Assembly (NCBI RefSeq): GCF_000238775.2
Contig: NZ_AFEJ02000002.1
Span: 1,535,501 to 1,599,500, forward strand
Direction of reading: 5' to 3'
Length of the DNA stretch: 64,000 nucleotides
DNA from: Acaryochloris sp. CCMEE 5410
GTDB taxonomy: Bacteria; Cyanobacteriota; Cyanobacteriia; Thermosynechococcales; Thermosynechococcaceae
This document shows positions 1 through 64,000 of this stretch, piece by piece (position 1 is the stretch's first letter; each line of letters begins with the position of its first letter). The position numbers and the translations under genes are program-made. The notes under the pieces were generated by a model. The model saw only the letters and a list, made by a program, of their open reading frames with translations, did not search any database and was not told the DNA's origin.

Positions 1-60
1 GTCCTGGAGAAAGGCGTCGCTAAGATCGCGATCGCAAACCTGAAACTCACTAAGTGCCAT
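1..60 (-). CDS. Possible 5' end of a protein-coding gene running off the window
   Basis: An ATG at 60 on the minus strand opens a frame that stays open for 20 codons to the window edge, beginning MALSEFQVC. A GGGGG run lies about seven bases before the ATG and could be a ribosome-binding site, though it is also part of an inverted repeat. Too little is present to recognise a family. The call rests only on an open frame, a plausible start and the divergent arrangement with the next gene. Confidence 0.35.
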   Translation of the reverse strand, partial: MALSEFQVCDRDLSDAFLQD

Positions 61-61
61 T

Positions 62-91
62 CAATGCCCCCATACGTTCTGATGGGCATTG
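62..91. repeat. Inverted repeat (hairpin) at the start of the partial minus-strand gene
   Basis: CAATGCCC at 62-69 pairs with GGGCATTG at 84-91. Read on the minus strand, the 3' arm holds the G-rich stretch just before the ATG at 60, so folding would hide the likely ribosome-binding site. No T-run follows on either strand, so it is not an obvious terminator. Confidence 0.4.
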
Positions 92-148
92 TACAGAAAT
101 TAGGGAAGGTTCAACCAAAATAGCCTCAGAAAAAGACGGCTTGACCGC

Positions 149-154
149 TATAAT
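149..154 (+). promoter_or_regulatory. Possible -10 box (TATAAT) for the YCII-like gene
   Basis: A perfect TATAAT lies 26 bases before the ATG at 181. TTGACC sits at 141-146, but it is too close to the -10 box to be a normal -35 element. Only the -10 match is seen. Confidence 0.25.
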
Positions 155-180
155 CACCACAGAGTATTAGGGAAGCACAA

Positions 181-450
181 ATGCCGAAGTACGTCATGTG
201 GGGTAGCTACTGCGATGGAGTGCTAGAAAAGCGGGCTCCCTATCGCCAAGCTCATTTAGATGGTCTCAATGCCCAAAAAGAAGCGGGGACGCTGATTACG
301 ATTGGCCCGACTAAAGATATCAAAATGGTGTTTGGTATTTACGACGCTGAAGATGAGGATACTGTACGCAAGTTGGTGGAGTCGGATCCGTATTGGCAAA
401 ACGGCATTTGGACCGAATACGAAATTCGAGAGTGGATTCAAGCCCTTTAG
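181..450 (+). CDS. YCII-like (YciI family) small protein
   Basis: This 89-residue protein has the dimeric alpha-beta ferredoxin-like pattern of the YCII family. A short strand begins the chain (MPKYVMWGSYCDG), followed by an R-x-x-Y/H-x-x-H segment (RAPYRQAHLDGL) carrying the conserved His of the family, a G-rich turn (LITIGPTKD), and a C-terminal F/Y-rich strand with a W-T-E-Y-E-I end. Known YciI relatives are small single-domain proteins, some with chloro- or peroxide-linked chemistry, but most have no known substrate. The length is normal. It reads away from the partial gene at 1-60 and is followed by about 210 bases without a clear gene. Confidence 0.8.
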   Translation: MPKYVMWGSYCDGVLEKRAPYRQAHLDGLNAQKEAGTLITIGPTKDIKMVFGIYDAEDEDTVRKLVESDPYWQNGIWTEYEIREWIQAL

Positions 451-661
451 GTCATTGCTCCATCCCTATTACTTGAAGAACAGCTTGGTGTACTAGCGCC
501 CGCCGATATTACATCCAATGAAGGCATTAAGGTGGATTATATTCTGTACTCAGTCGATAGGCTTATTTTGATCGAGATTGAGCCTGGCATTGCATAGCTT
601 AAGTCTAAGTATCAAACAAACAAGGTCAAACCTCATAAAACGCATCAGCCAGAAGGGGAGT

Positions 662-1213
662 ATGTCCACTCAGTTCCAATACAATCCCCTTCATCCTGAT
701 GCACTCAACACTTTGATTGAAGATGGCGACGCCTACGATATTTTCTTAGACTGCTTTGGCCGTGGCAAATTTTACAATACCCAAACATGGCTCAATACTT
801 TTCCTAATGTGACAGGTGATATTTGGAAGTTTTGCCAGGAAGAAAACCATGAAACGATTGTCCCCTATGGCTTACACCAATTTCTCTCAGGCGAACTGAT
901 CACTGGTGGATACTGCCCGCATACTGCTCCTGTTTTTCTCGTGAAAGAGATTCACGGTGTAACAGCGGTAAATGCAGTATTTGGCGGCAGAATACATGAA
1001 GATGACGATCACCTCAGATACTGGTTGCCTGATGAAGTACAGGAAGTTCATCGAGCGTTATTGCAAATCCTTGAGAGTAATTTGTACAAACGAGAAGCGC
1101 AGATCGGTACTGACTATGGTGAAGGATGCTATGGAGACATCAGAGAATTAGCTCAATGCTATACGAAAGCGGCCAAGCATGGATATGCAATGCTAATCAC
1201 CATCTCTGATTAA
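662..1213 (+). CDS. Conserved hypothetical protein, possibly DUF1877 (YfbM)-like
   Basis: The frame is open from 578, but the ATG at 662 is preferred because AAGGGGAG lies just before it; this gives 183 residues. The middle of the protein reads G-L-H-Q-F-L-S-G, then F-G-G and W-L-P-D-E-V-Q-E-V-H-R-A-L. That order (a helix ending in FLSG, a GG turn, a PDEV helix) resembles the DUF1877/YfbM family, whose function is not established. The resemblance is by eye only. No signal peptide or membrane segment is visible. The gene ends 17 bases before the stop codon of the IS630 transposase remnant, so the insertion lies just beyond it. Confidence 0.6.
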   Translation: MSTQFQYNPLHPDALNTLIEDGDAYDIFLDCFGRGKFYNTQTWLNTFPNVTGDIWKFCQEENHETIVPYGLHQFLSGELITGGYCPHTAPVFLVKEIHGVTAVNAVFGGRIHEDDDHLRYWLPDEVQEVHRALLQILESNLYKREAQIGTDYGEGCYGDIRELAQCYTKAAKHGYAMLITISD

Positions 1214-1230
1214 TTTCTCAATATAAGTAC

Positions 1231-1648
1231 TTAGCTAAAATTAATTACATAATCATCGCCGTAGGTTTTCAAAACTCTTTCCACATATTCGACCAAAGAT
1301 GACCACCCCCAGTAGGCACTCATTTCAATCCACTGATATTTCATGAATTGCCACAGACGCTCAATCAAATTTAGATGGGGAGAATAGCTTGGCAACTCAA
1401 ACAAGGTAATTCCCCGTTCGGCCCACTCTGCCTTCATCTCATAGATTGCTTGGCTCGTATGGATAGGGGCTTGATCCATCACAATGACGGTGGGCAACTC
1501 CACGTCAGCAAAGAAGGTATCAATGCAATGACTGACAACCTCACTGGTGATGGTCTGTTCTGATGTATAAGCATGTAGCCCTTGTCGTCGACTCAAAAAC
1601 CCCAGAACATTCAAGCGTTTACTTGAGCGAGTCGGGATTTCCAGATAA
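1231..1648 (-). pseudogene. IS630-family transposase, C-terminal part (separated by insertion)
   Basis: This piece carries the second and third catalytic residues of the DDE domain: D in VIVMDQAPIH and E in SPHLNLIERLW. Translated upstream past the first ATG, it continues as LEIPTRSSKRLNVL up to 1648, where the ISAzo13-type element begins. The first catalytic D lies on the other side of the insert, in the piece at 2949-3533. It would continue that piece directly: the rejoined reading is PIGT-Y-LEIPT. The end of the frame (VINFS) runs through the left inverted repeat. It is non-functional as it stands. Confidence 0.85.
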
Positions 1649-2948
1649 GGGATCTACAAATAAATAAGGTACCCATCAATTGGGCACAATCTTGATATCC
1701 CATTTGGGTAACGCTTCAGAACATAGCCATTGTTGTTTGTAGGCTTCTAGCTCATCTGAGGGCACAGTAATGTTCTTTTCATAGGTGCCCTCAATCAAAT
1801 GAACCAAAGGCTTCAATCCATTCCAGGTCATATTCGATGCCCACTGGACAGCCGTATCAATGGAGTTGAGGATAGTGCCATTCCAATATTGTTCCAAGGC
1901 TGCCCAACATCGCTCAATCGGATTGTATTTGCTGTGATAGGGCGGATAGTAAATCAGATGAACCGATAATCGTGTCATTTGGACAAACTCAACCATACGC
2001 TTGATAAATTGTGTGCGGTTACTGCGCACTGCAGAGCCGCCATCAAGGTTAATTTCTAATCCCTCTATCTGAGGATAGTTATCGTGATGTTCGCGCCACC
2101 AAGCCTCTAAACAATCAACAATAAAATCAGTAGTTTCAGCAGACTGACCAAAGTAAATTGACAGTTGCCCTGCGAGCACATCGAGAATCCCGAAGGGTAC
2201 CAAAATAGCGTCCCAATGGTCATCATGGTCATTGGCTTTTGTCGCGTCTAGGGTACGAGCTTTGCCGCCACGAGAGAGGTTGCCAATTTTAACTTTGGCT
2301 TTGCTATCAATCGAGATGCGCAATAGGTTGGGGGCCGCATCGGCAGCATAATTGGCTTGAGCGACATTGCGAAAATCGCATCGGTTTGCGGCAGTTTTTC
2401 AGGGGTTTAACTTTTGGGTTTTTTAAGCGATAACCCATTCGATTCAATAGATTGCCGATGGTTTGACGGGTTGGTAATGCCTCATCGCTGTAGCCTTTCT
2501 CCTCAATCAATGCCTCACGCACGGCCCTGGCACTGATACGGGTGTAGTACAACGTTGATTTGAACTTCGGATCAGCTTGGGCTTCACCATCAACTAAATC
2601 CCGAATGTCAGTTGCTAAATGGGGTAGTTTCGTTTCGCTAAGCTGACGACCTCGGGCTTGATAGTTGTCAACGCATCTAATGCCAGTCCGTCGTTCATCA
2701 AGGCCCAGTTGAACACTGGTACGTCTCCAACCTAAATGACGCTCAGCTTTGCGGGCAGAGCCGTCCAGGTAGTCTTCAGCCACTTTTGCCATGAATGCTC
2801 GCTTGTGTGGGCCTGTCAGTTTCTTGGCGGCATCTCGAAACGTCTCTTTTATAGGGGCATCTAGCATCAGATATCCTCAAAACAATCGGTCAATCATGTA
2901 TTGACTTGTTTCTTAGATTCGCAGGTACTTTATTTCTTGGCAAGTCCC
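1649..2948 (-). mobile_element. ISAzo13-type insertion sequence, 1300 bp, nested in an IS630-type element
   Basis: The ends are imperfect inverted repeats of about 25 bases. The left end, GGGATCTACAAATAAATAAG at 1649 onward, matches the complement of the right end up to 2948, which reads GGGACTTGCCAAGAAATAAA; a GTACC follows in both. The flanking bases TAA (1646-1648) and TAA (2949-2951) form a 3-base target duplication. Precise removal of the element plus one TAA restores the IS630 reading frame, which fixes the boundaries well. The single transposase gene within is broken by frameshifts. Confidence 0.88.
1676..2867 (-). pseudogene. ISAzo13-family transposase, broken by two one-base shifts
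   Basis: Two overlapping frames (2307-2867 and 1676-2323) together encode a full-length ISAzo13 (Rhodopirellula-type) transposase. The N-terminal frame has the helix-turn-helix region; the C-terminal frame carries the DDE residues in RISIDSKAKV, INLDGGSAVRS and YNPIERCWAAL. Between them the conserved text LPQTDAIF is found in the third frame. Adding one A to the A5 tract at 2395-2399 and one T to the T4 tract at 2372-2375 (plus-strand positions, minus-strand reading) gives the continuous reading LKKLPQTDAIFRNVAQAN. One of the two shifts might be programmed, but two in 28 bases point to decay. Confidence 0.85.
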
Positions 2949-3533
2949 TAAGTCCCTATGGGTTGCCATCCATAGGGAATACAGGGGACTAACGAAAAAC
3001 CACTCTCATCCATAAAGAATAGGTGGATGTCTCCCTTCTCTTCTTGTTTCTTGAGATGTTCTAACTGCTGTTTTTTCGAGGTAGTCGGCATATAAAGGCT
3101 GGCCTGATGTCCCTTGGCGAAAGCGATGCCAGCTCATGTCCATCTGCTTCAAGACGCGTTTAACGGTGGCCTTTGACACGCGTACTGACCACTGCTGTTC
3201 AATCTGAGCTAGCACCCGATTGAGTTGGATGGGAGATGCCTGAGTCCACTCATAAATCTGCTGTTGTTGGTCGGGATTAAACATCGGTTTTCGACCTCGG
3301 CCTGGGCGATTATAGAGTCCTGCAAAACCACGGTTATTCCAAGCCTTAAGCCAGTTGTACACGGTTTTAGGACTCACACTAAAAAGGGAGGCTAAGGTGT
3401 AGGGACTCCAACCCTGGGCAGACAAAATGAGGCAATGGGCGCGTTGTCTGACCTGATGATGGCGACTACAGTGATAAATCCGATGCAATAAGCGTAAGCT
3501 TTCGGTGGAGATAGGACGGACTAATGACATCAA
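2949..3533 (-). pseudogene. IS630-family transposase, N-terminal part (separated by insertion)
   Basis: From ATG 3533 the frame encodes the helix-turn-helix region typical of IS630 (WSPYTLASLFSVSPKTVYNW, then GRGRKP and a second helical region). It shifts frame at an A6 tract near 3071-3076. After the shift the reading is KKQQLEHLKKQEEKGDIHLFFMDESGF, with the first catalytic D in MDESGF, running on to PIGT where the ISAzo13-type element interrupts it at 2951. The net shift is +1. IS630 elements often use A-tract frameshifting, so this one may be programmed; the insertion is what separates the gene. Confidence 0.82.
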
Positions 3534-3610
3534 ATCAATGGATGTAAAAAAGAGGACTCAGGTAGTTTACAACCTGGAAATTCTATGTAATTAATTTTGT
3601 CCATCTGCTT

Positions 3611-4381
3611 ATGTCTATTCATGCGCTTGCTCATAAACGAGGATTTGGCCTGACAGGTGGTTTTTGGAACCGTTTTGGCGTCATTCTCATTGAAGCTCCT
3701 ATTCACATTGTGAGTGGTACTCTGGCTAAACACTTCCATGCACAATGTTCCATAGAAGCCTTGCCAGCATCTTTAGAGGAGCAAAACAAGCATTTTCTCT
3801 GGCAGTATGTCGGACACACTTGGACTACTTGGTGGGCATTTTCATCGGAAGAGGTCGCGTTTGCCCTGGCTCTTTTTCTAGAAACGAAGGTGATGGTTCT
3901 CACCCATCAGGGAACCAGTGACTGGACCACATTCAAAGTTTTTGATCAGGATAAATGGGTTGAGCACTATGAATTTGGACATCACGGCTTTGATGATCCT
4001 GATCAAAAAGTCGGAGATCTGGGTTGGGGGATTGGATTTTGGGATCTTGAAGTCACCTATGAATACTTAGCATCTCCCAATTCTGAGTTTCCCATCCAAA
4101 CTCGACATTTATTCAGCAGTGCGATCAGAAAGCTGACAGAAAAGAACATTCATTCAGCGCTACACACTAGAGCAAATGAAACAGGTTTTCTCAATACGAC
4201 TCTTCAGTGTTTCGGAGCCTATCTTCCAGATTGCGTTGAAACACCTTTGACCTACTCCCGCTCGGCTACTGATTTCCAACCAACCCAATCAGATTTTGCA
4301 CGAATTGATTCCGTTATTTTACCGGCAGAAACGTTTTATTGGCAGAATATGCTGCCTGTTCTACAGCGTGTAACCCTATAA
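3611..4381 (+). CDS. Hypothetical protein
   Basis: This 256-residue protein is not recognised. It is rich in Trp, Phe and His, with a stretch HTWTTWWAFSSEEVAFALALF and an acidic H-H-G-F-D-D-P-D-Q region. It has no signal peptide, clear membrane segment or metal motif. The ATG lies only 14 bases after the right inverted repeat of the IS630-type element and has no evident ribosome-binding site, so the insertion may have removed its promoter or part of its 5' end; a later start is possible. The next gene, 87 bases downstream on the same strand, is also an unknown small protein and could be co-transcribed. Confidence 0.6.
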   Translation: MSIHALAHKRGFGLTGGFWNRFGVILIEAPIHIVSGTLAKHFHAQCSIEALPASLEEQNKHFLWQYVGHTWTTWWAFSSEEVAFALALFLETKVMVLTHQGTSDWTTFKVFDQDKWVEHYEFGHHGFDDPDQKVGDLGWGIGFWDLEVTYEYLASPNSEFPIQTRHLFSSAIRKLTEKNIHSALHTRANETGFLNTTLQCFGAYLPDCVETPLTYSRSATDFQPTQSDFARIDSVILPAETFYWQNMLPVLQRVTL

Positions 4382-4468
4382 ATAAAGAGGGTTGAACAGT
4401 GTCTGAGGTATCATCTTTCCAAGCAAGACAAATCACCAGATTCGTTCCTATGTGCAAGACTGGCAAAC

Positions 4469-4891
4469 ATGAAAAAATGGCACATCATTCATCATCAACA
4501 GCGCAGATTCAGTCCCGTGAGTTGGTGGGTGCACAAAGCGGTTCATGACACTCCTCCAACGGCAGAATGGAGGAACGCAGATCAGTATGACCCCGCCTTT
4601 CCGCCCTGCATCTTTGGCAAAGGATTTCCCTACTTGTTAGTAACGGTTGATGGGTTTGCCTTAGAGTTTGCCTCATCCTATGAAGTCAGGCACTGCATTG
4701 AGATATTGCAGCAAAAACATTTACCGGCAACGAAAAACTTAGTTTGCAAAAACAGTACAACCTACCAAGGGTTTAATCACTGGTTAGCCATTTTTCCTGC
4801 GTCCCTCAAGTCATGGAAACAGCGCCAAAGAACAGTGAAGATCCTGACCCAGACGTTGATGGAGTTGGAACAAGACGACATCCATTTTTAG
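4469..4891 (+). CDS. Hypothetical protein
   Basis: This 140-residue protein has no recognised domain. It is soluble and basic at the N-terminus (MKKWHIIHHQQRRF). It has a repeated aromatic pattern (WWVHK, PAFPPCIFGKGFPYLLVTVDGFALEFASSYEV) and ends in an acidic LEQDD stretch. Its composition resembles the neighbouring 256-residue gene, and the two may form a pair. The start at 4469 is the first ATG in the frame; no strong ribosome-binding site is visible. Confidence 0.6.
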   Translation: MKKWHIIHHQQRRFSPVSWWVHKAVHDTPPTAEWRNADQYDPAFPPCIFGKGFPYLLVTVDGFALEFASSYEVRHCIEILQQKHLPATKNLVCKNSTTYQGFNHWLAIFPASLKSWKQRQRTVKILTQTLMELEQDDIHF

Positions 4892-5034
4892 CCCTTGCTT
4901 ATCTTGCAGACGTTTTGACCTAATCTGCTATACTCAGCGATTAAATCCTGGGTGTGATGTCTATCAATGCGTCAGTCAGGGCTAGATGAGAGTATGGCAA
5001 CAAGACTGGGTATCGGTTAAGAGATTTTGTCGCC

Positions 5035-5730
5035 ATGATCAAGCCATCTGTCATATCTAAAGGTTGGTTATCGGTATTAGTCGTGTTGATCAGCACTCCT
5101 TTACTCTGGGCCTGTAATCGAGTCCCCATCGTTAGAGAATTCTCAAACGATCAAGCTCAAGCAACCGATCCAAAGCCCGACAAAGTCCTACAAGCCTTTG
5201 AATCCATTCCTGGTACGCCTTATCTAGTCGCCAATATCGCACAAGTGAAAGCGGGAAAATCTCGCATATCTTCTTCCGAATTCTATTCGCGAAAAGGGGG
5301 CGGTATTGCTAACCTTGTCTTTCTTGATTCGAGTTCCCTAGAGTCTCACAGCCTATTTGACACGAATCAATACACCATTGTTGAAGCCAAACAATATCCT
5401 CTCGACGAATCAGCCTCCAATCCAGAAGCAAAGAAGATCAAGAAAACGGCTCGCTTTGTCTATCAGGTGCTCAAGAAGGATACCAATGGAGACCAGTACT
5501 TAGACAGCAGAGATCACCGAACTATTGCGATTTCAGATGCTTTTGGTAAGCAGTATGTTGAAGTCTTGACTGATATCAGTCAGCTTTTCAACTTACAGCC
5601 TTTAACTGGCAATCGCTTGCTAGTGGTGTATGTCAAAGATGGAACGAAAATGGCGAGTATTCTGGATCTCAATCAAAGAAAGGTCGTCCAGACCAATGAC
5701 CTGACCAAACTTGGAGAAGATGTCGAGTAG
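5035..5730 (+). CDS. Putative lipoprotein of unknown function
   Basis: The first 27 residues are a lipoprotein signal: a Lys-containing start, a hydrophobic run (WLSVLVVLISTPLL), then a lipobox LWAC with the acylated Cys at residue 27. The mature protein of about 205 residues is soluble, begins with a polar linker and includes a DTNGDQYLDSRD segment that looks like an isolated EF-hand-type calcium loop (D-x-N-x-D-x-x-x-D). The rest has a beta-rich look, ending in VVYVKDGTKMASILDLNQRKV. No enzyme family is recognised. It stands alone; the next gene begins about 250 bases later. Confidence 0.75.
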   Translation: MIKPSVISKGWLSVLVVLISTPLLWACNRVPIVREFSNDQAQATDPKPDKVLQAFESIPGTPYLVANIAQVKAGKSRISSSEFYSRKGGGIANLVFLDSSSLESHSLFDTNQYTIVEAKQYPLDESASNPEAKKIKKTARFVYQVLKKDTNGDQYLDSRDHRTIAISDAFGKQYVEVLTDISQLFNLQPLTGNRLLVVYVKDGTKMASILDLNQRKVVQTNDLTKLGEDVE

Positions 5731-5984
5731 TGGAATGGTAGAGCCTTGTCCAAAAGTCACTTTCACAGATCATTTCCTTGAAATGCAGACATCTATGACA
5801 ACGTATCAAAGAAATGATATCTAGATTGACCTTCGAATAAATAACAACCACGCTGCACCCATCACCAGGTGCCAACGCTGTTAGAGTAATGGCAACATAT
5901 CTCTCTGCCTTGGCGATCCACCGTATTGGAAGACGACCACATTAGCAAGCCATTCTCAAGATAAAACCGTTGGGTCATCTAGTC

Positions 5985-6560
5985 ATGCAACCGACTGCTC
6001 TTTTGATTTACCCCCTAATCATCGTTATTTTTGGCATTGAACGAGTCCTCCGAAAAGGGCAAACAGCTTTAAACCTCAACCCAGGAGAGATGGATAAGGG
6101 TAGCTCCAAGCGTCTCTGGGCCTCGAGTCTGTTCAATCTTATTATTATTCTTGCGGCACCTTGGTTCGGTTCGTCGACAATTGGGTCTTTCCCATCTGCA
6201 TGGATGGGCTGGTTCGGCATCATCACCATTCTGTTCGGTATCGGATTACGGTCTTGGGCCGCGCTCACGTTGGGGCAATACTATACCCGCACCCTTACTA
6301 CGCTGGAAGATCAATGCATCATTGATTACGGACCTTACAGATGGATCCGCCACCCTGGATATTTAGCAACATCTATTATTGATATTGGTGCAGGTCTAGC
6401 CGTTATGAATTGGCTTGTTTTGCTGGCTTTACTGTTGTCTGGACTAACCGCCAAGGTTTATCGCATTCAAGTCGAGGAGGAAATGTTAACCGTTGCCTTT
6501 GGACCGTCTTATCAACAATATGCAGATACCACTTGGCGATTATTGCCCTTCTTGTACTGA
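5985..6560 (+). CDS. Isoprenylcysteine carboxyl methyltransferase-like membrane protein
   Basis: The frame is open from a TTG at 5970, but ATG 5985 (MQPTALLIYPL) is the likelier start, giving 191 residues. There are four to five membrane segments. The C-terminal half carries the signature of the ICMT/PEMT/NnrU-like methyltransferase fold: Y-G-P-Y-R-W-I-R-H-P-G-Y-L, followed by a hydrophobic hairpin, then R-I-Q-V-E-E-E-M-L and F-G-x-x-Y-x-x-Y. In known members these bind S-adenosylmethionine and the membrane substrate. Bacterial members often act on unknown lipids, so the substrate here is not assigned. No operon partner is adjacent. Confidence 0.8.
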   Translation: MQPTALLIYPLIIVIFGIERVLRKGQTALNLNPGEMDKGSSKRLWASSLFNLIIILAAPWFGSSTIGSFPSAWMGWFGIITILFGIGLRSWAALTLGQYYTRTLTTLEDQCIIDYGPYRWIRHPGYLATSIIDIGAGLAVMNWLVLLALLLSGLTAKVYRIQVEEEMLTVAFGPSYQQYADTTWRLLPFLY

Positions 6561-6629
6561 GTAGAGCTAACGTCAGTAATGCTTGAATTACACCTAAATA
6601 TCCCATGGCGTTACACCTAAAAATTCGAG

Positions 6630-8279
6630 TCAGCGGAGATTCCCCGATCGCAAAATACTAACTGCCAACCACAGTCCCAAAAGGCTCGCCACGGCAAACA
6701 AAGTATTACTCAACCAATACAAAGCCGTTTGTTTCTCCGCCGAGATCATCGCCGCCCCCATAATCAGCGACCCCACCAAAATACTGAAGGAGAGGCGATT
6801 GGCCGCGTTATCGACCGTAATCCGTAAGCCATTTAGACCCAATAGATTTAAGTTCCACTGCAAAGATTCTGACGTCACTTGGTCCAGGAGTTGTTCTAAC
6901 TGACGGGGCGATCGCAAGGACAAATTCTTCACATCTAGGGCCGTTCTGAGCAGCGTCGGCAAGGGATCTTCCCCAACAAACTGACGTCGGAACAAATCGC
7001 TCATTAACGGCTTAATTTCATCCAGGACATTAAACTTGGGGTCAAAAGTCCGGGCTGCTCCTTCCAAGTTGGCTAAGGCCTTGACGTATAGACCCACATT
7101 GCCCGGTAGCTTGAGCTTATTGGTACGGGCCACTTGCAGCACTTCGTACAGCACTTCTCCCAGATTAATTTCCGCCAGATTGCGGTTATAGTACTTGCGC
7201 AGCAGGGCTTCAAAATCACTTTCGAGCTGGGCCAAGTTCTCTGCCCGCCGAGTTTTCGCCAACTGCAGCGTCAAACGACTACAGCGCTGGGCATCCAGAT
7301 CCACAATCGCCAACAGCATTTCCGTTAAAATCTGCTGGGTATTAGGGTCCAGGCGTCCGACCATGCCGCAGTCTAGAATTGCCGCTCGACCATCGTTCAG
7401 ATAATACAAATTGCCGGGATGGGGGTCAGCATGGAAGAAGCCATCCACATAAATTTGCTGCAAAAAAGCCCGAAATAACAGCGTTGTTACCTGCCGCCGG
7501 GCACTATCGATTCTGGGTTCTTGTTGAGAAAAAGGCAGGTTTGCCGACAACAAGGGCTCTCCGTCTAGCCACTGCATCACCAGCACTTTCTGGGTGGTCA
7601 AGGCCAGATTGATTTTGGGGACCACGAGCTGCTGCGGATCAAACCAGCGGCTGGTGGAAAGATTCTGGCGAAGCTGCTCTGTATGGCTGGCTTCAACCGT
7701 GAAATCCAGTTCATCTAAAAGGGCATTGGCAAACTCTGCCGCCAAGGACTTAAGGTCGTAATCTTTGCCAATATCCGTTCGGGATGCCAAATCCGCGAGG
7801 GTATTGATCAGGGCAATATCTTGATTGACGATGACATCAATCCCCGGTCGCTGCACCTTAATCGCCACTTGCTGTCCGTTTGCCAGGATCGCTCGATGAA
7901 CTTGGGCAATGGATCCTGATGCCACGGGAGTCGGGTCAATTTCTTTGAACTGAGACCGCAGTTCCTGGGCAATCTGCTGCTGAATCACCGCCTTGATTTC
8001 CGGCCAGGCCACAGGTGGCACTTTGCTCTGAAGGGTAGACAGAGCGTCAATATAGGGGGCAGGCAAAATATCCGGTCGCGTACTCAAAAGCTGGCCTAGC
8101 TTGACATAGACTGGCCCTAAATCTACCAAAATATTGCGCAGCACCGCAGGCGTCGGCAAAGCAGGCTGATCCGCTTTGCCGCCCGTTAACAGCTGCTGCA
8201 TATAGTCCCAGCCATTCCGGAGGACCACTTCAATAATGTCGCGTTGCCGGGAGGCTGTTTGCGTTAACCCTGAGAACAC
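6630..8279 (-). CDS. ABC1/UbiB-family protein kinase-like protein
   Basis: This 549-residue protein shows the atypical kinase motifs of the UbiB/ABC1K family: KLGQLLSTRPDILP (the KxGQ motif), VAIKVQRPG with the ATP-binding Lys, HADPHPGNLY (catalytic loop) and LDCGMVG (the DFG-like metal site). Two hydrophobic segments near residues 495-545 would anchor it in the membrane. In cyanobacteria and plastids these proteins are linked to quinone and tocopherol metabolism, but the substrate of this copy cannot be told. The start is GTG at 8279, chosen because AAAGGAGG lies five bases upstream. It is 187 bases downstream of ggpS on the same strand. Confidence 0.93.
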   Translation of the reverse strand: MFSGLTQTASRQRDIIEVVLRNGWDYMQQLLTGGKADQPALPTPAVLRNILVDLGPVYVKLGQLLSTRPDILPAPYIDALSTLQSKVPPVAWPEIKAVIQQQIAQELRSQFKEIDPTPVASGSIAQVHRAILANGQQVAIKVQRPGIDVIVNQDIALINTLADLASRTDIGKDYDLKSLAAEFANALLDELDFTVEASHTEQLRQNLSTSRWFDPQQLVVPKINLALTTQKVLVMQWLDGEPLLSANLPFSQQEPRIDSARRQVTTLLFRAFLQQIYVDGFFHADPHPGNLYYLNDGRAAILDCGMVGRLDPNTQQILTEMLLAIVDLDAQRCSRLTLQLAKTRRAENLAQLESDFEALLRKYYNRNLAEINLGEVLYEVLQVARTNKLKLPGNVGLYVKALANLEGAARTFDPKFNVLDEIKPLMSDLFRRQFVGEDPLPTLLRTALDVKNLSLRSPRQLEQLLDQVTSESLQWNLNLLGLNGLRITVDNAANRLSFSILVGSLIMGAAMISAEKQTALYWLSNTLFAVASLLGLWLAVSILRSGNLR

Positions 8280-8466
8280 AATGCCTCCTTTGAGGTTAGT
8301 TGAACCGTTCGAACATCTTGCTGTTGCGATCCTAGCTCAAAACTCCCTGGGGTCATTGCATTGGACTCAACAGCCTGGGAAGTGGGCGATCGCAGACCAA
8401 CATCACACCTATTAATTCAAACGCTTTAATTAGGTGCAATATCGCGAATTGAAAAAATTGGGCCGC

Positions 8467-9969
8467 CTAGGAAACAGAAGCTTGATTCGACGGAGCCGAC
8501 TGAATCGCCTTGAACTTCTGCAACAGATGATTGGCCCAATAATCGACGTCGTACTTCGTAACCGTTTCAAACATTTTAGTCATGGCAGCTTGGCTTTCCT
8601 CAGGCGACATTGCCAAAGCTTTGTCTATGGCTTCATCCATCCGATCCATTGAATAGGGATTTGTGAGAACGGCTTCTGGTAGTTCCACTGCCGCCCCCAC
8701 AAATTCCGATAGCACCAGAACACCGGGCTGTTTATCCTTAGCAATGATGTACTCCTTTGCCACCAAATTTAGGCCGTCCCGTAAAGGAGTTGTCCAGCAA
8801 ATATCAGCGGTTCGATAGTAACAAAGCAGATCATCTAGGGATAAAGGCTGCGTATATAGCAAAATCGGCGTCCAGCCCAACTTGGCAAAGCGGCCATTAA
8901 TTTTTCCAACTAGTTGCTCAATTTGACTTTGGGCTGTTTTATAGACCCGCATGCCTGTAGCTGGTGTTACACAGGTCATCACGAAGTTGATTTTTCCATG
9001 AAGATCGGGGTGACGCTCCAGTAAGCGACCAAAGGCTTCTAACTTCTCGCGGTTGCCTTTGACATAATCCACGCGACCCGCCGCGATAATCAATTTGCGA
9101 TCGCCTAGTTCTTCCTTGATTTCGGCCAACCGCTTCTGGGCAGAAGGCTGGTTCAGGGTTCCTAAAATATGCTGGGGATTGGTGCCGACGGGGAAGGCAT
9201 CGATATTGACCAGCTGACCTTTATAGCGGAGGTAGGTCGTCATATTCGGTTCAGCCAAGGCCGTGCCCACTGGGGTGATGTGCTCAGGAATCGGACCTCG
9301 CTCAACCACTTCGACGGGTCGGAGACTACGGGCCACGTTCACGAAATTTTCGGAGTAGCGGGGAATATGGAAGCCGACGATATCACAGCACAATAGACTA
9401 TCTACAATCTCTTCCCGCCAAGGCAAGATATTGAAAATATCCACTGAAGGGAAAGGTGTGTGGTGGAAGAAGGCAATCTTGGCATTGGGTTTGAGCTGGC
9501 GGATGTAGTGAGGGGCCATCCACAGGTTATAGTCATGGATCCAAATGAGGGCATCATCGGCAGCTTGCTCACAGGCAGCCTCTGCAAACAGGCGATTGAT
9601 GGTGTGAAAGTTTTCCCAATCTGAAGATTCATAGGTGAAGTGATAGGGGAAAGAATGGAGAATTGGCCAGAAGGCCTCTTTGGAGGTGATGTGATAGAAA
9701 TGCTTGACTTGATCGGCGCTCAGGGGAATGCGGCAGACATTATAATTACCCTCGCCTTCTACTGTGACTAAGGTTTCGAAGTTACTCCGTTGCTTGGCCG
9801 TTACCTGTTTCCAAGCAATCCAGGTTCCCTGATTCACACTAGCAAAGAAGCTCTTTAGAGTTGGCAAAATGCCATTGGGACTTTTTTTGGGCCGATAGTG
9901 AACTTTACCGTTCTCAATCACCTCATCATAGGGTTCACGGTGGTAAAGAATCACCAGGGAAGATTTCAT
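8467..9969 (-). CDS. ggpS: Glucosylglycerol-phosphate synthase
   Basis: This 500-residue glycosyltransferase family 20 enzyme joins ADP-glucose and glycerol 3-phosphate to make glucosylglycerol phosphate, the first step in synthesis of the salt-stress solute glucosylglycerol. The N-terminus (SLVILYHREPYDE), the WIHDYNLWMAPHYIRQL acceptor region, the RVDYVKGNREK donor site and DGLNLVAKEYI fit GgpS rather than trehalose-phosphate synthase; the length matches GgpS. The ATG at 9969 has AGGAGG eight bases before it. It is divergent from gghA, with glpK and ggpP within 10 kb. The small ggpR-type repressor gene known near ggpS in Synechocystis was not recognised here. Confidence 0.93.
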   Translation of the reverse strand: MKSSLVILYHREPYDEVIENGKVHYRPKKSPNGILPTLKSFFASVNQGTWIAWKQVTAKQRSNFETLVTVEGEGNYNVCRIPLSADQVKHFYHITSKEAFWPILHSFPYHFTYESSDWENFHTINRLFAEAACEQAADDALIWIHDYNLWMAPHYIRQLKPNAKIAFFHHTPFPSVDIFNILPWREEIVDSLLCCDIVGFHIPRYSENFVNVARSLRPVEVVERGPIPEHITPVGTALAEPNMTTYLRYKGQLVNIDAFPVGTNPQHILGTLNQPSAQKRLAEIKEELGDRKLIIAAGRVDYVKGNREKLEAFGRLLERHPDLHGKINFVMTCVTPATGMRVYKTAQSQIEQLVGKINGRFAKLGWTPILLYTQPLSLDDLLCYYRTADICWTTPLRDGLNLVAKEYIIAKDKQPGVLVLSEFVGAAVELPEAVLTNPYSMDRMDEAIDKALAMSPEESQAAMTKMFETVTKYDVDYWANHLLQKFKAIQSAPSNQASVS

Positions 9970-10245
9970 TAAGATGGCCTCCTATGCTTTATGGTCATCC
10001 AGATCGATGGGACTACAAATGTTCGAGCGCCCAACCCATTGCTGTACCTTTAATTCAATGCGACTGGAATAGGCGAGTTGAGTCTGACCCAAAACGACTT
10101 GCCTCCAAATCCCTAGCAATTTAAAGATGACCTCAAGATTACCCTATGCCAACATGCCTCCCACTGCAAATTAAGAACCGCTAAAATACTGCGGCTTTCT
10201 GTTAGGCTGGACAACAACAAAAATGTCATTCACGTTGCAAAAATT
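9970..10245. promoter_or_regulatory. Divergent control region between ggpS and gghA
   Basis: These 276 bases separate two genes of the same pathway that are read away from each other, so both promoters should lie here. A strong AGGAGG for ggpS is at about 9973-9978. A TAAAAT at 10189-10194 could be a -10 box for gghA, but no matching -35 is obvious. I saw no convincing operator repeat and no small ORF that I could call ggpR. Confidence 0.45.
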
Positions 10246-12765
10246 GTGGTTGATTCTGCTTTCCCCGAGCCCGTTCTGGATGACCAAGAAACGCAAGTCT
10301 TACTCGACTGGGCCGCCAATATTGATCAGTCGGACGCTACTTATTTTCAAACGGGCCAACTCCTCGCCACCCGACTAGGCGCCCATTACCGAGAAGATGG
10401 CCTCACGGAGATCGGCTTCTGGACCCCTGGACTCGCCGCTGAAGTGATTCAGTCCGAACGCAGTATTTATCTAGAAGTCTTTACCCCCCTAGAACCCATC
10501 GACTTTCAGGCAACTGAGCAAGAAATTACCTGGCAACGCGATCGCATCTCTCTTATTCTCCAAGGTGAATATATCTGGGGTGTGATTAAGGGACTGCGAC
10601 CCGGTACCCGCGAGGAAGCAGGTAGTTTCTACTGGCTGCGCTATATCGACTACCAAGGGCATGTCAAGACCATCCGTGATCCATTAGCTTACTCCCTCCC
10701 TTACGGTGTCTTTGCCCCCGCCGAACTTTACGATAGCGATCGGCTCCAGCGTCAGCGGGCTGATTTAGACTATTTCAAAACCACAGGAGCCCAAACCAAA
10801 TCTCGCAAAGGATTCTTAGCCTCAGACCTCGAAAACCCGCCGCCTCGCCTCCCCGCTCCGATCTGTATCCTGCAGCTTCATGTTCATACCGCGTCTCCCG
10901 AAGGCACCCTGGCAGGTCTAACACGCATCTACCAGCGTATCTCGGACAAACTCGCCCAAGGGAAAGACCTTACCCCAGTGGAGCAAAATTATGTAGGTTA
11001 CGACGCCATTGAGCTACTGCCCATGGAGCCCACCATTGAATACCGCTTGGACCAAGACAACCACCACCATGAATTCTTTGCTCGTCCCCCCGAACCCACT
11101 AGCCTGACGGACGAAGATACCCAAACCATCAAAATTACCCTCCGCAAACCCAACACCCAGAATTGGGGCTACGACGTCCCCATTATTGGCTCTGTGGCCA
11201 CTAATCCAGCTGTCTTAGAAACCCTGCGTCCCGACGAAACCATTGACTTTATTGCCACTCTCCATAATTTTTTCACGGGTCCGATTCAAGTTATCTATGA
11301 CCTGGTTTACGGCCATGCCGACAATCAGTGCGAACATCTGATTAGCCGCCAATACTTAAAAGGCCCCAATATGTATGGCCAAGATTTAAACCATCAGTTG
11401 CCTGCTGTCCGGGCCATTCTCCTAGAAATGCAGCGACGCAAGAATAATACCGGGGTCGATGGCATCCGAGTGGATGGGGGTCAGGACTTTCGGTTTTTCA
11501 ATCCCCTCACTAATCTCGTGGAACAGGACGATGGTTACTTACGAGCCATGGGCAATATTGTCCAAGAGATACAAGGCAATGAGCGCCTGATGTTCACCAT
11601 CTTTGAAGATGGTCGCCCTTGGCCTCAAGAAGGTTGGGAAGAAACCTCCCGCTATCTAGAGTTGGTTGAACTCGAACCCCATTCCTACCAGTGGGGACCG
11701 CTAGTGTTTGCCCACAATACCCCCGCCCTGAAACACTTTTGGGATCAGAAATGGCGGCGCGTCTGTGAAGTGATGTTCCAAGGCTCTCACTGGATTACCG
11801 GCTGTGCCAACCATGATACGGTTCGTCGGGGCAATCAAATTGATCCTGAAGGTCCGATTAATTGGCATTTGGGAGACACCCTCGTTGAGGTAACCAAAAC
11901 TGCCTACGACAATCCCGCTATCAAGCTATGGGTTTTAGGATTTTGTCCTGGGTTACCCATGGAATTTCTCAATGCCAACTTTCGCGGCGCTTGGGGCTTT
12001 TTCCGTAATACGGATGAACTATATGGCGTCAAAGTCGTATCCGAAGAAATTGGCTTCCTGGATTGGCAACTCACCCCCGAACTCTTTCAGCCCCCTGAGG
12101 TGTTTCCTCAACTCAAGGCCCTCGGATTTACAGACTTAGAGATGCTGCGACAGTTTGCCAAAGCCTTGCAAGCCACCATGCTGGAGTCAGATTATAACTT
12201 GGAAATTGTTGCTGAGACCTGTCGACACTGTTTTGGGGGAGAAGCGGGTGTCTGTGCCAACGTCAGCTTGGAGACATTGAGACATTCAGATCGCCCCGAA
12301 TTCCTAAATGATTTAGATGTGCCAAAGCTTAAACAGTTTGCTCGCGCCTTTATGGAAGATGGCTACGATTTTTCCAATGTTAAGCATTGGGGAGATAGCT
12401 TAGATCCGGACCAGGTGGCCTTTAATTTAGCGGCCCGCCAATATCGATTTGCCCACCCTTGGCTAGGAGAGAATTTAACGGAACGCGATCGCTTCAACCG
12501 GATCACGGAAGATGCCTACACCCTCTTCTATGGTCACCGCACCCAACATGATCCTGACATTGAACAGCCCGAAGATATCGTCATGGTCAGCCATATGGGG
12601 GGTGAACCGGCCATGGTCACCTTAGGGGACTGGTTACAGCTGGAATTAAGCGAATGGCGGGTGGCATTGACCTCTCCCGGCTTAGAAATCGGGAATGATG
12701 TCGAAAGCTTAAGATCTTTTGAACTAAGGGACACTCAAGGGGTACTCCTAGAGAAGATTGTGTAA
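10246..12765 (+). CDS. gghA: Glucosylglycerol hydrolase
   Basis: This 839-residue protein of the alpha-amylase superfamily is predicted to split glucosylglycerol into glucose and glycerol when salt stress ends. GH13-type marks are visible: GVDGIRVDGGQDF with the likely nucleophile Asp, a following acidic strand (FTIFEDG), and the NHDTVRRG motif with the substrate-binding His and Asp. An N-terminal beta domain (residues 1-190) precedes the barrel. The order next to ggpS and glpK matches the arrangement known in Synechocystis, where slr1670 (gghA) lies between ggpS and glpK; this context is what separates it from other GH13 enzymes. The start is GTG 10246 with no clear ribosome-binding site; it ends 17 bases before glpK. 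Confidence 0.87.
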   Translation: MVDSAFPEPVLDDQETQVLLDWAANIDQSDATYFQTGQLLATRLGAHYREDGLTEIGFWTPGLAAEVIQSERSIYLEVFTPLEPIDFQATEQEITWQRDRISLILQGEYIWGVIKGLRPGTREEAGSFYWLRYIDYQGHVKTIRDPLAYSLPYGVFAPAELYDSDRLQRQRADLDYFKTTGAQTKSRKGFLASDLENPPPRLPAPICILQLHVHTASPEGTLAGLTRIYQRISDKLAQGKDLTPVEQNYVGYDAIELLPMEPTIEYRLDQDNHHHEFFARPPEPTSLTDEDTQTIKITLRKPNTQNWGYDVPIIGSVATNPAVLETLRPDETIDFIATLHNFFTGPIQVIYDLVYGHADNQCEHLISRQYLKGPNMYGQDLNHQLPAVRAILLEMQRRKNNTGVDGIRVDGGQDFRFFNPLTNLVEQDDGYLRAMGNIVQEIQGNERLMFTIFEDGRPWPQEGWEETSRYLELVELEPHSYQWGPLVFAHNTPALKHFWDQKWRRVCEVMFQGSHWITGCANHDTVRRGNQIDPEGPINWHLGDTLVEVTKTAYDNPAIKLWVLGFCPGLPMEFLNANFRGAWGFFRNTDELYGVKVVSEEIGFLDWQLTPELFQPPEVFPQLKALGFTDLEMLRQFAKALQATMLESDYNLEIVAETCRHCFGGEAGVCANVSLETLRHSDRPEFLNDLDVPKLKQFARAFMEDGYDFSNVKHWGDSLDPDQVAFNLAARQYRFAHPWLGENLTERDRFNRITEDAYTLFYGHRTQHDPDIEQPEDIVMVSHMGGEPAMVTLGDWLQLELSEWRVALTSPGLEIGNDVESLRSFELRDTQGVLLEKIV

Positions 12766-12782
12766 ACCCTTCGAGGAAGATC

Positions 12783-14291
12783 ATGACTTCATCCACCTAT
12801 ATCATGGCCTTGGATTTGGGGACCACTGGCAATCGTGCCATTCTCTTCGACCCAGACGGCCAGATTGTTGATCAAGCCTATAAAGAGCTTCCTCAGTATT
12901 ATCCTCAGCCAGGATGGGTGGAACATGATGCCTTAGAAATCTGGCGCGATACCCGTTGGGCCATGGAAACGGTAGTCGCCCAAGCCCAAATTGATCCCGC
13001 TCAGATTGCCGCCATTGGCCTCACCGTGCAGCGAGAGACCTGTCTGCTCTGGGATAAAACTACGGGACAGCCCTTGCACAAAGCCATTGTTTGGCAAGAC
13101 CGGCGTACAGCAGCCTACTGTAATCAGCTAGCAGAACAAGGCCATACCCAGGATATTTACGATCGCACGGGCCTAGTCCTGGATGCCTATTTTTCCGGGA
13201 GCAAGTTAGCCTGGCTGCTCACCGAGGTGAAGCAGCAAAACCCCAACCTTAATTTAGACAACGTTATTGCTGGCACCATCGATACCTGGGCCTTATGGAA
13301 TCTTACAGGCGGAAAGGTTCACGCCACCGATCACAGTAATGCCAGTCGGACCCTGCTACTGAATTTAAGCCAAGGCACCTGGGATGACCATCTTCTCGAT
13401 CTATTTGGGATTCCCAAGTCATTTATGCCCGCCATTCAGCCTAGCTTAGGCGTTTTTGGCAAAACCGATGCCAAGTTCTTAGGACAGGAAATTCCCATTG
13501 CCGCCATCTTTGGGGACCAGCAGGCTGCCTTATTTGCCCATGGTTGCGATCGCCCAGGTTCTCTTAAATGCACCTATGGCACTGGCTCTTTTCTCGTGGC
13601 CCATACGGGTAGTGACATTGCTCGCTCCAAGAACCGTCTGCTGTCCACCGTGGCTTGGACTCAAACTGATCAGGGGCAAACCCAAACCGGCTATGCCATC
13701 GAAGGCAGTATGTTTACCTCCGGGGCCTGTATCCAGTGGCTGCGAGATGGCCTCAAGCTGATTGCCAATGCTGCTGAAACAGAAGGGCTGGCCCAAGCAG
13801 TTGAAGATAATGGTGGGGTCTATTTTGTCCCGGCCCTGAGTGGCCTTGGTGCTCCCCACTGGGATATGAGTGCTCGAGGAGCCTTTTTGGGAATTACGCG
13901 CGGGGCTCAGCGGGAGCATATGGTGCGGGCCGTTCTAGAAGCCATTGCTTTCCAAACTAAGGAAGTGGTTGATGCGGTCAATCAAGATTGTGGCTCTCCG
14001 ATTCAGCAACTCAAAGTCGATGGGGGCGCTTGCCAGAACAATTTCTTGATGCAGTACCAAGCCGATGTTTTGGGCATTCCGGTCGAACGTCCTGCGGTTT
14101 TAGATGCCACCGCCCAAGGAGCAGCGTTCGGGGCCGGGTTAGCCATAGGGGTATGGAAAGACTACGCAGGGTTAGTCGCTGCTCGCAAAATCGATCAAGT
14201 CTTCAAACCAGGTGCGAATGCCCAAACCGCTCAAACCAACTTTAAAACCTGGCAAAAAGCAGTGGAGCGCGCTAAAAAATGGGCTAAATAG
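12783..14291 (+). CDS. glpK: Glycerol kinase
   Basis: This 502-residue FGGY-family kinase phosphorylates glycerol with ATP to give glycerol 3-phosphate. Family marks are present in order: LDLGTTGNRAILFD (phosphate loop), IVWQDRRT, GTIDTWALWNLTGG, IFGDQQAALFAHGC and KVDGGACQNNFLMQYQAD. Length is normal. GAGGAAGATC precedes the ATG. It follows gghA by 17 bases, so the two are almost surely one transcript: GghA releases glycerol and GlpK makes it usable, also regenerating glycerol 3-phosphate, the substrate of GgpS. Confidence 0.95.
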   Translation: MTSSTYIMALDLGTTGNRAILFDPDGQIVDQAYKELPQYYPQPGWVEHDALEIWRDTRWAMETVVAQAQIDPAQIAAIGLTVQRETCLLWDKTTGQPLHKAIVWQDRRTAAYCNQLAEQGHTQDIYDRTGLVLDAYFSGSKLAWLLTEVKQQNPNLNLDNVIAGTIDTWALWNLTGGKVHATDHSNASRTLLLNLSQGTWDDHLLDLFGIPKSFMPAIQPSLGVFGKTDAKFLGQEIPIAAIFGDQQAALFAHGCDRPGSLKCTYGTGSFLVAHTGSDIARSKNRLLSTVAWTQTDQGQTQTGYAIEGSMFTSGACIQWLRDGLKLIANAAETEGLAQAVEDNGGVYFVPALSGLGAPHWDMSARGAFLGITRGAQREHMVRAVLEAIAFQTKEVVDAVNQDCGSPIQQLKVDGGACQNNFLMQYQADVLGIPVERPAVLDATAQGAAFGAGLAIGVWKDYAGLVAARKIDQVFKPGANAQTAQTNFKTWQKAVERAKKWAK

Positions 14292-14823
14292 TATCAATTG
14301 AGACATTTTTTATCACCTTTTAGTCATTTAAGAAAAGAACTTTTAAATTTTTTGGCGGGAACCAGAATCGCCATTATTAGGCTATTAGCAATAGCCTCAC
14401 GCATCAAAATTGCATCTCATAAATTTATCTACAATAAAAATTAATTAATATACAACTATTTATCTTTAAAAAAAATCTATTAATAGCTAATATAAACTCA
14501 GATTGAATGAATTTCTCAACTGAGAAATGCTGTTATTTGTGTTAGGAAGTCATCACATTTATTGATGAGTCAATATCCATTCATCGAATGATGTGGGTTT
14601 ATCCCCTGTAGAACAGTTCTTCCCCTAATTTAGGACGGTCCAAGATGTTGTAAGGCGTTCTCCTTGCAATCGTTTCTCGATGGAGTTTCTTGAATGATAG
14701 AAGCCCCAAAAAGTTCTATGGCAATTTTCAAACAGCGCTCCCAAAAAGATACACCCATGCATCTGGAACGGAAGAACAACGCTGAGGTTTATATCACGTT
14801 TTTCTTATCTTAAATTCATAACA
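14292..14823. other. AT-rich intergenic region, 532 bp
   Basis: This stretch has no gene I can support. It is distinctly AT-rich around 14400-14510. An inverted repeat AGGCTATT (14379-14386) with AATAGCCT (14390-14397) could form a short hairpin, but no T-run follows, so it is not a clear terminator for glpK. The promoter of the large downstream gene should lie in the second half; no consensus pair is obvious. Confidence 0.5.
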
Positions 14824-17800
14824 ATGAACCCTACTTCTTTTGGTCTAGGGCAACCGATAAGGTCGGTTGCTTTTGTTGATGCTGAGCTATCCCAAACGGA
14901 TATTTTAATTGAATCGTTAGATGTTGATCGTGTCTTTGTACTCGATGATCCCACAGATGCCATCGAAGATATTGCCCAGACCCTATCCCAGTTTCAAGAC
15001 TTAGATAGTATTCACGTCATTTCCCATGGCAGCCAGGGCACCGTTCAGCTGGGCAGCACCGCTTTAACTCAAAACAACCTCCATGCTTACGACCTGGATA
15101 GTTGGGGAGCGTCACTCGCAGACCATGGCGATCTGTTGTTCTATGGCTGCAATATTAGCGCTGGCGACGACCTCACCTTCCTGCAGGCAATCAGTGATGT
15201 TACCGACGCAGATGTTGCGGCTTCTAATGACTTAACGGGGCAAGGGGGCGATTGGGTCTTAGAAACCAGTGTCGGACAGGTCGAAACCGCCATGGCTTTA
15301 AGCCAGGCTGGCCAAACCGCTTATCAGGGCACATTAGCAACGATTGGTGAAAGTGGCAGCATAGACACCCTGAGCGATCAATGGACTCGCATTACCCTCC
15401 AAGAAACCTATGCCAATCCTGTTGTTATCGCTGGCCCCCCTTCCTTCAGTGGGCCTGATCCTTCAACGGTTCGGGTGCGGAATGTCACCAGCAACAGTTT
15501 CGAAGTCCGCATTGATGAGTGGGAATATCTCGATGAACTACACACCCCCGAGTCCCTGGGCTATCTGGTCGTTGAAGAAGGCATACATACCCTTACCGAT
15601 GGGACGGTCCTTCAAGCTGGGAGCAGTCAAAGCAATACCGACTGGGATTCGATTGATTTCACATCTGCATTCAGCGATACGCCGTTGCTATTTGCCCAAA
15701 CCACGATCGAGAATGAAGCCACAGCCGTGGCAGAGCGCATTCGGAATATCTCCAACACTGGATTTGACTTGAGGCTGCAAGAGGAAGAAGCCGCAGATCA
15801 AGTCCATGCAGTAGAAGATGTGGATTGGATTGCGATCGCACCCGGTAGCAGTACTTTTGGCCCAGTCCCCTTCATTGCCGATCAAATCTCCAGTAATCAT
15901 CAGGATTCTACGGCCAGCTTTGGCAGTGTCTTTAGCGGTGACATACCCGTATTTCTAGCTCAAGCCAACACCAGTAATGGCGGTGATCCGTTTGCCATTC
16001 GTTATCGGACCCTGGCCCCGACCGGCACCACCCTCTTTTTGGAAGAGGAGCAATCCAGGGATAGTGAGACCTGGCATGTCTTTGAAGATGTTGCTTATTT
16101 AGCTCTGGGCACCGGATTGTTAGAGGTCCCAGATCCCGTTGTGGAGACCTTTGCCTTAGGGGATACGAATCCCATTTTGGTAAATGAATCCGCTGGTGTT
16201 GTCACCATCACAGCTGTACGTTCAGGACCAGCCCTGACCCCAGCGACCCTCGAGTACACCACCAATGAGGTAGGGGCTGATACAGCCTTAGCCGATATCG
16301 ATTTCATCACGCCCACCTTAAATGGGCGCAGCAATACTGGTGAAATTACCTTTGGCATTGGTGAAATGGTGAAAACGTTTACGATTCCCATCATTGATGA
16401 CACCTTATTGGAAGGCAACGAAACCTTCTCTGTCGGTATTCAAAATCCCAGTACAGGTAGTTTGGGTGCCCCCCGAACCACCCTGGTGACGATTATTGAT
16501 GATGACGCAGCATCTACCTTATCCGTCACAGATACTGCCATTAGTGTGGAAGAAGGCACGGCAACTGCCTCGATCACGGTTCAGCGGAGCGGCAATAGTG
16601 CGAGCGCTGCATCCGTTGATTTCAGCACCCGTGACGGCACAGCCATTGCTGGACAAGACTATCGGGCAACCTCTGGTACCCTGACCTTTGCCGCGGGTCA
16701 AACGTCCCAAACCCTTACGGTTCCTATCCTCAACGATATTGTTGTGGAAGGGGACGAACTATTTTCTGTGACCTTAAGCAATCCCATGGGTGGAACCCTA
16801 GGCGATAACATCACCAATATCACCATTATTGATAATGATTTGGCTTTGGGTAACCTGAATCGCACAACAGCGGTGTCAGGGCTCACACAACCCACTACCC
16901 TCGACTGGACACCGGATGGTCGTTATCTATTGGTTGCCCAGAAGAATGGGGTTGTTCGGGTTATTGATAATGGCGTACTCCAAACCACTCCCTTAGTCGA
17001 TCTATCAAGCCAGGTGAATGACACCCGAGATCGCGGCTTACTAGGGCTAGCCATTCATCCAGATTTCCCCAATTTACCCTATGTCTATTTGCTCTATACC
17101 TACGATCCGCCCGAAACGATTGGCAATACCGGCTTAGCGGCGCCAGATGCTAATGGCAATCGCCCGTCGCGGATGGTGCGGCTCACGGTCGATCCCACCA
17201 CTATGGTTGCGGATCCCAGTAGCTTAGTCGTCTTAGCAGGGACCAACAGCACCTGGGCCAATACCAGTCAACCCGGTAGCAATAGTACGGGCAATCTCGC
17301 TATTCCCCCTTCTGGTATTGTCAACGGCACCACTATTACGGCTCCCTTAAGCCAAATTGATACGGGCACCCAAGATAATGACCCGGATCGGCCTGGAATT
17401 CAAAACCAAAATATTCGAGACTACCTAGCCACCGATAGTGAATCCCATTCCATTGGTGACCTAGAATTTGGACCCGATGGATATCTGTATCTCAGTAATG
17501 GTGATGGTACTTCCTACAACTTTGTGGATCCACGGGCCGTTCGGGTGCAAGATATCAACAATCTGTCTGGAAAAGTTCTCCGTATTGATCCCCTTACGGG
17601 AGAAGGGATTTCTACCAATCCTTTCTTTAATGGTGATCCCAATAGCAATCAGTCCAAAGTGTTTTACTCAGGACTTCGCAACCCTTACCGCTTTACCTTT
17701 GATCCGTTGACCAATTTACCTGTGATCGGTGATGTGGGTTGGACAGAATGGGAAGAAATTAATACCGGAATCCCTGGTTCTAATTTTGGTTGGCCTTACC

Positions 17801-18855
17801 TGGAAGGCCCTAACCCAACAGGGGGTTATCAGGATTTGTCCTCAGCCATTTCCTTCTATAACAATGGCAATCGAAATAATCCCGGAGATGCAGCCGCCAT
17901 TTTTCCGCTCCTATCCCGTACCCATGGAGCACCGGATAATGCTAGAGCCATTACTGTAGGCGATTTTTACAATAGCAACACGTTGATGTTTGGAGATGTG
18001 AACAATGGCACCCTTTATGCCGCAACCTTCGATAGTAATCGCCAAATTTCGAATGTCCAAGTCTTTGACTCCAATATTCCGTTTGTAGTGGATATGAAGA
18101 CGGGGCCGGACGGTCGACTCTATGGGGTCGATCTCGTCTCTGGGGAAATCTTGAGATGGGAGCCGGTGACCCTTCTGCCATCTCCACAACCCAACTTATC
18201 GGCATCCTTCAATAATTTTGCGGACCTGTCTTCCTTAAATCTCAATGGCAGTGCATCAGGAGCCAATAGTCGCCTTCGATTAACGCCTGCCAGTGGCAAC
18301 CGAGCGGGAAGTGCCTTTTTCAATCAGGCTTTTCAAGTGGGTGGGAGCACCAGCTTTTCTACCCAATTTCAGTTTCAAATTACGGGTAGCCAGGGGACCA
18401 ATGGTGCAGATGGTTTTAGCTTGGTTCTGCAAAATAACCCTGCAGGAAGCAATGCTGTGGGCCGCTTTGGCGGAGACATCGGCTATGGCGGCATCACCCA
18501 GAGTCTCGCCATCGAATTTGATACCTTCAATAATGGCGCGATGGACCTCAATAGCAACCATTTATCAATCTTGAGCAATGGAATTACCGACGTCCCATTG
18601 GCCTCGGTTAATGCTCCCTTTGATCTGAATAATGGCGATACCCTGACTGCTTGGGTGGACTATAACGGTACAACCAATCTTCTGCAGGTATATTTGGCTA
18701 ACAGTACCGTTCAACCCAGTACTGCAGTATTATCTGCCAATGTTGATTTGGCCGGACTTTTAGGCAGTCAAGCGTTTATCGGATTTACGGCAGGGACAGG
18801 GGGCCTCGTGAACAACCATGAGATTCTGACCTGGTCCTTTAGCAGTACGGTTTAG
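14824..18855 (+). CDS. DUF4347 / Calx-beta / sugar dehydrogenase / lectin-like multidomain protein
   Basis: The 1343 residues divide into: DUF4347 (about 10-170), with ISHGSQG (His68) and FYGCNIS (Cys109); two related beta repeats (about 180-430); two Calx-beta domains (about 440-560 and 565-675) with VEEGTATASI and DGTAIAGQDY patterns; a glucose/sorbosone dehydrogenase beta-propeller (about 677-1110) with GLLGLAIHPDF, LEFGPDGYLYLSNGDG, SGLRNPYRFTFDP and NFGWP; and a legume-lectin-like domain (about 1124-1343). There is no ordinary signal peptide, usual for DUF4347 proteins, which are thought to be exported. Known GSDH propellers use PQQ and oxidise sugars. It lies between glpK and ggpP, but a role in osmolyte use is only inferred. 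Confidence 0.88.
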   Translation: MNPTSFGLGQPIRSVAFVDAELSQTDILIESLDVDRVFVLDDPTDAIEDIAQTLSQFQDLDSIHVISHGSQGTVQLGSTALTQNNLHAYDLDSWGASLADHGDLLFYGCNISAGDDLTFLQAISDVTDADVAASNDLTGQGGDWVLETSVGQVETAMALSQAGQTAYQGTLATIGESGSIDTLSDQWTRITLQETYANPVVIAGPPSFSGPDPSTVRVRNVTSNSFEVRIDEWEYLDELHTPESLGYLVVEEGIHTLTDGTVLQAGSSQSNTDWDSIDFTSAFSDTPLLFAQTTIENEATAVAERIRNISNTGFDLRLQEEEAADQVHAVEDVDWIAIAPGSSTFGPVPFIADQISSNHQDSTASFGSVFSGDIPVFLAQANTSNGGDPFAIRYRTLAPTGTTLFLEEEQSRDSETWHVFEDVAYLALGTGLLEVPDPVVETFALGDTNPILVNESAGVVTITAVRSGPALTPATLEYTTNEVGADTALADIDFITPTLNGRSNTGEITFGIGEMVKTFTIPIIDDTLLEGNETFSVGIQNPSTGSLGAPRTTLVTIIDDDAASTLSVTDTAISVEEGTATASITVQRSGNSASAASVDFSTRDGTAIAGQDYRATSGTLTFAAGQTSQTLTVPILNDIVVEGDELFSVTLSNPMGGTLGDNITNITIIDNDLALGNLNRTTAVSGLTQPTTLDWTPDGRYLLVAQKNGVVRVIDNGVLQTTPLVDLSSQVNDTRDRGLLGLAIHPDFPNLPYVYLLYTYDPPETIGNTGLAAPDANGNRPSRMVRLTVDPTTMVADPSSLVVLAGTNSTWANTSQPGSNSTGNLAIPPSGIVNGTTITAPLSQIDTGTQDNDPDRPGIQNQNIRDYLATDSESHSIGDLEFGPDGYLYLSNGDGTSYNFVDPRAVRVQDINNLSGKVLRIDPLTGEGISTNPFFNGDPNSNQSKVFYSGLRNPYRFTFDPLTNLPVIGDVGWTEWEEINTGIPGSNFGWPYLEGPNPTGGYQDLSSAISFYNNGNRNNPGDAAAIFPLLSRTHGAPDNARAITVGDFYNSNTLMFGDVNNGTLYAATFDSNRQISNVQVFDSNIPFVVDMKTGPDGRLYGVDLVSGEILRWEPVTLLPSPQPNLSASFNNFADLSSLNLNGSASGANSRLRLTPASGNRAGSAFFNQAFQVGGSTSFSTQFQFQITGSQGTNGADGFSLVLQNNPAGSNAVGRFGGDIGYGGITQSLAIEFDTFNNGAMDLNSNHLSILSNGITDVPLASVNAPFDLNNGDTLTAWVDYNGTTNLLQVYLANSTVQPSTAVLSANVDLAGLLGSQAFIGFTAGTGGLVNNHEILTWSFSSTV

Positions 18856-18872
18856 CGCCACCCTCTAGATCT

Positions 18873-20156
18873 CTACTGATGACGGCCTTGGGCAATGGCC
18901 TGGAAACACTGAATATATTGGGTATGCCCTTCGGGGAACACCACATTCAGCGTTAGAGGATCGTCTGTATCCCGATCATCCCCAGGTCCCGTCACCACTC
19001 GATGAGATACCTGGGACCCTGCGGGAGAGTCAAGTATGTGCTCTAGCTGCAAGGGTTTACGGTTTTTGACCTCACCACCACTGCTATCCACATAAACCAC
19101 GACGTTATTCGTATCGAATTCTTCACCTAAGGATTGAATTAGGTGTAAAAAGTTGCGATCGCTTCCTCCCCGCTGAAACCGCAATTCTCCCTGCTCTTCG
19201 ACCGCCTTACTGGTAACCGTATCACCCACCCCAATGAGAGTTGGCATTTGCCCTGGATCAAATTTTTCTTTGACTAAATCCACCAGCTCGGCGTGGGCGG
19301 GTGGGGCCTGACGGGCATTGAAGTCTGCCCCCAAAGGGTACTGTCCCGTTCGCTGATGATAATAGCGATTTAAAATCGCCAGCACTCCCGCTTCTTTAAT
19401 GCCACCCTGCAACATAAATTGGAAATCCGTGGTCCCTGCTTCTTCAGGAGTCGCTGGCTGCAAAATTTCATTTCCCTGGGAATCTTTCCCGAGATTAGGC
19501 GCGTAATGCACAAAAAAGGATTGTTCTAATCCTTGGGCTTGAGCTTGGGCCAATAGCTCCGCCGTCAGCGTTTGCATCTCTTGCTGCAGCCGAGCATATA
19601 TCTCAGTTCTGTCTGCCAGCAGATCGTAGAAGACATTTAAATTGGCCGTGGGAGAGACGGGATTGTCTAATACAGCAGCCTGGATACAGGGCTGAATTTG
19701 GGAACTATCTTTAGCCAGGGTTTGAAAAAACTGTTGCAACCGCTGACTAATTTGCTCAGGCACTGCTGCCAAAAACGCTAACTCCTGGTCGCTCACCCCC
19801 GGATGGGAGACTGAGCCGAATCGATCTTGCCATTGCACTCCTCCCGCTGCGAGGCCGGGTAAATATAGACCTTCTTGAACAACGGTTTCGGCATCAAATG
19901 TTTTCTCAACAATGCGATTGACCCCGCGATTGCCGATATGTTCACCATTGGTGAGGACATAAAAATGTCCATCTAGCTGACGTGCCGCTCGGACATAGGC
20001 TGGATCAAGGGTACGGGTCAGGGGATCTTTCACCAACCCCATGCACACCCCATCTAAATCTTGAATGATTAACAGATTGTTTTGCCGCTGGCCCAGGTCA
20101 ATCAAAGCACCATGGTCTAAGGACCAAGCTTGCTTAGACAAAGGTAAGTTAGACAT
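18873..20156 (-). CDS. ggpP: Glucosylglycerol 3-phosphate phosphatase
   Basis: This 427-residue phosphatase (also called StpA) removes phosphate from glucosylglycerol phosphate, completing synthesis of glucosylglycerol. The N-terminal IIQDLDGVCMGLVKDP holds the HAD-type DxDG nucleophile motif. YVLTNGEH follows as motif II, and GVGDTVTSKAVEEQG near residue 320 supplies the acidic metal ligands. Length and the long conserved middle region fit the GgpP family specifically, and ggpS is in the same block. It is convergent with the large sugar-dehydrogenase gene, whose stop is 17 bases away. No strong ribosome-binding site precedes the ATG. Confidence 0.92.
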   Translation of the reverse strand: MSNLPLSKQAWSLDHGALIDLGQRQNNLLIIQDLDGVCMGLVKDPLTRTLDPAYVRAARQLDGHFYVLTNGEHIGNRGVNRIVEKTFDAETVVQEGLYLPGLAAGGVQWQDRFGSVSHPGVSDQELAFLAAVPEQISQRLQQFFQTLAKDSSQIQPCIQAAVLDNPVSPTANLNVFYDLLADRTEIYARLQQEMQTLTAELLAQAQAQGLEQSFFVHYAPNLGKDSQGNEILQPATPEEAGTTDFQFMLQGGIKEAGVLAILNRYYHQRTGQYPLGADFNARQAPPAHAELVDLVKEKFDPGQMPTLIGVGDTVTSKAVEEQGELRFQRGGSDRNFLHLIQSLGEEFDTNNVVVYVDSSGGEVKNRKPLQLEHILDSPAGSQVSHRVVTGPGDDRDTDDPLTLNVVFPEGHTQYIQCFQAIAQGRHQ

Positions 20157-20203
20157 GGTGGGTAGATGAAGGAATCACGACCGTAACGCTTAAGCTGCTG
20201 CCA

Positions 20204-21817
20204 TTAAGCCGTTTTCGCTGGAATTTGTTCCGGCTGAGGTGACTCTTCTGCTGGTTTAACTACCACCCGAGGATGATTAGCCAAATGTACGGTTAACTGC
20301 GACTCAATTTCCTCCCGGACAATTTGGCGGTACTCCATAAAGTGCTCAATAAAAGCAGAGGCAGACAGATACCGGGTCAGAACCTGTGGATTCTTTTGGA
20401 TGATCCGGAACAAGTTAATCCAAAATTTCCAGCGCGTCTTACGCACTACGCCTTGGCGCCAAGCCAAGGTAGACAAGGCTCGAATATCAACCCAGCTCAC
20501 CTTAACGGAACTCTTACCCGACCCCCCATACTTGGGACGGATATTCATACTCATAAAGTGGCGGAAGGTCCGATCCAAATATTTCACCGGATCGTAAATA
20601 TTACAGAAGGCCTCGACATATTCATTGGCAATTTCATCGATGGGACGAGTCGGCACATAGTTCATCAATGAGGTTTGATTACCCGTGCCTTCTTGACCTT
20701 GGATAAGACGACCTTCTTTTTCTAGGCGATGCCAAAGCGCTGTATTGGGCAAGGCTTGCAACATGCTAAACAGGGCAATGGGAATGTTCGTCTTTTCGAC
20801 GAAACGGGTAATGCGATCGCCGGCTCCCTTCTTTTCTCCATCAAACCCGATAATGAACCCAGCCATGATCCGCAGTCCTTTCTCGGACATGGTATCGATG
20901 GCTTCGCTGAGGGAGTCACGGGTATTCTGGAATTTTTTGGTTACCTTTAAGCTGTCTTCATCCGGGGTCTCAATCCCCAAAAACACACTGTTAAAGTTAC
21001 ATTCGATCATCAGATCCATCAATTCCTCATCCTGAGCCAAATCGACGGAAGCTTCAGTGGCAAAGGTAAAGGGATAATCTTTCTCCGCAATCCATTCCCG
21101 CAACTCCGCTAGCAATAGCTTCACATTCCGCTTATTGCCAATAAAGTTGTCATCGACCATAAATACAGAGCCACGCCACCCTAGCTCACATAAATAATCG
21201 AGCTCAGCAATCAGCTGCTGCGGGGTTTTGGTCCTAGGCTTACGACCATAGAGGACGATAATGTCGCAAAATTCACATTGAAAGGGACATCCTCGGGAAA
21301 ACTGCACCGACATATTGTCGTAAGCCGGAAATTTCAGTAGGTCAAAGCGAGGAATGGGGGTTTCGGTAACGGCAGGTTTCTCGGTCGCACGATAGACACC
21401 GCTTTCATCGCCCCGCTCTATCGCTTCGATAAACATGGGCAGGGTGATTTCCCCTTCGTCCAAGATCAAGTAGTCTGCGCCAACCGCCTGCAAATCTTCA
21501 GGAACAGACGTCGCAAAGGGTCCACCCACCGCAACTTTCTTCCCGCGGCGATGGGATTCTCCCACAAGGTTCAGCATGTCTTCTTTCTGAACAATCATGC
21601 CGGATAGAATCACCATCTCAGCCCAGTCCCAATCTGACTCAGGCACGGCTTCAACATTGCGGTCAATCAGCCGAAACTCCCACTCCTGGGGCAAAATTGC
21701 GGCTACCGTCACTAACCCCAAAGGCGGCAATAATGCTTTTTTGTCAACTAGGGACAAGGTTTTCTCAAAGGACCAAAAACTTTTTGGAAAGAGGGGGTAA
21801 ATTAGTAAAACTCGCAT
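20204..21817 (-). CDS. B12-binding radical SAM protein (DUF4070 type)
   Basis: This 537-residue protein has an N-terminal cobalamin-binding Rossmann region (residues 1-135: VLLIYPLFPKSFW, VAVGGPFATSVPED, DYLILDEGE) and a radical SAM core starting at SRGCPFQCEFCDI, with the CxxxCxxC that binds the 4Fe-4S cluster. VFMVDDNFIGN and FLGIETPDEDSL follow, then a DUF4070-like tail. Members catalyse methylations or rearrangements; HpnP and HpnJ of hopanoid synthesis are relatives, but this sequence is the generic type found widely in cyanobacteria and I do not assign a substrate. It is 47 bases upstream of ggpP on the same strand and may be read with it. Confidence 0.88.
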   Translation of the reverse strand: MRVLLIYPLFPKSFWSFEKTLSLVDKKALLPPLGLVTVAAILPQEWEFRLIDRNVEAVPESDWDWAEMVILSGMIVQKEDMLNLVGESHRRGKKVAVGGPFATSVPEDLQAVGADYLILDEGEITLPMFIEAIERGDESGVYRATEKPAVTETPIPRFDLLKFPAYDNMSVQFSRGCPFQCEFCDIIVLYGRKPRTKTPQQLIAELDYLCELGWRGSVFMVDDNFIGNKRNVKLLLAELREWIAEKDYPFTFATEASVDLAQDEELMDLMIECNFNSVFLGIETPDEDSLKVTKKFQNTRDSLSEAIDTMSEKGLRIMAGFIIGFDGEKKGAGDRITRFVEKTNIPIALFSMLQALPNTALWHRLEKEGRLIQGQEGTGNQTSLMNYVPTRPIDEIANEYVEAFCNIYDPVKYLDRTFRHFMSMNIRPKYGGSGKSSVKVSWVDIRALSTLAWRQGVVRKTRWKFWINLFRIIQKNPQVLTRYLSASAFIEHFMEYRQIVREEIESQLTVHLANHPRVVVKPAEESPQPEQIPAKTA

Positions 21818-21966
21818 AGAGAAGCCACATCTCCTAATCCAAATACCTCAAATCTTACCGCTAATTCACTTTTCTTGCTGAGAGTAGATTTAACCTTAGA
21901 CATTGACTCAATTTAATCTTAATTTCTCAGATTTGTTAGGTGCATTGTCAATTTTGTCAACCAGGG

Positions 21967-22518
21967 TTATGCCTTTAAACCCAACTGTCTACGCACCCAT
22001 GTCGCCCCCATAAATAGTAGCGGTGTCACAATTGCTCCTGTTAGGACCAAATGCAGGGGAAAGTGAAAATAGAAAAACCATAGGATCAGCACCCCATAGG
22101 TGGAATCCATATGATCAATTACATAGAAAACTTTGTTGTTTTCATCTCCAGGGGGAATCTCCAGCCGTCGTTTTACAAAGGAATTAGGCAACTCGGATAG
22201 ATTAAAAATAAACCCAACTAATAAGCCATATTCGATAAAATTGAACTGAGAGAGTTGAATCTGCAGACCTGAGTTTGTCAAAAATTGCGCCTCTAAGACT
22301 TGCAGAAAAAAGGTACTAACCACACAGGTTAATGGTAAGCTAATCAATCCTCTCCAGCGTTTATTAGCGCCAAACCATTGAGTCTGGATCGGTATATTTA
22401 CCAGCTCAAAAGGTTTCGTCTTCCAAAGAAACGCTTCTAAAATTCCGGCAATGAATAGCCCCACCCCAAGCCATAGAATATTTAAAGTATCTTGGGCAAA
22501 ATGAGTCCAGAAAAGCAT
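21967..22518 (-). CDS. CDP-archaeol synthase (CarS/DUF46)-like membrane protein
   Basis: The frame is open from 22665, but that reading crosses the start of the next gene; ATG 22518 (MLFWTHFAQDTLN) gives a normal 183-residue protein with five membrane segments. It carries the marks of the CarS/DUF46 family, related to CdsA: GANKRWRGL, the ELPNSFVKRRLEI segment and VIDHMDSTYGVL. CarS moves CMP from CTP onto an unsaturated archaeal lipid phosphate; bacterial relatives are of unknown substrate. It is divergent from a diacylglycerol-kinase-like gene whose 5' end overlaps it. This pairing suggests work on lipid phosphates, but that is inference. Confidence 0.8.
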   Translation of the reverse strand: MLFWTHFAQDTLNILWLGVGLFIAGILEAFLWKTKPFELVNIPIQTQWFGANKRWRGLISLPLTCVVSTFFLQVLEAQFLTNSGLQIQLSQFNFIEYGLLVGFIFNLSELPNSFVKRRLEIPPGDENNKVFYVIDHMDSTYGVLILWFFYFHFPLHLVLTGAIVTPLLFMGATWVRRQLGLKA

Positions 22519-23922
22519 TGTTTTCGCAATAGATTGAACTTGGATATTGTCTTCGAGGAACAACTTTTTTTCGTCAGCGACGCCGAGTCCATCGCTGTCG
22601 ATATGCGGGCTAGAGGTTGGTTGACGACCTCCAGTTTGTCCTGGTTCCACGCAGGTCTCAGGCAAACATTAACCTTTGATGACGTGGTCGGCGTCAAGCC
22701 AACTGATCAGCCATATCCCCAAGGACTCGTTGGATTTATTCTGTGTGCCTATCCTGCTCCTAGGACTGTACCCCACCACCGACAGTTACGGGAATATGAG
22801 TTTGTCTGTGCCACGGAGCAGATGCGTTCCCAGTGGATGAACGCCATTCGCCAAGCGTTACAGGGCCACCCCATCCAACCCCAGCAGGCCGTCAGGCCCC
22901 GCCATCTCCAAGTCTTAGTCAATCCCAAGGGGGGACGGCGACAGGCCAAACAAGTCTTTCAATCCATTCGGCCCATTTTAGAAGATGCCCATTGCCAGGT
23001 GAGCATTTTGGAAACCCAGGGGGGCGAACGAACGATCCAGGCCGTGCGAGATTTCGACGTATCGGCGATAGATGGATTTGTCGTTGTCGGTGGCGATGGA
23101 ACGGTTTATGAGCTGATTAATGGGCTGATGACCCATGGGGATGCGGAGGTTGCGATCGCAAAACCCATCGGCATCATCCCAGCCGGTACCGGCAACGGCC
23201 TAGGAAAAACCATTCTCGACCTATCCCAAGAAACCTACGATCCGAGTAATGCTGCTTTTATCATCGCCAAAGGCCAGTATCAGCCTATTAATTTAGGCGT
23301 CGTCAAGCAGGATGGCAAAGAATATTACAGCATTCTCTCCTTAGCTTGGGCCTTGATCAGCGATATCGACATTAAGTCCAACAAGCTCCGTTTTCTCAAG
23401 TTCCTGGGCTCTTTACGCAGTGATCTCTATGCTTTTCTCAGCATCTTGGCCCTCCGCAGTTATCGAGGTCGAATTTCCTTCCTATCCGCCCCAGACTGGC
23501 CACCTAGCCCCGATGCCCCTCAGCCAGACCTCCTAGCCGAGCCGCAGCCAGCAGGCATAGAGCAGTCTCCAGCATCAGATTGGCAAGTGCTGGAAGGTGA
23601 GTTTATTGCCCTTTGGGTGATGAACGTCGCTTGGGCCACCCATAGCGTTTTGGCAGCCCCTCACGCCCGATTAGCCGATGGTTATATGGATGTCTTAATC
23701 ATTCGTAAAGGAATTACCCGCTGGCGTTTATTAACCGCATTTCTGAAAATTGCCACGGGCGAACATCTCCTTATTCCCGAAATGGAATACTACAAGGTGC
23801 GCTGTCTCCACTTAGAACCTCTAAGTTCTGAAGGCTTACTGGCTGTTGACGGAGAACAAATCAAATACCGCTCCGTTAAAATGAATGTTTTGGCAAACCA
23901 TGCCCAAGTTTTTTGCCGTTAA
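22501..23922 (+). CDS. Diacylglycerol/sphingosine kinase-like lipid kinase
   Basis: This protein of about 473 residues has an N-terminal region resembling the PH-like part of sphingosine kinases, then a DAGK catalytic domain: VLVNPKGGRRQAKQVF, VVVGGDGTVYELINGLM (GGDGT, ATP binding) and GIIPAGTGNGLGKTI. The C-terminus has the usual ADGYMDVLIIR and SSEGLLAVDGEQI strands. It should phosphorylate a lipid hydroxyl with ATP. The start is uncertain: ATG 22501 overlaps the divergent CarS-like gene by 18 bases, and a TTG at 22540 or ATG at 22603 are alternatives. No ribosome-binding site settles it. Confidence 0.85.
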   Translation: MSPEKHCFRNRLNLDIVFEEQLFFVSDAESIAVDMRARGWLTTSSLSWFHAGLRQTLTFDDVVGVKPTDQPYPQGLVGFILCAYPAPRTVPHHRQLREYEFVCATEQMRSQWMNAIRQALQGHPIQPQQAVRPRHLQVLVNPKGGRRQAKQVFQSIRPILEDAHCQVSILETQGGERTIQAVRDFDVSAIDGFVVVGGDGTVYELINGLMTHGDAEVAIAKPIGIIPAGTGNGLGKTILDLSQETYDPSNAAFIIAKGQYQPINLGVVKQDGKEYYSILSLAWALISDIDIKSNKLRFLKFLGSLRSDLYAFLSILALRSYRGRISFLSAPDWPPSPDAPQPDLLAEPQPAGIEQSPASDWQVLEGEFIALWVMNVAWATHSVLAAPHARLADGYMDVLIIRKGITRWRLLTAFLKIATGEHLLIPEMEYYKVRCLHLEPLSSEGLLAVDGEQIKYRSVKMNVLANHAQVFCR

Positions 23923-24034
23923 TCTGCAGGCTAACCAGCCGATGTATACTCTTCCCCAACTGCCCGAGCTGAGCTAGGGCTGAGAACATCCCTGTACGAC
24001 GTATTAGGGATTCAGTGGAGTCATTATCCTCAAT

Positions 24035-26269
24035 ATGAAGTCAATTTCCCTATCGACTGGAGTTTTCGTGGCCATCATGGGTTTGAGTCTGCCAGCCCAT
24101 GCCGAAACCGCCCCATTCTCAGATTCACTCCTCACCCCTACTTCATGTGACACATGCCATCTCAGCCCATCTGAGCTAAGCACTGCCGATTTTAGTTTTA
24201 GCCCCAGGCCAATCGTTCAGATTAAGCAAACCTCCAGCAGTTTGCATCTTTCGAGTTCCAAGGACACTGCTCCCGCCGTAAATGGGCAAACTACTGCAGC
24301 TCAACCGAATCATCTTGAATTCCCTAGTGCAAAAGCAGGCTCAGACAAGACAACAGATGGCACACTGCCCTCATCCCAGACACCATTACCATCCCGCTCA
24401 ACCGTCTTAATTCCGCAGCAAACTCTCATTTCTCAAGCCACAGCTCAGCAGGATGTTACGTCTCCCCTCCCCATCTCGACTCGTGCCGCAGATCTAGCCC
24501 AAGTCGACTCTGTCCCTCCAGCCGAAGCGGATAGTGATACTGAAATAAACGGTGCGAAAGAGAGCGAAGAAGCTCCAGCAATTCGTTTTAGCCCTTTAGC
24601 AAATCAACAATTTCAGCAACCTACAGCAATTCACCTGCCCAAAGGGGCAGTGGCCCTGAGCCTCTATAATCGACTGTTCTTTTTGCCCGGAACTGAGGCG
24701 GCTAGTGGTACAGCAGCCTATCCAAATTTCGGCGTTACCTGGGGATTAACAGACAGTACTGAACTGGACCTCACCCTACAGGTGGTAGATACGGGTACCC
24801 CCGACCGATTGGGACCTTTCGGCGTTGTTAGACGGGTTAACAACCGAGATTTAACCCTATCGGTTAAGCAAAGACTATGGGACAACGCCGACGATACGCT
24901 GGCCTTTAGTGGTTCTTTTTCCCTAGCGGTCCCCCTGACGAATCGTACGTTTGAATTTACTCCCGGTGGGATTGAGCAAGAAGACAACAGTTTAATCCCA
25001 GCTTTACAATTTCCGTTCACGGCTACCGTTAGCGATCGCTGGCAGTTCACTCTTTCTCCCACCATTGCCTTCTTCCCCGATAGCAATGCCGTTTTTATCC
25101 CCCGACCGCCCCTCGCCAATCCAGGCTCCTTTGGCACCACCTTGGGACTCAGTGGGGCAATTTCCTACCAAGTCCATCCTCGGATCACCCTCTGGGGCGA
25201 TGCCTTCGTGCCCTTTACCGGCAACAACAGTTTTAACCGGGATACGGGTCTACCGGCCAAATCGATTGCCTACAATGCGGGTCTGAGGTATTTCCTCAAT
25301 CCCAGCCTCGGTCTCGATATCTTTGCCTCTAATACCTTTGGCAGCAAGGGACCGTTGGCCTTAACAGCGGATCGAGACTTAACTGCGTTGGGATTGAGAG
25401 TTATATCTTTACCGAGTCTATTTGCCTCCAATCGCCGAATTGCAGACAGTTTCAACCGTGATCAGGATGGTCAAGATTCACCCAATACCACTGATGGCTT
25501 GGCCTTTTTTGATGGCGGGACCGTGCCTAGTCAACGGTTTCTATTCCATTTACAGGGGGGTGGCCAAGGGATTCAAACTGCCCTGCGCTATGGAATCGTC
25601 AAAGATTTCGAGCTATTTGCCTATTTGGACTATATCTCGGGTGAGGTGGACGAGTCAGAGCAAGGCTTTGGTGTAAAGCTGCGATTGCTAAACCAAGATG
25701 AAGCAGCACCATTGACCGCCAGTGCCGCCGTAACCGTGGGACTCACCAACAATATCTTTGACAACTTTGATAACAACAATCGCAATGGCTTGTTCCGACA
25801 AGGAGCGCCTAAAGACTTTCCTCTAATTTTCAGAACGGACAGTCCTGAAGGCAGACGGTTTGTGGTGACTCTATCCTTGCCTTTACATTACAAAGTCAAT
25901 GACCAGTTAGCCTTTTGGTTTACCCCCATTGCAGGATTTGTTCAACGAGATGGTTTAGAGCTAGGCGGCTTTAACGTCGGCGGCTCTGTTGAAGTCATTC
26001 AGGACCTGAGTCTAGTCGGCGAATTGGGCGCTAATTTCTTGGGTGAAGGTAATGCCTTTATCGGCGACACCTTAGCGGATCGGATTCCCTGGTCCGTGGC
26101 CGTCCGCTGGAATCCCCGCAGCATTATCGGCGGGGATGAATCAAACCCGAATCAGCCCAATGTTGAGTTCTTCGTTACCAATCGCGTAGGCTCATCCACT
26201 TGGCATCAGCTACGAGTCAGAGATCAAAACGAGATTACCGTTGGTGCAGGCATTTCGATTCCGTTCTAA
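24035..26269 (+). CDS. Outer-membrane beta-barrel protein with one CxxCH motif
   Basis: This 744-residue protein begins with a signal peptide (residues 1-23, cut after AHA). Next is CDTCH at 38-42, a single haem c attachment motif, then a Ser/Thr/Pro-rich linker to about 185. The rest is a series of amphipathic beta strands with alternating aromatic residues (LPKGAVALSLYNRLFFLPG, GVTWGLTDSTELDLTLQV, and so on) ending in Phe, as expected for an outer-membrane barrel. No porin family is recognised by name. The CxxCH may be chance, or the ligand site of a small electron-carrying head. The gene stands between two putative lipid-headgroup genes on the same strand. Confidence 0.75.
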   Translation: MKSISLSTGVFVAIMGLSLPAHAETAPFSDSLLTPTSCDTCHLSPSELSTADFSFSPRPIVQIKQTSSSLHLSSSKDTAPAVNGQTTAAQPNHLEFPSAKAGSDKTTDGTLPSSQTPLPSRSTVLIPQQTLISQATAQQDVTSPLPISTRAADLAQVDSVPPAEADSDTEINGAKESEEAPAIRFSPLANQQFQQPTAIHLPKGAVALSLYNRLFFLPGTEAASGTAAYPNFGVTWGLTDSTELDLTLQVVDTGTPDRLGPFGVVRRVNNRDLTLSVKQRLWDNADDTLAFSGSFSLAVPLTNRTFEFTPGGIEQEDNSLIPALQFPFTATVSDRWQFTLSPTIAFFPDSNAVFIPRPPLANPGSFGTTLGLSGAISYQVHPRITLWGDAFVPFTGNNSFNRDTGLPAKSIAYNAGLRYFLNPSLGLDIFASNTFGSKGPLALTADRDLTALGLRVISLPSLFASNRRIADSFNRDQDGQDSPNTTDGLAFFDGGTVPSQRFLFHLQGGGQGIQTALRYGIVKDFELFAYLDYISGEVDESEQGFGVKLRLLNQDEAAPLTASAAVTVGLTNNIFDNFDNNNRNGLFRQGAPKDFPLIFRTDSPEGRRFVVTLSLPLHYKVNDQLAFWFTPIAGFVQRDGLELGGFNVGGSVEVIQDLSLVGELGANFLGEGNAFIGDTLADRIPWSVAVRWNPRSIIGGDESNPNQPNVEFFVTNRVGSSTWHQLRVRDQNEITVGAGISIPF

Positions 26270-26357
26270 GGGATGGGGAAGGGCTGCATCAATGCTTTTG
26301 ATTTTTCGCTAGAGGACATGTTAGGGTCGCTGTTGCCTGAGTTTATGGGAAATAGCC

Positions 26358-26993
26358 ATGCCCAACGAGTCCACACCTGTTCAGGATTCTGTCCAAAGCC
26401 AAGAAGAGACCACTATCACGGTGCCCCTGTCTTTGCTGGACCGGATTGTGCAATTTTTCACCATCAAACTGGCTAAGTTTCTCGCTCGATTCACATGGAT
26501 TACTCCCAATCGGGTCACCTGGGTGTCTGCAGGGGTTGGCGGCCCCTTGACAGGATGGCTGATTATTCAGGAGCAGTTCTGGCTGGCAACGGCATTAGTG
26601 GTGGTCAGTGGCTTGATGGACGGCTTGGATGGGGACATTGCCCGAGAACGTAATCTGACTTCGATTGAAGGCGGTATTTTAGACAGCGTTTTAGATCGCT
26701 ATGTCGATTTTTTCCTGATTGCAGCACTTATTTTGGTCAACCCCACTGAACATTTACTCGTGGGCCTATTTGCCCTGATGGGAACCACAATGGTGCCTTA
26801 CATTCGGGCTAGAAGTGAGGTCGCCGGTAAAAGTTCGATTGCCAGTATTGGCAGCCGAGCGACCCGCATCGTCTTGATTATTCTGGGATTGCTCACCCAG
26901 CAGCTGTTTATTTTGCTGATTGCCTTAGCCGTTATTTCCAATATTGCTGCAGTTCACCGATTCTGGTTCGCGCTGATTCCCGTCGAAGATTAG
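26358..26993 (+). CDS. CDP-alcohol phosphatidyltransferase family protein
   Basis: This 211-residue membrane protein has the full family signature near residue 85: D-G-D-I-A-R, then eight residues, G, three residues, D, three residues, D (DGDIARERN...GGILDSVLDRYVD). These Asp residues bind two metals and the CDP moiety. Four to six membrane helices follow. Members exchange CMP for an alcohol such as glycerol phosphate, inositol or serine; the acceptor here cannot be assigned. ATG 26358 starts MPNESTPVQDS, with a short soluble N-terminus. It follows the barrel protein by 88 bases. A CarS-like and a lipid-kinase-like gene lie within 5 kb. Confidence 0.88.
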   Translation: MPNESTPVQDSVQSQEETTITVPLSLLDRIVQFFTIKLAKFLARFTWITPNRVTWVSAGVGGPLTGWLIIQEQFWLATALVVVSGLMDGLDGDIARERNLTSIEGGILDSVLDRYVDFFLIAALILVNPTEHLLVGLFALMGTTMVPYIRARSEVAGKSSIASIGSRATRIVLIILGLLTQQLFILLIALAVISNIAAVHRFWFALIPVED

Positions 26994-27098
26994 CCAACTC
27001 CTTCTCCATGCCTGTTCTTCAGAGAGGCAAACTCGTTATAGTGAGTACCTAATGCATGGGTTGCTTCCATGCTCTCAGGTAGTCAGAAGGCAAACCCT

Positions 27099-27974
27099 AT
27101 GGCGAATACAGAAATACGAGAACGCTTACCAGAATGGCTACGCCGTCCGATTGGTAAGGCCAGTGAGCTATCTACCGTCCAACAAATCGTCAAACGCCAT
27201 AATATCCACACCATTTGTGAAGAAGGTCGATGCCCGAATCGGGGCGAATGCTACGCCCAAAAAACAGCCACATTTTTACTCATGGGGCCCGTCTGCACTC
27301 GGGCCTGTTCGTTTTGCCAGGTCGATAAAGGGCATGCGCCCCAACCCTTGGATAAACAGGAACCACAAAAGGTCGCTGATTCCGTACGGTTACTGGGGTT
27401 GAAGTATGTGGTACTGACCTCAGTGGCCCGCGATGATTTGCCCGATCAAGGGGCGGGATGGTTTGCGGCGACGATGGCAGCCATTCGGGCAGTCAGCCCC
27501 CATACGGATATTGAAGTGCTAACCCCTGATTTTCGAGGCGATCGCAACTTGATTGCCACCGTTGTTAAAGCCCGACCCGTGTGCTACAACCACAACCTGG
27601 AAACGGTTCGACGTCTCCAAGGACCCGTGCGACGAGGAGCAAAATATGAGCGTTCGCTACAGGTATTGGCCACAGTCAAGGAACTTGCACCTAAAAATGA
27701 TGTCATACCTAGTATTGCGACCAAATCTGGTCTAATGCTGGGATTGGGAGAAACGGAAGCTGAAATCATTGAAACGATGGAAGACCTAAGGGTAGTGGGA
27801 TGCGATCGCATTACCCTAGGTCAATATATGCGCCCGTCCCTCAACCATCTTCCGGTCCAAAAATACTGGCATCCCGAGGAGTTTGATCGCTTGGGTGAGA
27901 TTGCTCACTCTCTCGGATTTAGCCACGTTCGGTCTGGTCCTTTAGTCAGAAGTTCATACCACGCAGGAGAGTAG
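27099..27974 (+). CDS. lipA: Lipoyl synthase
   Basis: LipA inserts two sulfurs into octanoyl groups on lipoyl-dependent proteins. Both iron-sulfur clusters are visible: [12 protein letters not shown] (the auxiliary cluster, CX4CX5C) and CTRACSFC (the radical SAM cluster, CX3CX2C). Later text (GRGD-like [24 protein letters not shown] and the C-terminal VRSSYHAGE) also fits. The frame is open from 27069, but ATG 27099 ([13 protein letters not shown]) is chosen because AGAAGG lies nine bases upstream. This gives 291 residues, the usual length. Confidence 0.96.
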
Positions 27975-28000
27975 GCTCCTGGCTATCGCTGGAAGCATAG

Positions 28001-28600
28001 ATGAAGGATGTTGCCGCTCAAACCAACGCCATTGCTGATTGTCTCAAAACCTTGGAGCAAGCCTCCACAATGGTACACGGCCTAACCGAACAGGCTAATC
28101 CTCTGACTGAGGCGCTGGATATGGCCCAATTTAATCTTGGTGTAGCAAAAGCCCTGACTCATCTGTTTGAGTTAGAAGCGGATTTATACGATCTAGCCCC
28201 TGGCTATACCCCCGAACATTTACGCCCCTCTTTAGCGCCAATCAATTTAGGAGCTGTTTTAAATTACTTATCCACCCCCAATAAACCCGCACAATATTCT
28301 GCACAACGACAGCTTGCTAGCCATATGACAGATGCTATTGCGGCTGAATTCATGGAAGCCTGTGCCCAGGGGCAAGGGTCAGCATTCGCACAGAAATGGT
28401 GGGAGTCGCAGAATAAGCCCTTTATTCCAGTCATTAAGGCCTACCGAAACCTTCACCATGCCAGGAAATATATGCGTTATCACAGTGCAGCATTGCTAGA
28501 AGACATGTTTAACATCAATCTGTGGGACGACGACGCACAAGAGGTATTACTGAACGACGCAAAAGATTGGTTTACTCAATGGTTACAAACACAAGCCTGA
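28001..28600 (+). CDS. Hypothetical protein
   Basis: This 199-residue, mostly helical soluble protein is not recognised. The first 70 residues look like a coiled helical pair (IADCLKTLEQASTMVHGLTEQ, LTEALDMAQFNLGVAKAL), followed by a Pro-rich turn and a C-terminal helical region rich in Trp and Tyr. There are no cysteine or metal motifs. It begins 26 bases after lipA on the same strand and could be co-transcribed with it, though nothing links the functions. Confidence 0.65.
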   Translation: MKDVAAQTNAIADCLKTLEQASTMVHGLTEQANPLTEALDMAQFNLGVAKALTHLFELEADLYDLAPGYTPEHLRPSLAPINLGAVLNYLSTPNKPAQYSAQRQLASHMTDAIAAEFMEACAQGQGSAFAQKWWESQNKPFIPVIKAYRNLHHARKYMRYHSAALLEDMFNINLWDDDAQEVLLNDAKDWFTQWLQTQA

Positions 28601-28719
28601 ATATACACTCCAGCAAAGGTTAGACGGCATTGGTTTAAATTATTTCGAGTCTTCAAATTTCTAAGCTTCCGGTTACAGGGAAATCCAACCCCTATTGCAT
28701 CATTTAAACGACATTCATC

Positions 28720-29244
28720 ATGCTTGTGAAAACTCTCTTTAACTCCATTCGTACGGGTCTCATATTGAGCACAACCCTCTTGATGTTCAGTTGTGACGCA
28801 AACCCAGGCGAATCCCCATCCACCTTTCAATCCGTCCCCATCTTGGGGAAATTATCAGTCGGGAAAACGTTACCGAGTTACGCAGGCAGTTCAGAATCCG
28901 GTCAACAGGCGGGCAATACGCCCAAAGGTCGGAAGTATCTAATTCATCTGTTACATACAGACCTACCTCCCCTTTGTGTCAATGAAGAATGCGGTGCATT
29001 TGGTTCCATCGCCAATATCAAAGGCGCGGATCTCTATGGCGGTTCTGATCTGAAATTAGCTGATCAAGTCTTTGGTATTTTCCCCACGGACAATAAAAGC
29101 TTTCAGCAACAATCACAAAATTATGGGGTTTTAATTATTTCCGATCAGCAGGCCAAAATTCGAGCCATTTATCAACATGTCTATCTGCCAGATGTGGAAA
29201 CTATCCTGCAAGACTCGGAGGCCATCTTCGCCCAAGCTGACTGA
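28720..29244 (+). CDS. Putative lipoprotein of unknown function
   Basis: This 174-residue protein starts with a lipoprotein signal: MLVKTLFNSIRTG, a hydrophobic run, then LMFSC with the acylated Cys at residue 25. The mature part has one cysteine pair close together (LCVNEECGAF, near residues 85-92) and no recognised domain. The C-terminus (VLIISDQQAKIRAIYQHVYLPDVETIL) resembles the strand-helix pattern of thioredoxin-like or redox-lipoprotein folds. That resemblance is weak and no active-site CxxC is present. Confidence 0.65.
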   Translation: MLVKTLFNSIRTGLILSTTLLMFSCDANPGESPSTFQSVPILGKLSVGKTLPSYAGSSESGQQAGNTPKGRKYLIHLLHTDLPPLCVNEECGAFGSIANIKGADLYGGSDLKLADQVFGIFPTDNKSFQQQSQNYGVLIISDQQAKIRAIYQHVYLPDVETILQDSEAIFAQAD

Positions 29245-29302
29245 ATTTCAGATCATGAGATAGGATCACGAAGTATTCTTTCTCAAAATTGATCTACTCT
29301 GC

Positions 29303-30634
29303 ATGGCCAATCAGCCCTCCGTCGCCGTTGCTCATCTCGGCTGTGAAAAAAATCGCGTTGACACTGAACATATGCTAGGACTGCTGGTGGAAGCAGGTTA
29401 TCCCGTTGACAGCGATGAAGCCTTTGCCGATTACGTGATCGTCAACACCTGTAGCTTTATCCAAGCAGCCCGGGAAGAATCCGTGCGCACCCTGGTCGAA
29501 CTGGCCGAAGCCAACAAAAAAATTGTAATTACAGGCTGTATGGCTCAGCACTTCCAAGAAGAATTGCTAGAAGAACTCCCCGAAGCCGTTGCCCTCGTCG
29601 GTACCGGAGACTATCACAAAATCGTAGATGTGATTCAGCGGGCCGAAGCAGGAGAGCGGGTGAAAGAAGTCTCTCCTGAGCCGACCTATATCGCCGATGA
29701 AACCGTTCCTCGGTATCGCACGACAACTGAGGGCACCGCCTATGTCCGCATTGCTGAAGGCTGTGACTATGGCTGTGCTTTTTGCATCATTCCCCATTTG
29801 CGGGGAAAACAGCGGTCCCGCTCGATCGAGTCCATCGTGGCTGAAGCCCAACAGTTAGCAGCCGAAGGCGTGCAGGAGCTAATTTTAATTTCCCAAATTA
29901 CCACCAACTACGGCATCGATCTCTACGGTAAACCCCAGCTGGCTCAACTCCTCAGAGCCCTAGGTGAAGTGGATGTCCCTTGGATTCGCATGCATTACGC
30001 CTATCCCACGGGCTTAACCCCAGAAGTGATGGCTGCGATTCAAGACACCGATAACGTTCTGCCGTATCTGGATTTACCCCTCCAACATTCCCACCCAGAA
30101 GTCTTGCGGGCCATGAATCGTCCTTGGCAAGGCCAAGTGAACGATCAAATTATTGAGAAAATCAAAACTGCCCTGCCGGATGCGGTTCTCCGCACCACAT
30201 TTATTGTGGGATTCCCAGGAGAAACAGACGAGCACTTTGAGCATCTTTGTGAGTTTGTGCAGCGGCACGAATTCGATCACGTAGGCGTGTTTACCTTCTC
30301 GCCAGAAGAAGGCACTCCCGCATTTGACTTACCCCATCAATTACCTCAAGACGTGATGGATGCGCGACGCGATCGCTTGATGGCATTGCAACAACCCATC
30401 TCCTGGCAACAAAACCAGCAAGAAGTTGGCAAAACGGTACAAGTCTTAATCGAGCAAGAACATCCTGGATCTGGTCAGCTTATCGGTCGCTCGCCTCGGT
30501 TCTCTGCCGATGTGGACGGTCTCGTCTATATCGATCCTAGAGAGGCTCTAGCTCCCCGTTTAGGCAGCCTAACCCCTGTCCAGATTACTGGTGCAGATAC
30601 CTACGACCTCCAGGGACAGCTGGTAAGTCACTAA
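29303..30634 (+). CDS. rimO: Ribosomal protein S12 methylthiotransferase
   Basis: RimO adds a methylthio group to an aspartate of ribosomal protein S12. The 443 residues show the N-terminal cluster cysteines ([23 protein letters not shown]), the radical SAM motif [15 protein letters not shown], and a C-terminal TRAM domain (about 375-440). HLGCEKN and the [21 protein letters not shown] text separate RimO from the tRNA enzyme MiaB. Start and length are as in other cyanobacteria. Confidence 0.95.
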
Positions 30635-30975
30635 TCATTGCTCTTGGCATTGGAAATGTGTTCTTAGACGGTTGGAGTCGATCATCTGTCTAACCAAATG
30701 TCATGATTACTTGACTTATAATGCATTTTGTTACACTTTGTTGCAGAATAGAAACAATAGAGAGAACATAGTTCTGTTTATTATCGCCAACTCATACCTG
30801 TTGGCACCCTACTGCCCTCTTTTAATCAACCACTCCCTACAGAGTGGTGTAGACCGCCTAACTTCATATTTGACGAGCAGACACTGATAGTCATGATTCA
30901 GATGCTGCGGTGATTGCTCGGTAGATGTTTATCTGCACGAGCGGCAGTAGCCCGTATTAACCTCTAGGAGAGTTC
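30635..30975 (+). promoter_or_regulatory. Leader region of the DEAD-box helicase gene, 341 bp
   Basis: This gap separates rimO and the helicase gene on the same strand. A perfect TATAAT is at 30717-30722 and would imply an untranslated leader of roughly 245 bases; no clean -35 is at the right distance (TTGACT abuts the -10). Long leaders with cold or redox control are known for crhR in Synechocystis. A short ORF at 30672-30887 lacks a ribosome-binding site and family likeness and is not called. CTCTAGGAGAG lies just before the helicase ATG. Confidence 0.45.
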
Positions 30976-32391
30976 ATGACCCTTACGTTTAGTCAACTTG
31001 GTCTTTCACAAACTCGTGTTGATTGTTTAGAAGCGCTTGGTTTTACCACCCCCACTCAAATTCAAGCAGAAGCCATTCCCCACTTGCTAGCTGGCCGCGA
31101 CATTATCGGCCAAGCCCAAACGGGAACAGGTAAAACTGCCGCTTTCTCACTTCCCATCCTAGAGCAGCTGGATCCTACGGTTAAAACCCCTCAAGCTCTG
31201 ATCTTGACACCGACTCGGGAGTTAGCCGTTCAAGTCAGTGAAGCTATTTACCAATTCAAAGCAGATGGTGCCCTGCGGGTCGTTGCTATCTACGGGGGCC
31301 AATCCATTGACCGACAAATTTCTCAGCTCCGTCGTGGCGCACAGTTGATTGTCGGTACCCCTGGCCGAGTTTTAGACTTACTAAGCCGTGGTGAAATCGT
31401 CCTGGACCAGCTCAGCTGGTTTGTCCTCGACGAAGCGGACGAAATGCTGAACATGGGTTTTATCCCCGATGTTAGAAAAATTCTGGAGCGGGTTCCTGGC
31501 GATCGCAAAACAGCCTTTTTCTCTGCCACCATGGCCCCAGAAATTTACAAGCTGTCAAAACAGTTTCTAAATGATCCCGTTACTGTTACTGTCGAGCAAC
31601 CGAAAGCCGCTCCGACTCGAATTAATCAAGTGGCCTATCGGATTCCTCGAACATGGGCGCGTTCTACGGTCTTACAGGCGGTTCTGGAACTGGAAGATCC
31701 GGAATCAGCTATTATTTTCGTTCGTACCCGCCGGGAAGCGGCCACCCTCACTCAGCAGCTACAAACTGCAGGCTACAGCGCCGATGAATATCACGGCGAC
31801 CTTAGCCAAAGCCAACGAGAGCGACTGTTGGATCGATTCCGCCAACGACGCATCCGTTGGGTGGTGGCGACAGATATTGCTGCCCGTGGATTACACGTTG
31901 ACGATTTGAGCCACGTGATCAACTATGAGCCACCCGATAGTGTAGAAAGTTACGTTCACCGCATTGGTCGGACCGGACGTGCAGGCAACGAAGGGACCGC
32001 CATTTCCTTGGTTCATGCCCTTGATCGTTGGAAGTTGCATGAAATTGAGCAGCATATTCGGCAAGAAATCCCGACCTTGCCCACTCCAACCCGCTCAGCC
32101 ATTGAAGGACGGCGGTTAGAAAAACTAACCGAAGAGCTACACAGTATCCTAACAGGAGAGCGTTTGGCTTCTTTCTTGCCCACTGTTTCTCAACTGGGTG
32201 AAGACTATGATACTCAAACCATCGCTGCAGCTGCGCTGCAAATGGCCTTCGACCGCTATCCTGCCATTACGGCCAACCTTGATGACTGGTCTTCTAAGAA
32301 TAAGAATGGTGGCCGCAGTAGCCGGAAAGCCAAGCCAGTACTGAACAAGCGTCGTAGCTCTAACCGTTCTGAGATCTCTGCCTCTACTTAA
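30976..32391 (+). CDS. crhR: DEAD-box RNA helicase, CrhR type
   Basis: The 471 residues contain all helicase motifs: the Q motif (TPTQIQ), AQTGTGKT (I), PTRELA (Ia), TPGR, VLDEADEML (II, DEAD), FSATM (III), ATDIAARGLHVDDL (V) and HRIGRTGRAG (VI). The C-terminal 110 residues are an extension ending in a basic Ser/Arg-rich tail, as in the cyanobacterial CrhR group, which acts in cold and redox response. TAGGAGAG before the ATG is a good ribosome-binding site. The symbol is given for the family and the exact orthology was not checked. Confidence 0.88.
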   Translation: MTLTFSQLGLSQTRVDCLEALGFTTPTQIQAEAIPHLLAGRDIIGQAQTGTGKTAAFSLPILEQLDPTVKTPQALILTPTRELAVQVSEAIYQFKADGALRVVAIYGGQSIDRQISQLRRGAQLIVGTPGRVLDLLSRGEIVLDQLSWFVLDEADEMLNMGFIPDVRKILERVPGDRKTAFFSATMAPEIYKLSKQFLNDPVTVTVEQPKAAPTRINQVAYRIPRTWARSTVLQAVLELEDPESAIIFVRTRREAATLTQQLQTAGYSADEYHGDLSQSQRERLLDRFRQRRIRWVVATDIAARGLHVDDLSHVINYEPPDSVESYVHRIGRTGRAGNEGTAISLVHALDRWKLHEIEQHIRQEIPTLPTPTRSAIEGRRLEKLTEELHSILTGERLASFLPTVSQLGEDYDTQTIAAAALQMAFDRYPAITANLDDWSSKNKNGGRSSRKAKPVLNKRRSSNRSEISAST

Positions 32392-32400
32392 TGCCAGATC

Positions 32401-32421
32401 GGGTGCAATTACATCGCACCC
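32401..32421. other. Hairpin between the convergent helicase and PBP1A genes
   Basis: GGGTGC (32401-32406) pairs with GCACCC (32416-32421) around a nine-base loop, in the 65 bases between two convergent genes. The position suits a shared terminator, but no T-run follows on either strand, so it may act only as a processing or stabilising structure. Confidence 0.35.
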
Positions 32422-32456
32422 AATTGAAACAGGCAATAGGGATAGATTTTAGAGAT

Positions 32457-34739
32457 TCAGTCTACCGTCTCCTGTGCGGCTGGATCTGCCGCAGGCTCTT
32501 CCTGCTGGGGCATGGGCAAATTCCTGATCTGTTTCGGCTTAACAGGCTGAGGTTTAATGCTGCCCTTGCGTCCTGCCAATTTCGGCAAGGCGGGGAAAGG
32601 CTGGGCAGGGATATCTTTGACTGCCTGCTTCATAAAGTTGCCCCAAGTCGCTGCAGCAGTTGCACTACTCCCAGTGGTGGGGTAGTTATCATCATTTCCC
32701 AACCAGACCCCAGTTACCAGCTGCGGAATATACCCGACAAACCATAAATCCCGATTATGTTCAGAGGTACCCGTCTTACCGGCAACGGGACGACCAATTT
32801 GGGCCGGCTTGCCCGTTCCGGTCGTGACAACCTGTTGCAACATCCAAGTCATAATGGCTGATGAGGATGAATCAAGGACGCGCTGCTTGGCCGTTTTATA
32901 TTGGAACAGGACCTTACCCTGACGATTGCGAATGGAGCGAATCCCATAGGGCTGGGTTCGATAGCCTTGGGCAGCAAGGGTACCGTAGGCTCGGGTCAAT
33001 TCCAATAAGCTGACTTCATTCGCCCCTAACGCTGTGGAGTAATAGGGCTTTAAGGGAGATTGAATGCCCAATTCTCGGGCCAGCTTAATGGTGGGTTCAA
33101 AGCCAACGGCCATAAAGACCCGTACTGCAGGGATATTCGCAGACTTGGTCAGTGCCTGGTTCATGGATATCCAGCCCTTATAGACATGGCCATAATTATT
33201 GGGTTGATAGCCATCCACCATAAAGGGAGCATCTGGAAAGCCGTCATGGGGAGAGAATCCTGATGCGATCGCAGCCGTGTATACAAACGCTTTGAAGGTC
33301 GATCCAGGCTGCCGTCGGGATTGCGTCACCCGGTTAAATTGAGATTGTTCAAATGCGTTACCGCCCACCATTGTCTTGATTTCACCATTGCGGGGATCAA
33401 TGGAAACTAAAGCCGCCTGATCAAACCGCTGGGAATAACCATCGTGGTACACCGCATCTTTGATGGTTGAGGCAGCTGCTTTTTGCCACTTTAAGTTCAG
33501 AGTCGTTTGAATTTCTAATCCTCCCTGTTTCAGCACTTCCTCCGATACAAGTTCTGGCAGTTGCTGTTGAAGGTATGCCGTAAAGTATGGGCTGTGGTCT
33601 TGGGCATTGGGGGGCACTTTTGGATTTAAATCAATGGGGCTTTTTTTGGCTTTCGCAGCCATTTCAGGCGTAATCACCTCTGCTCGAACCATCCGCTCAA
33701 GCACTAAATTCCGTCGTTCCTTCGCCACTTGAGGATTGCTTAATGGAGAGTACAAGCTCGGAGCTGCAGGTAATCCTGCCAGAGTCGCACTTTCCTGCAA
33801 ATTAAGCTGATCCAACGACTTGCCAAAATAGACCCACGCGGCATCAGCAACCCCATAGGCCCCACTCCCCAGGTAAACCTGATTAAGGTATCGTTCGAAG
33901 ATTTGGGTCTTAGAGAGTTTATCTTCAATTTTTTGGGATAAGCGGGCTTCCTTCAGCTTCCGAAGAATCGACCGTTCTTGATTGAGATACGTCATCCGTG
34001 CTAGCTGTTGGGTAATCGTACTTCCCCCCTCTGCTAGCTCCCCGGACAACACATTGGTGACCATGGCCCGTAAAATACCCTGGCCATCAATCCCATCATG
34101 CTCAAAAAACCGTCGATCTTCCGTGGCAATAAAGGCCTGCTGCAATTGCTGAGGTATTTGATCGATCTTGACCTTTTTATGACTCGCCGGTCCATCTTGA
34201 AACAGGATAGAACCATCTGCAGACTTCAGAGTGAGCGTCCCGGCACGGACCTGGGTTTCAATGTCCATATGGGTTGTATCCGGCAGATTCAGCTCGAGGG
34301 CAACCCACCCCCCTGCACAAGCCACGCCAGTTACCCCTAACAAAATTCCGAGGCGTTTTAACGGTCGCCATCGGGATGAGGTTGAGCGACGAACCACCTT
34401 TTTGGGACGTCGGCACACCGGTACCGTTTCTACAGGAGAAGGTAGGGCTAAAGCCTTTACTAACGCTTTGTCTGACGATTGAGAATCCGGGGCAGGGGCA
34501 GCAGTTTGACGAGGACGGTTACGGCGTTTTGATTTTTGCCGAAGGGCTTGTTTTCTTTGCTTTTCTTGCTGCTTCTGCTGACGTCGTTTATCTTTTAACT
34601 TTTTACGGAGACTATCCGTCGACTCAGGTATCGGGTCCAGATTGAGGGGTCGATCTTTAGCTTTGCTCAGTTTGGAAGGAAGGACTTGAGACGATCGTGG
34701 ATCAACAGAAGGACGAATTTCTGAAATTTGTTTAGCCAC
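32457..34739 (-). CDS. Class A penicillin-binding protein (PBP1A-like)
   Basis: This 760-residue bifunctional peptidoglycan synthase has a cytoplasmic basic N-terminus of about 130 residues and one membrane segment (LGILLGVTGVACAGGWVALEL). The glycosyltransferase GT51 domain shows ATEDRRFFEHDGID with the catalytic Glu and EGGSTITQQL. The transpeptidase domain has STFK (Ser nucleophile), SAN and KTGTSE. The Lys/Arg/Gln-rich cytoplasmic region is longer than in E. coli PBP1A. The start is GTG 34739, preceded by GAGGGG. A Pro-rich, acidic tail ends the protein. Confidence 0.93.
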   Translation of the reverse strand: MAKQISEIRPSVDPRSSQVLPSKLSKAKDRPLNLDPIPESTDSLRKKLKDKRRQQKQQEKQRKQALRQKSKRRNRPRQTAAPAPDSQSSDKALVKALALPSPVETVPVCRRPKKVVRRSTSSRWRPLKRLGILLGVTGVACAGGWVALELNLPDTTHMDIETQVRAGTLTLKSADGSILFQDGPASHKKVKIDQIPQQLQQAFIATEDRRFFEHDGIDGQGILRAMVTNVLSGELAEGGSTITQQLARMTYLNQERSILRKLKEARLSQKIEDKLSKTQIFERYLNQVYLGSGAYGVADAAWVYFGKSLDQLNLQESATLAGLPAAPSLYSPLSNPQVAKERRNLVLERMVRAEVITPEMAAKAKKSPIDLNPKVPPNAQDHSPYFTAYLQQQLPELVSEEVLKQGGLEIQTTLNLKWQKAAASTIKDAVYHDGYSQRFDQAALVSIDPRNGEIKTMVGGNAFEQSQFNRVTQSRRQPGSTFKAFVYTAAIASGFSPHDGFPDAPFMVDGYQPNNYGHVYKGWISMNQALTKSANIPAVRVFMAVGFEPTIKLARELGIQSPLKPYYSTALGANEVSLLELTRAYGTLAAQGYRTQPYGIRSIRNRQGKVLFQYKTAKQRVLDSSSSAIMTWMLQQVVTTGTGKPAQIGRPVAGKTGTSEHNRDLWFVGYIPQLVTGVWLGNDDNYPTTGSSATAAATWGNFMKQAVKDIPAQPFPALPKLAGRKGSIKPQPVKPKQIRNLPMPQQEEPAADPAAQETVD

Positions 34740-35043
34740 AAAACGCCCCTCTTGCTGAAAAAAATACTGATTGGCTCTGCTCTATGCTCACCAGATCCAT
34801 GCAACTTGGGACTTAATTTAACGCAATGTCTTTAAATAATCTATGTTCTGGATAAAAATTCAACAAAAATCTTTGTTTTAGAACAACATTAATAGGCTTA
34901 AACCCCGCTTTAAAATCCCCCCATCAATCTCTCAACCCTAGAAATAACCGGTCTGGCTACTCTATTCCACCATCAGCTCTAGATAGATGTAAGGGGGTTA
35001 GCATCAGAATTCATCGCTCTTTCTTTCTTTTTCTCTGGCACAA
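34740..35043. promoter_or_regulatory. Divergent promoter region between PBP1A and cobS
   Basis: These 304 bases should hold promoters for both flanking genes. I looked for a cobalamin riboswitch ahead of cobS and saw no B12-box-like stretch. The region is AT-rich at 34815-34900 and pyrimidine-rich just before cobS. No convincing -35/-10 pair or repeat was found. Confidence 0.4.
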
Positions 35044-35796
35044 ATGAAACATATTTTGAAGCAAATCGGGGGTGCGATCGCATTTTACAGCTGTATTCCC
35101 CTCCCCCCTAGCTGGCCCTTAGAATTTGAGCGCATTGCCCGTTGGGCCCCTTGGATCGGTTTGCTCTTGGGAATGGGTATCGGCACCCTCGACTATGGTC
35201 TTGCCCTAGGGCATATGCCTAACCTAACTCGTAGTGCTTTAGTCGTCGCCCTATGGATAGGTCTCACCGGGGGTCTCCACCTTGATGGCGTCATGGATAC
35301 CGCCGATGGCCTTGCCGTGATGGAACCCGAACGGCGTCTCATGGTCATGTCTGATAGTCGAACCGGCGCCTTTGGGGTCATGGCTGGTACCTTGGTGATT
35401 CTTCTTAAGGTCTGTGCATTAAGTAACCTCTCGATTGCGCACCTGCCCGCCCTAATGACTGCTCTAGTCTGGGGACGCATCGCTCAGGTAATGGCTATTG
35501 CCATCTTTCCTTATCTCAAACCTGAGGGGAATAATGCCTTTCACACCAACGCTTTTCAGGGGCTAGGGGATCTATGGCCTAGTGCCATGGGTTTATTTGC
35601 GATCTCAGTCTGCCAATATTATGGGTTTCCCTTAGCATGGCCATCCGTTTTGGGGGGTATCCTAATGGCAAGCAGCCTATCCCTTGGCATCAGCTACTGG
35701 TTTTATTACCAATTTAAAGGGATGACTGGTGATGTTTACGGTGCCATCGTAGAATGGACAGAAGCATTAATCCTATGCTGCTTGACACTGGTTTAA
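35044..35796 (+). CDS. cobS: Adenosylcobinamide-GDP ribazoletransferase (cobalamin synthase)
   Basis: CobS joins adenosylcobinamide-GDP to alpha-ribazole (or its phosphate) in the last part of cobalamin (pseudocobalamin) synthesis. The 250-residue membrane protein has about six hydrophobic segments and the family signature GGLHLDGVMDTADGL, followed by MSDSRTGAFGVMAG. Length is normal. No other cobalamin gene is adjacent. The window also encodes a B12-binding radical SAM protein, a possible consumer of the cofactor, but 13 kb away. Confidence 0.93.
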   Translation: MKHILKQIGGAIAFYSCIPLPPSWPLEFERIARWAPWIGLLLGMGIGTLDYGLALGHMPNLTRSALVVALWIGLTGGLHLDGVMDTADGLAVMEPERRLMVMSDSRTGAFGVMAGTLVILLKVCALSNLSIAHLPALMTALVWGRIAQVMAIAIFPYLKPEGNNAFHTNAFQGLGDLWPSAMGLFAISVCQYYGFPLAWPSVLGGILMASSLSLGISYWFYYQFKGMTGDVYGAIVEWTEALILCCLTLV

Positions 35797-36284
35797 TCAG
35801 TCTCCCTTGTCAAAATCCCATAGGCTAGCGTGAGCATAACCGAGACTCCACGCTATAATGCTTCTCAACAGGAGCTATCTCGACTTCGGTACGGCTAGAT
35901 TTCCCATGTTCAAGCTTTTTTAACGAAGTGATGCATGGTTAATCTACCAGGCTGTAAACCTACCGTTGATGCGAGGATATCCCGGTCAGTATTTACACCA
36001 ATTTAAGGTTCAATCCTGTCGGTCTCGCCAGGCTCTTTGTAAAGATTCTCGCCACTTTATTCCTGAAATAGCCAGAATCACCCTACCCTTGCGAGAAGAT
36101 CTAAAATCTTCTCAAAAAATCTTTCCATTTTTAGGTAACAAATCTACGATTAGTTTCCAATATACATTCAGTTTGCCTTCCCCCACTTTTGAACGTCCAA
36201 GCCCCACAATCCCTTTTGTTATTACGAGTTAAGCCCAGACATGAAACGTGTTGTCTGCTGGCTCAGTTTCTTTGAGGAATTTGA
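35797..36284 (+). promoter_or_regulatory. Upstream region of the RNase E gene, 488 bp
   Basis: A TATAAT at 35854-35859, about 425 bases before the ATG, may be a -10 box and would imply a long leader; TGAGCA at 35831 is a poor -35. The last 60 bases are mixed, with GAGGAATTTGA before the ATG serving as ribosome-binding site. RNase E messages carry long self-cleaved leaders in other bacteria, which fits a long leader here by analogy. The 88-codon ORF at 35966 has no family likeness and is not called. Confidence 0.4.
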
Positions 36285-38309
36285 ATGCCCAAGCAAATTA
36301 TCATTGCCGAGCAGCATCGGATCGCTGCCGTATTTTCAGAAGATCAAATCCAAGAACTCATCGTTGCTACCGGCAGTCATCAGGTAGGAGACATCTATCT
36401 AGGTATCGTTGAGAATGTATTACCTGGCATTGATGCTGCCTTTGTGAACATTGGCGATGCTGAACGCAATGGATTTATTCATGTCAGCGACTTGGGTCCG
36501 GTGCGATTAAAGCGTAATTCTGGTGCAATTACCGAGCTGCTTGCCCCCCAGCAAAAAGTATTAGTCCAAATCATGAAGGAGCCCACAGGGACTAAAGGTC
36601 CACGGCTCACGGGGAATATATCTTTACCCGGTCGCTATCTAGTCCTTATGCCTTCAGGGCGGGGGGTCAACCTTTCTCGTCGCATCCGCGCAGAAGACGA
36701 ACGAAGTCGTTTACGGGCTCTCGGTATTTTAATTAAGCCTGCAGGTATGGGCCTGTTGGTTCGCACGGAAGCCGAAGGGGTCGCAGAAGAAGCCATCATT
36801 GAAGATTTGGAACTCCTGCAGCGACAATGGGAAAGTGTCCAGCAGCAAGCCGCTTCAACTCGAGCCCCTGCCCTACTCGATCGAGATACAGACTTTATCC
36901 AAAGAGTTCTCCGGGACGTCTATAGCAGTAACGTCAATCGAATTGTCGTGGACTCTACCCCAGGGCTAAAACGGGTCAAACAGCATCTAGTCAACTGGAA
37001 CAATACCGATAAATTGCCCCAAGGGGTGCTGGTGGATCAGCATCGTGAATCCACCTCCATCCTGGAATATTTCCGCGTTAATGCGGCCATCCGAGAAGCC
37101 TTAAAGCCCAGGGTTGACCTACCATCTGGTGGATATATCATTATTGAGAAAACGGAAGCCCTCACTGTTGTTGACGTCAACTCCGGCTCTTTCACTCGCT
37201 CCGCTACCGCCCGAGAGACTGTTTTGTGGACCAACTGCGAGGCTGCTGCAGAAATCGCTCGTCAGCTGCGATTACGGAACATCGCTGGTGTGATTATTAT
37301 CGACTTCATCGATATGGACTCTCGCCGCGATCAGCTACAAGTCCTAGAACATTTCAACAAAGCCCTCAAAGCTGACAAAGCTCGCCCTCAAATTGCTCAA
37401 CTAACCGAATTAGGCTTAGTCGAACTAACTCGCAAACGACAGGGACAAAATATTTACGAGCTATTTGGGACTCCTTGCCCTGCCTGCAGTGGTCTTGGAC
37501 ATCTGGTCCATCTGCCCGGTGAAGCGGCACCAACCGTCGGTGAAGTGGAATGGTCTGAACCCTCCAAACCTTCACTCACCAGTACATCCGGTGTTCCTCT
37601 ACCCGGCATCTCGGCGAACTTAAATGATCAGATACCTCTCGATCCATCGGATGACCTACAAGAGCTTGATTTAACCAATCATCCTAGCTACCAAGAACGA
37701 GGCAATCGTCGACGCCGACGCCGGTCTCGATTAGGGGATAATTTGTCCCGTGAATCCCTCAGTCCTCGTTTAGTTCGTAATGGGTCTGCCTCCGATTCTA
37801 AACCCATTAAAAGCACGAGCGATACCAATGGCTCAAGCTCTAGCAAGAGCGGAGGAAATGAACGGTCTCGGGGTCGCTCCAGTACTCGTCAGCGTCAAGA
37901 AATGCCCCCAGAAGTCATCTCAGTGACCATGACTCCTGAAGAACAAGATATCTACGCTTTTATGGGCATTTCACCGACGGTCCTATTCCCAGGAGAGATA
38001 AAAAAACCTAAATCAGCCATTGTGGAAATCCTCGCACCAGGGGAGACCCCATCTACGCCTGATACAACAGCAACCAAAGTTATCACCAAAGAACTAGTCG
38101 TTGCCAAAGACACCAAAGCCGATGCGGATGATGTTGACACAACCAAACCGGAAGAGACTCAAGTTGAACCCGTCTTGGTTGCCACACCTGAACCGACCGA
38201 AGAGAAACCAGCTGACCCCGCTCGCACGTCCACTCGTCGCCGTCGTCGCCGCTCTTCCGCCTCATCGGCCAAGCAGCTTTCCTTAGACCCGAATGAAAGT
38301 TCTGAATGA
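36285..38309 (+). CDS. rne: Ribonuclease E/G
   Basis: This 674-residue endoribonuclease of RNA decay has an N-terminal RNase H-like region, an S1 domain (about 35-115: GDIYLGIVENVLPGIDAAFVNIG, GFIHVSDLG), a catalytic DNase I-like domain with metal ligands in VIIIDFIDMDS, and the Zn-link TPCPACSG (Cys398, Cys401). The catalytic core ends near 415. The rest is disordered, with basic runs (RRRRRRSRL near 470) and the C-terminal RRRRRRSSA, the arginine-rich nonapeptide known in cyanobacterial RNase E to bind polynucleotide phosphorylase. No rnhB follows; the next gene is convergent. Confidence 0.95.
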   Translation: MPKQIIIAEQHRIAAVFSEDQIQELIVATGSHQVGDIYLGIVENVLPGIDAAFVNIGDAERNGFIHVSDLGPVRLKRNSGAITELLAPQQKVLVQIMKEPTGTKGPRLTGNISLPGRYLVLMPSGRGVNLSRRIRAEDERSRLRALGILIKPAGMGLLVRTEAEGVAEEAIIEDLELLQRQWESVQQQAASTRAPALLDRDTDFIQRVLRDVYSSNVNRIVVDSTPGLKRVKQHLVNWNNTDKLPQGVLVDQHRESTSILEYFRVNAAIREALKPRVDLPSGGYIIIEKTEALTVVDVNSGSFTRSATARETVLWTNCEAAAEIARQLRLRNIAGVIIIDFIDMDSRRDQLQVLEHFNKALKADKARPQIAQLTELGLVELTRKRQGQNIYELFGTPCPACSGLGHLVHLPGEAAPTVGEVEWSEPSKPSLTSTSGVPLPGISANLNDQIPLDPSDDLQELDLTNHPSYQERGNRRRRRRSRLGDNLSRESLSPRLVRNGSASDSKPIKSTSDTNGSSSSKSGGNERSRGRSSTRQRQEMPPEVISVTMTPEEQDIYAFMGISPTVLFPGEIKKPKSAIVEILAPGETPSTPDTTATKVITKELVVAKDTKADADDVDTTKPEETQVEPVLVATPEPTEEKPADPARTSTRRRRRRSSASSAKQLSLDPNESSE

Positions 38310-38324
38310 CGGTTGGACACAGCC

Positions 38325-39053
38325 TTATAAATACTGCTTGAAAAGCTGTTGAACCTGGAGCCAACTCTGAGCTGCCGCTTCAGGCTGATAGCTGGCCCGC
38401 TGATCACAGAAGAAACCATGGTCGGCAGGGTACATAAACACTTGATGACGGATCTGGTGTGCTTGCAACTCAGCCTGAATTTGCGCCACATCCGTAGGTG
38501 GAATCAAAGGGTCCTCAGTGCCAAAAAAAGCATAGAGCACCCCTGAAATTTGAGGGGTTAAGGATAGCGTCGGCGCTCCCCCTCCTGGTGTCATCATGGT
38601 GATACCCGCCCCATAGAAGGATGCTGTCGCCTGAATCTCTGGCAAAGTCGCTGCTAAATAGGCGACATGTCCACCAAAACAGAATCCAATGGTGCCAAAA
38701 GATGATTGAACCGGTTCTTGTTGCTGGAGATAAACCAACGTAGCTCGGGTATCACTTAACAAGTCAGCAGCGGTCGTTTGATTTTTATACGTTCTTCCTA
38801 GTTCTAAATCAGCAGGACTATACCCCACTTCAAATCCTGGAGCTTGGCGTTGGTAAAGGGCAGGGGCAATCGCCACATAGCCCAGCTGAGCGATCCGATC
38901 CGTAACAGATCGGATGTGCTCATTGACCCCAAATACTTCTTGAAAGACAACAATACCTGGCCAGGTCCCCGCGCCGATCGGTTTGGCCACATAGGCTTCT
39001 ATGGGGATATCTCCAGTATGAAGGGTCACCGATTGGGCTTGAGTTTCTACCAC
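38325..39053 (-). CDS. Dienelactone hydrolase family protein
   Basis: This alpha/beta hydrolase has the Cys-Asp-His triad of the dienelactone hydrolase family: IGFCFGGH (nucleophile Cys in G-x-C-x-G), FGTEDPLIPP (Asp) and YPADHGFF (His). WPGIVVFQEVFGVNEHIRSVTDRIAQLGYVAIAPALY is the typical oxyanion and lid region. The frame stays open to 39230, but family members begin near VVETQAQSVTLHTG; GTG 39053 with GGGGAAAAGAAG upstream is my choice, giving 242 residues. The longer reading would overlap the divergent GntR-family gene. The natural substrate is unknown. Confidence 0.85.
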   Translation of the reverse strand: MVETQAQSVTLHTGDIPIEAYVAKPIGAGTWPGIVVFQEVFGVNEHIRSVTDRIAQLGYVAIAPALYQRQAPGFEVGYSPADLELGRTYKNQTTAADLLSDTRATLVYLQQQEPVQSSFGTIGFCFGGHVAYLAATLPEIQATASFYGAGITMMTPGGGAPTLSLTPQISGVLYAFFGTEDPLIPPTDVAQIQAELQAHQIRHQVFMYPADHGFFCDQRASYQPEAAAQSWLQVQQLFKQYL

Positions 39054-39247
39054 TACACTTCTTTTCCCCTGGATTACGCCATGTCTAGTGTCTCGAAATA
39101 TCTGGGGTTTGGGAAGGGATTTGACGATGAGAATTGATAGGCTTGGCAACTGAACTCTTGCAGAAAGAACTGATTTAAGTCTGTCAATCCTTCTCTTCAG
39201 CTCATATGATAGAGGGATTGCTGCTTTCACATTGCCCTTGGCCTATG

Positions 39248-40261
39248 ATGGTCCAGTTTAAAATTCAGCCGGATAGCGAGATTCCGGCCTCGACGCAGTT
39301 ATTTAACCAAGTCTGCTTTGCGATCGCATCTCGGCAGTTCGCCCCTGGCTACCGACTCCCCAGTACTCGACAGCTGGCCATGCAAACGGGGCTTCATCGC
39401 AATACGATCAGCAAAGTCTATGAACGCCTCGAAAATGCGGGCTTTGTAGAAGCCCAAGTGGGATCTGGGATTTATGTTCGAGCCTTAGGCCAGGAATCCT
39501 TACCGATCACGGAAGAAGAAACGGCCACTCCGGTTCCTGAACTGATTGAGCAAAGTTTAGACGGCTTTCTTCAACGAGGCTACACCCTCAAACAGGTAGA
39601 AGAACTATTTCTCAATGCCATCACTGAGCGTCTGCGGGCCAGCACCCGCGTCATAGTCACCGTCCCTAAGCATGACTGGGGGGCGGGTGAAATTATGGTG
39701 CAGGAGCTTCAGCAAGCCTTATCGATCACCATTCAGTTAGTGGCCCTAGAAGAGCTAGCCACGGACTTAAAAATCCGTAAAGCAGCGACGGTGCTGACGG
39801 TTCGCTATTTTGCCACCCAAGCCGAAGAAATTTTGGCCGATGTGCAGTCCAAACACAAAGACCCCAAAGCTTTTCGCATTATCCCCATCGACATTTATGA
39901 CTACTCGGAGGAACTTGAGCTGATTAAAGCCTTACCCGAAGGCAGTCGTCTGGGGTTAGTCAGTCTCAGCCCTGGCACCTTAGGGGTTGCTGAAGTCATG
40001 ATTTATAGCCTTCGGGGGGAAGATATTTACGTCATGAGTGCTGAGTGTAAGGATACCTACAAACTCAATGCCGTTATCCGCCATGCTCAAACCATTATTT
40101 GCGATCAAGCCAGTTTTGATCCCTTAAAAGCCGCAGTTATTGCAGCAGAACCAGATCTAATTCGTCTCCCTAAGCTGGTGTGCTGTCGCAATTACATCGA
40201 TCCACAATCCATTGAATTATTACAGCGAGAATTAGGCATAGAAGATCCATCTAACGCTTAA
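39248..40261 (+). CDS. GntR-family transcriptional regulator
   Basis: Residues 1-75 form the GntR winged helix: SEIPASTQLFNQVCFAIASRQFAPGYRLPSTRQLAMQTGLHRNTISKVYERLENAGFVEAQVGSGIYV. The remaining 260 residues are an effector or dimer domain not of the aminotransferase (MocR) type, with alternating strand-helix pattern (RVIVTVPKHDWGAGEIMVQEL, RIIPIDIYDYSEE, GLVSLSPGTLGVAEVM). Similar proteins occur across cyanobacteria; the ligand is unknown. ATG 39248 or 39245 is chosen over the open-frame start at 39206. It is divergent from the dienelactone hydrolase gene, so it may control it. Confidence 0.87.
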   Translation: MVQFKIQPDSEIPASTQLFNQVCFAIASRQFAPGYRLPSTRQLAMQTGLHRNTISKVYERLENAGFVEAQVGSGIYVRALGQESLPITEEETATPVPELIEQSLDGFLQRGYTLKQVEELFLNAITERLRASTRVIVTVPKHDWGAGEIMVQELQQALSITIQLVALEELATDLKIRKAATVLTVRYFATQAEEILADVQSKHKDPKAFRIIPIDIYDYSEELELIKALPEGSRLGLVSLSPGTLGVAEVMIYSLRGEDIYVMSAECKDTYKLNAVIRHAQTIICDQASFDPLKAAVIAAEPDLIRLPKLVCCRNYIDPQSIELLQRELGIEDPSNA

Positions 40262-40494
40262 ATCCGTGTTTATTATCCTTTCTTTACTGCAGCTTATATT
40301 TTTCTAGACCAAAGGATAAACCCTGTCATCAAAGTCTTTTTACCGAGATGCTTGAGCCCCACCAGTTCGAGTTGCAAAAACTTAGGATAAAGATGTAAAG
40401 GGTTCATGTAGTACTGAGTTAGAGTTGGCAAAAATCGCTAGACTAAACCCAATTCCAAGAAGCAACCCACATTCTGCATTACGAGAAACCAACC

Positions 40495-41754
40495 ATGAAC
40501 GTCAGCCTCAGTCTGGCCCTAAACGATGACCAACTTGATGCATCCCAAGGAACGCAACAACGGCAATTATCCATTGCTGTGTCTGCCATTCACGACACGG
40601 GATTGAACAATGGCACTCGCAACGCGCCCTTGAACCTCTGTCTGATATTGGATCACAGTGGCTCAATGACGGGCCGTCCGTTAACAACGGTCAAAGAAGC
40701 GGCCCAAAGCCTGATCGATCGACTCAATCCTGGCGATCGCATTGCTGTCGTAGCCTTTGATCACCACGCCAAAGTCCTGGTGCCCAATCAACTCGTGGAA
40801 GACCCCGAGCAAATTAAAGCCCTGATCCAAAGGCTTGAGCCTAAAGGGGGCACTGCCATTGATGATGGTATGAAGCTAGGGATTGAAGAGTTAGCGGTCG
40901 GTAAACAAGGCACGATTTCCCAAGCTTTTCTGCTCACAGATGGTGAAAATGAACATGGCGATAATCAGCGCTGTCAACAGTTTGCTGAGCTAGCAGCAGG
41001 GTATAACATAACACTCAATACCCTAGGCTTTGGCAGTCATTGGAATGAAGATGTCCTGGAAGGCATCGCGGATTCTGGGGGAGGAAGCCTCTCCTTTATC
41101 GAAAAGCCAGAGAATGCCGTAGATGTGTTCAATAGCCTGTTTACCCGCATTGAGACCGTCAGCTTAACCAATGCCCATTTCTTAATTTCCCTAAACCCCG
41201 GGGTCCGGCTGGCGAATCTCAAACCTGTAGCTCAAGTCACCCCCGAGACCGTAGAGCTACCAATTACAGAGGAAGGCGAGTTGGCCATTATTCGGATCGG
41301 AGATCTGATGACCCAAATGCAACGGACGGTACTAGCCAATCTTTATATTGACCAGCTCCCATCAGGTCGACAGACTATTGCTACCCTTCAGGTCCGCTAT
41401 GACAATCCTGCGTTGGAACAAACGGATCTGCTCTCCGAGAAAATCCCGGTTGAAATTGAGGTGACGGAAAGTTATCAACCCTCTTCGAACCCAGACGTTC
41501 AGAAAAATATTTTGGCGTTAGCCAAATATCGTCAGACGCAAATTGCAGAAACAAAGCTGCAGGAAGGCGATCGTGCGGGTGCAGCAACCATGCTGCAAAT
41601 GGCCGCAACTACTGCCTTGCAAATGGGGGATGAAAATGCTGCCACAATCTTACAAGGCAGCGCCACTCGTCTACAGGCAGGAGAAGAGCTGTCGGATAGC
41701 GATCGCAAAAAAACCCGCATCGTGTCCAAAACGACATTACAAGCCCCTTCCTAA
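40495..41754 (+). CDS. von Willebrand factor A domain protein
   Basis: This 419-residue protein has a VWA domain at about 40-220 with a complete metal-ion-dependent adhesion site: DHSGSM (DxSxS), then GGTAID (Thr) and LTDGEN (Asp). A beta-sandwich-like middle part follows (about 225-330) and then a helical, Gln-rich C-terminus with repeated LQ-x-x-x-x-AAT-x-LQ pattern. No signal peptide or membrane segment, so it is likely cytoplasmic. Such stand-alone bacterial VWA proteins often work with MoxR-type ATPases or in stress and kinase systems; no such partner is near. The next gene, 61 bases on, is the site-2 protease. Confidence 0.88.
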   Translation: MNVSLSLALNDDQLDASQGTQQRQLSIAVSAIHDTGLNNGTRNAPLNLCLILDHSGSMTGRPLTTVKEAAQSLIDRLNPGDRIAVVAFDHHAKVLVPNQLVEDPEQIKALIQRLEPKGGTAIDDGMKLGIEELAVGKQGTISQAFLLTDGENEHGDNQRCQQFAELAAGYNITLNTLGFGSHWNEDVLEGIADSGGGSLSFIEKPENAVDVFNSLFTRIETVSLTNAHFLISLNPGVRLANLKPVAQVTPETVELPITEEGELAIIRIGDLMTQMQRTVLANLYIDQLPSGRQTIATLQVRYDNPALEQTDLLSEKIPVEIEVTESYQPSSNPDVQKNILALAKYRQTQIAETKLQEGDRAGAATMLQMAATTALQMGDENAATILQGSATRLQAGEELSDSDRKKTRIVSKTTLQAPS

Positions 41755-41815
41755 CCCGTAGAGCGATGCTCGATCCATCTGCCACGCTGCTCACATCATT
41801 CACCCAACAGCACCT

Positions 41816-43319
41816 ATGACTGGCTTACTTTTTTTGGCCGCTTTTGTAATTCTCGGAGTCGGCTATCAACGCGCCCGTCCCATGGGACAAATTGGCGTTT
41901 TAGCCTGGTTTCAATCCCTGGTCCTTATGGGACCCTGGCTGCTCATGTTTGGTCTGCTTAGTTTGGGGATTACCCTCAATCTAGCGAGCGTTCTGTTGAT
42001 GGTCGTCTTGTCTGTTAGCCTCTATATCATCCTAGGCCGACGATTACGCTCTTTAGCCAATCAAGACTCCCAGCAGGTTCGTCCCCCAAACACCCCAGAT
42101 CGCTCTTCCACAGAATCAGCAACAGCCCCTAACCCAGATAATCCTACTACTGATAGCAAAGCCCCCGAGTCTCAGCCCTTGAGGTTCCCCAACGACAATT
42201 GCCCCGCCTCCCATTTCAGCAGACGATCTCAAAGCCATCCAGGGAATCTTTGGCATTGACACTTTTTTTGCCACAGAAACCATTCCCTATCAAGATGGGG
42301 TGATTATTCAGGGAAATTTGAGAGGAGATGCCCCCACCGTTCATTCCGAGTTAACCCAACAACTCGAATCAAGATTGCCAGAGCAGTATCGTTTATTTCT
42401 GGTCGAGAATACGGACGAAAAACCCATCGTCATTGTCTTACCGCGACGCAACGATCCAAAAGTCGGTGGGTGGACCCAAAAGCTGTTTGCAACCATTCTC
42501 AGTTTAGCTACCATTGGATCCTGCCTTATTACAAGTGCCTTTTTATTGTCTTTCAACCTCGTTGAACAACCCGAGCGGTTATCAGAAGCACTCCCTATCG
42601 GCTTAGGATTAGTGGGCGTGTTAGTCGCCCATGAAGTTGGCCATCAGATTAGTGCCCAACGCTATCAGGTGCGTTTAAGTTGGCCCTTCCCTTTTCCAGC
42701 CCTACAAATTGGTTCTTTTGGTGTCTTTAATCGGTTTGAATCTCTACTTCCTAATCGCCAAAGCTTATTTGATATCGCCTTTTCTGGCCCGGCTGCTGGG
42801 GGTTTATTTTCTCTCACATTGCTTATTTTGGGATTAATTTTGTCCCCGTCCAGCCCTATCTTACCCCTTGATATTTCGTTTCTGAGAGGGTCGATTTTAG
42901 TGGGGATGTTAGCGCGTCTGTTCTTGGGAGATACCTTGCAAGTCTCCAGCATCTTGGTTCATCCCTTAGTCGGTGTAGGCTGGATTGGCCTAGTTATAAC
43001 AGCCCTGAATTTAATGCCTGCTGGCTCTTTAGATGGAGGACGGATTATTCAAGCCATCTATGGACGAAAAATTGCGCGTTTAAGCACCTGGATTACCCTT
43101 GTGATACTGGCTCTGATTGCCATCGCCAACCCCATTGCCTTGTATTGGGCCATCATTATTTTGCTCCTTCAGCGAGATTTAGAACGTCCCAGCCTTAATG
43201 AGCTTACGGAACCAGATGATACCCGAGCAGCATTAGGATTAGCGGCTTTATTTATCATGGTGGCCATCCTTATGCCGCTTTCTCCAAGTTTAGCGACCCG
43301 TATTGGTATTGGTACGTAG
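41816..43319 (+). pseudogene. Site-2 protease (M50, EGY/slr0643-like), split by a one-base frameshift
   Basis: The first 125 or so codons (41816 onward) encode two membrane segments and a low-complexity linker ending ESQPLRFP. From 42183 the reading continues in the +1 frame as TTIAPPPISADDLKAIQGIFGIDTFFATETIPYQDGVIIQGNLRG, the conserved middle of the family, then the metalloprotease domain with HEVGHQ (HExxH) and NLMPAGSLDGG (third zinc ligand). One extra C in the CCCC at 42187-42190 explains the break; with three Cs the protein is continuous, near 500 residues. The 3' part alone could start at GTG 42300. It could be a real mutation, a phase-variable tract or a sequence error. Confidence 0.85.
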
Positions 43320-43496
43320 TAGCATGTCTAACCATAAGGCATAGCAATGAGGATTAATTAGGTGAGCAAGGCAAACGGACGTCGAGGCTTATCTGATTCT
43401 CATCAGGGTTGGCCTGAGCTGAGAGACGTGGAGAGTGATGAATGGCTAATCTAGCATCGAGCATTCCCCTGCCATACACCAGTCTCAGGTGAATTC

Positions 43497-44048
43497 ATGC
43501 AACGTTCCCATGCCAAGTCGGTCATTCTCTTTTTGCTAATCAGCAGTTTATGGCCCATCCCTGGGTTAGGACAGAGTCAGGCTACACAGATCTCGCTAGA
43601 CCAAGCCAAGCAGGAGCTCAAGGCAGGGCAATATAATCAAGCTGAAATTCATCTACGTCAGATTGTGCAAGATCAACCTCAGTCGGCCGAGGCCTATTTC
43701 AATTTAGGGCTAAGCCTACATCTACAGCTCGAATTAGACGAAGCGATAAAAACCTACGAACAGGCGATCCAACTTGACCCCACTTACGACCGCCCTTATA
43801 CCAATATGGGGTTAGCGTTGATTGAAGCCAATCAACTGGATGAAGCCAGTACTGTATTCAAACAGGTCTTATCTTTACCAGAACGCCCCGAACAACCTGC
43901 TAGCATCCACACCTTGGCCCACTACAATTTAGCCATTATCCTCAAACGGCAAGGCAAGCTAGATGCTGCACAGCAGGAGGTTCAGGCAGCTCTAGCCATC
44001 ACACCTGGTTTTACGCAAGCTCAAACGCTCCAACAAATGCTGAACTGA
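43497..44048 (+). CDS. Exported TPR-repeat protein
   Basis: This 183-residue protein has a signal peptide (MQRSHAKSVILFLLISSLWPIPGLGQ, about 26 residues), followed by three to four tetratricopeptide repeats: AKQELKAGQYNQAEIHLRQIVQDQPQ, AEAYFNLGLSLHLQLELDEAIKTYEQAIQLDP, RPYTNMGLALIEANQLDEASTVFKQVL and YNLAIILKRQGKLDAAQQEVQAAL. Such proteins act as peptide-binding scaffolds in the periplasm. It ends 12 bases before the convergent M16 peptidase gene, also exported, but nothing proves they interact. Confidence 0.88.
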   Translation: MQRSHAKSVILFLLISSLWPIPGLGQSQATQISLDQAKQELKAGQYNQAEIHLRQIVQDQPQSAEAYFNLGLSLHLQLELDEAIKTYEQAIQLDPTYDRPYTNMGLALIEANQLDEASTVFKQVLSLPERPEQPASIHTLAHYNLAIILKRQGKLDAAQQEVQAALAITPGFTQAQTLQQMLN

Positions 44049-44059
44049 AATACTCGCCT

Positions 44060-45613
44060 TTATTTCCCCTTGGACAAGATATAGCCCACGGTGCGATTTT
44101 CAGGCTTAAAGGTCGCTTGGGCAATGCGCTGAACATCTTCTGGAGTAACTGATTCAATCTTTTCAAGTTCACTAAATAGATTGCGCCAATCTCCAGTTTT
44201 GACTTCATACTCTGTCAGCAGCCTTGCCATACCGCTATTCGAATCTAGCGATCGCAATAGGCTAGCCCGAGCCTGGGTTTTCAGACGATCCAAGTCTTGA
44301 ATATCCACCAATTCCGTTTTGAGTTTTGCCAACTCAGCATTCAACGCAGTAGCGACTTCATCTACCGTATGTCCAGGGGCTGTTAACGCGTAGAACAACA
44401 TCAGGTTCGGATATTTGTCCCCAGGGAAGCCACTAAAGCCTTCGGCACTCAAGGCAATCTTCTGCGATTCCACTAAGGACTTATAAAGCCGAGATGTGCG
44501 GCCATCACTCAGCAAGCTAGCAATCAGTTCATAGATGACATGATCTGGATCGCTAATGGCCGGACGATGATAGCCTTCTAGATACCAAGGTTGGGACTTT
44601 AGCTCCAGAGTGACAGACTTTGTTTTCTGCTGTGGAGGTTCTACCTCCGTGACTTTAGGCGGCTGCGATCGCGACTTGAAGCGGCCAAAATAAGTTTTCG
44701 CAAGCTTCTTCACCTCTTTGGGATTCACATCTCCCACAACGGCAATAGTTAAATTACCAGGGCCATAGTAGGTATCAAAGAAGTCTTGAACATTCTGGCG
44801 AGTTAAATTGCGAAGATCTTTTTCATAGCCAATCACCGGCTGCAGATAAGGGTGGATATCAAAGGCTTCGCCTAAGAAGACTTCCACCATTTTGCCGATG
44901 GGGGAATTATCCGTGCGTAGCCGCCGTTCTTCTAAGATGACTTCTTTTTCCTTATAGAACTCCCGAAAAACAGGCTCTAAGAAGCGCTCTGATTCCAAAG
45001 ACATCCAGAGTTCCAGCTTATTGGCAGGCAAACTATAGAAATAGCGAGTCGCATCTGAAGAGGTCGTGGCATTAAGGCCCACTCCCCCTTCTTGATTGAT
45101 AATTTGGCCCATCTCATTTTGCTTGACCAGTTCCCCGGCTTGCTTGGAAACTTCAGCAAATTCTTGGGTTAAGGATTGGACAGCTTGCTCATCTTTTTTT
45201 GCTTTAGCCGCTTGGATTTGGTCAAAGAGTTTGTCTTGCTGCTCTAAAAGTGGCTCTTCAGACTCATAGTCTGTCGCACCAATCCGGCGAGTGCCTTTGA
45301 ACGCTAAATGTTCTAGATAATGGGCAACCCCCGTTTGTCCCACTGGTTCATCAGAACCACCCACATCTGCATAAGTATGCAACGCAACAACAGGTGCCTG
45401 ATGTCTTTCTAGAACAATAAACTTCAGGCCATTTTTGAGCCGGAATGTTGTCACCTTATCCTTGACACGGTCCAGATAGGGTTGGATAGATTGACCCACT
45501 TCTGCTGGAGGGGATTTCGGGGTTTCTGCCCAAACCGGTTGACTATAAAGAGCGAGGCTAACAAAGGCAGCCAATAGCAACAAAGCAATTTTGTGTAATC
45601 TAGACAACCGCAT
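44060..45613 (-). CDS. M16-family zinc metallopeptidase (processing-protease type)
   Basis: This 517-residue protein has a signal peptide (residues 1-28, cut near VWA-E). The inverzincin motif HYLEHLAF (HxxEH) lies near residue 82, with the downstream Glu in LWMSLESERF region supplying the third ligand. The rest shows the two-domain M16 layout (RRLRTDNSPIGKMVEVFLGEAF, GNLTIAVVGDVNPKEVKKLAKTYFGRF, SDGRTSRLYKSLVE). Bacterial members cleave small peptides or envelope proteins. AGGAG is only one base before the ATG, so translation may be weak, or the true start may differ. The SPOR-like repeat gene lies 23 bases upstream on the same strand. Confidence 0.92.
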   Translation of the reverse strand: MRLSRLHKIALLLLAAFVSLALYSQPVWAETPKSPPAEVGQSIQPYLDRVKDKVTTFRLKNGLKFIVLERHQAPVVALHTYADVGGSDEPVGQTGVAHYLEHLAFKGTRRIGATDYESEEPLLEQQDKLFDQIQAAKAKKDEQAVQSLTQEFAEVSKQAGELVKQNEMGQIINQEGGVGLNATTSSDATRYFYSLPANKLELWMSLESERFLEPVFREFYKEKEVILEERRLRTDNSPIGKMVEVFLGEAFDIHPYLQPVIGYEKDLRNLTRQNVQDFFDTYYGPGNLTIAVVGDVNPKEVKKLAKTYFGRFKSRSQPPKVTEVEPPQQKTKSVTLELKSQPWYLEGYHRPAISDPDHVIYELIASLLSDGRTSRLYKSLVESQKIALSAEGFSGFPGDKYPNLMLFYALTAPGHTVDEVATALNAELAKLKTELVDIQDLDRLKTQARASLLRSLDSNSGMARLLTEYEVKTGDWRNLFSELEKIESVTPEDVQRIAQATFKPENRTVGYILSKGK

Positions 45614-45636
45614 TCTCCTTTGTAATGGCGTCGGAG

Positions 45637-47271
45637 TTACTGAGTTTTCTCCAGAATCGGGTTCATCCCGTGACGTTGGATCAGTTGCATTCTATCTTGC
45701 GCTTCTCGCACAGAGGCAAATGACCCCACTTGCATCACGGATCGTCCTTTGTAGGAAGATCGAAATGCACCGGGAACCAACCCTTTAAGCTTACTTTTTT
45801 GACGGGAGTTAAAGGCTGACACGACGACTCGATATCGCGGTCCCAATGCAATCGTGGAGGAGGGGGGTGCAGGGGGTAAACCCGCTCGAAGATTATAGAT
45901 ATCAGAGCCTTTATCTGCTCGACCTATGGGAATTCGAGAACCTGGTACCGGGAGCACACCTACCAGAGCAGGCACAGTTCTTAGGGCGAGACGACGCCGA
46001 CTATCTTTGATGACCTCAGGCTTTAAACCATTTCGTTCCATCAGCTTAACCATGCGTTCCAGTTTGGAGCGACTGTCAAATAACCCCACTTGCATCACGG
46101 ACCGCCCCTTATGGGAGGATCGAAAGGCATCGGGGACCAGAGACTTAATTTTAGATTTTTGTTTGGTATTGCGAGGTCTAACAACCACCCGATACAGGGT
46201 ACTAGACTGGCGGGCAGCTGATTGAAACCGACGCCCACTGTCAGCGGATGGGGAAGGAACCGGAATATCTACACCACGACTAGCAATTGAAGAAGGAGGG
46301 ACGGCAGCAATTCGAGACGGCCCATTTTCAATCACCTCTGGCCTCAAGTCATTGCGCTTCAACAACTTGACGATGTTATCGACTTTGGAGCGGCTATTGA
46401 ACAAGCCGACCTGCATCACCGAACGACCTTGGTAGTTGGATTGAAATGCATCTGGCACTATTGATTTGATGCGAGACTTTTGCTGACTATCATAAGGCTC
46501 AACGACAACGCGATAGAGAAAGCCTGACCGTGAGGCTGATGCAGTCCGAGAAGGAACAGGAATATCGACGGCTCTCTCAGGGGAAGGGGGCACAATAGGC
46601 TCCCTCCTCGCGGATGATCGCGGGGGAGGAGATAAGCGCCGTCCTGCAAAAACAGCCGGCTGTGCTTGCTCCGTATTGAGATAAACATGGCCTAGGGTTT
46701 TGCCATTGTAGGTCCGTTTAGCAAACTGCCAGCCCGAATTTAAATGAATTTTGAGCAAGCCAGAACTCATGCCTCCGGTCCTACCGATGACCATGGGTTC
46801 TCCTAACCGGCGAGAACTAGGCATACCTAGCAACAACAGCTCATCCCCTTGTTTCTGCAACGTCAATTGGTAATTTAACCCTAGATCTCTACCTGCCTGA
46901 CGAATAGAGTAGCCATTGCTATCGGTGCTGCGACCACAAATTCCCGTAAAGTCGAACTGGAGCAACAGGGGTTCAATTTCCGTTGGACTCGATCCATGCT
47001 CTTTCCAACATTTTTTGCTGCTAGAAATTTGCTCCAGGATCAGCAGATTGTAGTAGCCTCGATCGCGGGGGACTGCAACCGCAATAAATTTATTTTGGGG
47101 AACAGCTGTTTTTCCAAAGGTAGCGGCTAATAAGGTTTGAGGGCTGCGTTTACTCTCTAATAGGTCTGGATTTGTAGTGGGTATTCCAACTGCGATCGCA
47201 GGTAAAGTCGTCGCAAATGGAATGGCAGCAGCAGCGAATGCCGTCAACCTATGAAGAGATAAGTAATGCAT
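45637..47271 (-). CDS. Exported protein with three SPOR-like repeats
   Basis: This 544-residue protein has a signal peptide (residues 1-27, ALPAIAVG region) and a beta-rich N-terminal part with three cysteines. Three copies of a unit of about 65 residues follow, starting near 250, 357 and 477. Each reads YRVVV...KSK-K-VP-AF-S-x-x-GRSVMQVG-F-S-R-S-x-x-x-x-x-LL-R-N-x-L-P-E-VI. The GRSVMQVG strand and the trailing helix resemble SPOR domains, which bind denuded peptidoglycan. Linkers are Ser/Pro-rich, suiting extension across the wall. It begins an apparent pair with the M16 peptidase 23 bases downstream. Confidence 0.8.
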   Translation of the reverse strand: MHYLSLHRLTAFAAAAIPFATTLPAIAVGIPTTNPDLLESKRSPQTLLAATFGKTAVPQNKFIAVAVPRDRGYYNLLILEQISSSKKCWKEHGSSPTEIEPLLLQFDFTGICGRSTDSNGYSIRQAGRDLGLNYQLTLQKQGDELLLLGMPSSRRLGEPMVIGRTGGMSSGLLKIHLNSGWQFAKRTYNGKTLGHVYLNTEQAQPAVFAGRRLSPPPRSSARREPIVPPSPERAVDIPVPSRTASASRSGFLYRVVVEPYDSQQKSRIKSIVPDAFQSNYQGRSVMQVGLFNSRSKVDNIVKLLKRNDLRPEVIENGPSRIAAVPPSSIASRGVDIPVPSPSADSGRRFQSAARQSSTLYRVVVRPRNTKQKSKIKSLVPDAFRSSHKGRSVMQVGLFDSRSKLERMVKLMERNGLKPEVIKDSRRRLALRTVPALVGVLPVPGSRIPIGRADKGSDIYNLRAGLPPAPPSSTIALGPRYRVVVSAFNSRQKSKLKGLVPGAFRSSYKGRSVMQVGSFASVREAQDRMQLIQRHGMNPILEKTQ

Positions 47272-47639
47272 GGGGTTGTCTCCAGCGCCCTGATTGATGA
47301 CGATGAATGCTCTTTAAGTATTATTCCCAAACTAAAAAAAAGAAATCAGTCAGATCTAGGTTGAAGCTTGAGTTTTACAAGATTAACTTAAACCTTTGGA
47401 TTTTGAAGTGGATTTTTTGTTCTCGGTTATAAAACAGAACATTTATCAGTTTGAGTCGGTTTCTAACTCTGGATAGAGTATCAGAACCCGCTCCAGATGG
47501 ATAGTACCCAAAAAGCCTTTATCACCTACCTGTCGAAGCAACGGCAACTGAAGTTCCCAACGGTAAGCAATTGGGGCAATCCCAAGGACAAATAGCTCAG
47601 AACCACTCCATTAAATCTTTTCGCACAAAAAATCTTTGA
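47272..47639. other. Intergenic region, 368 bp, with one tiny ORF
   Basis: Both flanking genes are on the minus strand. The stretch nearest 47271 should hold the promoter of the SPOR-repeat gene; none is clear. A 32-codon frame (47497-47595, plus strand, starting MDSTQKAF) is the only coding-like text, but it lacks a strong ribosome-binding site and any known relative. It may be a relic or chance, and I do not call it. Confidence 0.4.
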
Positions 47640-49721
47640 TCAGCCTTCCTCTTCTTCCTGAATCCAAGTTTCTTTGGGATCCGGCGTTTGAGACATCTGG
47701 GGATTCATCCCTTCAGGAAAGTCCTCGTCTTGTATCCAAGTTTGCCTTGGATCTGACGTTTGAGGCGCATCCATCGCGGGGGATAGCTGATCATCTTGAA
47801 TCCAAGTTTGTTTTGGATCTTGCAGTTGAGTCGGCGGCGAATCGATGCCAAACGGATTATCTACCGCTTCCATCCAAGCCTGTTGAGGCTCCTGAAGCTG
47901 GGTTGGACTAGAGTCTTGGAGTTGAGTTGAACTGGAATCTTGAAGTTGAGTCGGATTTGGTTCTTGCAATTGGGTAGCGCTGAGATCTTGGAGCTGTGTC
48001 AGACTCGAGTCTTGGAGCTGAGTTGGGTTAGGCTCCTGCAGTTGGGTGGCACTCAAGTCTTGGAGCTGAGTCGCCGTTGGGTCTTGGAGCTGAGTCGGGT
48101 TCGAATCCAATGGATCGTATAGCTGGGTTGGGCTTGAATCAAGGTCCTGTGCGGCTGCCAGATCTTCACTGTCAGGGACTTGAAGCTGAGTCGCCGTTGG
48201 GTCTTGGAGCTGAGTCTTTGGGCCTCGCTGGGATGGCGGCGTATCCTGCAGTTCAGTTTTAGGATTTTGAATGCGAGTTTGTGCCTGTAACTCCCGAGAC
48301 GTAATATCCACCCACTCATCCGGGGCTTCTGGTTCCATTTCAGGAATCTGCAGCTCAGTTTCTGATCCTTGCAGCTTCGTTTCAGCTGGCATAGCCATCT
48401 CGTTAACTGCCCCTGCCGTCGCCGCCCCCAACACCACATTTTCAGGGGAAAGAGGACTACCGCCTTCCTCACCCACTGGCCCTGAAGGGGATGGAGTTGG
48501 GGGCTCTTGTAACGCTGTTTCAGGCGCTTGAATCCGAGTTGGTCTTATTTTTTCAGCATAATTGGGGGCCGGTCGCGGTGCTGGTTTTGGCTTAGATTTT
48601 GCCAGCAATGTTTTCAATACACCACCCACGAGTCCCCCCAACACCAAAACCATAAGAGCTATGGGTAGCCACCCTAGTCCGCCAGACGTATCTTGAGGGT
48701 CTCCTGCCGTCTCTGTGCTCGCAGATGGTGGGTCCGTACCATCTGGACTAGAACCATCCGATGATGCCGACGGGGGATTGCCTGATTGAGCATAATCCGC
48801 AGATCCAGCATTGGCATCTGTTTTTCCGTCCTGGGCAGAATCCTTCGTCGATGAACCATTGGCGCTGGCGTCATCGGATATTGCAGGTTGGGTCTTCGCT
48901 TCAGCAATCGCATCTTGTCCCGGAGCAGAGGCCACAAAGTCGAGAAACGTCTTAGTCGAGGCAGTGGGCGTACCTTGATAGACATAGGTAAAGGGCTGAG
49001 AAAAGGGATAGCGCGGATCATCCGGCAAAGTGTTGTACATGGAGAGGGGACGAATCGCTTCAGCTTCGCCAATCTGGCTGGCAAGGGCATAGCTAATGCC
49101 ATCCTTACCCAATTCATCCATCAGCGCCGAAACGTCATCTTGATCTAACTGCACAATTTGACCGCCCGCTTCAAAGTTAGCGGCTCGGAATAATTCATAG
49201 GTTTGTAGCGTACTTTGAAGATTGCTGGCTATCGGACGATGAATCACACGGATAGGGGCAGAGGGTCCTCCCAATTCGGACCAGTTCGTAATTTCTCCCC
49301 GAAAAATCTTTACCACTTGGTCAATAGTTAACCCCTTGGCAAAGGGATTATCTTGGCCTACCACAATGGCAATTTTTTCCCGGGTAACGGGGACTTGGAC
49401 TAAACCCTGTGCTTTCTCTTCCTCAGTAAGGAGACGGCTAATGGCCGCTAAATCAGCCTGTTGACCTTTGACCTGGAGCGGAGCATCAGCCTGCTGGCGC
49501 TTAATCTCAACCGTCGTATCCGGGGTTTGATTTTCATAGTGCTGCTTGAGCGCCTGATTAATCGGAGCCATGCGGGTCAGATTGTCGATGCGAATGGTTG
49601 TCGCCCCTTCCTGAGCTTGCACCCGTTGCCCAACCGATTCCGGCAAAAGGATTGCCGAGGAGACCCCCAACGTGACCACCATCGCTAGCTGGGAAATAGA
49701 AGTAGATCGTTTGGGTCTCAT
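47640..49721 (-). CDS. PstS-like substrate-binding membrane protein with T-x-L-Q repeat tail
   Basis: The open frame starts at 49739, but ATG 49721 (MRPKRSTS) has GGAGGC eight bases upstream, giving 693 residues. A signal segment (to about 38) precedes a PBP-like domain (about 45-285) of the PstS phosphate-binding type (TIRIDNLTRMAPINQALKQHYE, IVVGQDNPFAKGLTIDQVVKIFRGEITNWSELGG). A Ser/Gly/Asp-rich linker and one membrane helix (LGWLPIALMVLVLGGLVGGVL) follow. The C-terminal 280 residues, probably cytoplasmic, are disordered, with many T-x-L-Q units, 12 exact TQLQ copies mostly eight residues apart, and three TWIQ units at the end. Confidence 0.85.
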   Translation of the reverse strand: MRPKRSTSISQLAMVVTLGVSSAILLPESVGQRVQAQEGATTIRIDNLTRMAPINQALKQHYENQTPDTTVEIKRQQADAPLQVKGQQADLAAISRLLTEEEKAQGLVQVPVTREKIAIVVGQDNPFAKGLTIDQVVKIFRGEITNWSELGGPSAPIRVIHRPIASNLQSTLQTYELFRAANFEAGGQIVQLDQDDVSALMDELGKDGISYALASQIGEAEAIRPLSMYNTLPDDPRYPFSQPFTYVYQGTPTASTKTFLDFVASAPGQDAIAEAKTQPAISDDASANGSSTKDSAQDGKTDANAGSADYAQSGNPPSASSDGSSPDGTDPPSASTETAGDPQDTSGGLGWLPIALMVLVLGGLVGGVLKTLLAKSKPKPAPRPAPNYAEKIRPTRIQAPETALQEPPTPSPSGPVGEEGGSPLSPENVVLGAATAGAVNEMAMPAETKLQGSETELQIPEMEPEAPDEWVDITSRELQAQTRIQNPKTELQDTPPSQRGPKTQLQDPTATQLQVPDSEDLAAAQDLDSSPTQLYDPLDSNPTQLQDPTATQLQDLSATQLQEPNPTQLQDSSLTQLQDLSATQLQEPNPTQLQDSSSTQLQDSSPTQLQEPQQAWMEAVDNPFGIDSPPTQLQDPKQTWIQDDQLSPAMDAPQTSDPRQTWIQDEDFPEGMNPQMSQTPDPKETWIQEEEEG
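47816..48226 (-). repeat. Tandem coding repeat encoding TQLQ-D/E units
   Basis: Within the PstS-like gene, most copies are spaced 24 bases apart and encode the unit T-Q-L-Q-[DE]-x-x-x (with x-x-x often P-T-A or S-S-P). Twelve exact TQLQ copies and one TQLY are visible here. The regular spacing and mixed codon use suggest old tandem growth followed by drift, with the TQLQ core kept. Confidence 0.8.
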
Positions 49722-50170
49722 GTACTCAGCCTCCAACAAAATATATAGGCGTTAGTAACCAGTCGCGTTAAATCGATATTGACCGTCGTCCATTGATCCT
49801 GCTGCCAGCATCATGTCCTGAGCACTATCTCTGGGGATACTGGCAAGCATTAAAATATGCGCCTACCAAGCCTACTCCAGAGAATAATTTGGCCATGACA
49901 AAGCAGTTGGATATTAACAGTCACTTAGGAAAACTCCAAGAGTGAAGAGCATACCGAACTGCTGATCGAGTTTGCACAGACCAATTATCACAACTCTAAG
50001 GGCAGTCTCGTAAAATCACTTTTATTTTTAAGGTTTTCTCAAGTGCATATTCAATGTCGCTCAAGCTCAAGGTCGCTTAAATCGTTGATCGTTCAGTAGC
50101 TGGGTTAAACCTTGGGGGGCTAACCCGTCCGGATCGATGGGCATATATCTATGTAGACTAGGTAAAAGAT
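49722..50170. promoter_or_regulatory. Divergent region between the PstS-like gene and rnpB
   Basis: No gene is supported in these 449 bases. The promoter for rnpB should lie at the right end: TATATCTATGTAGACT at about 50144-50159 holds possible -10 boxes (TAGACT or TATCTA), without a clear -35. The left part holds nothing I recognise. Confidence 0.4.
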
Positions 50171-50586
50171 GGGAAGAGTAGGAGTAGGTGGTTGCGGACT
50201 TGCGATCGCAAGTCTGAGGAAAGTCCGGGCTCTCGAAAGGCCAGACTTGCTGGGTAACGCCCAGTGCGGGTGACCGTGAGGAGAGTGCCACAGAAACATA
50301 CCGCCGATGGCTTGTTTCGCTACAGGATAGCCAAACATTCACAGGTAAGGGTGCAAGGGTGCGGTAAGAGCGCACCAGCAACGTCGAGAGGCGTTGGCTC
50401 GGTAAACCCCGGTGGAGAGCAAGGCAGAGGGCAACGGTTGGTCTTTTCCCCGCTCTCGTTTGTAGCGCCGCTTGAGGCGTCTGGTAACAGGCGTCCCAGA
50501 TAGATAACTACCCTCTTTCGACCAAACATGGGCAAATGTCCAGGTGGAGGAAGAGAACAGAACCCGGCTTACCGCCTGCTCTTCCC
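50171..50586 (+). ncRNA. rnpB: RNase P RNA (type A)
   Basis: The catalytic RNA of RNase P, which trims tRNA 5' leaders. Conserved blocks are visible in order: GAGGAAAGTCCGGGCTC near 50216, GCCACAGAAACATACCGCC near 50287, GGTAAACCCCGGTGGAGAGC near 50401, AGATAGATAACTACCC near 50500 and ACAGAACCCGGCTTA near 50557. The P1 stem fixes both ends: GGGAAGAGTAGG at 50171-50182 pairs with CCTGCTCTTCCC at 50575-50586, allowing one G-U pair. The HIP1 octamer lies in the 5' part. The RNase III gene follows on the same strand by 57 bases. Confidence 0.96.
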
Positions 50587-50594
50587 TCTGTTCT

Positions 50595-50616
50595 AAGGGG
50601 GTATTCCCTTTGCTTT
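50595..50616 (+). terminator. Weak terminator-like hairpin after rnpB
   Basis: AAGGG (50596-50600 region) pairs with CCCTT (50606-50610), followed by TGCTTT. The stem is only five base pairs and the T-run is interrupted, so read-through into the RNase III gene is likely. Confidence 0.3.
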
Positions 50617-50642
50617 AAACTTCATCTTTACTTCCACTATCA

Positions 50643-51386
50643 ATGGCCAGTTGCCCTCCTCAACGACAACGACAGCTCGAAAAATTGATCCTGCGACTAG
50701 GGCTGCCTGGGAATGCCCCTATTCGCTGGGATCTTCTCGATCTGGCCCTGACCCATCCCTCTGCCTCTGGGCAGGCCAATTATGAACAATTAGAATTTGT
50801 GGGCGACGCCGTTGTCCGTCTCTTAGCTGCTGTTCTTTTACAGGCAGAGAACGTTCAGGGATCCGTGGGAGAATGGTCTGCGATTCGTTCCGTCTTGGTC
50901 AGCGATCGCCACCTAGCGACCCTAGCCGCTAACTATGGTCTGGATCGATTTCTACTGCTAGGTCCCAGTACCCTGAAGGATCGCCGAGGCCAAGACTCTC
51001 GACTAGCCGATGCGTTTGAAGCCGTCTTGGGGGCCCTTTATCTCAGCACCGGTGACCTCTCGCTAATTCAGCCCTGGCTCCAAGATCCTTTGCGAAAAAA
51101 GGCAGAGCAGGTCAGAATCGATCCCGCGTATCAGAACTATAAAGCGGCCCTCCAGCAATGGACTCAGGCCGTTTATCAACAATTGCCCGAATATCGAGTC
51201 CAAGAGACTTCACCTCCATCCCTGGATCCTAGTGACGTGATGGCTGACCGCTTTACCGCCGAAGTCTGGCTGCAAGAGGAATTATTGGGGGTGGGGAAAG
51301 GGCACTCTATCAAAGCAGCGGAGAAAGCCGCAGCCCAAATAGCCTTTTTAAAAGTCCAGTCGCCGTTGGCCGAGACTGAGTTTTAG
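50643..51386 (+). CDS. rnc: Ribonuclease III
   Basis: This 247-residue double-strand RNA endonuclease has its catalytic domain at about 10-155, with signature EQLEFVGDAVVRL (metal-binding Glu and Asp) and LADAFEAVLGALYL (second Asp and Glu), and a dsRNA-binding domain at about 160-245 ending KGHSIKAAEKAAAQIAFLKVQ. All four catalytic acids are present. The signature is V-G-D-A-V-V instead of the common L-G-D-A-V-L. Cyanobacteria often hold two or three RNase III-type genes, so which paralogue this is cannot be told. It follows rnpB closely. Confidence 0.92.
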   Translation: MASCPPQRQRQLEKLILRLGLPGNAPIRWDLLDLALTHPSASGQANYEQLEFVGDAVVRLLAAVLLQAENVQGSVGEWSAIRSVLVSDRHLATLAANYGLDRFLLLGPSTLKDRRGQDSRLADAFEAVLGALYLSTGDLSLIQPWLQDPLRKKAEQVRIDPAYQNYKAALQQWTQAVYQQLPEYRVQETSPPSLDPSDVMADRFTAEVWLQEELLGVGKGHSIKAAEKAAAQIAFLKVQSPLAETEF

Positions 51387-51455
51387 GTTTCAACAGTCCC
51401 TTTTCCATCATTCGATAGGATAATGGATATATATCTACGGCTCAAAGATTCATAG

Positions 51456-52472
<1,017 letters not shown>

Positions 52473-52507
52473 GTCGTTCCAGTAGATCGTTCAAAATACC
52501 CTCAAAC

Positions 52508-53827
52508 TTAAACCAATTGCAGCATCAATGCTCGATACAGCAAGGCAGTCACCCCATAGCTAATCATCACAATTGTGGGGACTGCCAGGGCTGCAATGGG
52601 TTCCGCAATTTTGCCAATTTTGGTGTAGCCACTGTATAAGCCCAGAATGGCAAAACTGGAAGCAAACAGACTCAAGGCAATCAACTCAATTTGACCGAGC
52701 TGCATCGCCAAGCCGCAAAGAATCGCCCAGACGCCCACGGGCAACATGGCCGACCCAGCAACCAGCAAATCTCCAGACCAGCTGCCACCCTTTCCCACCA
52801 TCCGCCGAATAAGACTGCCCGCTAACACTAGGCTAGAAAAAGCCACTAAGCTAAGCAGCATCACTTGGGAATCAGACACGGTCCAGGTTTCTGGGGCAAA
52901 GAGATGGTTCCCTCCCACCACACAGCCCATAGCCAGCCCCGCACCAATCAAGCTAATACCAATGGATTGATACGGCAACTGACTTTGCCACACCTGTAGG
53001 GCAGCACCACTGGGATTCACCAGCAGGCGAGGTAAAGTCGTCAAAGCAGTAGTTGCCAAAATTGCCCCATTTCGAGGCAGATTCAAGAGGATATTGGCGG
53101 GCTTGCGATTGAGATCTTTGAGGGTGGCGATGGCCCGTTGGTAGTGACCAATATGCCCCTGTTGTCGGAACAAACTCGCAGCTGCTTGCAGATCACGAAT
53201 CGCCAAGCGCTCTTTCACTTTGATATAAGCGATGCCTCGGTGATAAAACGCTTGGGCGTAGTCTTTTTCGAGGGCAATGGCTTGGGAATAGGATTCAATA
53301 GATAAATCTAAATGGCCTAACCGATAGCAAGATCGTCCTCGAAAAAAGAAGGCTTGAGCCGATTGGGGCTGAATGCTCAAAATATGATCACAATCTTGCA
53401 AAACTTCCCGATTATGGCCGAGGGCAAACCGAGCTTGACATCGCCCCATATAGGCTTCTAAATAACGCTTATCGAGATGAATCGCTTGGGTAAAATCGGC
53501 AATCGCAGTGGCATAATTTCGTCTATTTGCCTTCTGTACCCCTTGCATAAAATACTGTTGAGCATCTTGGAGAACAACAGAACCAGGTTCTTCAACAAAT
53601 GGAGATCGAGGACCATCGTTATGATCATAAATAACCCGCTGATCACGATTACTCAGAACTTCATAGGCCGTACATATTTTTTGGAAAACCTCTGCAGCCC
53701 TAGGGTTATTGGGATTTAAGTCGGGATGATACTGGCGAACCAGTCGACGAAAAGCCGTTTTGATATCTGCTGGAGTCGCCTGTGGAGACACCTGCAGCAC
53801 ACTGTAATGATCTTGTGAGTCCACCAT
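52508..53827 (-). CDS. DnaJ-domain protein with TPR repeats and C-terminal membrane segments
   Basis: Residues 5-68 form a J domain (DHYSVLQVSPQATPADIKTAFRRLVRQYHPDLNP) with the HPD motif needed to stimulate Hsp70. TPR repeats follow at about 95-220 (AIADFTQAIHLDKRYLEAYMGRCQARFALG and similar). The C-terminal 190 residues hold four to five hydrophobic segments. The ATG at 53827 (MVDSQDHY) is chosen; the frame is open from a TTG at 53857. It probably tethers a DnaK to the membrane. It is convergent with ccsA, 35 bases away. Confidence 0.88.
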   Translation of the reverse strand: MVDSQDHYSVLQVSPQATPADIKTAFRRLVRQYHPDLNPNNPRAAEVFQKICTAYEVLSNRDQRVIYDHNDGPRSPFVEEPGSVVLQDAQQYFMQGVQKANRRNYATAIADFTQAIHLDKRYLEAYMGRCQARFALGHNREVLQDCDHILSIQPQSAQAFFFRGRSCYRLGHLDLSIESYSQAIALEKDYAQAFYHRGIAYIKVKERLAIRDLQAAASLFRQQGHIGHYQRAIATLKDLNRKPANILLNLPRNGAILATTALTTLPRLLVNPSGAALQVWQSQLPYQSIGISLIGAGLAMGCVVGGNHLFAPETWTVSDSQVMLLSLVAFSSLVLAGSLIRRMVGKGGSWSGDLLVAGSAMLPVGVWAILCGLAMQLGQIELIALSLFASSFAILGLYSGYTKIGKIAEPIAALAVPTIVMISYGVTALLYRALMLQLV

Positions 53828-54095
53828 GAAAGTTTTGGAAGCTAAACCGTTCGACAACTGATTGAGGATTTAAGATGTGATCTTGCTTACACGCTCTTCT
53901 TCCCAAGTATGGCATTTCGGTTAAAAGATGTATCTATCAGCCCAAAATTCTTATTTTTCTTAGTATTTGTTTCCATTCCCAAAAATTGTTGTGAATAGAC
54001 TTTACTCTAGCCTTAGAAAAATGCTTTCAACCCTTAAGTTTATCTGCAATAAATGAGGTCTTCCCCAAAATCAAGCTTCCTCCTAGAGACCTGTC

Positions 54096-55112
54096 GTGAT
54101 TAATTCTGCTCCTTGGACTCCGCTTCATGCTCATTTGCACCACATCCTGAAAGTACGGCAACTTTTGCCCATGCAACAGCGAATCTTAATCGCTCTTTCG
54201 GGTGGACAAGATTCATTTTGCCTCTTACAGCTTTTAGTTGACCTACAGCCCAAATGGGGTTGGCAACTCGCCATTGCCCATGGCGATCATCGCTGGCCTC
54301 TAGATTCTGATGCTAACGCCCACCATGTTACTCAAATTGCCCGCCAATATCAGTTGCCCTACTTCCTACGCCAAGCCACCACGGAACTCAGAAGCGAAGC
54401 CGCCGGACGCCAATGGCGATATCAGATCCTGACAGAAATTGCCCAACAGGAAGCATATCCCCTGGTTGTCTCTGCCCATACTGCCAGCGATCGGGCAGAG
54501 ACCTTGCTCTATAACTTAATACGAGGCAGTGGTACAGATGGCTTACAAGCCTTAAGTTGGCAGCGTCCTCTCTCAGATCGGGTGATGCTCGTGCGGCCTT
54601 TACTCGAAGTGACGCGGGCCCAAACCGGAGAATTTTGTCAGCATAGAAATCTGCCGATCTGGCAGGATGCCATGAATCAAAACCTTGTCTATCGCCGTAA
54701 TCGCATTCGGCTAGAAGTTCTCCCTCATCTTAAGACCCATTTCAATCCTCAAGTGGAAACCACCCTGGCTCATACTGCAGAGATCTTGCAAGGTGATGTT
54801 GATTTTTTAGAAACAGAAACCCAGAAACTATTGGCGATTTCCCTGCCTAGTTCCCCTCCGGTCTTATCTGAAACAGAACAATATTGGGGGTATATTGATC
54901 GGGATACCCTCCAATCTGCTCCCCTGGCATTACAACGCCGAGCCCTGCGTCATTTTTTGCAGCAGGCTATCGATATGACTGCTAATTTCCAACAGATCGA
55001 AAAAGTGATGGCTCTAGTGAAAGCGCCGAATCATTCCCGCACTGATCCGCTGAAAAAACAATGGGTAGCAGAAGTCATTCAACCCTGGATAGTGATTCGC
55101 TCCCTTTCATAA
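54096..55112 (+). CDS. tilS: tRNA(Ile)-lysidine synthase
   Basis: TilS changes C34 of the CAU-anticodon tRNA-Ile to lysidine, so that it reads AUA. The ATP-binding loop ILIALSGGQDSFCLL (SGGxDS) is at about 29-43; AHGDHRW and SAHTASDRAETLLYNLIRGSG follow, all typical of the PP-loop domain. The C-terminal domain is short (338 residues in all), as in other cyanobacteria. The start is GTG 54096, the reading being MINSAPWTPLH; no strong ribosome-binding site is visible. Confidence 0.95.
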   Translation: MINSAPWTPLHAHLHHILKVRQLLPMQQRILIALSGGQDSFCLLQLLVDLQPKWGWQLAIAHGDHRWPLDSDANAHHVTQIARQYQLPYFLRQATTELRSEAAGRQWRYQILTEIAQQEAYPLVVSAHTASDRAETLLYNLIRGSGTDGLQALSWQRPLSDRVMLVRPLLEVTRAQTGEFCQHRNLPIWQDAMNQNLVYRRNRIRLEVLPHLKTHFNPQVETTLAHTAEILQGDVDFLETETQKLLAISLPSSPPVLSETEQYWGYIDRDTLQSAPLALQRRALRHFLQQAIDMTANFQQIEKVMALVKAPNHSRTDPLKKQWVAEVIQPWIVIRSLS

Positions 55113-55294
55113 CACCAGTTGCCCTAAGAAATGGTGTAAAAGCAACATTTACATTCAGAGCAGATGACAGGGCCAATTAATGGGCTAAACCGATTACTGC
55201 CTGCAAGACAAGAAGGCCAAACTGAGATTAATTCCCCTAAAAATCGTTCGCATACCAGAGTAGGTCAATAACAGGAGAAGGGTAGCTGTTAACA

Positions 55295-56440
55295 GGGAGC
55301 ATGTCACCTTTGCAGATTGTTTTGAAATCGTTCAGGATACAAGTGTTGCCCAGAAGTCTTCATCAATGAACTCCGAAAAAGCAGCTCAACTCAAAGTCCA
55401 TCTTGATGCGATAGCCCAATTACTGTACGAAGAAAGCGATCCAGAGAACCTGAAGACGCTAGAAGGTATTGAGATGACGGTGCGTCAGCAAATTCAGACC
55501 CATGTCAGTCCCGAACTCGGTCATTTTTTATCCGCACAGCTACTGGCACAGCAGCAGGCCGCAACCGACGCCTGAAAGCACCTTGGGCGTTCTAAGCATT
55601 ACAACTCAACAGGCACAGCATCTAGCCGTTTCCCCCTATCGTCAAATCAGTCCTCATTTAGAGAATTGTTGCTTGCGCATCAGTGCCAATGTCTCCTATG
55701 CTCAAACTGCTAAAGATGTGGCTTATTTAACTGGGATTCAGGTACCAGCCAAAACCCAGCAGCGATTGGTGCATCAACAACGGTTTCCTACCCCCCAGGC
55801 TCATGAAGCTTTAACCGAAGTGAGTGTAGATGGTGGCAAAGTGCGCATCCGCACCCCTTTAGGACACCCTTGTCAGTGGAAAGACTATAAAACCCTGGCA
55901 ACGCATGTGGGACTCATCGCGGATTATCACAATAATGCCCGGCTCATTGACTGGACTCACCAGCAACCGTTAGCCTCTCCACTGACTTGTTTAGGGGATG
56001 GTCATGATGGCATTTGGAATATCATTCGTCAGCTGAGCATACCTGAGCAACGGCGAGAGATTCTGGACTGGTACCATCTGGTGGAAAATCTTCATAAGGT
56101 CGGTGGGTCCCTCAAACGTCTGCACCAGGCTGAGCAGCTCTTATGGCAGGGGAAGGTTGATGAAACCTTGGCTCTATTTGAGTCATTGAAGAAAAAGCAG
56201 GCCCAAGTCTTTTGCAACTATGTTCGCAAACATCGGCATCGGATCGTCAATTATGACTATTACCAGAGTGAGCAAATCTGCTCTATTGGGTCTGGGGCTG
56301 TTGAATCTGCTATCAAGCAGATTAGTCGCAGAGTCAAAATTTCAGGGGCGCAGTGGAATGAAAGTAATGTCCCGCAAGTGCTGGCACATCGGTGTGCTTA
56401 CCTCAATGGCTTAATTGGAATGCAAAGGTGACATGCTCCC
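55295..56440 (+). mobile_element. ISKra4-type insertion sequence, 1146 bp
   Basis: The ends are perfect 20-base inverted repeats: 55295-55314 begins GGGAGCATGTCACC, and 56421-56440 is its exact complement. Both ends are flanked by TGTTAACA (55287-55294 and 56441-56448). Because TGTTAACA is its own complement, it can be read either as an 8-base target duplication or as part of longer, 28-base inverted repeats. It sits in the gap between tilS and a minus-strand response regulator. Perfect ends suggest recent arrival. Confidence 0.88.
55366..56431 (+). pseudogene. ISKra4-family transposase with a -1 slip site and a one-base deletion
   Basis: The N-terminal frame (55366-55575) reaches GHFL, where T_TTT_TTA at 55524-55530 is a textbook -1 slip heptamer in the right phase. 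Slipping gives GHFFIRTATGTAAGRNRRLK. That frame then stops shortly after, and family text resumes one frame further at STLGVLSITTQQAQ; adding one A to the AAA at 55575-55577 joins them. The remaining part (55580-56431) has the DDE residues: VSVDGGKV, CLGDGHDGIWN and GSGAVESAIKQISRR. So the first shift is probably programmed and the second disabling. Confidence 0.85.
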
Positions 56441-56570
56441 TGTTAACATCCCATGACTTCCATCTACGGTGAGAATCTAACCTAGATAATTCATCATTTA
56501 ATCCATCTCACTGCCAGTCGGTGGCAATCGTCAAAGCCTTAAGAATAGGGGCCTGAACCTTTATTAGATC

Positions 56571-56662
56571 CCTCACTTTTCTATGCGTAAATCGGAACAG
56601 ATTAGCGCGATCTGCTATAGGTTAGAAAAGTGAGGTGACACTCCAAAAAGTGTCACTTTTCT
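56571..56662 (+). other. Structured region with mutually exclusive hairpins, possible ncRNA
   Basis: Between the ISKra4 element and the response regulator (56449-56800, no gene), CCTCACTTTTCTA (56571-56583) pairs perfectly with TAGAAAAGTGAGG (56623-56635), enclosing a small hairpin CAGAT/ATCTG (56598-56614). Next comes TGACACT (56636-56642) with AGTGTCA (56649-56655). AGAAAAG (56624-56630) can instead pair with CTTTTCT (56656-56662), extending the second hairpin and breaking the first. So two folds compete, as in attenuators. It could also be the decayed end of a mobile element, since GGTGACACTCC resembles the nearby ISKra4 end GGTGACATGCTCC. Confidence 0.5.
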
Positions 56663-56720
56663 GTCATTCAACAACATTCTTCAAGATATTCTAAAGCCAG
56701 TGAGGAGTGATTCAGATGAA

Positions 56721-56770
56721 AAGCTCTTGAGGTCGAAACACGGCAAGACTCTCAAGAGCTTTTTTATTTT
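56721..56770 (+). terminator. Strong Rho-independent terminator
   Basis: AAGCTCTTGAG (56721-56731) pairs with CTCAAGAGCTT (56751-56761) over 11 base pairs, with a 19-base loop, followed by TTTTTATTTTT. It would stop plus-strand transcripts coming from the structured region. On the minus strand it also lies just beyond the response regulator gene and has a shorter T-run (TTTTC), so it may act both ways. Confidence 0.75.
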
Positions 56771-56800
56771 TAAATATCTGTTATTCCATCATCACAAATA

Positions 56801-57526
56801 TTACGGTTCCGTCTCTACCTTGGACCCAAACCAATATCCTTTGCCATAGATCGTATGGATGAGCGGTGGAGAGTTTTTGGCGGCAATTTTTCGACGCAGC
56901 AGCCGAATTTGGGCGGCTAAGACATTGCTACTCGGTTGATCGCCACTCGGCCATAGATGTTGGTAAATCTGGTCATGGGTGAGCAGTTGGTGAGGGTGTT
57001 GCATCAGATAGGTCAGCAGTTGACTCTCTTTTTCTGACAAGGTGATTGCCTGTCCCTGACAATAGGCAATTTGGCTTTCCAAATCCAGTTCTAAGCCTTC
57101 CATCTGGATGCGCTGGGACAAGGATTCCGGCGATGTTTGCGAGAACTGCTCACTCCGACGCAGAAGCGCCCGCACACGTGCCAGTAGCTCTCTTAATTCA
57201 AAGGGCTTGACTAGGTAGTCATCTGCACCCGCATCCAGGCCTTGTACCCGATCGTCTAGGGTATCTTTGGCGGTCAGGAATAAAACGGGGGTGAGTTGGG
57301 ATTGCGATCTCAACTCCTGACACACTTCAATCCCCGACAATTTGGGCAACATCCAATCCAGGATCAGTAAGTCATACAGGAGTCCCTGTCCGATCTGGCG
57401 CTGCACCGCGAGTAAAGCGGCTTCCCCATCATTGGCAACATCCACGCCATACCCCTCTCGCTTGAGCAGACGGCTAAGGGCATCGGTTAGTTCAACCTCA
57501 TCATCAACTAGCAAGATTTGACTCAT
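56801..57526 (-). CDS. OmpR/PhoB-family response regulator
   Basis: This 241-residue protein has a receiver domain (1-118) with acidic pocket VDDE, phospho-acceptor Asp in LLILDWMLPKLSG, Thr in FLTAKD and Lys in YLVKPF, followed by a winged-helix DNA-binding domain (about 135-235) ending IHTIYGKGYWFGSKV. All signalling residues are present. No histidine kinase gene is adjacent, so its partner is unknown; the downstream side is occupied by a terminator, the structured region and the ISKra4 element. The ATG is 57526. Confidence 0.92.
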   Translation of the reverse strand: MSQILLVDDEVELTDALSRLLKREGYGVDVANDGEAALLAVQRQIGQGLLYDLLILDWMLPKLSGIEVCQELRSQSQLTPVLFLTAKDTLDDRVQGLDAGADDYLVKPFELRELLARVRALLRRSEQFSQTSPESLSQRIQMEGLELDLESQIAYCQGQAITLSEKESQLLTYLMQHPHQLLTHDQIYQHLWPSGDQPSSNVLAAQIRLLRRKIAAKNSPPLIHTIYGKGYWFGSKVETEP

Positions 57527-57614
57527 CGATCACACCAGCAGCTATCTAGCCAGAGCATAGGGTACTGTTAAGGGAAGATCCCCAGCATTGCCCCAGGTAG
57601 GATTACACAGGATT

Positions 57615-57836
57615 ATGCCACAACCCGAAAACGCCTCTCCTCAAAGTGGGAACAGCAGTCTCGGCTTTGTCCTCAAAGTCTTGGGCCTTTCCACTATCCT
57701 ATCGGTTGCCATCAAAGCTTTAGGTCCCCTTCTACCCATTTCTGGCTCCAATCCCTTGGCTTTGGGGGTCGTACTCACACCTTCCCTGGTGCTTGGGGGG
57801 TTGTTACTACTCCGAGGTCAACGTCAATCGGGATAG
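57615..57836 (+). CDS. Small membrane protein, hypothetical
   Basis: The open frame begins at a TTG (57588), but ATG 57615 (MPQPENASPQSGNSS) is the likelier start, giving 73 residues. A polar N-terminus precedes two hydrophobic segments (LGFVLKVLGLSTILSVAIKAL and LALGVVLTPSLVLGGLLLL) and a short basic end. Its 3' end overlaps the convergent HAD gene by 30 bases. It is not a recognised family. Confidence 0.65.
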   Translation: MPQPENASPQSGNSSLGFVLKVLGLSTILSVAIKALGPLLPISGSNPLALGVVLTPSLVLGGLLLLRGQRQSG

Positions 57837-58517
57837 ATCTGTAATTTCTGTATAGGTCGGTCCTGGGGGAGTTTTGCCAGATCGGTTTAACCACAAACCT
57901 CTCAGTCCGGCCTGTTCAGCCCCTTGATAGTCATCCTCCCAACTATCACCAATATGCCAAGCCCCGTTCATCCTGTCGGGATGTTTGGCTAACGCAACGG
58001 TAAAGACCTGAGGGTCTGGTTTGGCAGCACCGACTTCGGTAGAACTGGTAACGGTGTCAAAATAATCCCTCAGGTTTAGGGCGGCCAAAACTGAATGTAA
58101 CCGACTGTCAAAATTAGATATCACCCCTAATTGAATGCCTTGCTGCTGCCATTGTTGAAGAACCTGCGGCACTTCAGGATAAACAAACCAAGGGTCGGGG
58201 GTGGCGAAGTGATCAAACAAAATTTGAAAGAAATCATCAAAATCGGCAAAAGCAGAAAAGGCATCTACCTGTTGAAAGGCACGGGTAGCCACCGCCTTCC
58301 ACCAACGCAATTCCTGGGCAGGCAAGTCTGATGGCGCAACCCCTGGGAAGGCCGCTTTCGGGGCGGAGAAGAAGCTTTCGATAAAGGCTTGATTCAAAGA
58401 TTGGGGGTCAACCTGAACCCCTGCTTGGGCCGCAAAGCGGCTATAAATCTCTCCCACCGTCCCCTGTACCCCAAATAAGGTACCAACGGCATCGAGAAAA
58501 ATAACAGAGGGCTTCAT
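57807..58517 (-). CDS. HAD-superfamily hydrolase (REG-2-like, HAD-IA)
   Basis: This 236-residue protein has motif I FLDAVGTLFG, where the usual second Asp of DxD is Val. That is characteristic of the REG-2/HDHD3-like group and does not by itself mean it is inactive. Motif II is GVISNFDSRL, motif III is the Lys in VGAAKPDPQVF, and motif IV is HIGDSWEDDYQGA. The cap domain is helical (25-110). Substrate unknown. It overlaps the small membrane protein gene tail to tail. Confidence 0.88.
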   Translation of the reverse strand: MKPSVIFLDAVGTLFGVQGTVGEIYSRFAAQAGVQVDPQSLNQAFIESFFSAPKAAFPGVAPSDLPAQELRWWKAVATRAFQQVDAFSAFADFDDFFQILFDHFATPDPWFVYPEVPQVLQQWQQQGIQLGVISNFDSRLHSVLAALNLRDYFDTVTSSTEVGAAKPDPQVFTVALAKHPDRMNGAWHIGDSWEDDYQGAEQAGLRGLWLNRSGKTPPGPTYTEITDLSRLTLTSE

Positions 58518-58580
58518 AGGTTAGCTTGGGAATAACGGTAGCGGATAGGCCATCGATCATGGTACCAGGGCGAAACACGG

Positions 58581-59732
58581 ATGAATCATTCCCATAAACT
58601 TCTGGCCAAAGCGGGGCGGGTCCTGTTGGGGCTTCTGATCAGCCTGGTGTTGCTGGTTATGGTTTTACATGGGTTACAGATCATCAATGCTTGGCAACTC
58701 CCCCTGAAGCCGGTTCTGGCCTTTTTAGGAGGTGGCAGTCTGTCCTGCTGGATAGCCGCCCAGATCATGAAGGGGTGGCATCAATCTCCGCGGGCAGCCC
58801 CTCGAACACTCCGTTGGCGGCGGAGAGTGCTCTTTATCAGTCTTTTTTTGCTGATTAGCCTGAACGCCAGCACTTATTTGGCTGCCTATACCCTCACCCA
58901 TGTTCGTGACCCAGGACAGTGGGGGCTGGGCTTTCCTAAACCCACTAATATCCGTACACCCCAAGAACGGGGCCTATCCTACTCCACCCATCGATTGCCA
59001 ATCAATTCATCTGCCTGGCTAGAAGCCTGGCTGATTCCAGCGACAGGCACTCCTGCTCAAGGGACAGTGGTGATGTTTCCTGGCAATCGCAGTACGAAGG
59101 ACCGGCAGCTCATCGGTCCTGCCCAAACTTTTTCGCAGTTAGGCTATAACTCCCTCCTAGTCGATTATCGAGGAGTGGGCGGTTCCAGTGGATACAGCAC
59201 AACGGTAGGGATGCGAGAAGCGGAAGATGTCGTCGTCGCATTCAACGCATTACCTGCTCTGGATTTACAGCCACCCGTCATTGCCTATGGCGTGTCTATG
59301 GGGAGTGCAGCGATACTGAATGCGATCGCAACTCAAAACCTCCAGCCCGATGCCATCATTATTGAGCTTCCTTTTGCCCGATTTATTGATGCCGTCCGTA
59401 GCCGCCTACAACATCACCAGATCCCTCCGTTTCCTTTAGCAGAATTACTGGTCTTTTGGGGAGGCGTACAGCATGGTGTCAATGGATTTAGCCATAATCC
59501 CGTTGAATTTGCCCGTGCTATCCAATGCCCCACCTTAGTGATGCAGGGCCAGCAAGACCCTTGGACTACCGTGGCAGAAGTCAAAACCCTCTTTCAGCAA
59601 ATCACCGCCCCCAAACAATTGGTGATTGCACCAGATGGAGGACATCACCAACTGATTGGGATTGATCGAGCTTTATGGGAAACCAGCCTGAGTCATTTCT
59701 TACAATCGATCAACGCTGATCGGGAGTCATAG
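58581..59732 (+). CDS. Membrane-anchored alpha/beta hydrolase
   Basis: Three hydrophobic segments in the first 105 residues (LLGLLISLVLLVMVLHGL, PVLAFLGGGSLSCWIAAQI, VLFISLFLLISLNASTYLAAY) precede a catalytic domain of about 270 residues. VVMFPGNRST is the oxyanion strand and YGVSMGSAAIL carries the nucleophile Ser in G-x-S-x-G. QGQQDPWTTVAE and GGHHQL supply the Asp and His. It resembles bacterial homologues of the ABHD13/YtmA-like hydrolases. Its substrate is unknown; the membrane anchor suggests a lipid or envelope substrate. Confidence 0.85.
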   Translation: MNHSHKLLAKAGRVLLGLLISLVLLVMVLHGLQIINAWQLPLKPVLAFLGGGSLSCWIAAQIMKGWHQSPRAAPRTLRWRRRVLFISLFLLISLNASTYLAAYTLTHVRDPGQWGLGFPKPTNIRTPQERGLSYSTHRLPINSSAWLEAWLIPATGTPAQGTVVMFPGNRSTKDRQLIGPAQTFSQLGYNSLLVDYRGVGGSSGYSTTVGMREAEDVVVAFNALPALDLQPPVIAYGVSMGSAAILNAIATQNLQPDAIIIELPFARFIDAVRSRLQHHQIPPFPLAELLVFWGGVQHGVNGFSHNPVEFARAIQCPTLVMQGQQDPWTTVAEVKTLFQQITAPKQLVIAPDGGHHQLIGIDRALWETSLSHFLQSINADRES

Positions 59733-59817
59733 AATCCCCTCCCAAGACTCCCTTGAACCGTCACTTGAATAGTCACAGCAGGAGAGCATCGCTTGCCCTC
59801 TGGTCAAATTCTAGACC

Positions 59818-61935
59818 TTAGGCAGAGGCCACAGTGCTAGTCTCCAATGGTTGTACAAACACCCTGTGAGACTGCATCAGCGCTTTTTGCATTTGATCCG
59901 CTGAAAGGGGCTTAGACAATAAGTAGCCCTGAACACAATCACAATGATGTTGCTGGAGCCATTGCAGCTGTGCTTGGGTTTCTACTCCCTCAGCAATCGC
60001 AGTCATCCCTAAGTTGTGGGCCAAGGTAATCATGGTTCGCACAATTTCCGACTTTTCCGTATCGGTCACCAACCCTTCAATAAAGGAACGATCGATTTTC
60101 AGGGTGTCTAAGGGGAAGTTATGTAAAAAGCTCAGAGATGAATACCCTGTCCCAAAGTCGTCGATCTGGAGTTGAAGCCCCAAAGCGCGCAGTTGACTAA
60201 TGAGTTCAGACACCATCACCTCATTTTCCATAATCATGGTTTCTGTAATTTCTAGCTTGAGGTGACGGGCACTGACTCCCGTCTCCGATAGAATCGATTG
60301 GATTTGTTTGCCTAAACTGGCCTGAGAAAATTGCTTACGGGATAGATTAACGCTAATACTCAAGGGTGGAATCTCAGTCAGGGTCTGATGCCACTGCCAT
60401 AACTGTTGACAGGATTCTTCCAGGACCCACTGACCAATCGCTAGGATTAATCCTGTTTCCTCTGCTACAGGAATAAATTCCTGGGGTGAAATTAGGCCTC
60501 GCTGAGGATGTTGCCAACGGATCAGCGCTTCTAAGCTAACGATTTCATGGGTTTTGAGGGAAATAATCGGTTGATAGTAGAGCTGAAATTCTTGGTTGGC
60601 AATGGCGGCTCGCAGATCGGTTTCTACCCGAAGCAATGCCTGAACGCGATCGCGCATGGCTGCTTCAAAGACGACATATCTAGACTTGCCCAGGGCTTTG
60701 GCCCGATACATGGCATTATCCGCATCCCGTAATAAATTTTCAGCCTGGGGCGAATGGTCTGAATTCAGAGCAATACCGATACTGGCCGAAATATAAACTG
60801 TATGCCCCTGAAGTTCAAAGGCTTTCTCTAGCTCACGATTCAAGCGACTGGCCACTTGTTCCGCTTGATCTTGCCCAGCAATATTTTCCAGAAGAATGGC
60901 AAATTCATCGCCGCCTAACCGGGCAATCACATCACCGGGGCGTAACGCCGCCGTCAGACGTTTAGCCACTTCAATCAGTAGCTGATCCCCAATGGCATGG
61001 CCCAAACTATCATTAATCACCTTAAACCGATCGCAATCCAGAAACAGCACGGCAAATAGATAGTTCGTCTGGCGATTGACGCGTGTCAGGGTCCGGTGAA
61101 GCTGGTCCAAAAATAACGCCCGACTCGGCAACTCCGTGAGATGATCGTATAGCGCCACATGGTTGGTGAGATCGGTATGTGACCCGGCCATCCGTACCAC
61201 ACGATTATGGGGACCAAACACCGCCATGCCGCGGCTACTGACCCAACGATAGGACTGGTCCAGGTGAAGCATACGATATTGACATTCAAAGGCAGTTGTT
61301 TCTCGTCGCAAATGCCGCCGTAAATCGGTGCGGAATCGTTCCTTATCTTCCGGGTGAATACGGTCAAACCATTCCTGAATGGAAGGTTGAAGCGCCGCTT
61401 CGGCTTGGCCAATAATCGCGGCCCAACGGGGAGAATAATAAACTTGATGGGTTTGTAAGTTCCAATCCCAAAGGCCATCATTTGAGGCTTGGGCCACCAG
61501 ATTATATTGTTCTTCTCGCTCCTGCAACGCCACTAATGTCCGAGTATGGTTAATGGCATACCGGATCGACCGCTCCAGTAAAGCAGACGTAATCGTCCCT
61601 TTCACCAAATAATCCGTCGCCCCTGCTGTCATCGCAGCTAAGTCGATCTCGCGATCTTCCTGGCCCGTCAACAAGATAATCGGAATCCGATGGCCTAAAG
61701 CAACCACTTCCTCTAACAAGTCCAAGCCTGTTCGACTGCCTAAGCGAAAATCGAACACATAAATATCATGCTGGTGACGCTGAACCGCCTGTAGTCCTTT
61801 GTCATAGGTATCCGCCCAGTCCAGATCGAACTGGATGCTTTGAAAATCGTCTAGGAGATCTTCAAAAAAGAAATAGTCATCTTCATCATCTTCCACCAGC
61901 AATAGTTTGATATGCAGTGGATCAAGATGCCTCAC
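59818..61935 (-). CDS. Receiver-PAS-GGDEF-EAL cyclic-di-GMP signalling protein
   Basis: This protein of about 705 residues has a receiver domain (to about 125; phospho-Asp in VFDFRLGSRTG), a PAS domain with PAC (about 145-260), a GGDEF domain with intact GGDEF in RLGGDEFAILLENI (about 270-430) and an EAL domain with EAL in SLEALIRWQHPQ, DDFGTGYSSL and EGVETQAQ (about 445-695). Both output domains keep their catalytic text, so it may both make and break c-di-GMP. GTG 61935 with GGAG seven bases before is my start; it overlaps the preceding regulator gene by 14 bases. An in-frame TTG at 61962 is possible. Confidence 0.92.
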   Translation of the reverse strand: MRHLDPLHIKLLLVEDDEDDYFFFEDLLDDFQSIQFDLDWADTYDKGLQAVQRHQHDIYVFDFRLGSRTGLDLLEEVVALGHRIPIILLTGQEDREIDLAAMTAGATDYLVKGTITSALLERSIRYAINHTRTLVALQEREEQYNLVAQASNDGLWDWNLQTHQVYYSPRWAAIIGQAEAALQPSIQEWFDRIHPEDKERFRTDLRRHLRRETTAFECQYRMLHLDQSYRWVSSRGMAVFGPHNRVVRMAGSHTDLTNHVALYDHLTELPSRALFLDQLHRTLTRVNRQTNYLFAVLFLDCDRFKVINDSLGHAIGDQLLIEVAKRLTAALRPGDVIARLGGDEFAILLENIAGQDQAEQVASRLNRELEKAFELQGHTVYISASIGIALNSDHSPQAENLLRDADNAMYRAKALGKSRYVVFEAAMRDRVQALLRVETDLRAAIANQEFQLYYQPIISLKTHEIVSLEALIRWQHPQRGLISPQEFIPVAEETGLILAIGQWVLEESCQQLWQWHQTLTEIPPLSISVNLSRKQFSQASLGKQIQSILSETGVSARHLKLEITETMIMENEVMVSELISQLRALGLQLQIDDFGTGYSSLSFLHNFPLDTLKIDRSFIEGLVTDTEKSEIVRTMITLAHNLGMTAIAEGVETQAQLQWLQQHHCDCVQGYLLSKPLSADQMQKALMQSHRVFVQPLETSTVASA

Positions 61936-62392
61936 AACATTGCTCCGGGGGTAATGCCACAACAGTAAACCAATACTGGCCTAGGGTTTGCATCACCTCA
62001 ACTAATGCGTCAAAGGTCACAGGTTTGGTGATGTAGGTATTGGCCCCCAAGTCATAACTGCGATAAATATCAATATCCGTATTAGAGGTGGTTAAGACTA
62101 CAATCGGAATGCGGCGAAGTTCAGGATTCGCTTTAATCTCCTGCAAGGCTTCTCGTCCGTCTTTCTTCGGCATATTGAGATCCAGTAAGATCAGACCAGG
62201 GCGAGGCGACGTTTTTGGGTCGGTATATTGACCTCGACGAAATAAGTAATCCATCAACTCTTCGCCATCTTTGACAAAGCGAAGATCATTACTCAGTCGG
62301 CTCTCCTCTAGAGCTTCGGCCGTAAGCATCCGATCATCTTCATCATCGTCAGCCATCAAAATCGTGATTGGGGCAGCATTGACTGAGGTCAT
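61922..62392 (-). CDS. Rcp1-like single-domain response regulator
   Basis: This 156-residue receiver-only protein is of the cyanobacterial-phytochrome-partner type: MADDDEDDRMLTAEAL (acidic pocket), LILLDLNMPKKDGREAL (phospho-Asp), VVLTTSNTDIDI (Thr) and ITKPVTFDALVEVM (Lys). The insert RRGQYTDPKTSPRPG is typical of Rcp1. It begins inside the kinase gene's stop codon (ATGA overlap), with GGAG upstream in the kinase coding sequence, so the two should be made together. It has no DNA-binding domain and probably relays phosphate to a partner protein. Confidence 0.93.
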   Translation of the reverse strand: MTSVNAAPITILMADDDEDDRMLTAEALEESRLSNDLRFVKDGEELMDYLFRRGQYTDPKTSPRPGLILLDLNMPKKDGREALQEIKANPELRRIPIVVLTTSNTDIDIYRSYDLGANTYITKPVTFDALVEVMQTLGQYWFTVVALPPEQCCEAS

Positions 62393-63861
62393 GATTGGGG
62401 CTCCATGGAGGTTTGGGTAAGCGGTAAGGTGATGAAAAATGTTGCGCCTTGGCCCGGTGAGCTTTCAGCAGTGATGGTGCCACCATGATGCTCGGCAATT
62501 TTGGCACAGACCGCTAGGCCAATGCCCGTGCCATCATATTCATTGCGACTATGTAAACGCTGAAACACTCGAAAAATACGGTCCGTATACTTTTGCTCAA
62601 AGCCAATTCCATTATCTTCAACGCTAATTTGGTACAGGCTCTCGGTCTCAGTACTTTCATTAACCGACTGCCCGCCAATCGTGATGCAGAGGGGCTGATC
62701 CGGCTGACGAAACTTGAGAGCATTACTAATCAGGTTTTGAAACAGTTGGCGAATTTGCATCGGTTCAGCATCAATCGTAGGTAACGCAGTCACCTCAACC
62801 TGGGCCTCCGTTTCCTGAATCCGAATTTCCAGATCATCTAAAACGCTGCCCACCACTTCATTGAGATCAACTTCAGTAAAGGGTTGTGACTTTGACGTCA
62901 CTCGAGAAAAAGCCAATAGGTTCTGCACCAGTTGCCGCATGCGGCCCGCCGCTTTTTGCATGCGGTCCACATAATCTTTCCCCCGATCGCTCAGATCATC
63001 TCTACATTTCGTTTGTAATCGATCACCAAAGGCCTCAATTTTGCGGAGGGGCTCTTGTAAATCATGGGAGGCTACATAGGCAAATTGTTCTAATTCCTTA
63101 TTGGAGCGGAGTAAGGCTTCATTCGAACGAGCTAACGCCTCAGACTCTTCTGCTAGCTTGGCTTCAGCTTCCTGCTTGGCTTTTTCCTGCCGTATCAGAA
63201 CGGCTTGAGCATAGCCAACGATAATGACGAGTACCCCATATAGCCCGACAAAGATAACGATAACGGCGATCAGCCCTTCTTGCTGAGCGTCTTCTACCTG
63301 TTGTACGAGCGGTGTGACATTGCTATAGACCTCGATCACACCTTCAATCTCTGAATCAGCACCCTGAGGCCGCAGGGGTAAATAGCTGGAAATCAGTTTT
63401 TTTTCTGTCAGGAGTCCCTGTACACTCCGAAATTTCTTTCTATGGGACAGCTTAGTGATGGTTTCACCAGAACGCGCTGTCAGGAATCCAGAATATTTCG
63501 ATTTATCCTGACCAATTTGTTTGGCGTTGGTCGAAAACACCACTCGACCGTTTAAATCGAAAATTTTGAGTTTGGCGATGGACGTTCCTTGAATCAGACG
63601 ACGAACGGTGTCATCGATATCTTCAATCTGAGGGTGATTTTGTAAGTCTTTCCTAGATAAGGACTCCGTAGAACTCAAGAAAGATTTGTGCTGAGGCCAT
63701 ACCGAATTAGCAAAGACTTGGGTAATTTCAACATTCTTTTGCTCACTCGCACTAATCAGTTGGGCCGTTGTCGTTTGCTGATTATAGTGCCGCAAGAAGA
63801 GGGTGGCGCTCCCACAGGCAACTAAACTCGCAATCGAAAAATATCGCAGTAACTTAAACAA
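62389..63861 (-). CDS. Membrane sensor histidine kinase
   Basis: This 490-residue kinase has an N-terminal membrane segment (about 8-24), an extracytoplasmic sensor domain (about 30-195) of mixed alpha-beta type with ISYLPLRPQG-like text resembling a single Cache domain, and a second membrane segment (about 198-222). A coiled coil follows, then a HisKA domain with the H box VASHDLQEPLRKIEAF, and a HATPase_c domain with N box LISNALKF, VEDNGIGF (G1) and GTGIGLAVC (G2). The H box is of the phytochrome-kinase-like type, matching its Rcp1-like partner. The start is TTG 63861 and is less certain than the domains. Confidence 0.92.
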   Translation of the reverse strand: MFKLLRYFSIASLVACGSATLFLRHYNQQTTTAQLISASEQKNVEITQVFANSVWPQHKSFLSSTESLSRKDLQNHPQIEDIDDTVRRLIQGTSIAKLKIFDLNGRVVFSTNAKQIGQDKSKYSGFLTARSGETITKLSHRKKFRSVQGLLTEKKLISSYLPLRPQGADSEIEGVIEVYSNVTPLVQQVEDAQQEGLIAVIVIFVGLYGVLVIIVGYAQAVLIRQEKAKQEAEAKLAEESEALARSNEALLRSNKELEQFAYVASHDLQEPLRKIEAFGDRLQTKCRDDLSDRGKDYVDRMQKAAGRMRQLVQNLLAFSRVTSKSQPFTEVDLNEVVGSVLDDLEIRIQETEAQVEVTALPTIDAEPMQIRQLFQNLISNALKFRQPDQPLCITIGGQSVNESTETESLYQISVEDNGIGFEQKYTDRIFRVFQRLHSRNEYDGTGIGLAVCAKIAEHHGGTITAESSPGQGATFFITLPLTQTSMEPQS

Positions 63862-64000
63862 AAGCTAAATTCCAAAGGCAATACATCCTGGTGCCCTGAT
63901 CCTTTTGTCAGGTTCCCTTTGGTTAGAATTCCCAGGATTTCCTACCTTTGGAACAAATCATTGATGGACATCACAATAAACGCGATATGTGAAGTTTTAA

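Follow-up and report, generated by a model that had tools for sequence, protein, structure and literature searches.

The window, that is, the whole 64,000-nucleotide stretch of Acaryochloris DNA analyzed here, harbors two genes whose products carry a short T-x-L-Q (TxLQ) motif, one for a receptor-like membrane protein and one for a vWA-domain protein. Their features are as follows (aa, residues of the receptor protein).

47640..49721, reverse strand: whole receptor gene, an ATG ORF of 693 aa with signal peptide, PBP_like_2 domain, membrane helix and TxLQ tail.
49614..49721, reverse strand: signal peptide, aa 1–36, with a hydrophobic core by hydropathy and a putative cleavage site.
48924..49616, reverse strand: PBP_like_2 domain, aa 36–266 (PF12849, 8.1e-38); nearest solved chain 9l8j, Sll0540 (1.9e-54).
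48681..48884, reverse strand: Ser/Thr/Gly/Asp-rich linker, aa 280–347, poorly conserved in the ortholog alignment.
48603..48680, reverse strand: single membrane helix, aa 348–373, hydropathy peak 2.3, with positive residues behind it.
48552..48578, reverse strand: juxtamembrane motif PRPAPNYAE, aa 382–390, from the ortholog alignment and a degenerate DNA pattern search.
47658..48539, reverse strand: TxLQ array, aa 395–688, with 21 T-x-[LI]-Q, including 12 TQLQ and 3 TWIQ.
40495..41754, forward strand: vWA-domain protein whose vWA part resembles that of ArnB, the second motif bearer in the window.
41731..41742, forward strand: C-terminal TTLQ of the vWA protein, within the end SKTTLQAPS; 27/30 loci read end in KTxLQ.

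Architecture of the receptor protein and its PBP domain

Behind the PBP domain, hydropathy analysis revealed one strong hydrophobic stretch at aa about 346–373, which is followed by the sequence KTLLAKSKPKP. The part behind the helix spans about 315 residues (not about 280, as had been estimated), of which 54 are acidic and 14 basic, and it is probably disordered. By the positive-inside rule, the one indicator of topology here, the array tail would lie on the cytoplasmic side, as the first-pass annotation had proposed. The order of signal peptide, PBP domain, single helix and tail also bears out the receptor-like architecture put forward in that annotation. Structure prediction of the PBP-helix part of the window protein and of two orthologs (L031 and L032) gave a pLDDT of 36, unusable for a fold search.

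The PBP domain scored 131.1 bits against PF12849 (cut-off 27), which confirms the PBP-like assignment, and 83.3 bits against the PstS family model TIGR02136, below the cut-off of 206.6. Where Sll0540 or a phosphate-binding relative has the loops GSTS and SGT, the window protein has NLTR and SNL in the alignment; loops of the GS[ST] and SGT types hold the phosphate in relatives. The ligand of the domain may not be phosphate, and the earlier description "PstS-like" proved loose. The fold family and the annotation of relatives would fit a PstS-type phosphate-binding uptake protein to which the tail is irrelevant. We regard this as extremely improbable, because the protein is membrane-anchored, misses the TIGR02136 cut-off and has changed GSTS and SGT loops, and because no pst transporter gene was found among the neighboring genes given to Pfam, in line with the transporter-free setting first described.

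Relatives of the PBP domain were found at E 1e-50 in 58 of 145 class genomes (own genome included), many of them in long open frames. From 29 further PBP loci that were fetched, 11 tails were read, 7 of which are truncated at the locus edge; ten of the 11 lack T-x-[LI]-Q and one, in L197, contains two copies. DUF4912 was confirmed in L172, the sole PBP relative given to Pfam. An architecture of PBP domain, helix and long further part thus seems to be common among cyanobacteria, with the TxLQ array as the form that this further part takes in one lineage; other cyanobacterial PBP_like_2-TM proteins, such as those with DUF4912, resemble the receptor in the PBP domain, and many have a long frame after it, but the tails differ. 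A search of plasmids for the receptor yielded distant PBP proteins only. The loci L171–L199 represent a large cyanobacterial PBP family with long C-terminal parts and several copies in some genomes, and these proteins, at least one of which has DUF4912 behind the helix, look like receptors with another output.

Composition and conservation of the TxLQ array

The window tail contains 21 T-x-[LI]-Q motifs, of which 12 are exact TQLQ and the last three are TWIQ, as first described; in 2000 shuffled versions of the same tail, the motif occurs 0.49 times on average and never more than 4 times. The eight-residue step that had been noted between motifs is exact in 10 of 20 intervals, and for 13 of them the length is a multiple of eight. 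Its DNA forms a degenerate tandem repeat with a period of 72 and 74% matches, so that the array is unlike a fresh duplication; the 12 TQLQ copies are written in 9 different codon spellings.

The receptor protein was found in all six other Acaryochloris genomes searched, and its open frame was read in each. The seven orthologs have PRPAPNYAE in common, and their T-x-[LI]-Q copies number between 9 and 32. Free variation of T and Q among relatives, which the first-pass annotation had named as evidence against a signaling array, was looked for and not found, and the Thr-specific motif is kept in 7/7 orthologs. Thr at the motif is selective, with Ser almost absent across the tails. In particular, the seven genus tails together contain 143 T-x-[LI]-Q (145 including V or M) and a single S-x-[LI]-Q, compared to a background of 21 TxLQ to 19 SxLQ in 28 own-genome kinases and 40 other window ORFs (145:1 vs 21:19, Fisher 5.5e-14, the orthologs not being independent). 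Six of the 21 background TxLQ belong to the vWA protein, which leaves 7 TxLQ to 9 SxLQ in the other window ORFs, and in the own-genome kinases the motif is not above background (8 TxLQ to 10 SxLQ in 28 kinases read, from 30 loci among 55 matches). When the tails were laid out in an eight-residue register of 171 units, 28 of them without motif, Thr was in place in 150/171 and Gln in 147/171, counts that are favored by the anchoring of the register on motif-bearing units, while positions -1 and -2 before the motif hold many different residues. Zero non-synonymous changes were seen at T and Q; this is forced by the choice of units and is not used as evidence. The tail thus holds a multi-copy, Thr-specific motif, its cytoplasmic side given by the positive-inside rule alone. 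FHA domains are selective for phosphothreonine (PMC6509490), and the near-absence of Ser in place of Thr is also what an FHA domain would demand.

An order-level search of 29 genomes revealed two further genera with a shorter form of the protein, one with the motifs THLQ, TRLQ and TTLQ (G016) and one with TVIQ and two TVLQ (G013). A degenerate DNA pattern for the first eight residues of PRPAPNYAE matched 9 of 388 class genomes, namely the seven Acaryochloris genomes, G016 and G013, and all nine hits are array-type orthologs. When the tail was used as a protein query against 376 class genomes, 22 of them matching, arrays were found only in the seven genus genomes. Of the 20 other loci from this search, L096 has NPTSINS repeats and one motif, L097 and L117 lie in a common frame whose NLTPIRIQ repeats include nine motifs, and in the remaining 17 no frame of 60 aa or longer contains more than a single motif. 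The L097/L117 frame (G199:C1:1505560-1506168) is open, comprises more than 20 NLTPIRIQ-like units and matches the tail by chance; it is probably a non-coding tandem repeat.

The spread from 9 to 32 copies and the tandem-repeat nature of the array would also fit a tail that is only a passive, low-complexity spacer expanded by slippage. This we consider very improbable, as T and Q are kept while their neighbors vary, Ser is almost absent, the codon forms are many, and other proteins conserve the motif as a single copy.

The motif in Zn-ribbon/FHA and vWA proteins

Two proteins of the own genome carry TQLQ just before an FHA domain (30 loci scanned of 36 FHA matches); none of the own-genome FHA and kinase matches falls inside the 64-kb window, a point against the signaling reading. 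A query restricted to the FHA part, without the motif that precedes it, found homologs of this Zn-ribbon/FHA (Zn-FHA) protein in 91 of 116 class genomes. We read 51 sequences, comprising the 30 top-ranked loci, 20 chosen from lower ranks to add diversity and L045, and found T-x-[LIVM]-Q just before the FHA domain in 48 of them, never in a Ser form; the exceptions are L150, L168 and L169. The forms are TQLQ (36), TRLQ, TVLQ, TKIQ, TSVQ and others, with 3.8 bits of information at T, 3.1 at +2 and 3.7 at Q, compared to about 1 bit in the linker before the motif and in the three-residue spacer after it. In 13 further genomes, 20 of 24 Zn-FHA matches were readable by patterns and 19 had the motif. 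A TxLQ Zn-FHA protein is present in all 9 array genomes and, among seven other family genomes read, in G007, G008, G011, G014 and G017 but not in G015 and G026. Since Zn-FHA is widespread without the receptor, its co-occurrence with the receptor says little. L150 (G026) and L241 (G015) are Zn-FHA proteins without TxLQ from family genera where no receptor array was found.

In 46 of the 51 sequences the motif T precedes SRxH by exactly 52 residues, so the motif could be part of the fold. This near-fixed distance would suit an edge strand of the folded domain, of which the receptor tail would offer copies by strand complementation. We judge this explanation improbable: the spacer behind the motif is unconserved, the distance from motif to domain shifts in G008, G013, G014, G099 and G109, and the C-terminal motif of the vWA protein is ill-suited to a domain strand.

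The Zn-FHA proteins of L120 and L286 combine a zinc ribbon (PF13240/PF12773) with an FHA domain (PF00498), as in ArnA. Of the phosphothreonine-binding residues of an ArnA-type FHA domain (Arg, Ser and Thr/Asn), the canonical phosphate-contacting Arg is Lys in 51/51, while Ser and Asn are kept in 51/51, though the search pattern required both. The Lys counts against FHA binding of the motif, as does the Gln at pT+3, which is not known to be among the usual FHA preferences. The earlier suggestion that FHA domains read the motif gains independent support, in that TxLQ stands beside the FHA domain of a class-wide protein family and at the vWA C-terminus; the Arg to Lys change speaks against it.

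The window vWA protein contains a vWA domain (PF00092, 6.9e-22) that is related to ArnB: its residues 48–269 match chain 8s05_A of the ArnAB entry 8S05 at 9.9e-11, the second-best PDB match, although vWA domains of other kinds also match. No Pfam match to the ArnB C-terminal helical domain (PMC12852372) was obtained at E 0.5. Using residues 1–345 only as query, we found homologs in 57 of 96 genomes. At 30 loci, the own included, 27 C-termini are KTxLQ with 0–5 residues behind, and of the three exceptions one ends at the locus edge, one has KTILH and one KTMLS. The C-terminal, helical-looking part also contains ETKLQ, ATMLQ, TALQ, ATILQ and ATRLQ in the window protein and its class homologs (L254–L283).

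The archaeal Zn-ribbon and FHA protein ArnA binds phosphothreonines of the vWA protein ArnB (PMC6509490, PMC12852372, PMC10470591). As the Sulfolobales system is described in the available parts of these sources, it has, like the cyanobacterial proteins, a Zn-ribbon, a flexible linker and an FHA domain within one protein, a vWA partner whose Thr sites lie toward the C-terminus, and a kinase and a phosphatase in the network. Its ArnB sites are ETT/EQT rather than TxLQ, ArnA has Arg where cyanobacterial Zn-FHA has Lys, and, unlike in Acaryochloris, no membrane receptor array is described there. As the same parts recur, Zn-FHA, vWA, kinase and phosphatase, TxLQ may be the shared docking motif of a cyanobacterial ArnA-ArnB counterpart, and the Zn-FHA/vWA module a possible bacterial relative of the archaeal switch. 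Among PDB entries, Zn-FHA is matched best by GarA/OdhI, which likewise have a Thr motif N-terminal to the FHA domain. Their motif is ETT-type and farther from the domain than TxLQ in Zn-FHA, and they are not known to have a Zn-ribbon or a receptor array. In animals, the Zn-FHA layout resembles TIFA, where a pThr just before the FHA domain leads to oligomers in trans, and the receptor tail resembles LAT, whose membrane-anchored tail recruits readers through several phospho-sites; we claim no homology, and the proteins here are bacterial, with up to 32 T-x-[LI]-Q.

Gene neighborhoods and a possible docking platform

Both vWA and Zn-FHA genes are present in 55 genomes, Zn-FHA only in 21, vWA only in 2 and neither in 18 (Fisher 5e-7, phylogeny not controlled), and the two genes are adjacent in 6 of the 55. 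Four of these six adjacent loci were fetched. In one (L286, G048:C31) a gene that by its sequence is 6-phosphogluconolactonase-like is followed by vWA, by Zn-FHA, whose motif reads RTQLQ, by a Zn-ribbon PP2C and by an FHA-kinase in which HRD and DFG are both present. This candidate operon has the look of a bacterial phospho-switch that combines writer, eraser and reader. A pattern scan of the other three (L284, L285 and L287) found no kinase, PP2C or second FHA gene within about 7 kb, which weighs against the link to phosphorylation. By a loose pattern, a second FHA gene lies close to Zn-FHA in 22 of 30 loci. The own-genome FHA-kinase beside Zn-FHA (L120, G000:C1:3222091-3224500) has HRN and NFG in place of HRD and DFG and may therefore be a pseudokinase. 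The FHA-kinases of L286 and of the own genome keep GR, and such a kinase, rather than the Lys-bearing Zn-FHA, may be the true reader.

Because the motif is conserved in two soluble proteins that are encoded, in one genome, beside kinase and phosphatase genes, the tail probably serves phosphorylation signaling as a docking platform with multiple sites. Our preferred reading, which we hold to be somewhat probable, is that of a receptor-like protein whose tail presents, in many copies, a docking motif of the phosphothreonine type to a Zn-FHA/vWA module. In the mechanism we propose, the periplasmic PBP domain of the single-pass receptor would sense a ligand, and Ser/Thr kinases would most likely phosphorylate the threonines of TxLQ, both in the tail and in the Zn-FHA and vWA proteins. 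The FHA domain of the Zn-FHA protein, or a canonical FHA protein often encoded beside it, would bind phosphorylated TxLQ, and the multivalent tail would concentrate or titrate the Zn-FHA/vWA module at the membrane under ligand control. The signaling role first proposed for the tail is in this respect partly supported.

Strict T and Q, a hydrophobic +2 and a free +1 would equally suit a plain peptide-groove motif. TxLQ might then dock without phosphorylation into a groove of a common partner, be it a kinase, the vWA domain or another protein, with Thr needed as such, and the lack of the canonical Arg in the FHA domain of Zn-FHA agrees with this. The L286 motif bearers, however, are encoded beside kinase and phosphatase genes, and the motif adjoins an FHA domain, which points to phosphothreonine, so that we regard phosphorylation-free docking as rather unlikely. 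An extension of the preferred, phosphothreonine-dependent reading, possible if doubtful, is that T-x-[L/I]-Q is a class-wide cyanobacterial phosphothreonine code, common to ArnA-like Zn-FHA and ArnB-like vWA proteins with an FHA-kinase and a Zn-ribbon PP2C of the L286 type as writer and eraser, and that a receptor of the Acaryochloris lineage captured it as a multivalent tail that would nucleate Zn-FHA clusters at the membrane on ligand binding. If this were so, the receptor would be a bacterial counterpart of receptor signalosomes.

To our knowledge, few receptors and few docking codes are known for bacterial FHA and Ser/Thr kinase networks. Here, one short motif links three cyanobacterial protein families, including a receptor-like membrane protein; it supplies directly testable peptides, and the candidate writer, eraser and readers lie within one locus (L286). 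Anabaena FraH combines FHA with an N-terminal Cys motif and a Pro-rich linker, and may be comparable to Zn-FHA. A fraH mutant lacks honeycomb membranes (PMC11500504). Neither FHA nor vWA proteins are named in the main text of two phospho-studies on Synechocystis, which speaks against the phosphorylation reading, and FHA is absent from the main text of a review of cyanobacterial Ser/Thr phosphorylation (PMC11863333). In the literature on cyanobacterial TQLQ or FHA within our scope, which included the available parts of PMC6584798, PMC2176072 and PMC11863333 and left most subscription journals outside, we found nothing on a TxLQ motif.

Around the receptor gene itself, a vWA gene is found nearby in the window and in L031, L032 and L289 (about 6 kb or less in the last three) but not in L288, L290 and L292, while L291 ends too early to show; confined as it is to close kin, this proximity is weak evidence. 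The window also encodes, at 45637-47271 on the reverse strand, a DUF3747 protein with a SPOR domain and apparently three SPOR-like repeats, and in 6/6 genus contigs read the receptor gene is followed by a gene that appears similar from its position and its start.
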